A DNA stretch of 64,000 bases from Primula veris (lineage: Eukaryota > Streptophyta > Magnoliopsida > Ericales > Primulaceae): assembly GCA_963682055.1 (NCBI GenBank), contig OY821744.1, forward strand, positions 4,690,835 to 4,754,834, given 5' to 3'. The first letter of the stretch is position 1. Each line of letters begins with the position of its first letter. Below, piece by piece: positions 1-64,000 of the stretch. A program made the position numbers and the translations under genes. A model generated the notes under the pieces. It was not told the DNA's origin and made no database searches. It saw only the letters and a list, made by a program, of their open reading frames with translations.

Positions 1-237
1 TCATTAAAACGCAAATCAAAAGCTATTTGTTACTATTTGTTGCATTGGTTATTTTTAATCCCTCCGTATTAGAAAAGCTATAAAAAAAAATAAAATCAAC
101 CGGCTTAAATGTAAGTAAGCAAATAACCATGTCGCCGTTTATTATTTTATTATTTGTTAATACTAATGAGGTAATGTAGTTCTTTCATGAGATAAATTAC
201 AAAAATTAAAATGTTCAATGATGATAGAACCATACTA

Positions 238-455
238 CTTCCGTTCCCAATTAACTGACTTATCCGAAATTACGTGTAATTTAAACCGGCCTATAACATG
301 TATCAAAATTGTCGAAATAAAAAAATTTAAAAATAAATTTTATAATTTAATATTTGAACAATATGATTAATTTTTTAAAAAAATTATTTTGATAACTTTT
401 ATAAAAGTTATTGACTGACTGATCAAAATTACACTAAATTTCATTGAACCGGATG
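238..455. mobile_element. Degenerate Stowaway-like MITE
   Basis: The segment matches the better preserved MITE at 16196-16432 along most of its length. Shared blocks include ATCAAAATTGTC and TTTGAACAATATGATTAA. The left end keeps CCGTTCCCA, the usual Stowaway start, but the right end has decayed. It is non-coding and lies about 1.5 kb upstream of the PP2C start. Confidence 0.5.
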
Positions 456-458
456 CAA

Positions 459-1910
459 TACCAAATAAATTTGTAAACTTTGAGATGGATGTTTGTGTAA
501 GAATTGAGTAGTATTTTCATAAAGCTTGAATATAGATGCCAATATGAAATGAATGACACAAAATCCACAATAATATCAAGAGAAGGACACGTGGAGGTGC
601 ATAATAAAGCAGCTAAATGACCAATCGGAATCCAGCTGGCTTGCGTTTTCTCTTTTCCTCTCCCATCTTACTTTAATTTTCAACGTTTAGTTACATGAAC
701 AGTTCACATAGTATAATAAATACTCTATATGATCTTAGAGCTTTCAAATGTAATACTCTATATCCTGATTAACTTATACCGATCATTCATAAGTTGGATC
801 AAAGGTCGTACGATGATTCACGACAACAGTCTAGCAAAAAAGTTAGATAGTTCGTATATTTTGAACAAAGCCAACAATTACATTGGTGACTGGTGAGTAA
901 TGAGTAGAGTATTTTTGTATTCTCTTTTTTATAAAACGAGGTTTGTGACAACGTGTTGTGAGAACCATTTGTAGTTATATTAGTGATCTATCTTAGGTCT
1001 CTTTTGCCTAAAATTATCGCTACCGATACTAACAATCATGATTGGATTATTATAAATGTGTCTTGGGGACAAAGATCGGATTCATAACCCATTACAAATT
1101 AGACTAATAGAATATTATAAAATTGGTAAACATAAATTGTCTGAAAACAACGCAAACATAATGAAAGATTGTTCTAGTAATCTAAATATGAAATCCGTTC
1201 AGTCACATATAACAAATTGCATAGCAAGAGGAATAACTTGTACCAGGACATCTGTAAAACATCAAATACTAAATTCTGTGAATCTAAATTCCGGATAAAT
1301 AAATTTTAAAACTACGAGAGAATAAAGATAAAACATGGAGACCATAACTCCTTGATTGGTCGGGTTATTTGGCAATTGGGATCGAACACCAAATACAAGA
1401 AGGTTCACAAAATTCATGTTTGACTAGGTAATGTAGGCCGTGATTATAAATGATGGTCGGAAACTAATTGATTCAAATTGGGTGTATTTGGGATGTCATG
1501 GGTGGTGGTAGTCTTAATTAACACCGAGATCTAATCATTCGACCATCTTTTCAAAACCTACATTCATTCTCCAGACGAAATCGCTAACGCTAATATCACG
1601 ACCAAATGCAGTGTTCTATCAATCGAGCATAGCTGAAAATTAACAGAGCTTAAAAAGATAAACAGATTAGACGGTATTAAACGTATTAAGAATATATACG
1701 AAACAAGAAGAAAGACATAAGAATATACGAATATAAGGGTAAAGACTATAGGGACCATTTTATAAAATAATAATAACAGAAAAGTGTAATGAATATGAAC
1801 CCCATTCCTGAAAATACGTATCAGCTCGTCTCTCCCACGCGTCAACTCCTCATCTCTCTCTCTCTCTATAATCCACACACACTCTCCCTCTCACTAAAAC
1901 ACTCTAATTA
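459..1910 (+). other. Upstream region of the PP2C gene
   Basis: No gene is visible here. The stretch is AT-rich and its short open frames look random. It should hold the PP2C promoter and 5' UTR. A G-box lies at 588-593, an ACGT palindrome at 1815-1820, a CACGCGT motif at 1836-1842 and a CT microsatellite at about 1851-1868, roughly 45 bases before the start codon. CT-rich leaders are common in plant genes. Confidence 0.4.
588..593. promoter_or_regulatory. G-box / ABRE-like CACGTG
   Basis: The context is GACACGTGGA, an ACGT-core element of the kind bound by bZIP factors of ABA signalling. Clade A PP2C genes are known to be ABA-induced, so the site would fit. It lies about 1.3 kb upstream of the start codon, so its role is a guess. 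Confidence 0.3.
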
Positions 1911-4900
1911 ATGGAAAACCCACAAAAACAACAACAACTAGAACAACAAGAAGAAGAAGAAGAAGAGCTCGAAACCGAAACCGAAACCGAACTAACCTCC
2001 TCCTCCTCCGCCACGTCATCGCTCTTCAGCTCCACCTCCGCCACGTCATCGTTTTTCAGCAACAGCAGCGGTTCCGGCGAAGTTCCGATGACGGAGATTT
2101 TTCCGGAGGTGAGAGAGAGGTGTGTGGGGAGGAGGGGGAACAAAGGGGTAACGTGGGGGGTCACGTCGGTGATCGGGAGGAGGAGGGAGATGGAAGATGA
2201 CGTGGCGGTCGTCCCGGGGCTTTTCACCTTCCCCTGCTGCCATGTGGGAGGGTGCGTCGCGTCGGGTGAGGTCTCCACGGTGCACTTCTTCGGGGTTTAT
2301 GATGGGCATGGTGGCTCTCAGGTAGGTTTTTATTTAATCTGCGGTTTAGAAATTAATTAATTTGAAGATTTTATATACTTTCGGACTTAATTATAGAAAA
2401 CCATGATGGGATATTATTGTTTAAAATTTGGTACATGTGATATAACATCACGAGCATTAAAAGTGAAGTAGTGTTAAAAAAAATTGCGTAGTTGGATATT
2501 TGTACTTAATTTTAAAATAGATTTTAACTACTGCGGTTTGGATATTTGTAAAAAAAATTGGTTTTTATTTAATATGCGGTTTAGAAATTAATTAGTTTGA
2601 AGTTTTTTAGTAGTACTAGTTAAGAAGGTTATGTAGGGGAAAGTTATTGTTACATGTGTTCGGACTTAATTATGAAAACTTGAGTGTGTGATTATTGTTT
2701 AAAATTTGGTACATATGAACATATTATCATGAACATGAACAAGTAGTAAAAAGAATTAGTATCGTTGGATATTTGTATTTAATTTTAAAATAGATTTTAA
2801 GCGTGTGTTTATTATAATTAAGTCTCCAAATAGGTAAAAGAAATATGATTTTAGCTTGATTTGCGATGATTGTTTATGCTCTTGGTATGTCTCTACGAGT
2901 GCGGAAGTAGAGCTATATTTTAGGTCCCGAGAAGTGAGGTGATCATGCCGGTATTTTTTCGAAATGAAAGATTGTATGTCTCAATATAGAGTGTGAATCT
3001 ATATTTATATATATGCATGTAGGGAAAGATTTTACTAGCAGTAGAACTTCAAATTTAGATTTTATATTCTAGAAGTAATGTGAAAAATACAAACAAGTAT
3101 CTTTAATTTATGAATAAATTTGTATAAATATATATAAAAAAATGTAATAATTGATTTTATGTATGTGTTAACTTGAGTTGTGATGATTATTTATAGTATG
3201 ACTCTGGAAGTGAGATAGTAGAGCTATTTTTTTAAGTCTGGTGTTGTCTGTATTTTTTTCGAAATAAAGGATGAAAGATCGTTTTTATCTCAATACTGCT
3301 TTAAAAAATATATATTTATACATGGAAATATATTACTCGTGAAAGAAATTCAAATTTAGGTTTTATATTCTAGAAGTAATGTGAAGAACACAAACGACAA
3401 GGTCTTTAATATATTAAAATTTGTATAATTATATTTAAAAAAATGTAATAATTGATGTTTCACATATGATACGCATTTTCCATGGCCTTCACAATGGAAG
3501 GGGAGGAGTACAATATAACTATTTTCAAATTCAAACATAAGAAGGAAAATGTGCTAAAAAACCAAAGTAGTTATAGAAGGGGTTTGATATCTATGTACAA
3601 TATTTTCACTTGGTATTCAGACGTTAATTTGTACATTAATAAAATTGCACTCTTGATAATCATTAAACTCTTACCTAGATATTTTTATTTTTTTTTACGT
3701 ATCTTTTCAAGCATCCATGTAGAATAGAAGATGTAATTGTGAATATTTATTTATTCGGTTTGGTTACATAAGTTTTTTGTTTGAATCTAATATAATTAAT
3801 AAATAAATCATGTTCATTTTTTCAAGACCACGAAATCACGAGTCCAAGTAATTAACTAACCAAATAAAGTAGGGAGTATAAATTAAAATAAAGATGGTAA
3901 GTTCAAAATTATGTGCAACCAGATGAACTATGAGTAGGATATTGACACGCGTGTACTAAAGTCCAAATGCAATCCTTATTTGGTAGCATAATAGTATAAA
4001 GGAAAAGAGTGTACAGCAACATTTAATATTGTTTAAGATACATTTTGTGGGGGGTAGTGTTGCATATTTAAATGAATAAGTTCTAAAAATGTATGCCACG
4101 TTAGACGAAATGGTCCATTTCAAGTATTTTATGGCTGATTGCCTATACACGTGTTGCTGCAGCATCATTGCTCAACTCATCAAAGGCCATCACATTTACA
4201 TCATCACGTCCATTGCTTTTCCATTTTATTATTTCTAATTTCTCAAGTCAGAGTCAAGACTCAAATTACTATGTAGTAATATTAGTATTTCTTATCTTGA
4301 TTATTCATCATTAAGAAATATTTACAATAATAATCAAAATAAACTACTTTCCTATTTCTAAATTGTATATATAATGTTGTATCTCAAAGAAGAAATGTCA
4401 GAGGGGAAATTCTCTTAGTAGTGTAAAAAATAGGTGTTTTAGCTACTAACTTGTTAAAAAGGAATTTTGTTCAAAAGAGTATTATGTAACCTAATATGAT
4501 TATTTTTTCAAGAATTTTTATTATAAATTTATACTGTTTGTAGCAAAATCTGGTATACAACATCTATTTATTCCAAAAATGAATTACCATAAAATTTTCT
4601 CAATCACAAAAAAAGATGATCGTTAATACTATATAAAGATGAATTAGGTGAAAACAGTTTGCTTGCGAAAGCAACACAAGTGGTGGAAGAACATCTAAAG
4701 ATGACTGCATAATTTAGAGGTAATTTTAGAAAGTTTTACGGAAAGCGAATTTTCCATATATATTATTGTAGTCGGTTGAGTTTGATTTGGACCATTTGGT
4801 GATGAGGTGGCATCTTCATTGATTGAGGTGGGAACCACCAAAAACTAGAAGGTTTCCTCTTATGTTGGAAACATTATTTCTAGACCACAGATGGGTTGTT

Positions 4901-6697
4901 GAGACAAATTAATTTTTGCATTATTTGAAGGCTTCTAGTAATTGCAGATGAATTTAGAGAATGTTAATGTTTTAACTGTTTTTTCATATCCTTTTGGCAA
5001 TGTAGTTTTAGAATCAATAGGAAATTTTTATAACTTTGATTTTTAAGCATAATTCTGACTGGTTGCACAACTGAAACAATGCAAGACAATGATCCTTATG
5101 ATAAAGGTTCTAGGCTATTGAATTCATCTTTGAGAAAAATGAATGTCACTGTAATTTGCATCTACTTGCTTGGTAAGGTATATTAATGTCAACGAAAAAA
5201 ATATTATTACTTTAAAGAACATTTGTCTTGTGATTTTCAACAAAATTCTTCAAATAGTAACTTGATTTAATATTTATTTATCTTTTCTAGGTAGCTAAGT
5301 TCTGTGCCGAGCATATGCACGAGGTAGTAGCAGAAGAATGGGAAAGAGAACACATGACTCAGTCGGAGTGGCAGAAAAGATGGGAATCAACGTTTTCTAG
5401 TAGCTTTGAGAGAGCTGATGATGAGGCCATGACAAAGGGGAAAGCTTCGGACTTGGTCGGATCCACAGCTGTGGTGGTGGTTTTATCAAGTTGCCAAATC
5501 ATAGTAGCTAACTGTGGTGACTCAAGGGCGGTTCTATACAGAGGAATTGAAACAGTCCCTTTGACAGTGGACCAAAAGGTGAGTACTTGTAAATAGTCTC
5601 CTCTTGGCATGTTTTTTGTGCGTGACATGGAGCTATTATTTGATAATAGGATGTATTATAGTTATAGTAATCCTGTTTTTCTTCTTGCAGCCTGACAGAG
5701 AAGATGAACTTGAAAGGATAGAAAGTGAAGGAGGAAAGGTTATAAATTGGAATGGCGCAAGAGTGTTTGGGGTTCTTGCCATGTCCAGAGCAATAGGTAG
5801 ACGTATTCTGATCTGTACTATTTATGTATTTAAGTGACATGGTTACATAATCAGTTTATTTATTAAAAAGATCAGAAAACTTCGTTGTTTTATTTTCGTA
5901 CTCTTCAGGATTCCCGAACACTCTACTCTTGCAGTTTCATTTCCTAGAAGTTTTGTGTACATTGGTTTTTTGACAATTTCATCTCTTACATGAGCAACCT
6001 GCCAACAGCTCTTTTGAAACTGTTCTATAACCAAACCACGACATAATCAGATTAATCTACGTATAGCAGGAAAAACACTCTCGACAGTTTTTTTAAATTG
6101 CAGAGTTAAGTAAATTTTGATTATGCTGCTATCTTTTAAGTTATCTACTGTGTGGTTGAAAATGGGAAGCAGTTTTACATTGAGCTTATTTTTCCCCAAA
6201 ATTTCTGCCTTACAAGTTGAAACAGCACCAAAATTTGCAATTTGGGGCAATTCCAGTTTGGAAAATGTTGTCTTTATTTCTAATCATATAATTTAATTCT
6301 GTTTACCTACATAATTTGCAGGAATATATTCCCCTAATAATCATCGGTGTTTCTTCTAGGTGACAGATATTTGAGGCCATGGATTATTCCGGTTCCTGAA
6401 ACAACTTTCACAACAAGGACAGACGAAGATGAGTGCATTGTCGTCGCGAGTGATGGCCTTTGGGATGTTATGACTAATGACGAGGTTGGCGACATGGCCC
6501 GTCGTCTCTTGAGAAGGCGTCGCAGGTATATGTCGGATGATGATTTGTCCCCTGCACAAGCTGTCGCTAACAGTCTAACTGAAATAGCTTATGGCAGAAA
6601 TAGCACGGATAATATTTCCATCATTGTTGTTGATTTAAAACCGAAGAGGAAACGCTCTTCAACGACCATAGCAATGGGAGTAAAACAACTTGATTAA
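1911..6697 (+). CDS. Clade A protein phosphatase 2C (ABI1/HAB1-type)
   Basis: Exons 1911-2321, 5291-5578, 5691-5796 and 6360-6697 join in frame to 380 residues. Clade A PP2Cs are Mg/Mn-dependent Ser/Thr phosphatases that hold SnRK2 kinases inactive until ABA-bound PYR/PYL receptors trap them. The family motifs occur in order: [14 protein letters not shown] at the end of exon 1, [40 protein letters not shown] and STDNISII. A Trp in [10 protein letters not shown], near residue 253, sits where ABI1 and HAB1 carry the receptor-contact Trp. The sequence resembles ABI1/HAB more than the PP2CA/AHG3 or HAI groups. The N-terminus is short and low in complexity: Gln/Glu runs in residues 4-20, then a Ser/Thr-rich stretch. 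The basic RRLLRRRRR loop near residue 315 is unusual. Intron 1 is 2969 bp. I am confident of the family and less so of the subgroup. Confidence 0.93.
2325..2801. repeat. Tandem duplication at the start of PP2C intron 1
   Basis: The segment 2325-2529, starting next to the splice donor, is repeated at about 2563-2801. Shared blocks include GCGGTTTAGAAATTAATTA, GTTTAAAATTTGGTACAT and TTTTAAAATAGATTTTAA. The second copy has small insertions. It is non-coding. Confidence 0.75.
2853..3464. repeat. Second tandem duplication in PP2C intron 1
   Basis: About 300 bp at 2853-3162 is repeated at 3171-3464. Shared blocks include TTTATATTCTAGAAGTAATG and AAAAAAATGTAATAATTGAT. Divergence is higher than at a recent duplication. 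It is independent of the duplication just upstream. Confidence 0.7.
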
Positions 6698-8046
6698 CTC
6701 TAATTCTTTTGTTGTCTTTCATGTTTCAATATTCTAGCAAAATTAGATTTAGAAACAAATACCAAGAAATATTTGCTTGATCTGGTGAATCTCCCTGTGA
6801 GCATCAGATGTAGAGATGTTTAAGTATATTAACCATTCCCTCTCAACTGTAGATTCAATTGATTTCTATATAATATTACTGGTGTTCCAAAAACTGCAAA
6901 ATAACCTTTCTAAGTCAGGTCGAACATAATTGTCGCACATCATCTTGCAGCGTGTGATGTAAGATGACACTGAAGAACATTAGAGACTGTCCTTGTCCAA
7001 AAGCGCCATGAGCCAACATATTATTGTGACAGCACGACTCCAATATCAACCGAATGCAATTCTAACCGATCATTGAGAGCGTTGCAGTGGTGAGTATAGT
7101 CTTACATGAATGAATGCGACTTGGTTTCAAAACTTTTTCTAACTTACCAAAATTTATAAACCGTGTGAGCAAAAACTACTCATATCCCTTGATGAATTTT
7201 CAATCATACCAGGCCATCCTAAACATCCTCCAAAATGCAGTGCTTGTGGTTGCTAGTTCCCCAACATATGATGGTTGCTTTGAATGTGATCTTAAATTAC
7301 GGAGTAAAATGAAATTCGCAGCAACTGAACTCATATCACACATGTAATTGATAATTCGCAGCAACTGAACTCATATCACACATGTAATTGATAGAATCGC
7401 AGTATCTTTGTCTTATATCACCATGATTTTAATCCTCTTTCTTGTCTATCAATGTTGCATACTTGCATAGGCTTGCAAAGATACCACTGTTCTGAGGAGG
7501 GTATCTATGTTCCATGCGAAGCTTCTGAGTATAATTAAAACTTAAAGCTTTTTTTATCTCGGCTGGTTCTCTGAGATCGAAGTTTAAAAACCCAAAAACC
7601 CAGAGTAAAAAAAACTCCCGTTTTTTTTATGTTGGTCTACCAAATACACGATAACAATTATACAGTACCAATAATTCGAGCTTAAAAGATCACAGCCGAA
7701 CAAACCCTTGGCTAACAGTATCGCTACCCTTTTGTCTTGCGGAACGCCATATGCTCATATAGTGAGTAAAGTCATAAGACAAGCGGAATAGCAAAAGCAA
7801 AGAACAGTAAACGAAAGATCTTGAGAACTTTCCTCAAGAATATGATATAGATATAATTTCACAATTGTTCTGCCTTAGATCTGATATTGTAATGCACAAT
7901 AACTTACAAAAAAATTACAGCACACAACTGATTGGGAGCATTGGGGCTCAAGAATGAAATGATTGAATCGATGTTAGAAAAAATGGAATAATTAGAACAC
8001 TAAAAAAAACTAATTTTGGTATTGCCAAAAAAGACACCATCCATTC
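6698..8046. other. Convergent intergenic region between PP2C and GCS
   Basis: I see no gene. The region must hold the 3' UTRs of both flanking genes, which converge. It contains the exact 40-bp tandem duplication at 7314-7393 and is otherwise unremarkable AT-rich DNA. Confidence 0.5.
7314..7393. repeat. Two exact copies of a 40-bp unit
   Basis: The unit at 7314-7353 is repeated without change at 7354-7393. It begins ATTCGCAGCAACTG and ends CATGTAATTGATA. The identity suggests a recent duplication. Confidence 0.9.
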
Positions 8047-11000
8047 CTATACATCAAACTTTTTTGGTTGCCGCCAATGAGCCAAACTTCTTGACAAAGA
8101 GCCAAGCATAGAGGCTTTTGGCTGAGCTCCTTTCTTTCCATATAATCGCTTGCCTCCCAAATCTGTATATTTAGGACCTTTATCTTTGCTTCTGTCAATC
8201 TGTAACAGAATGTCCACTCATGTAAGATATTAGAATTAAAACTGAAATTATATGAAATATTAAACACGCTTTTCTAAATTGCCCAAGCTTTACATCTTGG
8301 AATATTTGAACTTAACTTTTCTTCAAGAAATGACCCTTCTTTTAAGTAAAAAAAATTTGTTTACAACTACGTCAATCGCAAATCCCTCTACTTACACTAA
8401 GGATTTTTTGTTGTTCAATGAGACGAGTCCATTTCACGGCCTATCATGTTCTAGTTCTACAAATGGTTTGATGTAAATATGAAAAAGGTGTTCGGGAAAC
8501 ATACCTTGCTTATCTTTCCATCCTTCAAGTGATACCGGATACCAGACCAATTGACAGACTGAGTAAAATGTGACCTCAAAGCGGAAATTGGATACAAAAA
8601 GTTGTCTACAAGCATCGCGATAAATACCTGCCCAGTAGCACCAATTTGTAACTATGACTTGATACTACAAATTGACACAGTCAAATGTTCTCTCAAGGAG
8701 AAACCACTTTTTAACACCCGGTGTTCTCTTCAAGGTTTAGGCAGATAGGTTTGTTATTTTTGTATATTACATTACAGTTACAACCTTTTCTGCTTCCACA
8801 TAGTGTACCAAAGCGAGTTTGCAAAAGGTTTCGGAGCTTCCAGCGTATAGTTCTAAATTAAATTGAATAGTTAGTTTGTAAGCACCTACAATTTCAATTT
8901 AAAAGTTTAGAGTTAAGTCAAAAAAATCCCAAAAGGTTTCTGCTTAATTATTGAGTAACGCCAACAGCACCATATTAGTGATGAGAAAAGTTAAGTAGCT
9001 AGTCAGTTATACTGTATACGGCAGAAAGAAAAATCTATAAGATGGGACATTGGTATTGCTAAAGTCCTGGATCATCAAGACATGCGAATTTCAAAGAAAA
9101 ACCATAAAATAAATGAAATGAGATTATAATATTGATGGAGATCCAATCTGATAAAAGAAAGAAAAATCACTTACAAGGCACCAGTTATAAGAAGCAAGTG
9201 ATAGGGGAGGCGCCTCAGGAGATAACAAGTTGCATAGTAGGACTTCTATTCTTGTCAAATTCCACATTGAGAAAAGTTCAATAAGAGTACACGTTGCTAG
9301 GCACCCCACTAATAACAAGCCTGAAATAAAAGAAGACCATGAACATGAGAAACTTGCGAAAAACACAAGCATAGTCCAGTGTTTTGTTTCCATTCTTGCT
9401 ACAGAATGTCAATTGGCATTGTCTAGAAAATGTAGTGTCTTCTAATCAACCAGTTCAAAAGACAATATCTACAACGAAAATCCATCTAGGTATCACTGAG
9501 AAAAAAAAATTATTATCATCCACATTGCCGCATAAAACAGGACTTTTATAAAACCTTTTTAAAACCAAATACTAACTGCATGTTTAGCTGTGATAAGGGT
9601 CCTACAATAAATTCAATGATACAGTATGAAATAAGAAAAACTTATTTGGAAAATGTTCTTACCGCAAGAAGTAAAGGATGTATCCTCAACTTGGTACCCA
9701 TAAGAATGAATTCTTAGATATGCCACAACATGAAACATAGACATAATATAAGGTGCTACAAATCCCCATGATAAATAGCAATGGACAGAAAACAATGCAC
9801 GGTTCATTATCCGGTTAACCTTCGTGGTGTACGATTCAAGAACAAATGTTTGTTTCCTCAAGTAATTCCAATACCTGCATAAGTTAGAAAAGTTGTAAAT
9901 GAAAATTTGGGATTTTTATTTTGTTGTCGTGGGTGTGTTAGACGGTATACTATACGGTCACACTTGTTACTGTTAGATTGATTTTAAATAGATGTCCAAC
10001 ATAAATTTATTTAGATGGATGATTAAATCTGGACCTTTAATGTATTTTCTTTCAATCTATTGGTCCCGGGTTTTACAAAATTGACAGTTTCTTGTATCTT
10101 CGTCTAACAGTTGACGACACAACTGGGGGACTCGTGAAATTGAGTGCTATGAATAAAATTTCTAACTTTCATCATCAGTAAATAGAAATAACCTTGACAA
10201 ACTGAGATCACTTGAGAGAGGATGAGGAAAAACAGCAACTGGCGGTGATGTGATGAGCCTATTATGAGCCCCTGAAGGGCACAAAATAAGAAATTAGAGA
10301 CAATTACTTTTCTCCTCGGAAAAGACCAAGAGTGTCAATCGTCTGAACAGAGGTGTTCAGTAGGATTGATAAGAAATGATATTGTAAAGTTATAGCCATG
10401 TATGAAGTTGACTAATAAAAGAGATAAAAACCATTTACTGCTCGGCTATTTCTTCTCTCAAATTTTCGAATTACACGGATCAAGCTTAAATAATTTTCAT
10501 GTGTTTAATTGAATGGTTTTTTGCATTCATCAAACATTCTTTTTAGTTTGTCGAGGTTGTTATCGGATTTAAAAAAAAACTGTAGCTCAAACTTTTTTGC
10601 AAGAGTTTAACTAAAGCGTAAGTTTTTTTTTCCTAGAAACATAAGCTCTTGTAGCATAAAAAAGGTAGTCTTTTTTTAGTGAAAATGCAAGTTTTGTGTG
10701 ATTTTCTGCAAAGCGCTTTTTTCTTGCCTAAATAAGTAAAAACAACTTTTTGAGTTTTGAAGCGAGCTTTCAAAACAGAGATTTTTGTAGACGGGTTTAG
10801 TTAACCATGGTTCCTCTACAACTAACATCTCGACTATTTTCAGATGAATAGAAACTCTGCTATCCATATTAGCAACGGAAAGATTGTTAGGCGACATCAA
10901 GATAATATTACTATGAACTGAAAACTGTTAAGGAAAAGTAAAATATTACTTCTTTCTGAAAAAAACAATTAGGAAAGGTCAACAAGAAGTACCTGCAATA

Positions 11001-14000
11001 GCAGCAAGAGTCATGTCATCAGAATAACCTCCATCACGTAGTTGTGAAACTACCCCATGGCGATCAGTTTTAAAATCGTCGGCATGCATCTGCAGGAATG
11101 ATGGAAAAAATTCACAAAGTCTGCATTTTTGGTAAGTTAACATTCTTAAGGAGGTTAACACTCACCATCATGCACCCTCCCCAAAGAAAGAACGTCTTCC
11201 CTCCAGTAGCAAACCCCATCGAACAAGGCTGTCGAAAACGCAATGTTGGAGTATAATCAAAGCAATATATAAAAGTAAAAGAGATATGACCGTATGCAGT
11301 AGGCAAATTATGAATACAGCTAGCATAAATACATACCATATGGTATTCATAAATACAGTAACTCCCTAAACTCCCAGAAGGTAAATCAAGAGGATATCCT
11401 GTTTGAATGAAAATCTGCAAATTAATACCAAAGTAATCAATCCTCTTGAACAAACTAATAAAACAGAGAACTTAAAGCAGTTTTACGAACAGCATACATC
11501 AGGGTTCTTTTCCATCTCGGCCGCGAGGGTTCCAATTGACCCAGGATGGAACCTAACATCATCATCAAGAAACAGTACGTATTTCGTATCTTTCTGTATT
11601 TTTTCCACCCCAACCTACAGATTGTATCAGAACACAGTCTATGAGCAATAACGGAAATCATTCAACATAAGTTGATAAAGAAAAAATGGGGAAAGTTCAA
11701 GTTAAATAAAGTAGACCCAACCCAAAAAGTACTGTAGATATTCACTAACCAATTGATTGTGAACTTTTTGACTGCAAGTGGTCGACAAACCAGCTACAAT
11801 GACCTTTGCATCAACTTCATCCTAAACGAAATATGGAAACAAATAGAAAAAAGAAATGCTGGTTAAGCTCAGAACAAAGCAAAATTTAGTAACACGGTAC
11901 CACTTACTAATTGCTTAGGTCACAGTAATATTCATAAATTATAACACATAAAGAAGATATGCTGAGACGCAGCACACTGTTTTAAGCAGTAAAAAACATT
12001 TCAATAAAAAGAAAATGATTAATATAATTCCATTACAACTAATACCTCATAATCGACTAATAATTGTTTAACAGCACGATAAGCCGGATCTTCTGTGCTT
12101 TCCACCACAAAAAGAAATTCCAATGGACCACCATACAAGGAAGTGATCTGCAATTACAATCATGAACCAGAACCATAATTAATTGCTGTAAATGACAAGA
12201 ATCTCGAAACTTTTGGCATAGAACTACATCACGGAGACTGAACCATGCTCTCCACAAAATTTTTACCTGGCATAAAACGACGTATCTCAAAGAAGCAAAG
12301 ATGAGTTTTAAACTATCAATATATTATTGTATTTTACCTGGCTTCTCCAGTTATGCAAATTGTGCTCCCCAAACCCTTTTAAAGGCATAACAACCGAGAC
12401 TTTTGGCAGGTGAATCTGATTAGAGTGCTCAAGGTCAGTTATATTACGTGAAAGGAACGCAAAACTATTTCCTCCTCTCATACTAGCTTTCATCTTGTTT
12501 ATCTCTCTGTTTCTGCAAGCAAAAATTAAATAATGATACTAATACAAAACTTCGTCTTCAAAATTTACTCAAGCTCACAATTAAAAGAAACATAAGAACT
12601 TAAATTTACACGGTAAAATTGAGAGAACATATTTTAGTACCTGACATAAGCAGCAAGAGCCCAACCCAAAGCAAGGAGTAAGCATATAACACAACCCTAA
12701 AGCATGAACAAAAGGCTCGAATTAATATTTGTCAATATAATTCCATTCGGCGTTAATAACGAGTTAAAAAAATCATAAAAATAAAACATAAATGCGTGTA
12801 TCTTTGCTAAGGGTTATTTTGTTGTTTGGCTAAACTTTCAATATTTTCATTGCAAACATTTAAAAAGTCACACATAATATAGCAGAAAAACTGTTTTATA
12901 TCATTGGCATAACAATACTTGAGACATAAACATGACCTTTACCTATAAAGGCTTTCAAAACTTTGGTGCAACTTGTACACTTCTCAACTACAACCCAAAT
13001 TTAAGCACTGAGTATTGCAGAACCTTACTGATAAACCAACCTAATTGCTCTGAACTGAAACTACAGAAACCATGTTGACCAATAAAATTAACAATTGAAA
13101 GGTAACTATCAAATTTCTTCTCATTTTCTAAACCAACAACTAGTCAAATCAAACAAACTCTTAACTGTCAGGTGGGCCATTTTCAATAAAGTAAAATAAA
13201 CCATAAAGATGTGTCGTCATTTTATTGGCCACTGCCGTCTCGTTCACCTATCCAGAGCTGACACGTAATTCAATCCCAATTCACAATAATTAAACTAAAT
13301 AATACTATATGGAAAGCTCAAATCAAAATAAATTTAAGTGATAACCAAACTTTTGCTGCATTCAATAGTCTATTTTTCATCGATGTTTAAAGAATCGAAA
13401 TCTTAGCTAAAACGTTTTTACAAAAGTTACGATAAAAGAGTAAAAAATGTAAGCTTTTAGTGGAGTAAAAAGCGAAACGGCGAGCTTTTTAATTCAAGTT
13501 TTGACCCAAGCTTTTATCGCGCATCGAATCGAGTTTTTGTACTATAAAACCCGCTTTCTAAAACAATGCTATTCATTCTCCTTAACAGCCCGCATTCCGA
13601 GCCCCTTCCAAAAGATAACATACAAACAATAGGTCTCATTTTTCCGATCCAACGGGACAACATGATTAACCCGATACGCTAAATCTAAACAACACCACAA
13701 ATATCTACATATATACAAAACATTAGCAATACAAATTACGTATACGCATGTACATATTGTAGTTAATGATCGCAAATACACACATATACAGTGAAAACCA
13801 TCATAATCAATATTACAAATTAGAAATGTCACATAATTATGAACATACATTTCTTATACCTACCATCTTTTTTTTCATATACATAAACCAGAAAAATAGA
13901 GAAAACCAAAGATAACAACTGAAACTCATACTCCATAAAACGTTACAAAACATAACAATAAATGCATACAGATTATAGTTACACATATACATGTTTTTCT

Positions 14001-14126
14001 TTTTTCAAAAAATAAAAAAAAGATCACCTGTAATTGGATAAAGATGGCGAGAGGAGAGCAAAAAGCTCGGCTGAAAGAGACGACGAGGGAATCGAGAGAG
14101 TTCAACGACAACATTGTCGCGTCCAT
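8047..14126 (-). CDS. GCS: Ceramide glucosyltransferase (glucosylceramide synthase, GT21)
   Basis: The enzyme transfers glucose from UDP-glucose to ceramide to make glucosylceramide, at ER/Golgi membranes. Fourteen exons join in frame to 523 residues, close to plant GCS length: 14126-14028, 12696-12641, 12512-12338, 12147-12046, 11821-11750, 11614-11498, 11414-11337, 11228-11166, 11089-10993, 10271-10193, 9874-9663, 9320-9175, 8627-8505 and 8199-8047. All junctions are GT/AG. Motifs include SVVMPLKGFGEHN, the metal-binding LDDDV (Asp 185-187), TGYPLDLPSGSLGSYC, GYSDDMTLA (Asp 278-279) and RYWNYLRKQ, which stands where the family has its (Q/R)XXRW motif. A hydrophobic segment spans exons 1-2 and more lie near the C-terminus. 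The tail KKFDV matches the plant proteins. No lesion is visible. The start ATG gives the usual N-terminus. Confidence 0.97.
13381..13568. mobile_element. hAT-type MITE in GCS intron 1
   Basis: It matches the element at 21347-21482 (shared GAAATCTTAGCTAAA core and similar ends). The flanking 8-mers TTTTTCAT and CTATTCAT agree at six of eight positions, which fits a decayed hAT target duplication. It lies wholly within intron 1 of GCS and has no coding capacity. Confidence 0.5.
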
Positions 14127-14335
14127 TCTCTTTCTCTCTCTGTATCTATCTCTCTCCCCTCTCCTTCAATCTCTGCTTCTCTCAATTATCCACAACTTTT
14201 TTTTTTTGTCAGGAATAAAAAAAGAGAATATTAGAATATTTCTCTATTTGTCAAAAAAGAGTTTGGTCTTAATTTAGTCCTCTCGTTTTCCTCTCAAATC
14301 GCCATGGATTGACGGAGAGAGAGAGAGAGAATATG
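14127..14335 (-). promoter_or_regulatory. GCS 5' UTR and core promoter region
   Basis: Directly upstream of the GCS start the + strand shows CT-rich runs at about 14127-14180 and a GA microsatellite at about 14316-14329. Such runs are common in plant leaders. I cannot place a TATA box or the transcription start with confidence. Confidence 0.35.
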
Positions 14336-16195
14336 AAATGTGGGGTGACCGCGTAATTTTGTAAATTCGAAGGACAATATTTATTTTTATTTTAATATTT
14401 TTTTAAAAATAAAAATAAAGACAACATAAGTTACAGAACACTTGTGGTCGTGTAATATTTGGTTTGGTTTAATTTCACTTTTCATCCCATTCTATTGGTG
14501 ACGTTTCAGTTTGACCATATTTTGGAAAACTGAACCTTTTTTTTTATAATTGATTTGAGGTGTGATAACTGATAATAGGCAGACAAGAAAACACTCAAAA
14601 AGTTGTACACAAACAAGTATAGGTCGGGACCATTATTGTATCGGGAAGGTACTGAATTTGATGTGTTTTTTTTATGTAATTGTGCGGAAAGTTTAATAAA
14701 AATCTATAAGTTTTTCCTATGATGCACGGTGGTAATAAAATACACCACTATTCTAAAAAGCTTATAATGAAATTAAGCGAAGTATGGTGGGTAGGCGAAG
14801 TCTGAAAGGCTAGAAGATTAGTCGAGATTAAGTAGCGATTAAATAAGTGTTAAGTGACCATTTTCCACCAAAAACCATTGTGACTTTGAGAACATTGAAA
14901 ATTAGTTTTTCACTTAATTTGTGATGTTATGGTTAATTTATTTCAGCCTACTCTCAATTTCTCGTTTACGTAGCTTGTTATATAATACTATTCTCTTACC
15001 TTTAAATAAATTAGTACACTGTTGTCAAATTGGAAATTAGAAAAATAAAATAAAATTGGTAATTAGAAATTTGGTACGAGTTGCCTTTTCTCATTAGAAA
15101 AGATCCTTGGAATCTTTTTTATAAATATAATCACGATTTGAGATCAGAGTAATGAACTGTAGATTTGCTATTAATAATGAAGTAAAATCGATAAAAGCAA
15201 AAAAGAAGTTCCTAGCCGCGAGTAATTATGTATTAAAAAATGAAGATAAATGCCAAGAAGTATGATCAATTAATTACTCAAATGTGACGTTGAATTTAAT
15301 ACTTTCAATGTTGGATTTGATGTTAAGGATGAGACCTTTATTCTTTCGTGTACACTATTGTTCAAGATTAAATGTACTGTCTGGAACCTTCGATCAAATT
15401 CAACTGTCTAAATCAACCATTTTATTAAACTTCCATCTTAATCAGATGCCACTTGTTGATTCGAATGTTCCCTTTTTGATGTCTCTTTAAGTATTTCTCG
15501 ATCATTAAAATTGTCAAATTGTATAGTTTTTCTAATGCCTGCACGCAATCAAACACTATGAACCAATTATTAGTAAGTAGAAGTTTAGTTTGCTAATCCA
15601 TCTAAAGTTGGACATGGTTTTGATACTGAATATACTATTCCACTTTCTAGTATAGTCCTGGTATATATATATATATGTAGATCACGTCTCAAATTACGAA
15701 AACTGAAATACACAATTTAAATTTACATTTTCGGTCGTCATAAATCATTAAAGATGGTTCACACCAGAGTATAATTTATTTATTTTAGTTTTGAACTGTA
15801 ACTATGAGCTATGGTAATAATATATCTCTCACTCAGAATGAAATTGTTTAAAGTATTGAAAGCTTTAAACCCAGTGAATTCACAATAGTGATTGTAAAAT
15901 TTTATTCATAACTCTAGTATTAGTACCATATAAGTTGGCTCATGAACAAACATTGATTTGAATCATGTTCAAATAGTTATTTCGTTAATTTATCTACGCA
16001 GGTGGACCTTAGTTTAAACCAACTATAATTTATAATTATGTATTTCTACACTCATTCATGAAATTTGTGAGATTCGACTATAAGAATAAAGATATATAAC
16101 TGGTCCTAAACCTCCACAAGTGAATCTAAACGATACTATACTTTCCTACTTTAATTAGTACCTTTTCTTCTTCTTCTTTCTTTCTTTCTTGGCTA
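14336..16195. other. Intergenic AT-rich DNA
   Basis: I see no gene, RNA or clear repeat apart from a short TA run at about 15661-15675 and a CTT/CTTT-rich tract at 16163-16190, just before the Stowaway-like element. Confidence 0.4.
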
Positions 16196-16432
16196 CTCTC
16201 TCCGTTTCCATTTAATTGTCTATTACGAAAATACGTGCAATTTTGACCGACTTATAACTTATATCAAAATTGTCAAAATGAATTTTTTTTAAATCTAATC
16301 ATAAAATTTAACATTTGAACTATATGATCAACTTTTGAAAAAAATTATTCCGACAATTTTGATACAAGTTCTTGACCGGTCAAAATTATACGTAGTTTCG
16401 TAATGAACAATTAAATTGGAACGGAAGACTAG
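16196..16432. mobile_element. Stowaway-like (Tc1/mariner) MITE
   Basis: The element is flanked by TA at 16194-16195 and 16433-16434. Its ends form inverted repeats of roughly 75 bp: CTCTCCGTTTCCATTTAAT at the left pairs with the reverse complement of ATTAAATTGGAACGGAAG at the right. The CTCYCTCCGTTYC start, TA target and 237-bp length are typical of Stowaway MITEs. A decayed relative lies at 238-455. Confidence 0.8.
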
Positions 16433-16966
16433 TATGATTTTGTGTTCACTCTCCATTGCTTGTTCTTTTGTCTGTATTTTTTGTTTGTCGCCCTGTTGTA
16501 TCAAATGATGGTTTTGTCTGTATTATTGCCTAACCGTCTATAACTGAAAACTTGTACCATGTGTCATGTGGCACATCACGTTAGAAGATAGAGACGACGT
16601 CATCATGCATGTTTTATTTTGGGGAAAAGGAAAACAAATACACATAATTAATATTCGACACACTTTTTTATTGATTGTCTTCCTACCAAAAAGATTTGAC
16701 TGTACTTTAGTGGTTTATTTGGATTCCCGTCGGATCCGATTGATTCTATTCTGGTGATATTCTTGCATTGGCGTAAGGACCTTACTTCGATTGGTCATGT
16801 ACGGTTCATTACAGCATGCTACATCATGTGACATGTCTGAAAAACCCGTAATGATTATATTTTTGAAAGATCGGAGTCATTTAGTAGCGACGACGTGGTA
16901 TACAAAGTGGTCAAGGATATTCGTATGTTGTGAGTTTCATGTGTTTCCGATCATGACAGCTTATAG

Positions 16967-18657
16967 GAGATAGAGGAGTGGAGTTTGTGGATTCTCTTAG
17001 CATTTTGCCTCATAGAGTACGACCTTTGCGTTTGGTTGCTTGGATTCGAGCTCCTCTGGGTCACCTCAAGATCAATGTACACTATAAAAATATGGCAATT
17101 TAGAGACACCAAAATCGGTTGCGAATCTGTCACAAAAGTGTGTTAGTAACAATTTAGTTACGACTGAAAAGTTGTCCCTTAATCAAATGTCGCTAAATTA
17201 GTGACAGGTAGAAGAAGCGTCACTAATAACAGTGACGAAATGGTGACAGAAAAACCGTAACTAAATTAGCAACGAGTTGTCATTTTATACCCGTTGCAAC
17301 TACGTCACTAATTCGTTACCGAGCCGTTACGATTATTTTTTTAAAAAGTATAAAATTTCCGTCACGATTCCATGGATAATGCGTTGCCAATTAAACAAAG
17401 AGACAAGAATATTAATTTATTAAAATAATAATGATTTTTTAAATTATATTAATTTAATAAGAAATAATATTTAATAAAATTACTAGCAAGTAATATTACC
17501 ATTAATAAAAGTGTATCCAGCATACAAACTTTAAAAAACTAAAAGAATTATCAACTTATATATGCATTCTTTTAAATCCCAAAGTACTCTTATCATAGAT
17601 TCATAATACACCATAAATTTCTCACTTGCATAACTGTCAAGTCGAGTCAAGTTATCGCTATTTCTAAGGAAATCCACCATATTAACTATACTCTTCATTT
17701 TCTACCCGTTTCCTTTTACATAATTTTCTTTCTCTCTTTTATTTTGTCTACTGTAAATTGAAGTGTATTGTAGATTTTATTTAGTACTAAAAGAAACTGA
17801 CTTCTAGATTCTCAAATTCTAATTACTAACGTAACAACTCTTTTAATAAAACAATATTGTTCAACTTGATGCGAAACTAAATCACAAAATAATAAAATAA
17901 AGCAAAAAGTAGAAAAAAATTATATTTATCTCGACGGGTATGCAACGACTTACCAACGGCATTCCAAATTTTCTTTAGTCCCGTCATTGAGTTGTCGCAA
18001 AACCGTCACCAAAATCTAAAATGCTGACGGGTCAAAGATTCCGCTACTAGGGCCGTCGTCACGCCGTCAACATTCCGGTGGCAAAGAATCTGGTCACTTT
18101 TGTTATCACTATTTTGTCGCTACACCGCACTGAATCGCAACGTTTCCATGCCGTTGGTAAATATTGTCTCTGATTGAGTCATTTTTTGTAGTGGTAGATG
18201 GGTGTTTTAAAGGCAACTCTGACCCATCAACTGTTGGTGGGATCCTCCGTGACGAGTATGGTTGTGTAGTTAGAGCATTCGGAAGATTTCGTGGACCGAA
18301 ACCGATTATTTTCGTTGAACTACATCTATTTTGATTGGTTTGGAGATGACGATCAACATGGGTTTTGATAGCCTAGAGATTGAGTCTGACTCTGCGATAG
18401 TGGTATCTTGGTTGACTTCAACGACTTTAGAAGCATGTGAGCACAATTACACTCTAACTCGTATATGTCAGTTGTGCACGCATGCGGTCTTGGTTTGACA
18501 CGTTTTTAGAGAGGCGAACCAGGCGGCAGATTTCATGACAAACTGGTCGTGTTCGTATGAAACTGATCCGGTCTTTCATGATATTGGTACTCTTCCACAG
18601 AGGATCAAGTGGATACTTGCAATGGATTCGAGACAGATGCCTCCAATCAGACGATGA
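16967..18657 (+). pseudogene. RNase H-like (RVT_3) domain remnant, disrupted
   Basis: Both sides of the CACTA insertion encode parts of a plant RNase H-like domain, as found in non-LTR retrotransposons and related proteins. The left part (16967-17079) ends LGHLKINV. The right part (from 18197) starts DGCFKGNSDPS and runs on with GGILRDEYG. Later motifs are FVEL, ESDSAIVVSW and FREANQAADFMTNW, which supply the expected acidic residues. There are at least three lesions: the 1.1-kb CACTA element, a change of frame near 18317 and an in-frame TGA near 18499. The frame ends at 18655-18657. No reverse transcriptase domain is seen nearby, so the remnant may be a LINE tail or a stand-alone copy. Confidence 0.75.
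17080..18193. mobile_element. Non-autonomous CACTA (EnSpm-type) element
   Basis: The left end is CACTATAAAAATA and the right end, read inward, is CACTACAAAAAATGACTC. The trinucleotide GTA sits on both sides (17077-17079 and 18194-18196), the 3-bp target duplication expected for CACTA elements. The 1114-bp body is full of GTCAC/GTGAC and GTCGC-type motifs near both ends, as in CACTA subterminal repeats. No transposase is present, so it would need one in trans. It interrupts an RNase H-like reading frame. Confidence 0.9.
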
Positions 18658-20551
18658 CATTGAATTTTTATTTTTATTTGTTTTTTGCACTTATTATTTG
18701 TCACAGCTGCGTAGATTTCATTTTGTTTCTCTAGATATCATGTACTCAATTATTTCCCTGAGAGGTTTGGTTTATGTCCGACTCCTATGTATGTATTGAT
18801 ATTTTATGCTTATATAAAGGTATGGGTCTCTCTAACCTCCTCCATTAGACTGTTTTGGTTGGGAAAAAAAACACATAATTAATTGTCATATATGTAGAAG
18901 TTAAAACAGAAGTGCTACATATACACAACTACTGCTTTTCGATAATTTCTACTTCAAAGCTGAATGTATTTCTTATGAAATAACCTATTATAAAATCATT
19001 TTTTTTACTTTTTTGGCGTTTATATGTAATAATAAAAGATTTACACTATAAAATAATGTTAATTTAGTGAGAGTGTACCGTAAATTGAATAAAATGTCAC
19101 AAAATCGTCACAGAAGTCGTAGTTAAACAACCCGTCACAAAAAAACTGTCATTATTGCCGTGACTATTTAGACATTCGTTTGTAGTGTTTGGGAGATATC
19201 TAAGATCCCTCACAAAATTACTCATTTAATATACTAAAGATCGGTCATGATAGTGTTTCTGTATCTGGCACCCGTAATTCTTGAGGCTTTTCATTTGTAT
19301 ACATGTGATGGTTGATGATGTGCATGACTATTTGATACTTTGCACTTGTTATGAAAAATCGTTAATCCAAACTTCCGAGTGTTGTTATGCACACATGTCA
19401 CTAGAACCTACAACCTACGACCTAACAAGTTAGAAGTTTTGTAGGGAAGTCGAATAAGATGAAGGACGCAAAAGGGATGTGTGGGACGGTGAAGAAGATG
19501 GTTTCTGCTACTTTTATGAATTTATCGTGGAGAACTGTAAAACTAGAAAAAGAGCTTGGTTTGTTAATTTGTCAGACCTTTGACCCCATGGGAAAACAAT
19601 AATCAGTTGTTAAAGCTTGATTATCTTGATTTTTTAGATGGAAAGTGGTGCTTGTTCTCCAATTCATCATATGGCTAAATGGAGCAAAACCAATTTGCAA
19701 TGGTAATTTATTGGATTGAATGTTGAGAGCTCTCGAGCTTGAGGCGAAGCTTCGATGTTCCTCAACTGAGATGTTAAGTTTTGGTTTGATATTTTTTTAG
19801 CTTTTATTATATGAATTATTTCGTTTTATTCCTTGTAGTTTTTTGTGCAGTTGTCATTCCTCTAATCTTTAAGCAATCTGAATGTGAGTTTATCATTAAA
19901 ACAAATATGATGTGTTTGCCAACAATTAACTCGATTCCATTTGACTGTGTTATACCCATGATCAGGCCATTACGATCAACGTTCTTGATGCTAGCTTAAT
20001 TTCAGTTTTGATCACATCCGTTTCATATTTGTTGTATGAATTACTCACGAACAAACCATTTCATTTTATTTTAGTGAACCAACTGATCATTAATTCGATG
20101 GTGCTATTCAAACTCTTACTACTAGAATGAGTTTTTCCTCTTTTTCTTCTTCTTTTTAAATATGTAACCATCCAGTTTGATGCCATCTTTGTAGCACGAT
20201 TAGTTTAAACAAAAAAAAAAATTTGGAGTGTTCACACGTCCACACGGTCAGACACAGTTGGGACTTGGGATACAAGAAACCAAAAAACACGAAGAAAAAA
20301 AAAGACAAATAATTTTGGAAATTTGGAATATTGAAATTCAACAAAAATCAGTAAAAAATTATAAAGAATAATAATATTGTGTATAATAACTATATAAATT
20401 GGTTTTTGCTACAAATATAAAATATTAAATGGTTGCATTCTTACCATATTGTGACACATATTTACAAAGTTATCCTATAATCATGTTCAACTCTTATCCT
20501 AGTATTGCATACGACAATGATATCCGCGTTCGTATACATAGTATGTCAGGT
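18658..20551. other. Intergenic DNA with a miniature CACTA-type element
   Basis: No gene is evident. A miniature CACTA-type element lies at 19044-19187. The rest is AT-rich DNA with short random open frames. Confidence 0.4.
19044..19187. mobile_element. Miniature CACTA-type element
   Basis: The segment starts CACTATAAAATAATG and ends TTTGTAGTG. Its 144-bp body carries the same GTCAC motifs as the larger CACTA element upstream. The flanking trinucleotides are TTA and TTT, so the target duplication is imperfect. Confidence 0.6.
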
Positions 20552-20743
20552 CACTACAAGAAAATATTGAGATAGAAACAGATACCGTTTTTAAAAGTTG
20601 TTACAAATAAAGTGTCGTTAAATTTTAACAATATAATATTAACTAATTATACTGCTAAACTATCGGTAATTCTAAAATAAAATATGTGACGGTCAATTTA
20701 ACAACATTGTTGGGAATTTGTTTGTCGCTGACTCGTTATAGTG
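20552..20743. mobile_element. CACTA-type terminal fragment in the TIM17 promoter
   Basis: The left end is CACTACAAGAAAATA, a classic plant CACTA terminus. A candidate opposite end is CGTTATAGTG at 20743, with GTGACGG and TTGTCGC motifs between. The flanks (GGT and ACA) do not match, so the right boundary is uncertain. The segment ends about 180 bases upstream of the TIM17 start codon. Confidence 0.45.
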
Positions 20744-20924
20744 ACATTTTTATTTTGTAACATTTGAAACCTTGAATAAATCAATTTATTTAGGACTTTA
20801 TCCTAAATTCTTCTAATTATTGCCGAAGTTACATAACCCCTTGCTCAAGAAGCCTTCTTCCCAAAACCCTCCATAAACCCTTACCCAAGACTCCCTCTCT
20901 CTAACTATCTCTCTCTCTAACATA

Positions 20925-22075
20925 ATGGGAACCCCGGAAACCTCACGAGAGCCCTGCCCAGACCGCATCCTAGACGACATGGGTGGCGCCTTCGGAATGG
21001 GTATACTAGGAGGTGGCGCTTTCCACTTCCTGAAAGGCGCAAAGAACTCACCCTTCGGCGAACGCATGCGCGGAGGAGCCACAGCGATGCGTATGAATGC
21101 GCCACGTACTGGCGGAAGTTTTGCAGTCTGGGGAGGTCTCTTTTCGACGTTCGACTGCTCTTTAGTTTACTTGAGGCAGAAGGAAGACCCTTGGAACTCT
21201 ATCTTGGCTGGAGCAGCTACCGGGGGGCTTTTGTCGGTTCGGAATGGGGCTATGGCTGCTTCTAGGTCGGTTCAGAATATTTATTTCACTAAGGTCTATA
21301 CTATCAAGTTAAAAAAATAAAAATTACTATTAGATTCACTAAAAATCAGTGTTTTAAAAAAGCGAAATCTTAGCTAAAGCGTTTTTGCAAGAAATATGCT
21401 AAAAGAGTAAAAAGAGGAAAAGCAAGCTCTTTAAGCTTTGAATCGAGCTTTTTCACTACAAAGCGTGCTTTTTCAAACAGTGCTAATACAGCTTCTCATA
21501 AAAATACTATCGAATTCAGTAAAAATACTACTATATTATTTCCCAATACTGATATATTATTTTCCGATACTACTACATTATTATTAAGTATTTTTGATAG
21601 TATTTTTCTTGAATTTGCTATAGATATTTACAATACTGATATATTATTTTTCAATACTAATACTACTATGGTTGCTTCTAGGTCGGCTCTTTTCGGGGGC
21701 GTCTTGTTGGCGCTTATTGAAGGGGTGCAGGTTTCGGTTAATAAGATGATGGCAAGTCATCAAGAGAAGATGATGGTTTCGATGGTGGAGGGGGAGATGA
21801 AGACAGAGGGTTTTGCCATACCAGTGTGGCTCAGGAAGTGGTTTGAGAAGACGGAAGAGGGGAAGGGGGTGAAAGATGAGGTCTTGGAGAGCTTCGATTC
21901 GCCTATGCCGCCTACGTTTGAGTTTAAGGGGGAGAAGGAGGAAGGTTTTGCCAAGTCATCATGGGTCGGGAAGTTGTTTAGAGGTGGGGAGAAGAAGGAA
22001 GAGGGGAAGGGGGTGAAAGATAAGGTCTTGGAGAGTTTCGATTTGCCTATACCGCCTACATTTGAGTTTAAGTGA
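20925..22075 (+). CDS. TIM17: Mitochondrial import inner membrane translocase TIM17
   Basis: TIM17 is a core subunit of the TIM23 complex, which moves presequence proteins across the mitochondrial inner membrane. Exons 20925-21265 and 21682-22075 join in frame to 244 residues, near the length of plant TIM17-2. The start [18 protein letters not shown] and the segments [20 protein letters not shown] and [13 protein letters not shown] are near-identical to plant TIM17. Exon 1 carries the first three membrane segments and exon 2 starts inside the fourth ([14 protein letters not shown]). Without splicing the frame ends soon after 21265, losing the last segment. Both junction sites are copies of one short sequence, so the intron looks newly made. 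The C-terminal VLESFD..PPTFEFK module, single in Arabidopsis TIM17 as I recall it, occurs twice (21809-21928 and 21944-22072). Confidence 0.93.
21266..21681 (+). repeat. 416-bp insertion in TIM17 acting as an intron
   Basis: The donor context is CTTCTAG|GTCGGT and the acceptor context is TTGCTTCTAG|GTCGGC. Both lie in near-identical copies of ATGGYTGCTTCTAGGTCGG (from 21252 and 21668). The insert is AT-rich and ends in a run of AATACTRATATATTATT-like repeats. Related TACTAT-rich DNA also flanks the large element near 50.3-50.45 kb. A small hAT-type MITE is nested inside at 21347-21482. Confidence 0.8.
21347..21482. mobile_element. hAT-type MITE inside the TIM17 intron
   Basis: The left end CAGTGTTTTAAAAAAGC and the reverse complement of the right end, CACTGTTTGAAAAAGC, form inverted repeats of the plant hAT type. 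The flanking 8-mers (CTAAAAAT and CTAATACA) match only in part. It is related to the element at 13381-13568 in GCS. Confidence 0.6.
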
Positions 22076-22488
22076 GATTAGTTGAATTTACTTGCTTCTA
22101 TTGTGGAAATATTTTCATGGGTTTCGATCAATTTACTAGTACGACGTGTTTTGATTCTTTATTTTTGTTATAGTTTATTGGTCTTGACTCTTGGTGATGA
22201 TGTATTGGGTGCAGATTTTGTGTAATATAATCTGGATTGTACTGACATTTAATGTGTTTTATGTGGCATTGTGAGTTATGGTTATTGAGAATTTACCTCT
22301 GAGAATAAGCAATAAGTTCAATTACATATATTTATAATCCACGAAAAGTTGCTGATATAGAATTTATCTTGTCCTAGCTGAGATGGGTTGTCTTTCAATC
22401 AACTTTATTTTGATAGGTTGGATTTGGATTCAGTGTAGTGTTTGATGCAGTTTGGGTGTAGGTTAGAAGAAATAGGTGAATCCTAGTG

Positions 22489-23330
22489 AGGTAAAATATG
22501 AGGTCTTGGAGAGTTTTGATTAGCCTATGCCGCCTAATTTTGAGTTTAATTGAATCTTTTTCTAGGTAAAATTAATGTTTTTATGTTTATTGATAATTAT
22601 GGAATTTAATTTTTTTGCCTTTTTAACTGGTTGAGCTGAGATGGGGGTGTGTTTCAATTCGGTTAATATTGATCAGTCTAGATGTAGTTCATGTGTAATA
22701 TAATGCACAATTTATAATATCTTGTTTTCATATAATTGTGTTTGAGAAGGCAACATGTGATGTGGTTAATCGGCTTGCTTGTTTTTAATTATATGACTGA
22801 GGTATAATCTTTTGTGTTTCCAACACTTGGGATGGCTGTTGTTTTCTTTTGATTTTGAAGAGTTCCGATTCGCCGATCCACCGACATCTGAGTTTAAATG
22901 AGAATCATTTAGATTAGAAATTTCGTATTTTCCCGGTAATTCATGGAGGTATTGGTTGAATTTACTAGATTTTCTGGTTGAACTATGATGTGCGGTGTTG
23001 GATTTTGGTGATATGGACAGGAAGTGGTCAAGTAATACTTAATTTATTTGATGTAGTTCTGGTGCACTATAGTACAGATTTTAGAATACCATATCCGATA
23101 TAACTGTGTTCGATTAGGCAATATGCGATTCTGCGAATAGGTTAGTCTTGATATGGGTATGGCACCAATATTCGAGTTTAACGAATATTTAGTTACATTA
23201 CAGGGCTAATTGTAGAAATTTAGTTACGTTAACCAGACAGTTGGATGCATTATGGATTGTTATTTTTAAAAACATATGGGTTTGGTGGTAAAGTATTGGA
23301 TGCAGTTTTTGTTTAATATAATTCAGATTT
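22489..23330 (+). repeat. Decayed tandem copies of the TIM17 3' end
   Basis: Remnants of the TIM17 C-terminal coding module recur downstream of the stop. One at 22489-22553 still reads EVLESFD, a stop, then PMPPNFEFN. A weaker one at about 22855-22900 ends PPTSEFK, and another at about 23152-23183 ends PIFEFN. Each is followed 110-150 bases later by a version of the TIM17 3' UTR motif (GATGCAGTTTTTGTTTAATA-like), at about 22205, 22680, 23050 and 23293. This order means coding end plus UTR was duplicated together several times. Confidence 0.75.
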
Positions 23331-24566
23331 TTTTAATAATTTTTTTATAAGTTCTTTTATAGGGTAAAAGAGGTAAAGGAATGTCAACAATAAGTGTGTT
23401 GGATGTGGAAATATAAGATCCAGGTACTGGTAATTTACGATTGATCTGTAATTGGTGAAAAAACAGTTTTACTTGTTCATGGAATTTTATGGGTGAGCCT
23501 GAAAATTCGTCTCCTTGGAGCATAGATGGGCTGTGTTTGGGTAAAAGTTAATTTCAAAATATGGTAATTAATAACTTATGCTAAGGGCTTGGTTTCTAAT
23601 TTCTTGAGAAGTTTTAAGTTGTATTATATAATTGGTAGCTGCAGCCTGCAAGTATATATAGACGGAACAAGTAAAAGTCGATATGGAGTTTTAGTGTTTC
23701 CTCTATGTAAATGCAGTTTTGAAAGCCTTGATTAAAGAATTAAGTCAGACTTTACTTTGCGTCGAAAATTTCATTTAATTTCTGTCTTTATCACCCTTAT
23801 CGTACTCCACTTCCAAACTGGAATAAGATTTTTGCACTGGTGGTGCTGGTTGACCTGCGAGTGAATAGAAAATTGGGATTTGAGTGATTTTATTTTATCG
23901 GATGCAATTCATATAATTTTAACCCTGCTCTAAAAGTTATTATTGCAGTATCTGCAGTTGCTACTCACCTGATTAATGGAATACTGTGGGTGGCTATTTC
24001 AAAGCGTCTAGTTGAAGCTCGTATGAGATCGTGTCTAAACTTAAGTTGCCAACGCACAATAATGCTTTAACATACCAAACCAACCAATGTTAAGAAAAAG
24101 AGGCAAATGTCACGTATCGCCCACTGTCAATTTATCCTTACTCGTGTATCTGATTACTGCCTGGGAATTTTGCTTGCTCCAGCACAGTAAAATTTTGCCA
24201 CTTTCTTTCCCTTTTCTTTTGGTTTTCACAATCTGTTATTTTCTTCTCCTCTTACCATTCATTTCTGCTTGTTACAAATTGATAAGGTTCGAACCGACTC
24301 CATGCGTTCAATATTTTCTTATCAAATAAATGGAAAATGAAAATTGGCTTTGGTTTTTGCATTAGATTGCAATAGGTTCAAAATTTGCTAGGTGGTAAAA
24401 TATTCTCTATCTTATTATTGACTCAAAAATAAAATAAAATTGGAGGAGAGTTCTGGAACAGGATGTTCCTGCTGATTCTTGTAAATTGTATTGACGTGTT
24501 GCATTCAACTCATTGAAATGATGAAGGTAATGTTTTAAAACTTGTGGGCATGGTTCAAATAAATAT
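23331..24566. other. Intergenic DNA
   Basis: I see no gene or recognisable element in this AT-rich stretch downstream of the TIM17 repeats. Confidence 0.35.
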
Positions 24567-24927
24567 GGAAAAAAATACATTTTGTATACTCTACTAAGGT
24601 TAATGATTTAGGTAACAGATTATCAATTTTAACAATTGATTTATCAAATTACGAAATTTCGTTCAATTAAGGTACTAATGGCATAAATCGACCAAATTGC
24701 AATCACTATATCTCACATTTGGATATCTATTTTTAACTGATATTGATATAATTGCACTCACCATATGATAAACAAAAGAATGTAAGTGCAAAATCATCAT
24801 TTTGTTTAACGGTATGTTATCAATTGTGACAAATTTCGTAGTTTGGTAGCTCAATTGTAAAAATTGGTACTTCAATAGCTAAATCGTTAAACACTGTTAG
24901 TATAGAAAATTAAACGTATTTTTTCCC
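24567..24927. mobile_element. Mutator-like MITE
   Basis: The ends form imperfect inverted repeats: GGAAAAAAATACATTTTGTA at the left, GGGAAAAAATACGTTTAATT read inward from the right. The 9-mers outside are AATAAATAT (24558-24566) and AATAAATAA (24928-24936), eight of nine identical, as expected for Mutator-type target duplication. It is 361 bp with no coding capacity. A partial relative lies at 28041. Confidence 0.65.
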
Positions 24928-25049
24928 AATAAATAAGAATGAAAGCTCAAACTATTAGTATCTGCAAATGCAATCCCTTGGCCCTGACTCCATCAATAAG
25001 TATATTTATATTTATAAAATATTTAGATTTAATTTTATGTCTTGATTTT

Positions 25050-27447
25050 TTGACATAATTTTGGTGTAAACGATTTTTGATAGGTTTAATGTTTTTTTTA
25101 CACTTGTTTTTTTAGTTATTCCAAATTAAATTATATGTCACATTCTCTTACAAATAATTGTTTTGATATATTGATCTATATTGAATCGTAATGGTAGAAT
25201 TTTTTTTCAGTTTTTTAATTAAATATGTTGAATTATATAGACACGGAGCAGTTGAGGGGTATTAAAGAACAGACAGAGGATACGGACTCTCCATGTTCCA
25301 CTTTATTAAATGTTTTAAGAAAATCGGAGAATGAGACAGTGTTACTATCATACTTATCAAATTTGTAATCAGTATCTCGACTTTATTATTTAAAAAATTT
25401 GTAATCAATATGATGACTTTCTTGATTTTTAAATCTATTAGTATGAAATTACTAAGATATATTGCCATAATATTTTCCGATGAATTGCTCTATAGAATAT
25501 CAGCCGCAACAAATGCCTTTTTAATTGCTGCAACTCACTATTGAAATAATTTTAGAAAATATCGTTGGTGTAGCTATTTAATAATTGACCCGACATGAAC
25601 GTTAATATTACACAATTTAACGATTGTAATCAATGTTTTTTCTTGAAATAACTATATTGTCCCTGAAAAATGCACATGTTTTGCACATAGTCACTTCCGT
25701 AAATTTAACGGCGGTGTGTTAATTGATCAATTAGAGTAAAGTTAGTATATAAATTGTTGAAATTGTTAGGATGGTAGCCTATTGACTAAACACTAATACG
25801 TTATAATAAACCATAATTAACCCTTTATTTTTATGTGATAATGTGACGACTTTTTGCACAAATAATAGACTACTATGAATACTTTCTCGGTCTTGAACAC
25901 TTCAGAAAATCATACTCAATTTGCCCTACTTTGTTGGAACACTACGAAATACTATGCTAATTTGTAAAACAAAATTATTATGCATTAAGCATTAGAAAAC
26001 CGATTCAAAAGTTAATTACCTCAATTGTGACGTATAAATTTCAAGTTGATCATTCCAGCGATTTAAGGTTGAAAAAATACTGTGAATGGGTCGTGGTGAC
26101 ATTAGCCTCTAATGGATGCATTGCTAAACATGGAAAAGAGGTGAATATCACATGGAAAAGAGGTGAATATCACATGTTTTCATCTTATTGTTTATTTTGT
26201 TCATAGATAAAATGAACCGTTTTTTGACAAACTTTGGGTGTTAACGATTTTTGATAGGTTCAATGTTTATTTTACATTGGTTTTTATTGTTATTCCAAAT
26301 TAAATTATATGTAACATTATCTTAAGAATAATTGTTTTAATATATTGATACATATGCTAAATCATAATGGTAGGATTTTTTTAGTTTTTTAAAATTAAAT
26401 ATTTTGAATTAGATAGACATGAACATATGAGGGGTATTAAAGAACGGGTGGAGGATACGGATTCTCTATGTTCTGCTGTCTTAAACGTTTTAAAAAAAAT
26501 AGGAGAAGGAGACAATGTTACTAACGTACTTATCAAATTTGTGTAAAGAGATTACGTCAAGATACCTCTAACACTCTTTATATAATAGATGGTAGGGCTG
26601 CATATGATAGCAAAGCCCAACATATGTCCAAGTAAAATCCGTAAGCCTTAATATGACTAATAATATAATACAATAACTTTCTTGATTTTAAAATCTTGCC
26701 ATAGTATTCCATGATGGGATATATTTATCTATAATATCAGCTGCAACAATTGCCTTGCTGCAACTCACTGGAAATAATTTAGTAAAGATCTCAATATAAT
26801 GAAACTGTTTAATAACTGGCCCTATATGAAAGTTAATATTACACAATTTAACGATTGTAATCCGTGTTTTTTCTTGAAATGATTGTATTGTTCTTGAAAA
26901 ATGCACACGTCTTGCACATAATTGACTATCATTTAACCAAATTTAACGGTGGTGTTCCAATTGATCGACTACAATAACATTAGTATATAAATTGTTAAGC
27001 CTCTTAGGATGGTATATAAATGGTATATAAATGACTAAACACCATACGTTGATATAGTAAAGCATAATTAACCATTTATTTTCACCTGATAATGTGACGA
27101 CTTTTTGTTGAAATAATAGAGTACTCTGGATACTTTCCCAGTCTTAAACACTTCATAAAATCATACTCAATTTGTGCTATTTTGTTGGAACACTACGAAA
27201 TACCATGCTAATTTGTAAAATAAATTTATTGTGCATTGAGCGTTGGAAAACCGATTCAAAAGTTAATTACCTGCAATTATGACGTAACTATGTGATTAAC
27301 TTTCAGGTTGATCATTCTAGCAATTTAAGATTGAAAAACACTATGAATGGGTTGTGGTGACATTAGCCTCTAATGGATGCATTGCTAAACATGGAAAAGA
27401 GGTGAATGTCATTACATATTTTTCATCTTTTTGTGTATTTTGTTCAT
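25050..27447. repeat. 1.2-kb tandem duplication
   Basis: The segment 25050-26207 is repeated at about 26228-27447. Shared blocks include AACGATTTTTGATAGGTT, TATTCCAAATTAAATTATAT, GAGGGGTATTAAAGAAC, GTTAATATTACACAATTTAA and TGGATGCATTGCTAAACATG in the same order. The copies differ by many substitutions, and the second has an extra block near 26545-26680. Copy one also has a short internal repeat at 26129-26175. Neither copy encodes a protein I recognise. Confidence 0.8.
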
Positions 27448-28040
27448 AAATACAGAATGTTTCACCCGGAAAATTATTTCGGCACCTCACCTAACCACGA
27501 TGATTGTTTTAACTGTGGTTAGAGGCGACTCTGCGTATAAAGAAAAGCAACCGTCTATTTTACCGAAAAAACAATGACTATATTATATTTTACCCACAAT
27601 TTATTAAAAAAAAATGAAAAGTCCACATAAATCCATTTCCTCCATGACACTAATATACTGCGGGTTTCTCCCCCCATTCTTAAAAGAGTTTCTTGAGATG
27701 GTGTGCCCTGTCAAGATATCAAACCTTTTGCCCTATCTGATAAAAAAACAAACTTATAAGGTAACAACAATGGATAATAAAATAAACAAATCTAGGAATT
27801 AAACAAACAAATACTAGCATAAAATGAGGCCATTATCTAATACAAAAACAAACTTATAAGGTAACAATGTCCACAGCCAACGCCCGAGTACAAAAAGTTA
27901 CTACAAAATGTTTAAAGCAAGATAAAGTAATGACGTCATGTATTATCTGAACCAATTATGTTTTAAATGAAAATTGATTTTTTAAAATCGTAACAAAAAT
28001 AATTGGTATACCCGATCCGACACTTCGATGTAAAGTTATC
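27448..28040. other. Intergenic DNA
   Basis: I see no gene. A short repeat of ACAAACTTATAAGGTAACAA occurs at about 27749 and 27846. Confidence 0.4.
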
Positions 28041-28340
28041 CGGAAAAAAATACGTTTATTGTACTGTACTATCAGTGGTTAACAATTTAGTTATTGGATC
28101 AACACTTTTAACAATTGAGGTACCGACCTACGAATTCTGTTACAATTAAGGACATAACGTTGAAAAAAAGAACGGAATTGCAGTCCCGTTCTCTCGCATA
28201 TCACATAGTGAATGCAATTCTATAAACATATGCTAAAAATATATCCGCAAATATGAGATATAGTGATTCCAATATCGTAGATTTACGCTGTTAGTCCTTT
28301 AATTTCGAAAATTGTTACTTCAATACCACAATATCCCTTA
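28041..28340. mobile_element. Partial Mutator-like MITE next to the HIBADH-like gene
   Basis: It starts GGAAAAAAATACGTTTATTG, matching both ends of the MITE at 24567-24927, and shares the internal TTTTAACAATTGA. The right end is not clear. It lies within about 50-350 bases of the start codon of the downstream gene and so occupies its promoter. Confidence 0.45.
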
Positions 28341-28388
28341 AACCCAGAGTCCACCATTAAAATGTAAAAAAAGAGAGGAGATAAATAA

Positions 28389-31339
28389 ATGAGGCTACAA
28401 TTAAATCCCCATTCACTCTTCTCACTAATCAAATCAAGCACTCTTAGTCGCACCATGTCCACGTCAGCAGAACCAATCTCCCCAGGCAACACCAAACTAG
28501 GATTTATCGGGACCGGCGTAATGGGCCGGTCCATGTGTACACACTTAATAAAAGCAGGCTACAAACTAACTATCTTCACACGGACCCAGTCGAAGGCCCA
28601 ATCCCTCATCTCCATCGGAGCCCAATGGGCCGATTCCCCGGCCCAACTCTCTGCCCAATCCGATATCGTCTTCTCCATAGTTGGCTATCCTAAAGACGTA
28701 CGACAAGTTGTTTTAGACCCGAGTGATGGTGTTTTAGCTGGGCTTAGGGAGGGTGGGGTAATTGTGGATATGACCACGAGCGAGCCGAGTCTGGCTGAGG
28801 AGGTTGCTGATGTGGCGGGAAGGAAAGGGTGTGTGGCGGTGGATGCTCCGGTTTCTGGGGGAGACTTGGGTGCGAGGAATGGGAGGCTTGCGATATTTGC
28901 GGGTGGGGATGAGGGGACTGTGGATCGGCTCCGACCTTTGTTCTCTCTCCTTGGCAAGGTATGATTTGTTTTTCGACTTATATGCTCGTTTTTTTTTTTT
29001 TTTTTTTGTAATTAGTTCATGTTTGTTTGCGATATACTACTAATTGTGAGAGGCCGGTTTTCTATATAATTTGTTTTCATACCATTTATGGATTTTTGTT
29101 TGTAATATGGTGTGTTGTGAACGCTAATTTTTGCTAGCATACTTTTTGTCAAATTAATAAACAGAAGTGGTCAAAATTGGATGAATAAGCAATTTCGGTT
29201 CCCTTTTGAGATGAAAAGTGATGCATTTATACATCAAAACTGGTCAATTCTGAGTTCGAAAGTGATAGTTTTGTCGTACGGAAGTTGTTTAATATGACGG
29301 TAGTATGTTTTGATTATTTGAATTCTGTTTATTTAGTATGAAAATTGTTGGTGTGGAATTCGTTAACTGATGATAGTTTGGTATCGTCAACACTCAACAT
29401 CAATTAAACCTTTATACAATCTGTACTTTGTAGAAACTTAAAGTTTTGAAAGTATGAATGGACTTCTTGTGGAGTACGTCAAAGAAATTATATAAATAGA
29501 AGTTGAGTACAAATTGTAGACTTTGTAGCCCAATGTTTGCTGGTTATGAAATACTGCTATTTCTATCATTTACCGTTATAATGTAACATTAGTTTCTTTG
29601 GAGCTTGGATTTATTAGTTCGGATATTATGAAAGTTTGATCATATACTTCGATTGACTAGACTGGAGTGTTAAGTTAATCCATGAGGTAAACGTATTCTA
29701 AAAGGAGTATCAGTTAATATCACTCATGTTGCACAGCTGACTTCATAAACCTTTTTTCCGCTAAGATAGCCGTTTAGACCTCTTTCTGTGGGTCTCTTGG
29801 CCTGATTCTTAAGCAAGAAGCAGGCTGCTGCCGCTGCTTACAGTGAACACCGTCACTGAAAGTATAAAAGATTTTTTTGTTGGTTAAAAAGGCTGATGCT
29901 TCTCATCAACTGCTTCTGTTGGTTTTCCCACTTTTTTCTGAAGCTTTTTGGTTGAAAGTAGCAGTGTTATTTTCCTATTTATTTACGTTTACGTTGTTTT
30001 TGATAATGTTGAACACTTCATCGCTTTTTTTACGGGATATTTTACTGCTTTTCCATCCATGGACATTATTTGTTACGAATGGATATTCTAGTTGTTGGTT
30101 GATTTAGTAGAACACTGCATAAAAATGTCTGGATTGATGGGTACTCTAGACATGTTTCTACGACTGATCGATCAGGTCGTTTAATTTAAACATGACTGAG
30201 AGTCCATTTGGCAACAGTTTTTTTTAGCTGATTTTTTATTTTAAAAGGTTGTGGGTTTTTGGACAGTTAGATTAAATAGCCTTTAAAAAGCAGATATTTA
30301 GGCTAAAAAGGCTAAAAAATCTATATAAAAAATTTCTGGGTTTTCAGTGGATTCTTAAAACAGATTTTTTATCGTTGCCAAACATAACCTCAGCCCTATG
30401 AGGTAATGCCAGGGGAAGTAAAGCACCCCCAGCACTTCTGATATTTATTTGTCAAACAGTAGAATCATGCAACTTCGGGATTATAATTTTTGGAAAGTAA
30501 TCACCTGGCGGACCTCCATAAGTTAATTGTTTGTCATGGGTCTATAACGTTCATGGTATATATTTCTAGGCCCTCTTACTTTTTGCCTTAAAAGATTGAA
30601 AGAGACATAAATACAGATTACTGATTAGTAATAAGTAATAATTATCCAGTGTCACTAGTAAAGAGTTGTTTATATTGTCCTGTTCTAGGATATAGTAGCA
30701 TTGTCTCATTGATTTTACAAGTTGGTCAATGATGTCTTTGTATCTTGAAAAGTGTGTTTATGGAGAAGAGATAGCAGTCCGAAAGAGTAGGCATGGTTTA
30801 CTAATTGCAAGAGTAGGCCTTTCTCGAACTATTTATCTTCCTGTATTTTTTAGTTCGTTAAATTTCTCGTTTTCGATAATAGCATCTACTTTTGATAACA
30901 GGTTTACTACATGGGTGGGCCTGGGAAGGGGCAATTCGCAAAGCTAGCTAACCAAATCACCATAGCCTCAACCATGGTTGGGTTAGTGGAAGGTTTAGTA
31001 TTTGCTCACAAAGCAGGTTTAGATTTATCCCTTTATTTAACCGCCATATCCACAGGGGCAGCCGGGTCGAAATCGCTAGATTTATACGGATCGAGGATTT
31101 TGAAGAGAGATTTCGAGGCGGGGTTTTTTGTGAACCATTTCGTTAAGGATTTGGGGATTTGTTTAAGAGAGTGTCAGAATATGGGCTTAGCTTTGCCTGG
31201 GTTAGCACTGGCTCAACAGCTGTATCTATCTCTAAAGGCTCATGGGGAGGGAGACCTCGGTACACAGGCTCTGGTTTTGGCTCTTGAGAGGCTAAATAAT
31301 CTGTCTCTTGAGGGTGCTGGTTCGCCCGAGAAGGCTTAG
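28389..31339 (+). CDS. 3-hydroxyisobutyrate dehydrogenase-like protein, probably mitochondrial
   Basis: The protein belongs to the NAD(P)-dependent beta-hydroxyacid dehydrogenases, which include 3-hydroxyisobutyrate dehydrogenase of valine breakdown and plant glyoxylate/succinic semialdehyde reductases. Exons 28389-28958 and 30902-31339 join in frame to 335 residues, the length of Arabidopsis 3-hydroxyisobutyrate dehydrogenase-like 1. Motifs are the Rossmann GFIGTGVMG (residues 38-46), the substrate-binding DAPVSGG (152-158) and the catalytic Lys in GKGQFAKLANQ (Lys 204). The first 22 residues are rich in Ser, Leu and basic residues with no acids, which fits a mitochondrial presequence. A second ATG at 28455 would give a shorter form without it. 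The 1943-bp intron holds a probable MITE at 30190-30395. The exact substrate cannot be told from sequence. Confidence 0.92.
30190..30395. mobile_element. Probable MITE in the HIBADH-like intron
   Basis: The left end GTCCATTTGGCAACAG and the reverse complement of the right end, TTATGTTTGGCAACGAT, form short inverted repeats around an AT-rich core. TTTGGCAAC-type ends are common in plant MITEs. I could not define the target duplication. Confidence 0.45.
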
Positions 31340-31525
31340 GGATTGTTTGGTTGCATCTTTTAAGCAAATTAGCTGGATTTTTTGAGTTTCAAGAAAAAAT
31401 TAGGTTGATTAGTTTTGGAGTTCTAGTTTTTTCCAAGCCAAAAGCACAGAAAAGCTCATCAACCAGACGAGTCCAGCTTTTTAAGTAAAAAAAACTGAGC
31501 TTAAAAGGTACAACCAAACAACTCC
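31340..31525. mobile_element. MITE abutting the HIBADH-like stop codon
   Basis: The left end GGATTGTTTGGTTGCATC and the reverse complement of the right end, GGAGTTGTTTGGTTGTACC, are inverted repeats of about 27 bp that both run on into CTTTTAAGC. The first base follows the stop codon TAG directly, so the mature 3' UTR must begin with this element. Related sequence occurs in hexokinase intron 8 near 57.3-57.5 kb. Confidence 0.7.
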
Positions 31526-33207
31526 GTAACGAGTTATGAAAGTTTTAAGGGTTTCAAAGAAGCCATATGGCATATTGTAAGGAAGCTTACTATGTAATGG
31601 TTCATTTGAGGAATTGGTGATAATAATGAGATATGGATATATTGGTGTTTGCTTGTACTTGGAAGAGTTAAAATTATTGTGTTTTTTTTTTTCCTTTGAA
31701 AACGTGACTTCGTAAAAATTGTGGCACTCCAACGAGGCAGGACAATCCTTTTACTTTATAATTTGCTCAACTTTCTACTGTCTGTATTTATTGAAGCCAC
31801 ATACTTTTTCCCCTTGGCTTTTAGATATGAATGCTATAGTATAGGAACTAGCAGAACAATTGAACAAAAGTATATCCTACAGAATCACATTTTTTTCCAA
31901 TTTTGTTGTAGTTTATAAGATCCTTTGAAACTTTTCTAAGCTACCTTTTTTGTAATTGTTTGTTGTAAGTAGAAGATACTAGTTGGTCTGGAGAAAAAAA
32001 AAAAAATGGGGTGGCAGTAAATCAAATATATGAGTAAGGTTAAATTGACAGTGGCGACACGTGAAACTTTTACCTACACTTGTTTAATTAGTTTGGTAAT
32101 GTAAGGAACTTTTTGGCACATTGCCAACTTGACGTTTATTATATTCGTTTTGAAGGTTAGCAATCATCTCTTAAATGCCATCAATACGATATATAAGTGG
32201 CTGATATTTGATACATTAGAGGTTGCAGTAATTTAAAAAAAACTCCTTAATCGGCTTTAGCTAAACTTTGTAAAGACTAAGAAACCAAAAGGCTACAAGT
32301 GTACTCTCAAAGGAAGAAGACTCGTAAATATCAGTTGCAAAAACGAAAATAGACTTAATTGTGACTAAATCAGAGATTACACGAACTATTTAACTTTGAT
32401 TTGCATCTGGAAGCTACTTAATTTGCTTCAGGAATCACATGAACCACATCAGTACTATATTTTAGAGCATAAACACAAGCTAATAATAAAAATAAATAAA
32501 GTAATTGTCAGCTGTATGAGTACAGTACAAATTGTAACAGGTTGCCAAAGATATTGCAAGTCATACTCAAAAGTAAAAAACAAGCACTGATGGTGGTGAA
32601 GCGAAACTGAAAGATTTCCTGTCCAACTTATAATCGAATATCGCCTAATAAATCAGTAACGGCATAGCATTGCCTTTTGGAACATGATGCTGCAAATCAT
32701 GTACGAGTTACAACATAAAAATCACTTTATACACAAAAAAATATCCAAATATTAAATAATAAAAGAACTTTGACCCACACACAGCTCCAACAAGAAGAGT
32801 TTTTAGCTTATCACCACCCATAAATTTCCATGAACAAGAAAAACTGTATCTTGCCAATCACGGTTTAATCATTATATACCAGTAACTGGTCTTATATGGC
32901 CACATTGAAGGCACTTAATATTGTTAAAGGCATAGGAAAAGTCTGCATTTAATAACCCAAAAGCTGCATCCAGTACATTGTCACCAAACCCATAAGTGAC
33001 AACGAAAATAATTTATAACACCTTTCAGTAGCCGGTGATATTTTAAAGTAACAAAAACCCATAAATTTCCACAATAAACCCTTTAATATAACTGATCATA
33101 ATTAAGCTCAAAAGTTGGCGGCATAAGTGTATCAAGGCTAACCTTGTCAAAGAATCGCATATTGCCTTATCGAACACAATTATGTAGGATAAGGTTATCC
33201 AAAATCC
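31526..33207. other. Intergenic DNA
   Basis: No gene is recognised. The 3' side is the insertion site of the Copia element, with the 5-bp target AATCC at 33203-33207. Confidence 0.4.
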
Positions 33208-33557
33208 TGTTAGGATCGATACAGGCGAACACAAAGAAAGACAGAAAACTTAAACCGAGCACACACTCTTTGATAACGGAGTTCACCCAAATTGGCTACG
33301 TCTCCGGGCCGCTACACGTGGCACTTTATATATATATTAAAAGAGGATTACAATTGTAATCTAGCTAAACACAAAGCTATGGTTCTCTCGCAACTAGAAC
33401 TCTCTCTTTATAATATAGATGTGTTTGTGTATGTGTAATTAAAATACAAGATATTGGGGCATATAAATAAAACCCAACATGAGTCATATTACAATTTCAG
33501 GCGATGTGGGATAGAAAGAAGACATGGCCAAACCTCATTTGGCTCCACAACTCAACA
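33208..33557 (-). repeat. 3' LTR of the Copia element
   Basis: This LTR is 350 bp and nearly identical to the copy at 37703-38052. It is bounded by TGTTAGGATCG on the left and ACTCAACA on the right. Confidence 0.95.
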
Positions 33558-33734
33558 ATCTCCCACTTGGAGTCAAATGTCGAGTGCTTCAAAAGAACTT
33601 CAGATATCCCCGACCACCGAACTCACTGTGCTCCTCCGAGCAGAATGCTCCCATCGGTATCGTTGTATAGTAATTGATACTCTGCCGTCATCGGCGAGTT
33701 ACTCATTCTTCTAGTGTAGCGGCGACCCTGAGCC

Positions 33735-36700
33735 TCATGCTCGGAGTCCTACTGAGGTTGCACACAGCCTCAGTTTGTCGATTGTAACAGTCTTCGTTAG
33801 CATATCGGCGGGGTTCTTAGCGCCCTCAATCTTTTCTAGCGCGAAGATTCCTTCTTCTAGAACAGCCCGGATAAAATGGTAACGAATCTGTATGTGCTTT
33901 GTGCGTGAATGGAATACAGGATTCTTAGCTAGCTGAACTGCACTTTGACTATCACAGTGCAGAACTCCCTTGTCGGTTTTCTGACCGAGCTCCCTTAAGA
34001 AACCTTGCAACCAAATCATCTATTTGCTTGCTTCCGTCACCGCGACGTACTCAGCCTCTGTGGTCGACAATGCAACAATCTTTTGCAACTTAGATGTCCA
34101 ACTCACAGCAGTACCACCGAAGGTACAAACACATCCCGTTGTGCTCTTTCGGCTGTCCAGATCACCGGCCATGTCAGCATCCACATAGCCGTGCAGGCCT
34201 TCCGAGGTCTTTCGGAAACATAATGCCAAACTCACGGTATCCGAGAGATATCTCAATATCCACTTCACAGCTTCCCAATGGTGCTTTCCTGGGTTACTCA
34301 TGTAACGACTAACAACTCCCACTGCATGGGCAATGTCTGGTCTTGTACACACCATAGCGTACATCAAGCTACCAATTGCTGAAGCGTAGGGTATGTTCAA
34401 CATACGATCATTTCCTTCCTTGTCCGAGGGTGATTGTTCCTTCGACAAGCTAAAGTGTGCGGCTAGCGGTGAGCCTACAGCTTTGGCATCACTCATGCTA
34501 AACCGTGCCAACACTTTCTTCACATACTCGGCTTGTGACAGAAACAGGGACCCATCCCTTCCTCGAGATATCCTCATACCGAGGATCTGATTTGCGGCAC
34601 CCAAATCCTTCATCTCGAACTGTTTCGCCAACTGTTGCTTCACCTTGTTTATCTCAACAAGGCTCGACCCGGCGAGCAACATGTCATCTACGTACAACAG
34701 TAGTATGACATAAGAAGAGTTCTCAAATCTCTTCACGAAACAGCAGTGATCGCTATCACTTCTTTCGAACCCGGTATCCGCCATGAAACTGTCAAACTTC
34801 TTATACCACTGCCGTGGTGCTTGTTTTAACCCGTACAAGCTCTTCCGCAGTTTGCAGACCAGTTTCTCTTTTCACTTTTCGGCAAACCCTTCAGGTTGGA
34901 GCATGTAAATTTCTTCATCGAGATCTCCATGGAGAAAGGCAGTTTTCACATCTAACTGCTCGAGATGAAGATTCGCATTTACAACAATGCTCAACAATAG
35001 CCGAATAGTCGTCATCTTTACGACTGGTGAAAAGATCTCGGTGTAGTCAATTCCTGCCTTTTGCTGGAACCCTTTGACTACTAGGCGTGCCTTATACCGT
35101 TTCGTGCCGTTTTGTTCCTCCTTCAGTCGGAACACCCATTTATTGCTCAGTGCCCTCTTCCCCTTGGGCAGTTCGGCTAACTGCCAAGTCACATTCTTCT
35201 CGAGTGACTTCATCTCATCCTTCATCGCGAGCTCCCACTTGCTCGAGTCTTTCAGCTCCAGAGCTTCTTCTCTACTTTCGGGCTCTCCTGCATCACTGAG
35301 AAATATGTAATGCAGGGAAGGAGAGTATCGGGCAGGAGGTCTCCTCACGCGATGACCTCGGCCCAATTCAGGTCGGGGAGTTTGGGGCAGCTCCTCGGCC
35401 TCTTCAGCATCTGCTGGTCGGTTGTCGAGCACCACTGGCTCATCTTCAATGTCATTTTCCAACATTCTTGGAAACGCATTCATGTCGACCATACCACTTT
35501 CCTCGGACGGGAGCGCATCTTCTTCCACCACTACATTTTGACGATCTTTGTACAAAATGCTTTCGTTGAAGATGACATCCTTACTGCGAATGATCCTCTT
35601 TGCTTGACCATCCCAGAAGCGATATCCGAATTCAACTCCACCGTACCCTACAAAGTAACACACTTTAGATTTCGAGTCAAGCTTGGTACGTTCATTTATG
35701 TCGACATGGGTATATGACAGACAACCGAACACTCGCAAGTGTTCATACGAGATAGGCTCTCCTATCCACACTTCCTCGGGAATCCTCCTTTCTAGGGGCA
35801 CTGAGGGTCCGCGGTTAATGAGGTAAACCGCCGTGCTTACTGCATGTGCCCACAAGGCTTTGGGCAACCCACTTTGCAGTCTCATACTCCTAGCACGCTC
35901 ATTGATTGTTCGGTTCATTCGCTCGGCCACGCCATTCTGCTGTGGCGTTCTTCGGATGGTCTTCTCCATTCGAATGCCTCTCTGAGCACAGAACTCTACG
36001 AACTTCGCATCAATGTACTCTCCGCCGTTATCGGACCTCAAACACTTGAGTTTATTCCCGGTCTCTAGTTCGACCATGGCCTTCCATTCTTGGAATTTCT
36101 TAAACACCTCAGACTTGTGTTTCAAGAAGTAGACCAATGTTTTCCTCGTCGAATCATCGATGAAGGTCACATAGTACCGAGCTCCTCCCAGTGAGGTTAC
36201 TGGAGATGGTCCCCATACGTCTGAGTGGACCAGTGCTAGCTTCTCCTCCTTGGGAGCTTTTCCACCTTTCCGGAAGCTCACTTTCTTCTGCTTTCCGAAG
36301 ATGCAACCTTCACACATATCGAGGTTGACAGACTTCAAGCCTGGAAGTTTGCTGTCCTTCGCTAACACCTTCATCCCCTTCTCACTCATGTGACCCAACC
36401 GTCGATGCCACAGTTCCGAGCAGTTCTGCGACACAGCTGTCGCAATTGTACGCTCATCATCGGTCGTCATGTACAATGTACCGACCTTACTCCCTCGGGC
36501 TATCACCATAGCTCCTCGTGAAACTTTCCAAGCTCCACTGCTGAACGAAATGGAGTGCCTTTCGGCATCGAGTTGACCTACTGAGATCAGATTCTTGGTC
36601 AACCTCGGGACATGCCTCACTTTCGTTAGCTTCCATACCGACCCATTTGGAATGCGAATCTTCACATCGCCAGTTCCAACAACATCCAACGCTTCTCCGT

Positions 36701-37676
36701 CGGCTAGATACACTTTACCGAAATTACCCGCATGGTAATTTTCGAATAAATCCTTCTGAGCGGTCGTGTGAAATGATGCCCCAGAGTCTAGAATCCACGA
36801 ATCTATGTCTCTCTGTACGGCAAGCATTAAACAGTCATCCGAATCCTCGTCGCTCGCAACATTAGCCCCGTGATCACGGCCGGTACTCTTCTTCGGCTGC
36901 TTGCACTCATGACTGAAGTGCCCCATACCCTGGCAGTTATAGCACCGAAGATTCTTCTTACTTCGGTCGCTATCTTTACCTCCTCGGCTAAGCCCTCTTC
37001 TACCTCGGGATTGCGAACGTCCTCTAACGTCCCATACCCTGGCCTTACCCCGGTCTCTTGAACCCATGTTCAAGGCTGCTCCATCATTTGAGCATTCACC
37101 CATATCCAATCTCCTGAGTTCCTCAGCGAGTATTTGATCTCGGATGCCGTTGTAAGTCAGTTTCTCCTTTCCAATTGAGTTGCTAACAGCAGCTCGCATG
37201 AATTCCCAACTGTTCGGTAGAGATGCTAGCAGTATAAGGGCTCTCACTTCATCTTCAAAAGTTATCTCCACCGCATCCAACTGATTTACGGTGTCGATGA
37301 ACTTGTTCACGTGACTCGCGACAGGTGTCCCCTCAGCCATGCGTAGGTTGAACAACTTACGCATGAGATGTACCTTGTTGTTCGCGGATGGTTTCTCATA
37401 CATGTCGGTGAGGACCTTTATCATCCCCATCGTCGTCGTCTCTCTTGCGACGTTATGTGCGACACTCCTAGATAGTGTTAGGCGGATCACTCCCAACACT
37501 TGTCGGTCTAAGAGTTTCCACGCCTCCTCGGTGGTCGTGGTCGGCCTTTCCTCAAGTAGAAGTGGCTGATGCATCTTCCTCCCGTACAGGTAGTCCTCTA
37601 TTTGCATTCTCCAGAATGCGAAATCCTTCCCGTCGAACTTCTCGATCCCGTGTGCGGTTCTGTCTTCTTTCGCCAT
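33735..37676 (-). pseudogene. Copia gag-pol with two in-frame stops
   Basis: One long frame reads in order: gag (from 37676), a CCHC zinc knuckle (CX2CX4HX4C), the aspartic protease motif DSGA, the pre-integrase HRRLGH motif, the integrase core with its D,D,E residues, reverse transcriptase with the LYVDDM active site, and RNase H ending at 33735. The frame is kept throughout but is broken by TGA at 34872-34874, inside reverse transcriptase, and by TAG at 34020-34022, inside RNase H. The first 934 residues, through integrase, are open. I see no frameshift. The breaks should prevent full-length polyprotein synthesis. Confidence 0.95.
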
Positions 37677-37688
37677 CGATCTTCCTCA

Positions 37689-37700
37689 GCTCTGATACCA
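37689..37700 (-). promoter_or_regulatory. Copia primer binding site
   Basis: On the minus strand it reads TGGTATCAGAGC, the standard Copia site for the 3' end of the initiator methionine tRNA. It lies two bases inside the 5' LTR. Confidence 0.9.
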
Positions 37701-37702
37701 CT

Positions 37703-38052
37703 TGTTAGGGTCGATACAGGCGAACACAAAGAAAGACAGAAAACTTAAACCGAGCACACACTCTTTGATAACGGAGTTCACCCAAATTGGCTACGTCTCC
37801 GGACCGCTACACGTGGCACTTTATATATATATTAAAAGAGGATTACAATTGTAATCTAGCTAAACACAAAGCTATGGTTCTCTCGCAACTAGAACTCTCT
37901 CTTTATAATATAGATGTGTTTGTGTAGGTGTAATTAAAATATAAGATATTGGGGCATATAAATAGAACCCAACATGAGTCATATTACAATTCCAGGCGAT
38001 GTGGGATAGAAAGAAGACATGGCCAAAACTCATTTGCCTCCACAACTCAACA
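37703..38052 (-). repeat. 5' LTR of the Copia element
   Basis: This 350-bp LTR carries the element's promoter. A TATATATATATTAA stretch within it is a candidate TATA region. It is followed by the target duplication AATCC. Confidence 0.95.
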
Positions 38053-38057
38053 AATCC

Positions 38058-38607
38058 GGCAGTATAATATACCAGAACCACATCAAATGAATGATTACTA
38101 AAACCAATAATTCTAAATTAATCAAAAGATATTCCGTCGAAGCTCCAGAATCGTCTTCTACTTAACCAGATTACATGCCAAACAAGAGTGTAAGACATCA
38201 AATAACATGTTGCACGTATATAATAGAGAACTCTTAACTAATGACCCTTTAAATATAAGAAGAAATTCATTACTGGCACTGCACATCTCAGATTCTTAGT
38301 TCAACAAGAAAAACTACCCAGTCCATGGAATACCATCGAAACAAAATTTGCAATCTATCCAATTCTCATTTAACCTTGACAAGATGCTGGCAGATAGCTA
38401 CCTTTCTTAGCTACGACAGGCTACTTATTTTTCTTAAAATTTCCAACGAAACAAACACCTAGAAAGAAAATAGGTGCAAGTGAAAGTATGGAAACTGACA
38501 AAAAAGAATCACAAGTTCTTGTTCATTTTGACATCATAATAACACATTAACGAGAATTACTATATAGTCCACAACTTCACACTAACTATCATTGCTTACA
38601 AAAGATT
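38058..38607. other. 3' flank of F-box gene 1
   Basis: No gene is visible. The 3' UTR of the minus-strand F-box gene probably extends into this stretch, so the Copia element inserted within about 550 bases of its stop codon. Confidence 0.4.
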
Positions 38608-39043
38608 CTACGACTCGTCCTCATCTGAATACTCGTCCTCATCTGAATTCTCGTCCTCAGCTGAATCTATATAGCGAATACCAACATGAGGTGAGGCACG
38701 TGCGTACAATGATATAATTCCGTAAAACGTTGATCTTCTTACACCAAATAACTCAGCACATGGTGTGATAGAAAATTTCTTCATCATGGGAGTTTTTCCA
38801 AGTATGAACTTAATGAAGTGCAATTCACATTGGAATCCAAATAAATTTGATAGCTCCAATTCTTGGAGCTGCTCAAGGCTAACCTCCGAAAAACCCTCCA
38901 CTTCTTTAAGATCTGAATCTGGTTCACTACTTCCAACACATTCCTACACGAAAAATAAGTGTTAGCCATACTTGGGTTGAATTGGTGACAGACATGGTTT
39001 CTAATGCATATACTAGAAAATATAAGATTTCAACTGAATATGG

Positions 39044-39625
39044 TTTTTAGGTTCCCCTAACTGATCTAAATTCTGTAACAAAAATAAGATTTGTTTGGGA
39101 AACTTCCAACACCATTAGCGGCAGATGCTGCCTTTTTTAAAATTAAGTTATCGCAATCGCTTTACAGCAAACTGGACTTATTTTACCATACATAAGCCCA
39201 CAGATTCATCATTTATCCATGATTAAACCGGCATTTTATCCCTTAAATGCAAACTTTACTCAAGAGACTCAAATAACTTGTAGAGCCGTAATAATATGTA
39301 TGCAATATATATTAGCCCACAGATTCATTATAAGCCCACATATTTGAACTCAACATAGTTTTTAGGTCCCCCTAACTGATCTAAATTCTGTAACAATAAT
39401 AAGATTTGTTTGGGAAACTTCCAACACCATTAGCGGCAGATGCTGCCTTTTTTAAAATTAAGTTCTCGCAATCGCTTTACAACAAACTGAACTTATTTTA
39501 CATACATAAACCCACAGATTCATCATTCATCCATGATTAAACCGGCATTTTATCACTTAAATGCAAACTTTCCTCAAGAGACTCAAATAACTTGTAGAGC
39601 CGTAATAATATGTATGCAATATAGC
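39044..39625. repeat. Tandem duplication in intron 2 of F-box gene 1
   Basis: About 267 bp at 39044-39310 is repeated at 39359-39625, an offset of 315 bp. Shared blocks such as GGGAAACTTCCAACACCATT and GCGGCAGATGCTGCC are nearly identical, so the event is recent. Confidence 0.9.
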
Positions 39626-41090
39626 TTAGGAATCCAAAGCCACAATCACAATAAAATAATAAAACTGAAAAAGACATGAAAGTTCATTTCATAAATAATA
39701 CTACTCACAATAGTTATTCAAAAAGGATTAGTTTGTTCAAAAATTTCCACAGAATACGGAGAAGAAGAGAAGTCATATAATAGTTGCATCGCTAATGGCA
39801 TGAGCAGATCCTTATCAAGGGGGGTTAATTGAACTATGATGAAAAGGATAGGTTAATTGCATACTCTCAGAAGAAACGTCAATTATTCAACTACCTTGAA
39901 CATTATATAGTACAATAGCATAAATCCATAGCTGAAACTATTGGCAGGAGCTTGTCACAGTAATATACATTTTTCCTATTTCACAAGTTCTACATAAAGA
40001 TTGCATCCGAAAAACAATGGAACGGAAAAAGAGAGGAAAATGTACTGATTACTTACATAAATTGTGAGCTTCTTTGAGTATTTGAGAAGGCAAAGAGCAG
40101 TGGAAACCTCATCGTTGAATCCAAAGCACGTAATCCACAAAGACAGAGTTTCCAGACGGCATAGATCCTTCACGAGAGGTGATGTTTTTCCTGTATTTGA
40201 GGTCATGTACTGGTGTAGGAAATAAAACAAAACACAACAGTTACGATCATTGTAAAAAGTAGCACATGATCAGAATTAAAAAATAATAATGGACTGAATG
40301 ATATATGTACGCGACACTTTCACATCCAAACTTGTTTAGTGTAATCACCTCATTATTGAGATAGATAATAAACAAATTATAAAAAACAACGTTATGAATT
40401 TGTGATAAAAATTACCTTTGAGTATGAAGAGTCTACTGTTAGATTTTTAATAAATGGTAGGCTGCCACTTAGCATGCATTGACCAGGTGGTTCTATTTCT
40501 TTTGGTGCATATTTCTCTACGTAGTCTTCGTCACAAGTAGCAGCCAAAACAGTAGTGAGTTTAGGGGTATTCGTGAAACATACTGAATCGCAGAGGCCCA
40601 CAAAGGAGAACGTCTTCAGAGTAGGAGCGACAATATCCAGACGTCCGCAGTTAGTGTAGCTTGTAAATTTCAGATATTCAAGTAGAGAACACTTGGATAT
40701 TAAACTTGATAATGTGTTTCCACTGATACCAACTTTCTGAAGTTCTAAATCCACAAGTTTGCTAAATCCAGTAAATCCAGTTGGAGGTTTAAATACACAA
40801 GAACAGAGACTCAAAAATTCAAGCTGTTGACCATATGTAATTATTGATGAATGTAACACATGAGGTTTGTCCTGAACTGGCATGGCAAGTGTTAAGTCCC
40901 GAATTCCAGCTTTTAACACTACGAGTACAAATTGGTCAATCTCAGGACAATTATCAAGATTAGATAAGGAGAGCTTGAATGATTCTAGAGGTCCCTGACG
41001 TAGTAAGAGCAGTTGATAGATAGCCATTATAGTCTTATGTTTTGTCTTCAAGATCGGTTCTTCACAAAATGTATCATCAAAAACGATCCT

Positions 41091-41118
41091 AGGAATTTCT
41101 TTCCAGGAATTTCTTTCC
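41091..41118. repeat. 14-bp tandem duplication breaking F-box gene 1
   Basis: AGGAATTTCTTTCC occurs twice in a row and is followed by AGGAATTCCTCC. Gene 2 has a single copy at the matching place, so the extra 14 bases are an insertion and shift the frame. Confidence 0.9.
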
Positions 41119-41263
41119 AGGAATTCCTCCATTTCTTCGACAAAATGCTTGTTCTTACTGCATCTCTGACTGGCAAATGAATTAGTATTTCACGAACTAA
41201 TTTTTCAGGAAGGTTATCGATATGGCGTTGGAAGTTCATCGATATTTGTAACCTAGACAGCAA

Positions 41264-42544
41264 AAGGCAAAGAAAAAAATATTAATAAAAAAATCGCAAT
41301 TAAATCCCTAACGTAGCAGCAAGAAAGCGTTAAGAGGAAATTCCTAGAGACGTTTCAAAACACACAGGCTTGTAGATGATAAGTTTAAGTGATAGTGAGC
41401 AATAACTGACACCTGGGAATGTGTAAAAAATGGAGGCAAAATGAAAATTCAAAAGAAAGAGTTGTAGTTGTAATACTATCTTGTATTGCATTCCAAATTG
41501 TTAAATTACGGTTTTTGGCTTCATTATAATAATCAAGATCCTCACCATAAAAATTGCTTCATTCTACTGCGAGGTGCTCTATTCTTTTCCTTCTAATATT
41601 TCCAGAAAAAAGAATAAGATTTTTCAAGAAAACTAAACAGAGGATCAAGAATACTCCCAAAAAAGATTTTTTTATGTACTTTGAGTTGTTTTGCCATTAT
41701 CAACTACTACCAAGTTGTAAAACAACTTTTTGCAAAATAACGTCATCATATATATCCACTATCAACTGGACTAGGAAAATCAGTAATTTATGAAAAAAAA
41801 CTGCAGTAAAAATTGAAACTAACAGTGAAAGTAGCTATTCTAATATCTACTAATGTAAGAAAAATTAATTGGAGACTCGTTGTGTTATTTACTGTAATAA
41901 TCAAGAATTCAAGATCTACACTAAATCTCTTCCTTTAATTCTATTTAAGAGAACAACACTAACAATTAAATCGACATAAAAGAATAAACCTGGATGAATA
42001 ATATGACGGTAACAAAATAAGAGAAAAAGTCAAAACTTCAACAACAACAAAAAAACAGTTCTATGATATTTAAATTACAGTTAAAGGCATAGCAGATGTC
42101 CAAATAGTACAAGAAAATATCAGTATTAGAGTATTCACATCAGTTGTTATAAAAATTATGTTCAAAATTCATTGTCCAAGTAAATATAAAAGTCAGGCGT
42201 AGCTAAATTGTCAAGGTTGCACAACAGTCTAACCAGATTTTGATACTAACTAATCAAAATAATACTATGCTAAAAACAAATAAACATCCGTTTGTGTATT
42301 TTTCATCATAGAAGAGGGAAAAAAACTGATATACATATATCTATATATTAATATATACTTATATATCTATAATCTATATATATGTTATGTACGTATCTAT
42401 ATAATTGTACCTTTATTGTAGATTATGGAGAGAGAGAGAGAGTAGAGAGAGAACTTTCTTATTCTTATGTTAAAATGAGAATTAAAAATATCCGAATTCA
42501 CGAGCATTACACGGGGGGAATAATCATATATATATAGAGATCTC
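41264..42544. other. Upstream region of F-box gene 1
   Basis: No gene is visible. The promoter of F-box gene 1 should be here. A GA microsatellite occupies about 42427-42452, next to TA-rich runs at about 42330-42385. Confidence 0.4.
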
Positions 42545-43100
42545 AAGTAACGGTAACTAACTAACAAACTTTTTTTTTGTTTTTATTACAATATACTAAC
42601 ATACCGTTTCGTTTGTTACTGAATCCCTTGTTACAATTTTTTTCTTTCGCTTCCCTCTACTTACAATATTTCTCTTTTTTGGTAAGCAGGCGTGAAATAC
42701 TTAACAGAATTGACAACACGTTCTGTTACATAACCCATTTACGTTAACGGCAGGGGCAAATATTGTCCAATATTATCAATTAAGGGGCAAATTTAAAAAA
42801 AATGTTGGATAAAATTAAAAAATGCGTCAAAAAAAATACACCTTAGATGTAAAAAGACGTTGGAACGGCCGTAATTTAGACCTATTGTTAACGGGTTAAC
42901 GGAAATGGGTTACGTGACAGCACGTGTTGTCAATTCTGTTAAGTATTTCGCATCTGATTCCCAAAAAATAGAATGATTGTAAGTAAAGGGAAACAGAAGA
43001 AAAAATGATAGTAGAAGGCTCAAAAACAAAACGGGGTGTTAGTAAAGTTAATAAAAACAAAAATAACCCCAACTTTTTACAACTATGTAACTAAAACTAA
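42545..43100. mobile_element. Long inverted-repeat (foldback) element
   Basis: Two arms of about 200 bp, 42545-42750 and 42893-43100, are inverted copies. The inner part is nearly perfect: AAATACTTAACAGAATTGAC at 42697 pairs with GTCAATTCTGTTAAGTATTT ending near 42949. Outer blocks such as TTTACTTACAATCATT and TTTGTTTTTATTA are also paired, with more mismatches. The loop is about 140 bp. Its size and arms fit a foldback or long-TIR Mutator-like MITE. I could not fix the target duplication. Confidence 0.75.
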
Positions 43101-44535
43101 CAGATTAACTGCCATCTCAATGCCAACTGCTCTAACTGCTATTCCACAACTAAATCGTCTTATATAAAAACCAACTTGTAACAATACTGATTACTACACT
43201 AACATACCGCAACAAAATGAATATAAAGATATTATTTGTAATTGTGATTTCTGATTCGAGACTTGAGAGCGTATGCGATGGGTATGCATTATCTCGTTCA
43301 TCAGTGTCTCTTGATTCATTTGCAACCCTGTTTCAGCTAGTTGAGGCCGAGAAAAAAGCCGTTACATAATTTCGTTCTTCTTAATTTTTTTCGGGTAGAA
43401 TATCAAAAAAATTGCTTCTAAGTTAGCCAACTGAATGAAATTTAACTATAAGAAAATGCGATTTTTGAGTTCCTTTTAACTCTCTGTATGGTTGTTTTAA
43501 TTTATTGAAAAAGGAAAAAAAAAAAACGAGAATATTGATAATTTGAGTTGAATGTGATTTCTGAATAAATTATTGGATGCATTTTTTAGTTCCTTTTTCT
43601 TCTCCTCAAAAATATAATAAAAATCTTGAGTCAATAAATTCAATGACTTCATTATTTGCATTTATACCTGTTACTGTATGTTTTGCAACTATAGTCAAAA
43701 CATATTGGTTTGGATTATCAGGCTATCAGCAATAGAACCAAACCAAATTTAAACCCACAGCTTATTACTGCTTCTTTTTTGTGACTCACATACCTAGACT
43801 TGGAAATGGAACAAATTGATTCATTGTTCAGAGAAATAATTTGAGAGGCTACGCATTATTTTGTTTAGATTCGTGTTAATTTGCAACACTCTCGTTTGTA
43901 ATGTGTGTGGCAACTACAGCTTCTAGGAGCCTCTTGCCGTAGCAGGAAATGAAAAAGGCCTTCTCTGCCAAAGCAAGAAATGAAAAGCAACTATTGGTTT
44001 GGTTGGTTCATTGCAGTTTTTAAGCTCATTTCTGTTTTATAACTTTTTTTCTTGTAAACTGCTGGTGCCACACACCTGAAATCTGAATTTTTCTCTTTGT
44101 TTCTTGAATATAAACATGCAAAAGTTTCTAGCTAGACGAATCGGGAATTTATTTTTTCTTAACACTAGAAGTTTTTCTAATTCATGTTTTCATTATTAAG
44201 GTCGTTACGACCATTATTTATTAATGAAATAGTGGGTTTAGCCACCAATTTATATACAGTAAAAAAATATTTGGTCGCAACAAGAAAAAATGCTAGATGG
44301 CTTAGGTTTAAGAGTTCTATATTTCTCAAGCCAAATTAATAAAAGGCTGAGACTAAAAGCTTAACAACCAAATATAATAATATAATAGCTGAGGAACAAA
44401 ATAAATAAACTAAAATTTCCACAAATTATGCTACACATTTCCCTCTCTCGACCCTCGATAGACTCTTAATAGTGTTTATGTCTCTACTAGTTTCAGAAGC
44501 CATAAGTACTATAAGAGTTGTGTGCATATAATTAT
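43101..44535. other. Intergenic DNA
   Basis: I see no gene or recognisable element in this AT-rich stretch. Confidence 0.35.
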
Positions 44536-44748
44536 TCATCGAAAACTATCACTGCCATTGTACGACCCATCATTCGAGTTAACAATAACAATAGATTCAG
44601 AAGCATCTCCTAATAACTCTCTGAGAGTATTTTCCATAGCAGTGCTAAATTTAGTATAGTGCTCATATAGCCCACCATCTAGCGCGATCACTGATTTGAC
44701 GTTTTCGCCCTCTATGACGGTATCTATGCCTAGTTTTTTTAGTATACC
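44536..44748 (-). pseudogene. Fragment copied from the hexokinase last exon
   Basis: Bases 44563-44748 match the last hexokinase exon at about 56453-56640 with roughly nine in ten identical. On the minus strand it still reads open as [20 protein letters not shown], then [19 protein letters not shown] and VNSNDGS. It then runs into unrelated sequence and ends at TGA 44536-44538. The rest of the gene is absent. It lies between the two F-box genes, about 12 kb from the intact hexokinase and in the same orientation. Confidence 0.9.
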
Positions 44749-45183
44749 ATTGAGCTAAATCTGAAATACCTTGAATAGAGAAATGAATCATTGACGTAAA
44801 CCTCAAATACCTTGAACATCACTGTAACAGTAAACCGGATATGGCACTGTGTAGCGTGTACTAACCTTATTTATGTAGAAAGTTCAGTTATTCATTTCTC
44901 AAACTCTAAACAATATTTTGAGCATTGCAGTATTTATGTACACCAATAAATAGTTGAATCAGAATTGGCATAACTTTATGGAAGATAAAGAAGAAGAAAA
45001 TATGAACCATAAAAGATATAATTATCTTGCTAAACATTGAGCAAATTCTACAAAAAGACGTATCACCCGTTTTCTCTTTGTTAATCAAACTAGGAAAAAT
45101 AAATAAAAACATTGAACTTAATAAAGCTTGTCCTCGTCTGAATATGTATAAATAATATTAACATGTGGCGAGGCACGTCGGAA
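44749..45183. other. 3' flank of F-box gene 2
   Basis: No separate gene is visible. Bases 45112-45183 correspond to the acidic C-terminal tail coding of gene 1 and now lie beyond the gene 2 stop. Confidence 0.5.
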
Positions 45184-47686
45184 TCATGATAATTCTTCGT
45201 AAAACTTCAATCTCTTTTCACCAACTAACTGAGCATCTGGTCTCATAAAACATTTCTTCATCATTGGAGATCTTGCTAGTATAAGCTTAATGAGCTGCAA
45301 CTCACATCTGGATCCAGAGAAATACGAGAACTCAAATTCTTGGAGGTGATCAAGAGTAACATCCGATAAACCGTCTACGTTTCTAAGATCTAAATTTGAT
45401 GCACTACTTTCAGTGCGTACCTGCAGAAAAAAATAAGTCTTAGCCATACTTGGGTTCATGTATGTAAAACATAACTTGTAGGTAATCGGTTTTAAAATTT
45501 CGGTCCTTGTAATGATATCTACTAGTCTTATCCTTCGGGTTTCAGAGATTTTTATCATATTGAGACTTAAATTCTGGCAGTCTTAATAGAGCTATCTGTA
45601 TTTGTTGTATATTCCATCTTAGGAGAACTCGCATTCAGAAGCTAGCTACAAAGAACTCTGTTTTAAAATTCGCGCTACATAGCGCTATGTAGCGCGAAAT
45701 AGCGCTTTTTTGGTAAAAAAACGCAACGAAAAATGACGATTTTGGGTGGAATTGCGCTAAAATCGCGCTATAGGGGACCAAAAGCGCAAAAATCGCGAAA
45801 TTCTGGACCAAAAGCGTAAATAGCGAGTTAAAAAAAAAACAGCGGATCTAAATAATAAATATATATTGTGCAAATTTCATAAAAGTGTCTACAGTCCAGA
45901 TGGTTAAGACTGTGCTGTAATTTCCAGCAGACCTGGGTTCGAAACTCACCAACAACAATTTTTTTTTTGATTTTTTTTATTACTATCTAATATAACTATA
46001 TTTTTTTATTTTTTTTTTGTTATATATTCTAAAGTTTAGTGCATATTTAGGCAAAAAAAAATACACCGCAAAGCGCTATATAGCAACGCTATTAGCGCTT
46101 TTAGCGTTTCTCTCGAAAAAACGCTACGATAGCGATAACACTATTTAAAACACTGACAAAGAAAAGGAACCCAAGGTACATATAGCATAGATCCATAACT
46201 AAAACGATTAACGCGAGCTCATCACGGTAACATACATTTTTCCTCTTGCACGAGTTCGACAAAAAGAATGCATTGGAAAGATACTGGAAAGTAAAAAGAA
46301 TCGAAACGTATTTGATTACTTACATTAATTGTGAGCTTCTTCAAGTTCTTAGAGTATTTGACAAGGCAAAGAGCAGCGGAAACCTCATCGATGAATCCAA
46401 AGCACATAGGCCACAAACAAAGAGTTTCTAGACGGCATAGATCATTTACAAGCGGTGGTACTTCTTCTATATTTGAGGTCATGTACTGGAGTAAGAAATG
46501 AAAACAAAACACCACAGTTAGTTTGTATGCCCAAGTTATCATATGAGAACGTAAAGTGAATTGCTATTCCCGATTCGTACTGCATAATCATTACCATTAC
46601 ACGAGCCACAACATGTAAGAGATAAAAAGATGAAATTTTAATGAAATTGTTATACCCTTGTCTCGTAATGTAGCCAACACAATAGATTGTGAGCATTGTA
46701 AAAAATAAAATCACCCCAAAGTAAAATTGAACACATGATCAGAATTAAAAGATAATAATGCACTGAATCATAAAAGTATAAGACACTTTCGCCTAATCCG
46801 TTATTATCGAAATAAATTATAAAAAATTAAAATTTTATTTTTATGAATCTGTGATAAGAATTACCTTCGAGTATGGAGAGTCTAGAATTAGATTTCTGAT
46901 AAATGGTAGCCTGCCACAAAGCATGCATTGACTAGGTGGTTTTATTTCTTTTGATGCATGTTCCTTTATGTAGTAATTGTCGTAAGTAGCAATCAAAACA
47001 GTAATGAGTTTAGGGGTATTCGTGAAACATAGTGAATCGCAGAGGCCCACGAAGGAGAATGTCTTCAAAGTAGGAGCGACAAGATCAAGACGTCCACAGT
47101 TAGCGTAGCTTGTAAAAAGCAAATGTTCAAGTAGAGAACACTTGGAAATTAAACTTGATAATGTGTTTCCACTGATACCAACTTCCTGAAGTTCCAACTT
47201 CACAAGCTTGCTAAATCCAGTAAATCTACTTTGAGGTTTAAATACACAATAGCAGAGACTCAAAATTTCAAGTTGTTGACCATATTCAATTATTGATGAG
47301 GGTAACACATAAGGTTTGTCCTTCGGCATGGCAAGTGTTAAGTCCCTAGTCCCGCCTCTTAACACTACGCGTAGAAATCGGTCAATATGAGGAAAACTAC
47401 CGAGATTAGAGAAGGAGAGCTTGAATGAATCTAGAGGTCCATGATGTAGTAAGAGCACTTGATAAATTGCCATTATAGTCTTACTTTCTGTCTTCATGAT
47501 CAGTCCTTCACAAGATGTATCATCAAAAACTATCCTAGGAAGTTTTGTCCAAGAATACCTCCATTTCTTCGACAAAAGGCTTGTTCTAACTGCATCTCTG
47601 ATTGGCAAACGAATTAGAATTTCGCAAACTAATTTTTCAGGAAGTTTATCGATATGGTTTGGTTCTGGTTGACAGCTTCTCTTCAT
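45184..47686 (-). CDS. F-box/FBD-type protein 2
   Basis: Exons 47686-46865, 46485-46324 and 45420-45184 join in frame to 406 residues. The start was set at ATG 47686, as the sequence just upstream (CCTAG|GTTACA) looks like the end of a 5' UTR intron shared with gene 1. The F-box lies at about residues 12-45 (HIDKLPEKLVCEILIRLP). LRR-like repeats follow, then an FBD-like end (FEFSYFSGSRCELQLIKLIL). Such proteins usually recruit targets to SCF ubiquitin ligases; the target cannot be inferred. A TGA at 45184-45186 ends the protein about 20 residues before the position of the gene 1 stop, and the lost acidic tail remains recognisable beyond it. Intron 2 holds a hAT-type MITE. The gene is probably functional. 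Confidence 0.88.
45656..46155. mobile_element. hAT-type MITE with perfect 8-bp target duplication
   Basis: The 500-bp element lies between two exact copies of ACAAAGAA (45648-45655 and 46156-46163). Its ends are CTCTGTTTTAAAATTCGCG and, read inward from the right, CAGTGTTTTAAATAGTG. Inner ends are rich in AGCGCTA/TAGCGCT palindromes. It carries no transposase but contains a tRNA-like sequence at about 45884-45955. It sits in intron 2 of F-box gene 2. Confidence 0.92.
45884..45955 (+). ncRNA. tRNA-like sequence inside the hAT MITE
   Basis: The + strand can fold like a tRNA: a D-type stem AGTC/GACT (45893-45896 with 45908-45911), a perfect 5-bp anticodon-type stem TGCTG/CAGCA (45913-45917 with 45925-45929) around a 7-base loop, and a T-arm with loop TTCGAAA. 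GGTTCGAAACTC resembles the Pol III B box. The acceptor stem does not pair and the base before the anticodon is not T, so it is a tRNA-derived relic or SINE head rather than a working tRNA. Confidence 0.5.
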
Positions 47687-50467
47687 AATATTATGTAACC
47701 TAGGCACGAAAAGGCAAAGAAGAAAAGAATCATTAAGAAAAATGTCGCAATTGAATACCTAACATAGTTGCAAAAAAGCATTAAAGGAAATTCCTAAAGA
47801 TATTTCAAAACACACAGGCTTGTCGATGATAAGCGATAGTAAGAGGCAACAATGGCGTTGTTCATTGGTCACTTTCTTCTTTTCTGGAATGTCCTAAATA
47901 TGCAGAGAATAAAGAAAGATATATTATGACTGATATGTTACAATGTGAATAGACTATGTTCCTTTTTTGTTGAATACATTTTTTCCTTATAAAGAAAGAG
48001 CAAAGCTACAGAAGAAAAGCCAATAAAAACTTCTTCTACTAAAATTTGATTATTCATTACTAATCCTGTAATCCACATTAAACTTAACAAAAAAGAACCC
48101 GCCTCCACTTTTTACCCAAATTTAATTAACTTCATACTCCATGATTTCAATACTTGCTTCCACCAGTTATTTGTGAATATTCAGAGTACTTTCTCAATTT
48201 TTTCCTCATATGCCTGTCTTTCCTAAAAGGTTAGTGAACCACAGGCTCGAATGTGAAGATATTTTCACTCCTTGCCACTCTCTCTACAACAGTAATCTTA
48301 AGAGACAATGTTCACTAGCAAATTATTTTTATGGTTGGTGACCTAGAGGCCAGCCAAACCTACCCGGCTTCTCTAGAAGTAAATTTATAAATTTCACTCT
48401 GAAATTACTTTTAAAATGCCCAGAGATGAGTAAAAAATGCCCAAATAAGCAAAAAAAAATACCAGAACAATTCCCTAACATGTCAAAAAAGTAAAAATAA
48501 AATAAAAAATGATGGCATGTTTTAGATTTTGCCTAGGTAATTTACCTCAAGGGTCGCCTCTAGTGCACAATACCACAACAGCCCTACACATATTAGTTAA
48601 AGTAAATTATGTTGTATCACAAAGTTGTATAATTTTTAGTATGATTTCTTACCAAACAGAAGTATGAAAATAGATTTGCTAAATTAATTACAACCATTCA
48701 CAAAATCAGGATAGAGTATTTTCTCGGGGAAACAGAACACGTTTTATAATGATTGTCTTCTCTTCAGTTTGTTTGTCAGATACGGGAAATCAGCAGTGAG
48801 AATTTCACCACATATCCCATGAACATTTGAAGAAGATAAAAAAAAAAACACAAACTTGTAAAGTAAATTGCAAGGAATTCAATTTGGATAGAGACTTGCT
48901 GTTCATGTCGGATAGAAGGGGATGTTCAGAGCAAAGTTATTAAGGGTGCAATTGATCATACCGAGTCACTGACAACAGATGTGCGTCTTTTGCAATTAAG
49001 TGATGATTTTTTTTACTACATCTATAATAGAAATGAGCCTAGTATAAAACTATAAATATAATGTTCTCTGTTGCTTAAGGTGATGAAAACACTGATGCAA
49101 CATGTAAGTTTACTTATTTTTTAATCTTATTTTTCATCATTTATCTTTCCTTATATATTCCTATGTGCATATACTTCAATTGTTGCAATATAAAATCCAT
49201 AAAATTCAGCCCCAAAATAAGGTTTTGTGCTACTGTTTTATTGAGTTCAAAGGCTAAGCCACTGAATTCTATTTGATTCAGTGGGAAGTGTATTCGATTC
49301 ATTACATAAACGGATAAACCTCATTCTTCTTTTTAAAAGCTAAATAATTGTAAACTGCTTTAATATAGAAGATCAAATTGTATCCTTCAGCAATAAAAAT
49401 ACCCAACCAGAATAATTAACTTAGAAATTAACAAATGCATTGTGCATACATGTACTAACCCCGAGTCTAAACGAACCGATATAAAACTACAAGTACATGG
49501 TTACAAGGAGTCAAGGACTGAAAGAGGAGTGGAAAAACAAGTTATGCCATGCAACCCCTTATAGAAACTTAAGGTTGTTCAAATATTAATATGAATGGAA
49601 AAATAGAAGAGTAGGACAATTCCAGATATCACATCTCCATAAACAAACTTAACAAGAGAATAGGTCTTAGAATAACATGATTTTCAGCATAATAAGCAAA
49701 GGATATTGCACGCATATTGATAAAACTACATAAGTATTTAAATTAGTAAGTCAAATTTTATCAGGTTTCCTTAGGCTTTCGGGTTTTTCATATATGTTCG
49801 TAATAAAAAATCAAATTGTTTTTGTAAATCAACGTATCATTCTTCCTAAAGTACTTGTTCAAAAAAATTGTAAAATTTAAACTTTTTTTGTATTTATCCT
49901 TAATATTACTATCTTATTATAGATTGTCAAATAAATAATTAAACATAAAAAATATATAAAAGTCAAATTTTAAGGATTTTTTTTTAACAAACACTTTAGA
50001 AATAAAAACAGTAAGTTGAATTAAAAAAAAAACAAAAAAAATTAAGAATACCTATTAAAACACCGAAAAACTAATGAAAACCTAAGGATTCATAAAATTT
50101 GAAAGTAAAGTGCCTTTAACCTTAGAGGTGAAGTTGATAGGAGACAGAAGGTATGGCAGACTAAGAAGTTGCAGAGACCTATACGCAAATCCTTATTGAA
50201 ACTTTAAAGTGAAGGAATATTTAGGTATATCTTGACTAACTTATTTAGCATATTTCAATCCTTAATTAACTCAAAATAAAACTCTTCAATACTATCAAAT
50301 TAGAAAGATATACTATCAAATTAAAAAGTTAGGTCAATACTATCAAATTAAAAGATATACGACCAATTAATTCAATAATAATATTACCAAATTCAGCAAA
50401 AAAATACTAGTACCAAATTTAACATAAATAGTACTATTTCTAGTTAAAATACTACTATATATTTTTT
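47687..50467. other. Intergenic DNA upstream of F-box gene 2
   Basis: No gene is recognised. The promoter of F-box gene 2 should lie at the left side. Near 50.28-50.46 kb there are short TACTATCAAATTA-type repeats, similar to part of the TIM17 intron, which border the large element that follows. Confidence 0.35.
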
Positions 50468-50689
50468 GGGTCAATGCCCAAAACATACAACGTGTTATAA
50501 AATATTACCAAAACATACAAGCCAAACAAATTATTCTCAAAACATACAATTGACCAAAATAGAAAAAAAAATATATTTCTCCTCACCTACCAAAAAATTT
50601 CTCTTTCTCCTCTCTCCCTCCGCGCTCTCTCTTTCTAAATCATAATTTTTTTTTCACAAAAGACTAACTTATTTAATGTTAAAATGACT

Positions 50690-51920
50690 TCTAAACCGAA
50701 AAAAATAAAATTACAACAAAAAATAAAAAAAGTTCAAAAAAGTCGAGAACCCGAAAAAACCCAAAAAATGCTGAAAAAACCTTTAAAAAAGTCGGGAATC
50801 CGAAAAAATCCAAAAAAATGGTAAAAAATAAAAAAACCAATAAAAATCCAAAATCACCAAAAAATGAAAAAAGTTCAAAAAAGTCGAGAATCCGAAAAAA
50901 GCCAAAAAAAGCTGAACCTTTTAAAAAGTCGGGAACCCGAAAAAACCCAAAAAATGGTTAAAAAAAGTAAAAAAAAAAACAAAGAAAAATCCAAAATCAC
51001 AAAAAGAATGAAAAAAGTTCACAAAAGTCGACAACCCGAAAAAACCAACAAAGTGCTAAAAAACCTTTAAAAAGTCGGGAACACGAAAAAACTCCAAAAA
51101 AGTGGCAAAAAATAATTAAAAAAAATCAAAAAAAATACAAAATCACAAAAATATATAAAAATAAAGTTCAAAAAAGTCGTGAACCAGAAAAAAGCCCCAA
51201 AATATGGTAAAAAAACAAAAAAAAAAACAAGAAAATTACAAAATTACAAAAAAAAAATGAAAAAAGTTCAAAAAAGTCGAGAATTCAAAAAAAACCCAAA
51301 ATATGCTGAAAAACTTTTAAAAAAGTCGGCAACCCAAAAAAATGGTTAGAAAAACCAAGAAAAATCCAAAATAACAAAAAAATGAAAAAAGTTCAAAAAA
51401 GTCAAGAACCCGAAAAAACCCAAAAAAGGTTGAAAAACCCATTTAAAAGGTCGGGAACCCGAAAAAGCCAAAAAAATGGTTAAAAAAAGTAAAAAAAAAA
51501 AGAAAAATCCAAAATCACAAAAAGAATGAAAAAAGTTCACAAAAGTCGAGAACCCGAAAAAACCAAAAAAATGCTGAAAAAACCTTTAAAAAGTTGAAAA
51601 CCGGAAAAAACTCCAAAAAAATGGCAAAAAAAAAACCAAGAAAAATCCAAAATCACAAAAATATATAAAAATAAAGTTCAAAAAAGTCGAGAACTCGAAA
51701 AAAATGGTAAAAAACAAGAAAATTACAAAATTACAAAAAAAATGAAAAAAGTTCAAAAAATTCGAGAATCCAAAAAAACTCAAAATATGCTGAAAAAACT
51801 TTTAAAAAAGTCGATAACCCGAAAAAACCCAGAAAAATGGTTTTTAAAAAAAACCAATAAAAATCCAAAATAAAAAAAAAATGAAAATGAAAAAAGCTCG
51901 AAAAGCCCGGAAAATTCGAT
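50690..51920. repeat. A-rich tandem array with higher-order structure
   Basis: Units of about 75-148 bp recur around GTTCAAAAAAGTCGAGAA, at about 50731, 50872, 51017, 51165, 51265, 51390, 51535, 51675 and 51750. The block from 51017 is repeated at 51535 in matching order, so a higher-order unit of about 510 bp is present. The + strand is strongly A-rich, so open frames on either strand here are artefacts. Confidence 0.85.
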
Positions 51921-51924
51921 TGTG

Positions 51925-52170
51925 TATACATTTTTCTTATTTTTTATGCATTCTTTTGTATTGTGTATTTAATTTTTTGTATTATGTATGTACTTTTTTG
52001 ATTGTGTATGTCCTTTTCTCGATCGTTTATGCATTTTTTTGGATTGTGTATGCAACTTTCTCGATTGTGTATTCATTTTTTTGGATTATGTATGGCTCTT
52101 TTTTATTGGTTATGCACTTTTTAATACTGTGTATGCACTTTTTAATATTGTGTATGCACTTTTTAAATTG
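51925..52170. repeat. T-rich short tandem array
   Basis: Units of roughly 26-30 bp follow the pattern TTTTTNGATTGTGTATGCA with variation. The GTGTATG core is shared with the 40-bp minisatellite that follows, so that array may have grown from this one. Confidence 0.7.
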
Positions 52171-52239
52171 ATAGACAATTGTGATTTTTCATATTGTTTG
52201 CAAAATTATATTTTGTATGTAATATGAAATCATCACTTT

Positions 52240-53830
52240 TTATGTGTAATGTATAACAATGTATTGTGTATGCCTGTATTGCGTATTTTCGTATTAAAAA
52301 ACATGTATAAATTATGTGTTGTGTATGCATGTATTAAATAAAATATATAAATAATGTATTGTGTATGCCCGTATTAAAAAACATGTATAAAACATGTATT
52401 GTGTATGCCTGTATTAAATAGCATGTATAAAAAATGTATTGTGTATGCATAATAGGAAAAACACAAAAAATAGACAGTGTCAATGGATACAGAATGTATT
52501 GTGTATGATTGTATTGTATAAACAATGTATTGTGTATGCCTGTATTAAAAAGCACATATAAAATATGTATTGTGTATGTCTGTATTAAAGAGCATGCATA
52601 AATAGTGTATTGTGTATGCCCATATTAAAAAACATGTATAAATTGTGTAATGTGTATGTCTGTATTAAAGAGCATGTATAAATAATGTATTGTGTATGCC
52701 GTATTAAAAAAATATGTATAAACTGTGTATTGTGTATACTTGTATTAAAGAGCATGTATAAAATATGTATTGTGTATGCATGTATTAAAGAGCATGTATA
52801 AATAGTGTATTGTGTATACCCGTATTAAAAAACATGTATAAACTATGTATTGTGTATGTCTGTATTAAAGAACATGTATAAATAATGTATTGTGTATGCC
52901 CGTATTAAAAAAAGCATGTATAAACTGTGTATTGTGTATGCCTGTATTAAAGAGCATGTATAAAATATGTATTGTGTATGACTGTATTAAATAGCATGTA
53001 TAAACACTATATTAACAATTTAATCGGCATTTTTCATATTGAGGAACATAATATGTCAACAACACATCACTTTTATCCAAATGTGACCAAATATCACAAA
53101 TTTTAGCCACCAAATTTTCAAAACTTATATCGATCTGAATTGCAATTATAACCATTTTAGAACTAGCAACCGTGACAACATCTAGATTGCAGATCATCAA
53201 AATACTGCCCATTGCACTACAAAACAACATAAACAAAACACGCAAAAAGTGTAAATGGATAAACAATGTATTGTGTATGCCTGTATTAAAAAACATATAT
53301 AAAAGATGTATTGTGTATGTCTGTATTAAAAAACATGTATAAAAGATGTATTGTCTATACCTGTATTAAAGAACATGTATAAAAGATGTATTGTGTATGC
53401 ATGTATTAAAGAACATGTATAAAAGATGTATTGTATATGCATGTATAAAAATAACATGCATAAAAGATGTATTATGTATTTATTAAAAAACATATATAAA
53501 AAACATATTGTGTATGTATGTATTAAACAACATGTATAAAAAAATGTATTGTGTATGCATGTATTAAACAACCTGTATAAAAAACACAATACATCTTTTT
53601 TGTGTATGGATAATAACCGAAACACAAAAAAGGCAGTCTCAATAGATAGATAATGTACTGCGTATGGATTTATAAAAGAGCGTATATAACAATTTATTGT
53701 GTATGTCTGTATTAAAGAGCATGCATAAACACTATATTGCGTATGTCTATATTTAATAGCATGTATAAACTGTATATTGTGTATGTCTATATTTAATAAC
53801 ATGTATAAACGATGTATTGTGTATGGATAA
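52240..53830. repeat. 40-bp minisatellite in two blocks
   Basis: The unit contains TGTATTGTGTATGCCTGTAT followed by TAAAAAGCATGTATAAA. Successive copies such as 52395 and 52435 are exactly 40 bp apart. About 30 copies lie in 52240-53010 and 53258-53830. The blocks are separated by a unique segment of about 240 bp. Some units are replaced by AACACAAAAAA-type variants. Confidence 0.88.
53020..53250 (-). pseudogene. Fragment resembling a Mutator transposase N-terminal domain
   Basis: On the minus strand an open frame reads MGSILMICNL, a short gap, then KMVIIAIQIDISFENLVAKI and LTYYVPQYEKCRLNC before a stop. The pattern of an IS.ENLV.KI helix followed by LTYYVP resembles the PB1-like domain at the N-terminus of plant MULE transposases. 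It is cut off by the minisatellite on both sides. The assignment rests on a short motif and is tentative. Confidence 0.4.
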
Positions 53831-54477
53831 TAAAAACACAATACACTGTTATTAAAAAACAAAAAACAAAAAAAACACAAAACACTGTTAATATTCGGCA
53901 TCTCGAGTCTATTTTGTTTCTTTATCAATCATATTATTATAACAAAATATCAATTTCCGAAAAAATATTGAAAAAATAACCAACGCAAACCCAGATATAT
54001 CGTCAACTAATTTCTTCGAAAAGTAATCCTATTTCATATACAATTTGAGATGAATAAAATCCGAATAAAACCCTAATCGAAAACAATCTCGTAAATAACT
54101 TTGTATTTAAATCAATTTATGAAGAATAAACCCTAATTCGAACAATAAACCAGAGAAATCCGATGAAGAGAAACTGAGTATTCGAAACAATAAAAATACG
54201 GATCAAAATCGTCTAATTAAAAGCGAATTTATGGTTTGATAGAATGATTCGACGGAGGTGTATAAAAAAAGTATTTTGTATAGATGTTAATTATGTGGTT
54301 TATAGGGCTAGTGGATATAGATATATAAATACTTATGTAGAGAGAGAGATGTGTTAAAAAAATATAAATGATTTATTATTTATAATTTTAATTAGTTGTA
54401 TGTTTTGGGAATAAAGTGTTGGAGTGTAACTTTTTGGTAATTAGTTTAAAATAGTTGTATTTTTTGGTAATTTTCCC

Positions 54478-56390
54478 TTATTTTTACTACTATTGTTAGT
54501 ACTACTTTTAGTGATTCTGCCAGTAATGGGGATATTTTGCACTTGTTAAATTATGAACAGTGTAATTTAAGAAAATATTGTTTTGTGTTAAAAAAATAAA
54601 AAAAACCTTTATGTGGTTATTTCTCATTTGAAATTCTATAAATGTTTTCGTCTCATGTAAATAATACGTATTGGGGAATCGCACACAGCTACAACTAAGA
54701 ACAAATGTATCAGATTCATCAAATCTAACTCATCAAATTCGAATTATAAATATAAAAACACACATTTTCAACTTTAGTAATCCATAAACATTTTAACCAC
54801 TATATCGGTATCTATATTCTATTCTCTAAATTGATTATTTAATAATATTTTATTATTTAGCCTTTGTTATTTTGTAAGAGAGAGATAGTGAAATATTATA
54901 AAAAAATATTTTTATCTTGTAAAGAGAATATATAAACTCTCTTTTAGTTGACGAGTTTTATTGCTCTATTTATTTTTAAATAACTTAAAATGAGACTGAT
55001 GGAAAACCTTTTTTTTTATTAACTCATTTAAATTATAAAGAAAGTGTTTTGATAATACTGATGACGATGATTTAATAGTCTAATACATATGTGAACTTGC
55101 TAACATGTGCATGATGCTTTAAACTCAACAGGTATTTGTGAATATTTGTCCTTAGTTGTACGAGTGTTATTATCAAGAAATTTAAATTACTTTTGATGAA
55201 TTCTAACTATTTTCAAGGAAATTTAGATTATGTTGCTGTTTTGAGTTAAATAGTTGTATGAATATCTTTTTTTCATATTTATTACGAGATTATCTTAAGT
55301 TTTTTGGGTTTAAACTTTGATTTGTATTTCAATGGTCATATATAAGAAACGTGTAAGCGAAATAAAAACAAGAATATGAAAACAGAATAGGTAAAAATAA
55401 AGAAAACACAATGACAAATAAAAAATAAAACTAATTATATAACCAAAGAGTTCGATTGAACTTACAACCCAATGTTGATAAACATTAAGTGAAGAGAAGT
55501 CCCTATTCAACTCGATTCTGTTAAATTTTAGAGTATATCTACTAAAAAACGGTTAATTCACGGCTCTCATAAGATTTTTTAAGTACAGATCACCTCAAAA
55601 AACAGGTTTTAAGCTGTTTTTTTTTACACTTTAATATATATTTTTTACTTAATAATTCAAACAAACACTACAAAAAACTAAAAAACAGCTTTTAAGCTAT
55701 TTTTTTACACTTTAATATTTTTCAAAAAGAGATTATAATATATTTATTTTAGCTTAAAAACAGCTTTTAAGTTATTTTTTACATTTTAATATCTTTCCTA
55801 TATAGATTATAAGTTATTTTTAAAGTTTAAAAACAGTTTTTAAGCTCTTCTTTATTGGGTCGGCTGACTAGAACTTAAAAAAGTTTCGACCCGACACTTG
55901 AACTCGAAAATTCTTATGAAAGGTGACCTCTACATAATTATCTCCTAAAAAAATGAGCAAGAGCAGTACATATACATATCAGCAAAAATCAAAAAACAAA
56001 TAAAGATTGTCCCAAAAGGGCCAAGACTACAAGACACAAATTTAACAATAATAAAATTTGATTTATTTGCATCCTTGAGCAGACAATTATTCAGTCACAG
56101 AGAAAGAAAGCAAGAATAAAACCGCCTCCATCTGCCCATTATTCATCTTTCATGAGAAAATGGTATTACAAGTTACAACTAATACAAATGTGAACTTGCC
56201 AATAAAAATTATATTCCTTGGGAAAAACTTGTTTACCATATCAAGAAATTTGGTCACAATTCAATTCGCCCTCCTTCGAGACCCTTATATAAAGGATATG
56301 TTTGCAACATCTCTTAAACTAGGAGACTAATTATAGCAAACACCCGAGGACGGGAATAATAAAATATACAAAAAAGAAAGAAAAAACTAA
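54478..56390. other. Intergenic DNA downstream of hexokinase
   Basis: No gene is seen. The stretch contains the small repeat cluster at 55596-55850. The hexokinase 3' UTR should lie at the right-hand end. Confidence 0.4.
55596..55850. repeat. Four tandem units with a palindromic core
   Basis: AAACAGCTTTTAAGCTATTT-like cores occur near 55601, 55684, 55759 and 55833, each followed by ACACTTTAATAT-like sequence in the first three. The period is about 75-85 bp. The core is partly palindromic (AGCTTTTAAGCT). Confidence 0.7.
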
Positions 56391-62783
<6,393 letters not shown>

Positions 62784-63380
62784 CCTTCCCAATTCACACC
62801 AAAATTAAATAACAAAAAATATTTAAATTTACTTTTTTATTGATCTGTTTTTTTTTTTTTTGGTTTCTCTCTTTAAATATATACACTATAATTCTCTCCC
62901 TATATATATATGATACATAGACTATGGTATTTGATCTGGGTTTTCTTTTTTGTTTCTATTTATATATATATATCATATAGATATATATAATGGATGTGTA
63001 TATAATTAAAAATAGTATTGAAAGCGATATAGTAGGAGAGAGGTAGAGTTAAAGTTGGACAAAAGTACAAAACAGAGCTTAAAGTTAAATAAAAGTGTTT
63101 TTGGTGGATATTTTTGTTGTGTGTTTGTGTTTAAATGGTGAAAAATTTCACTTTATCCGTATGGATAAAAAGTAGGTAAATGTTTTACCATTCATGTGTA
63201 TGTATGTATATCTTGGTCGGATAATTAATCAAAAGATCATGGAATCATTAATATTCTATTCTTTTCTAATTGGATATGTTCACACATGTAAATAAATAAT
63301 AACATGGTATTGTAATTTATTAAAATAGTTGATATCGTGATATTTTTAATACTTTTTTTTTTTTTTTTTTTCAAGGAGTG
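62784..63380 (-). promoter_or_regulatory. HXK: Hexokinase promoter and 5' UTR region
   Basis: A TATA-like TATATATTTAAAG occurs on the minus strand at about 62873-62885, some 90 bases upstream of the start codon. TA-rich runs lie at 62900-62912 and 62960-62992. No other motif stands out. Confidence 0.35.
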
Positions 63381-64000
63381 ACCTTTTTATACCGACTTGT
63401 ATCAACCGACCGTTTTTCGAATCGAACCAATCAAGTCGGTACCAAAAGATTGGTATACCGACATTACAATACGGTACAACCGAACCTATATTTGAAAATC
63501 GGATCGGTTTCGGTATTCGTTTAGTGAGTTCGGTATGATACTGATTTAAACCGAAATATTAAAATATATACTATATAGACTAATAAACTAAAATACATAT
63601 ATGCATTTAATTATTAATATTGTTATAATATATTTATATTACTTTTTCTAATAAATACTTATAACATTTTATTTTATTTTATTTATAACATTTACTAGAA
63701 ATGTCTAGTATTGTTTACTCTTTTATGTAAAAAAAACAATAAATGTAACAATAATATAAATAAATATATATTTTTAATCTACTACTTTTAAAATTTTATA
63801 CTATGTTTTTTTCTCAATACGCACAATTTTTCTATCATCACTTGTAAACTCTAAAGTTTGTTATAAAAACGAAACCGAACAGAACCAATAATAGTTTGGT
63901 ATACCGATAGTTCGGTATACCGATTTTTTTTGTTCGGTAATGGTATAAAAATTCTCAAACCAAACTAGTTTGGTACGGTATCGGTATGTAGTTAAAAAGT
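63381..64000. repeat. Inverted-repeat element running off the window
   Basis: Both sides of the stretch carry dense GGTATACCGA/TCGGTATACC and TTCGGTA motifs, in an arrangement that suggests long inverted ends around an AT-rich centre (about 63560-63860). The right end is cut by the end of the window, so class and size cannot be given. Confidence 0.5.

Follow-up and report, generated by a model that had tools for sequence, protein, structure and literature searches.

Among the seven routes proposed for intron gain is the repair of DNA breaks, which leaves short direct repeats (PMC3443670). Features common to such gains and to the locus described here are direct repeats ascribable to the fill-in of a staggered break, a foreign insert and an unchanged coding sequence (PMC3443670). 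The table of that review holds five unambiguous break-repair cases, from Drosophila, Daphnia, Aspergillus, Bigelowiella and human, with no plant among them (PMC3443670), and staggered breaks were reported to yield small duplications in mouse and human cells (PMC8355091). Vaughn and Bennetzen in 2014, as summarised in PMC7407515, ascribed to patch-mediated break repair a set of rice insertions that measure 10-1000 bp, show tandem or interrupted duplications and derive from ectopic donors. These plant insertions, with their duplications and ectopic donors, are alike to the one found here in gene TIM17; the summary is silent on introns, whereas the duplicated patch of TIM17 carries an exonic AG|GT.

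Other routes of gain offer partial likenesses. Two of five gained introns of rice resemble transposons (PMC1779517) and are repeat-made like the TIM17 intron; the account of them names neither target duplications nor splice sites derived from these. Introners are families of similar introns, some of them with 3-9-bp duplications and/or inverted ends, and a survey of 3,325 genomes reported none in land plants (PMC9860276). Some Introners recruit splice sites from their target duplication (PMC9860276), as the putative TIM17 intron would, but the latter is a single locus, its duplication is about 21 bp long and the element ends are missing. A recent intron of the potato RdRp gene arose by tandem duplication (PMC4974935); there, unlike in TIM17, the intron consists of the duplicated segment itself and makes use of a 3' splice site that was already in place. 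In Dictyostelium, two gained introns with known sources had no direct repeats (PMC4683709), and in Daphnia a source was identified for only one of 21 gained introns (PMC4974935), unlike in TIM17, where both a repeat and a filler family can be named.

The origin of introns has long been debated, and most gained introns no longer carry the traces of their birth. A strong case needs both an insertion scar and the source of the inserted DNA, and the TIM17 locus seems to keep the two. The mechanism is known in principle, and the locus looks like a new and well-preserved plant case, for which, on the basis of a small literature search, no priority is claimed.

The interruption of TIM17 and its flanking duplication

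The window, i.e. the whole stretch of 64 kb that was analysed, corresponds to C5:4690835-4754834 of the Primula veris assembly G000 (436.5 Mb, 34 contigs). Gene TIM17, which encodes a mitochondrial import protein, lies on its plus strand, with exon 1 at 20925-21265 (341 nt) and exon 2, including the stop codon, at 21682-22075 (394 nt). The two are separated by a candidate intron of 416 nt (21266-21681) in phase 2, which interrupts codon 114, runs from GT to AG and has AG|GTCGGT as its donor. The GC profile steps sharply, from 57% in exon 1 to 18-34% in the insert and 50% in exon 2. The preliminary description had proposed that the AG|GT present at both edges could serve as donor and acceptor and restore the reading frame, and this proved exact: removal of the 416 nt, joining 21265 to 21682, gives a protein of 244 aa. 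Twelve GT-AG pairs of the region hold the frame open to the stop, and only 21266/21681 restores the 10-residue string of the family. The restored residues had been described as those of other plants, and the identical string was indeed present in nine members of an alignment of 22 homologues, made up of the paralogue on C1 and 21 of the 120 listed protein matches. The TIM17 genes of Arabidopsis are not known to have an intron at the corresponding place.

Features of spliceosomal introns found here are the GT-AG boundaries, a branch-like motif, an AT-rich interior and the exact restoration of the frame. The donor is weak. It has C at +3 and G at +4, and its predicted pairing with U1 reached -6.4 kcal/mol, compared with -14.0 for a consensus donor; the site scored best among the 10 GT sites scored between 21181 and 21420. 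A branch-point-like CTAAT is found at 21657-21661, its second A (21660) being located 21 nt before the last intron base. In this arrangement, ordinary splicing could cleanly remove the candidate intron. A scan of 20500-23500 against Rfam returned no family reaching the gathering score.

Two copies of a 21-nt target, differing by one mismatch and spaced by 416 nt, flank the interruption. The left copy, CTATGGCTGCTTCTAGGTCGG (21250-21270), is intronic from 21266 and reaches 21273 with a second mismatch; the right copy, CTATGGTTGCTTCTAGGTCGG (21666-21686), is intronic through 21681, where it comprises a pyrimidine-rich stretch and AG. Their likeness extends to 24 nt with two mismatches (22/24, 92%). 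The direct repeat of 19 nt with one mismatch that had been noticed at both edges is thus present, and is really two bases longer on the left. At up to three mismatches, the 19-mer occurred twice in the 64-kb window against 0.01 occurrences expected from shuffles. Since the duplicated target held AG|GT, it supplies both candidate splice sites, in support of the earlier proposal on this point. Should CTAT at the right junction be part of the filler, the duplication may be only 17 nt long.

The copies differ at 21256 (C) versus 21672 (T) and at 21271 (T) versus 21687 (C). In each mismatched pair, the T falls in the would-be intronic part, both mismatches being thus on the intronic side, and the exonic C occupies the second position in the codon of an alanine which was nearly invariant (Ala112) or invariant (Ala116) in an alignment of 23 sequences. 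The T at 21271 corresponds to donor position +6 and shifts the predicted U1 pairing from -5.3 to -6.4 kcal/mol, i.e. for the better. This placement of substitutions matches what selection on the exon, combined with freedom or gain in the intron, would predict, two events being too few for a test. With two differences over 24 intronic positions, the 95% limits of divergence are 1-27%.

Because introns have AG and G near their junctions by consensus, the repeat was compared with real introns of the same genome, junction matches being counted over 15 and 24 positions. A search for the actin family gave 41 matches, the best 15 of which were made into loci, and 16 junctions could be placed in 10 of these 15 by means of sequence motifs. 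The 16 actin introns showed 4-8 matches over 15 positions and 6-13 over 24, and one intron of the HIBDH gene of the window 6/15, as compared with 14/15 and 22/24 for the TIM17 candidate. No control intron (0/17) exceeded 8/15, and the direct repeat at the TIM17 boundaries goes beyond splice consensus; a chance origin of this repeat was rejected on the shuffles and the real introns. Among 2072 pairs of AGGT located 60-2000 nt apart on both strands of the window, 11 scored at least 14/15, the TIM17 pair included; some of the others correspond to known repeats, for instance the duplicated tail of TIM17.

Two transposable element families within the insert

A genome search with 21286-21667 returned 41 matches (40 of 1189 candidates scored), in which only the home locus appeared at full length. 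The other 40 listed matches spanned parts of query positions 50-212, that is, a hAT-type element with no more than 15 nt of adjoining sequence. The presence of a hAT-type MITE inside the intron, proposed earlier, was hereby supported, the search having retrieved dispersed copies of a genome-wide family with 8-bp target duplications at several of them. No second copy of the whole insert was seen among the 41 listed matches and both ends of the family that makes up the rest of the insert are missing, which speaks against an assignment to the Introners.

The nested element (21347-21482, plus strand) is 136 bp long, with ends CAGTGTTTTAAAA... and ...CAAACAGTG, and is bordered by decayed 8-bp target copies, CTAAAAAT on the left (21339-21346) and CTAATACA on the right (21483-21490), which agree at 5/8 positions. 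The home copy and seven others could be aligned as one element, the ends of which resemble CAGTGTTTTAAAAAGCG... and ...AAAACAGTG. Their target duplications were matched at 8/8 positions in L006 and L008, 7/8 in L002, L005 and L007, 4/8 in L003 and 3/8 in L004. Short inverted ends and an 8-bp target duplication in the family are those of hAT MITEs, and we take hAT to be the superfamily of this element. The home copy differed from the consensus of the other seven at 8/135 sites (5.9%). At a substitution rate near 6e-9 per site and year, this would very roughly place its insertion about 10 million years ago. The intron had been called young; moderately young at most is what the 2/24 intronic differences and the divergence of the hAT copy allow. 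A further, partly diverged copy of this MITE is located elsewhere in the window, at 13386-13571 (85% over 61 nt, 78% over 46 nt).

The remainder of the insert, hereafter the filler, belongs to a second MITE family. Its left part (21271-21346, 18% GC) begins directly after the left 21-mer and aligns from position 57 of the family consensus; its right part (21491-21665) contains an AT-rich array with a 21-bp period (21524-21662) and lacks the terminal part of the family element. A genome search with 21491-21667 gave 57 matches (40 of 76 candidates scored), of which 20 loci were examined, home included, and one with 21266-21346 recovered, besides the home locus, two other places whose likeness starts at query positions 7-8. 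Complete copies measure about 420 bp and have long imperfect inverted ends. When the insert without the hAT element was aligned with a 422-bp majority consensus of 11 loci, 141/185 columns agreed in the best piece, starting at position 57; TIM17 has no counterpart of the first 56 bp of the consensus or of its right terminal part. Over roughly the final 42 bp ahead of the right 21-mer, an internal motif recurs outside its consensus order, which could reflect template switching in a repair patchwork or a variant of the family. The interior of the candidate intron thus came from elsewhere, namely from the inner part of an element that belongs to a dispersed MITE family.

Both ends were present in six of the filler copies examined (two of which, L016 and L029, look like one insertion), and a clear target duplication, of 8-9 bp, was found at L027 alone. 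MITEs of the MULE type, to which the filler family may belong, have long inverted ends and target duplications of 9-11 bp. At TIM17, the gap between the 21-bp repeat and the MITE-like span is 0 nt on one side and 3 nt on the other, whereas no abutting repeat of comparable length was found at the 19 other filler loci examined; at L023, a 16-nt repeat lies 142 and 65 nt off. Likewise, none of these 19 loci had a hAT element in or beside the filler, a diverged copy being located more than 1 kb away at L020. A 19-nt repeat, TACATATATCGAGCTCGCT / TACCTATATCGAGCTCGCT, was observed 93 nt off one side of L014 (G000:C9:1966330-1966454), in a complex repeat region. Within the window, AATACTATCAAATTAAAAA-type sequence resembling the filler family also occurs at 50288-50470.

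A probable break repair and its competing explanations

The insert, consisting of an internal MITE fragment without ends and a nested hAT MITE, corresponds neither to a tandem exon duplication nor to a clean transposition. On the sequence evidence, we infer, with a probability of about 0.6, that the intron was created when repair of a staggered break captured a fragment of a MITE. The break would have occurred in the TIM17 exon, with nicks some 17-24 nt apart around ...CTTCTAGGTCGG..., the target presumably having been a single uninterrupted CTATGGCTGCTTCTAGGTCGGCTC before the gain. Fill-in and end-joining, the interior of a MITE contributing about 250 bp by copying or capture, would then have doubled the target. 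With AG|GT inside it, the left copy would have become the 5' splice site and the right copy the 3' splice site, the latter also contributing its pyrimidine-rich stretch, while the AT-rich filler would have provided the low GC content and a branch point. Excision of 21266-21681 would leave the mRNA unchanged. The hAT MITE would have inserted into the filler afterwards, this order being suggested by the nesting, and by the fact that none of the matches seen combined the two elements. Such a scar explains why an insertion at AG|GT need not damage the gene. If the intron is spliced, it offers a signature that can be searched for in any plant genome, namely an AT-rich intron of repeat origin enclosed by a direct repeat with AG|GT at its centre.

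The main rival is that the same insertion is inefficiently spliced and that the window gene is a decaying copy of TIM17 with leftover open frames. It owes this rank to the unusually fast evolution that the gene appears to have undergone, under relaxed or altered constraint: over the first 145 residues, 10 private changes were counted at positions where conservation is otherwise at least 95%, compared with 0-5 for each of the 22 other sequences, and four of the 10 are adjacent (residues 129-132). The weak donor, an unspliced reading which terminates after 131 aa and the decayed tail copies downstream of the gene point the same way. An intact exon 2 says little to the contrary: in simulated neutral decay at 6% divergence it stayed free of stops in 0.39 of runs, and in 0.067 when indels were included at an assumed rate and frameshift share. 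Because decay so often leaves exon 2 open, the intact frame is weak evidence of function, and its use as proof was abandoned. Against a broken gene are the 244 open codons with both halves in frame, an unaltered core motif of 14 residues, and the placement of the substitutions of the duplication on the intronic side, where exonic copies keep conserved alanines and one change improves the donor. We consider this reading possible but much less probable than a functional intron gained by break repair.

Transposition, either of a MITE making an unusually long target duplication or as a normal insertion trimmed at its ends later, accounts for an interior of MITE sequence adjoined by a duplication and has precedents, since transposon-derived gained introns were reported from rice (PMC1779517) and Oryza and Zea are among the taxa for which the review table gives transposon insertion (PMC3443670). 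We nevertheless hold it unlikely. Both family ends are missing, the only clear target duplication in the six both-ended copies is the 8-9 bp of L027, and loss of the ends exactly up to both target copies would require two precise deletions, so that a canonical insertion trimmed on both sides is less simple than break repair. Canonical MITE transposition is disfavoured by the absence of these ends; inspection by eye found no poly-A or other retroposon tail beside the repeat, which speaks against a SINE or LINE origin as well. Tandem duplication of an exon segment containing AGGT (the Rogers model) predicts exactly the arrangement of AGGT seen (PMC3443670, PMC4974935) and had been left open in the preliminary description. 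With two repeat families and nothing exon-like between the copies, this variant was rejected, and even a later replacement of its interior appears very improbable. Hardly any credence is left for an old intron with ends alike by chance or by splice consensus: AG and G near the junction are indeed common to introns, but the control introns stayed far below the match counts of TIM17.

The TIM17 genes and their surroundings

The predicted product of 244 aa has a Tim17 domain (PF02466, 110 bits) and resembles the solved Tim17 chain 8e1m as well as plant TIM17 proteins (2257 protein matches, 120 listed). Its C-terminal tail is duplicated in frame within exon 2 (21799-22077). Decayed copies of this tail were observed downstream at 22490-22553 and 22855-22903, and a short inverted tail-like match is located 11 kb off (33092-33148, minus strand), in which case the flanks also resemble each other (23077-23549 versus 33206-32766, 64%). 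A 3-hydroxyisobutyrate dehydrogenase-like gene (HIBDH, 28389-31336) follows at 6 kb. TIM17 and HIBDH are also numbered consecutively in Buddleja alternifolia (Bualt16G0061300, 0061200) and in Sarracenia purpurea (U1Q18_028645, 028646), for which reason the window gene looks like a positional orthologue; the records of both species are proteins and thus silent on introns. Many asterids were found among the top protein matches of the two genes, at 49-83% identity. No relatives of TIM17 were found in the prokaryote genome contigs and viral contigs searched.

A protein search of the genome revealed one further TIM17, from C1:34332590 downwards (four matches, two per gene). This paralogue is contiguous over the site of the window intron, where it reads PASKSALFGG and has neither AGGT nor a repeat. 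Conversely, the window gene is contiguous where the C1 gene has an intron of 965 bp, at codon 96 (G000:C1:34331340-34332304; L011:544-1508, minus strand). The junctions of the C1 intron form a 14/15 direct repeat across AG|GT, ATTGCAG|GTGATGCT and ATTGCAG|GTGCTGCT, which was noticed after the fact and declines to 16/28 over a wider stretch. Apart from about 90 bp resembling six dispersed places at 73-79%, this intron had no other match in the genome that would name a source, and it may be old. It is tempting to speculate that both TIM17 genes gained introns independently (codons 114 and 96) when staggered breaks, offset by about 15-21 nt and spanning an exonic AGGT, were filled in, although we regard this as doubtful. 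If true, break-repair intron gain would still be active in the lineage, with footprints that can be counted genome-wide. Comparison of dN/dS between the two genes was uninformative on the time since insertion, synonymous sites being saturated.

Two further observations concern the window. About 370 bp upstream of the TIM17 start, at 20552-20564, stands one copy of CACTACAAGAAAA, presumably like the end of a CACTA-type element, which 19/100 shuffles matched with at most one mismatch. Finally, the polyprotein of a Copia-type retrotransposon was recognised by eye from its translation at 34023-37685 (minus strand), in two long open frames.
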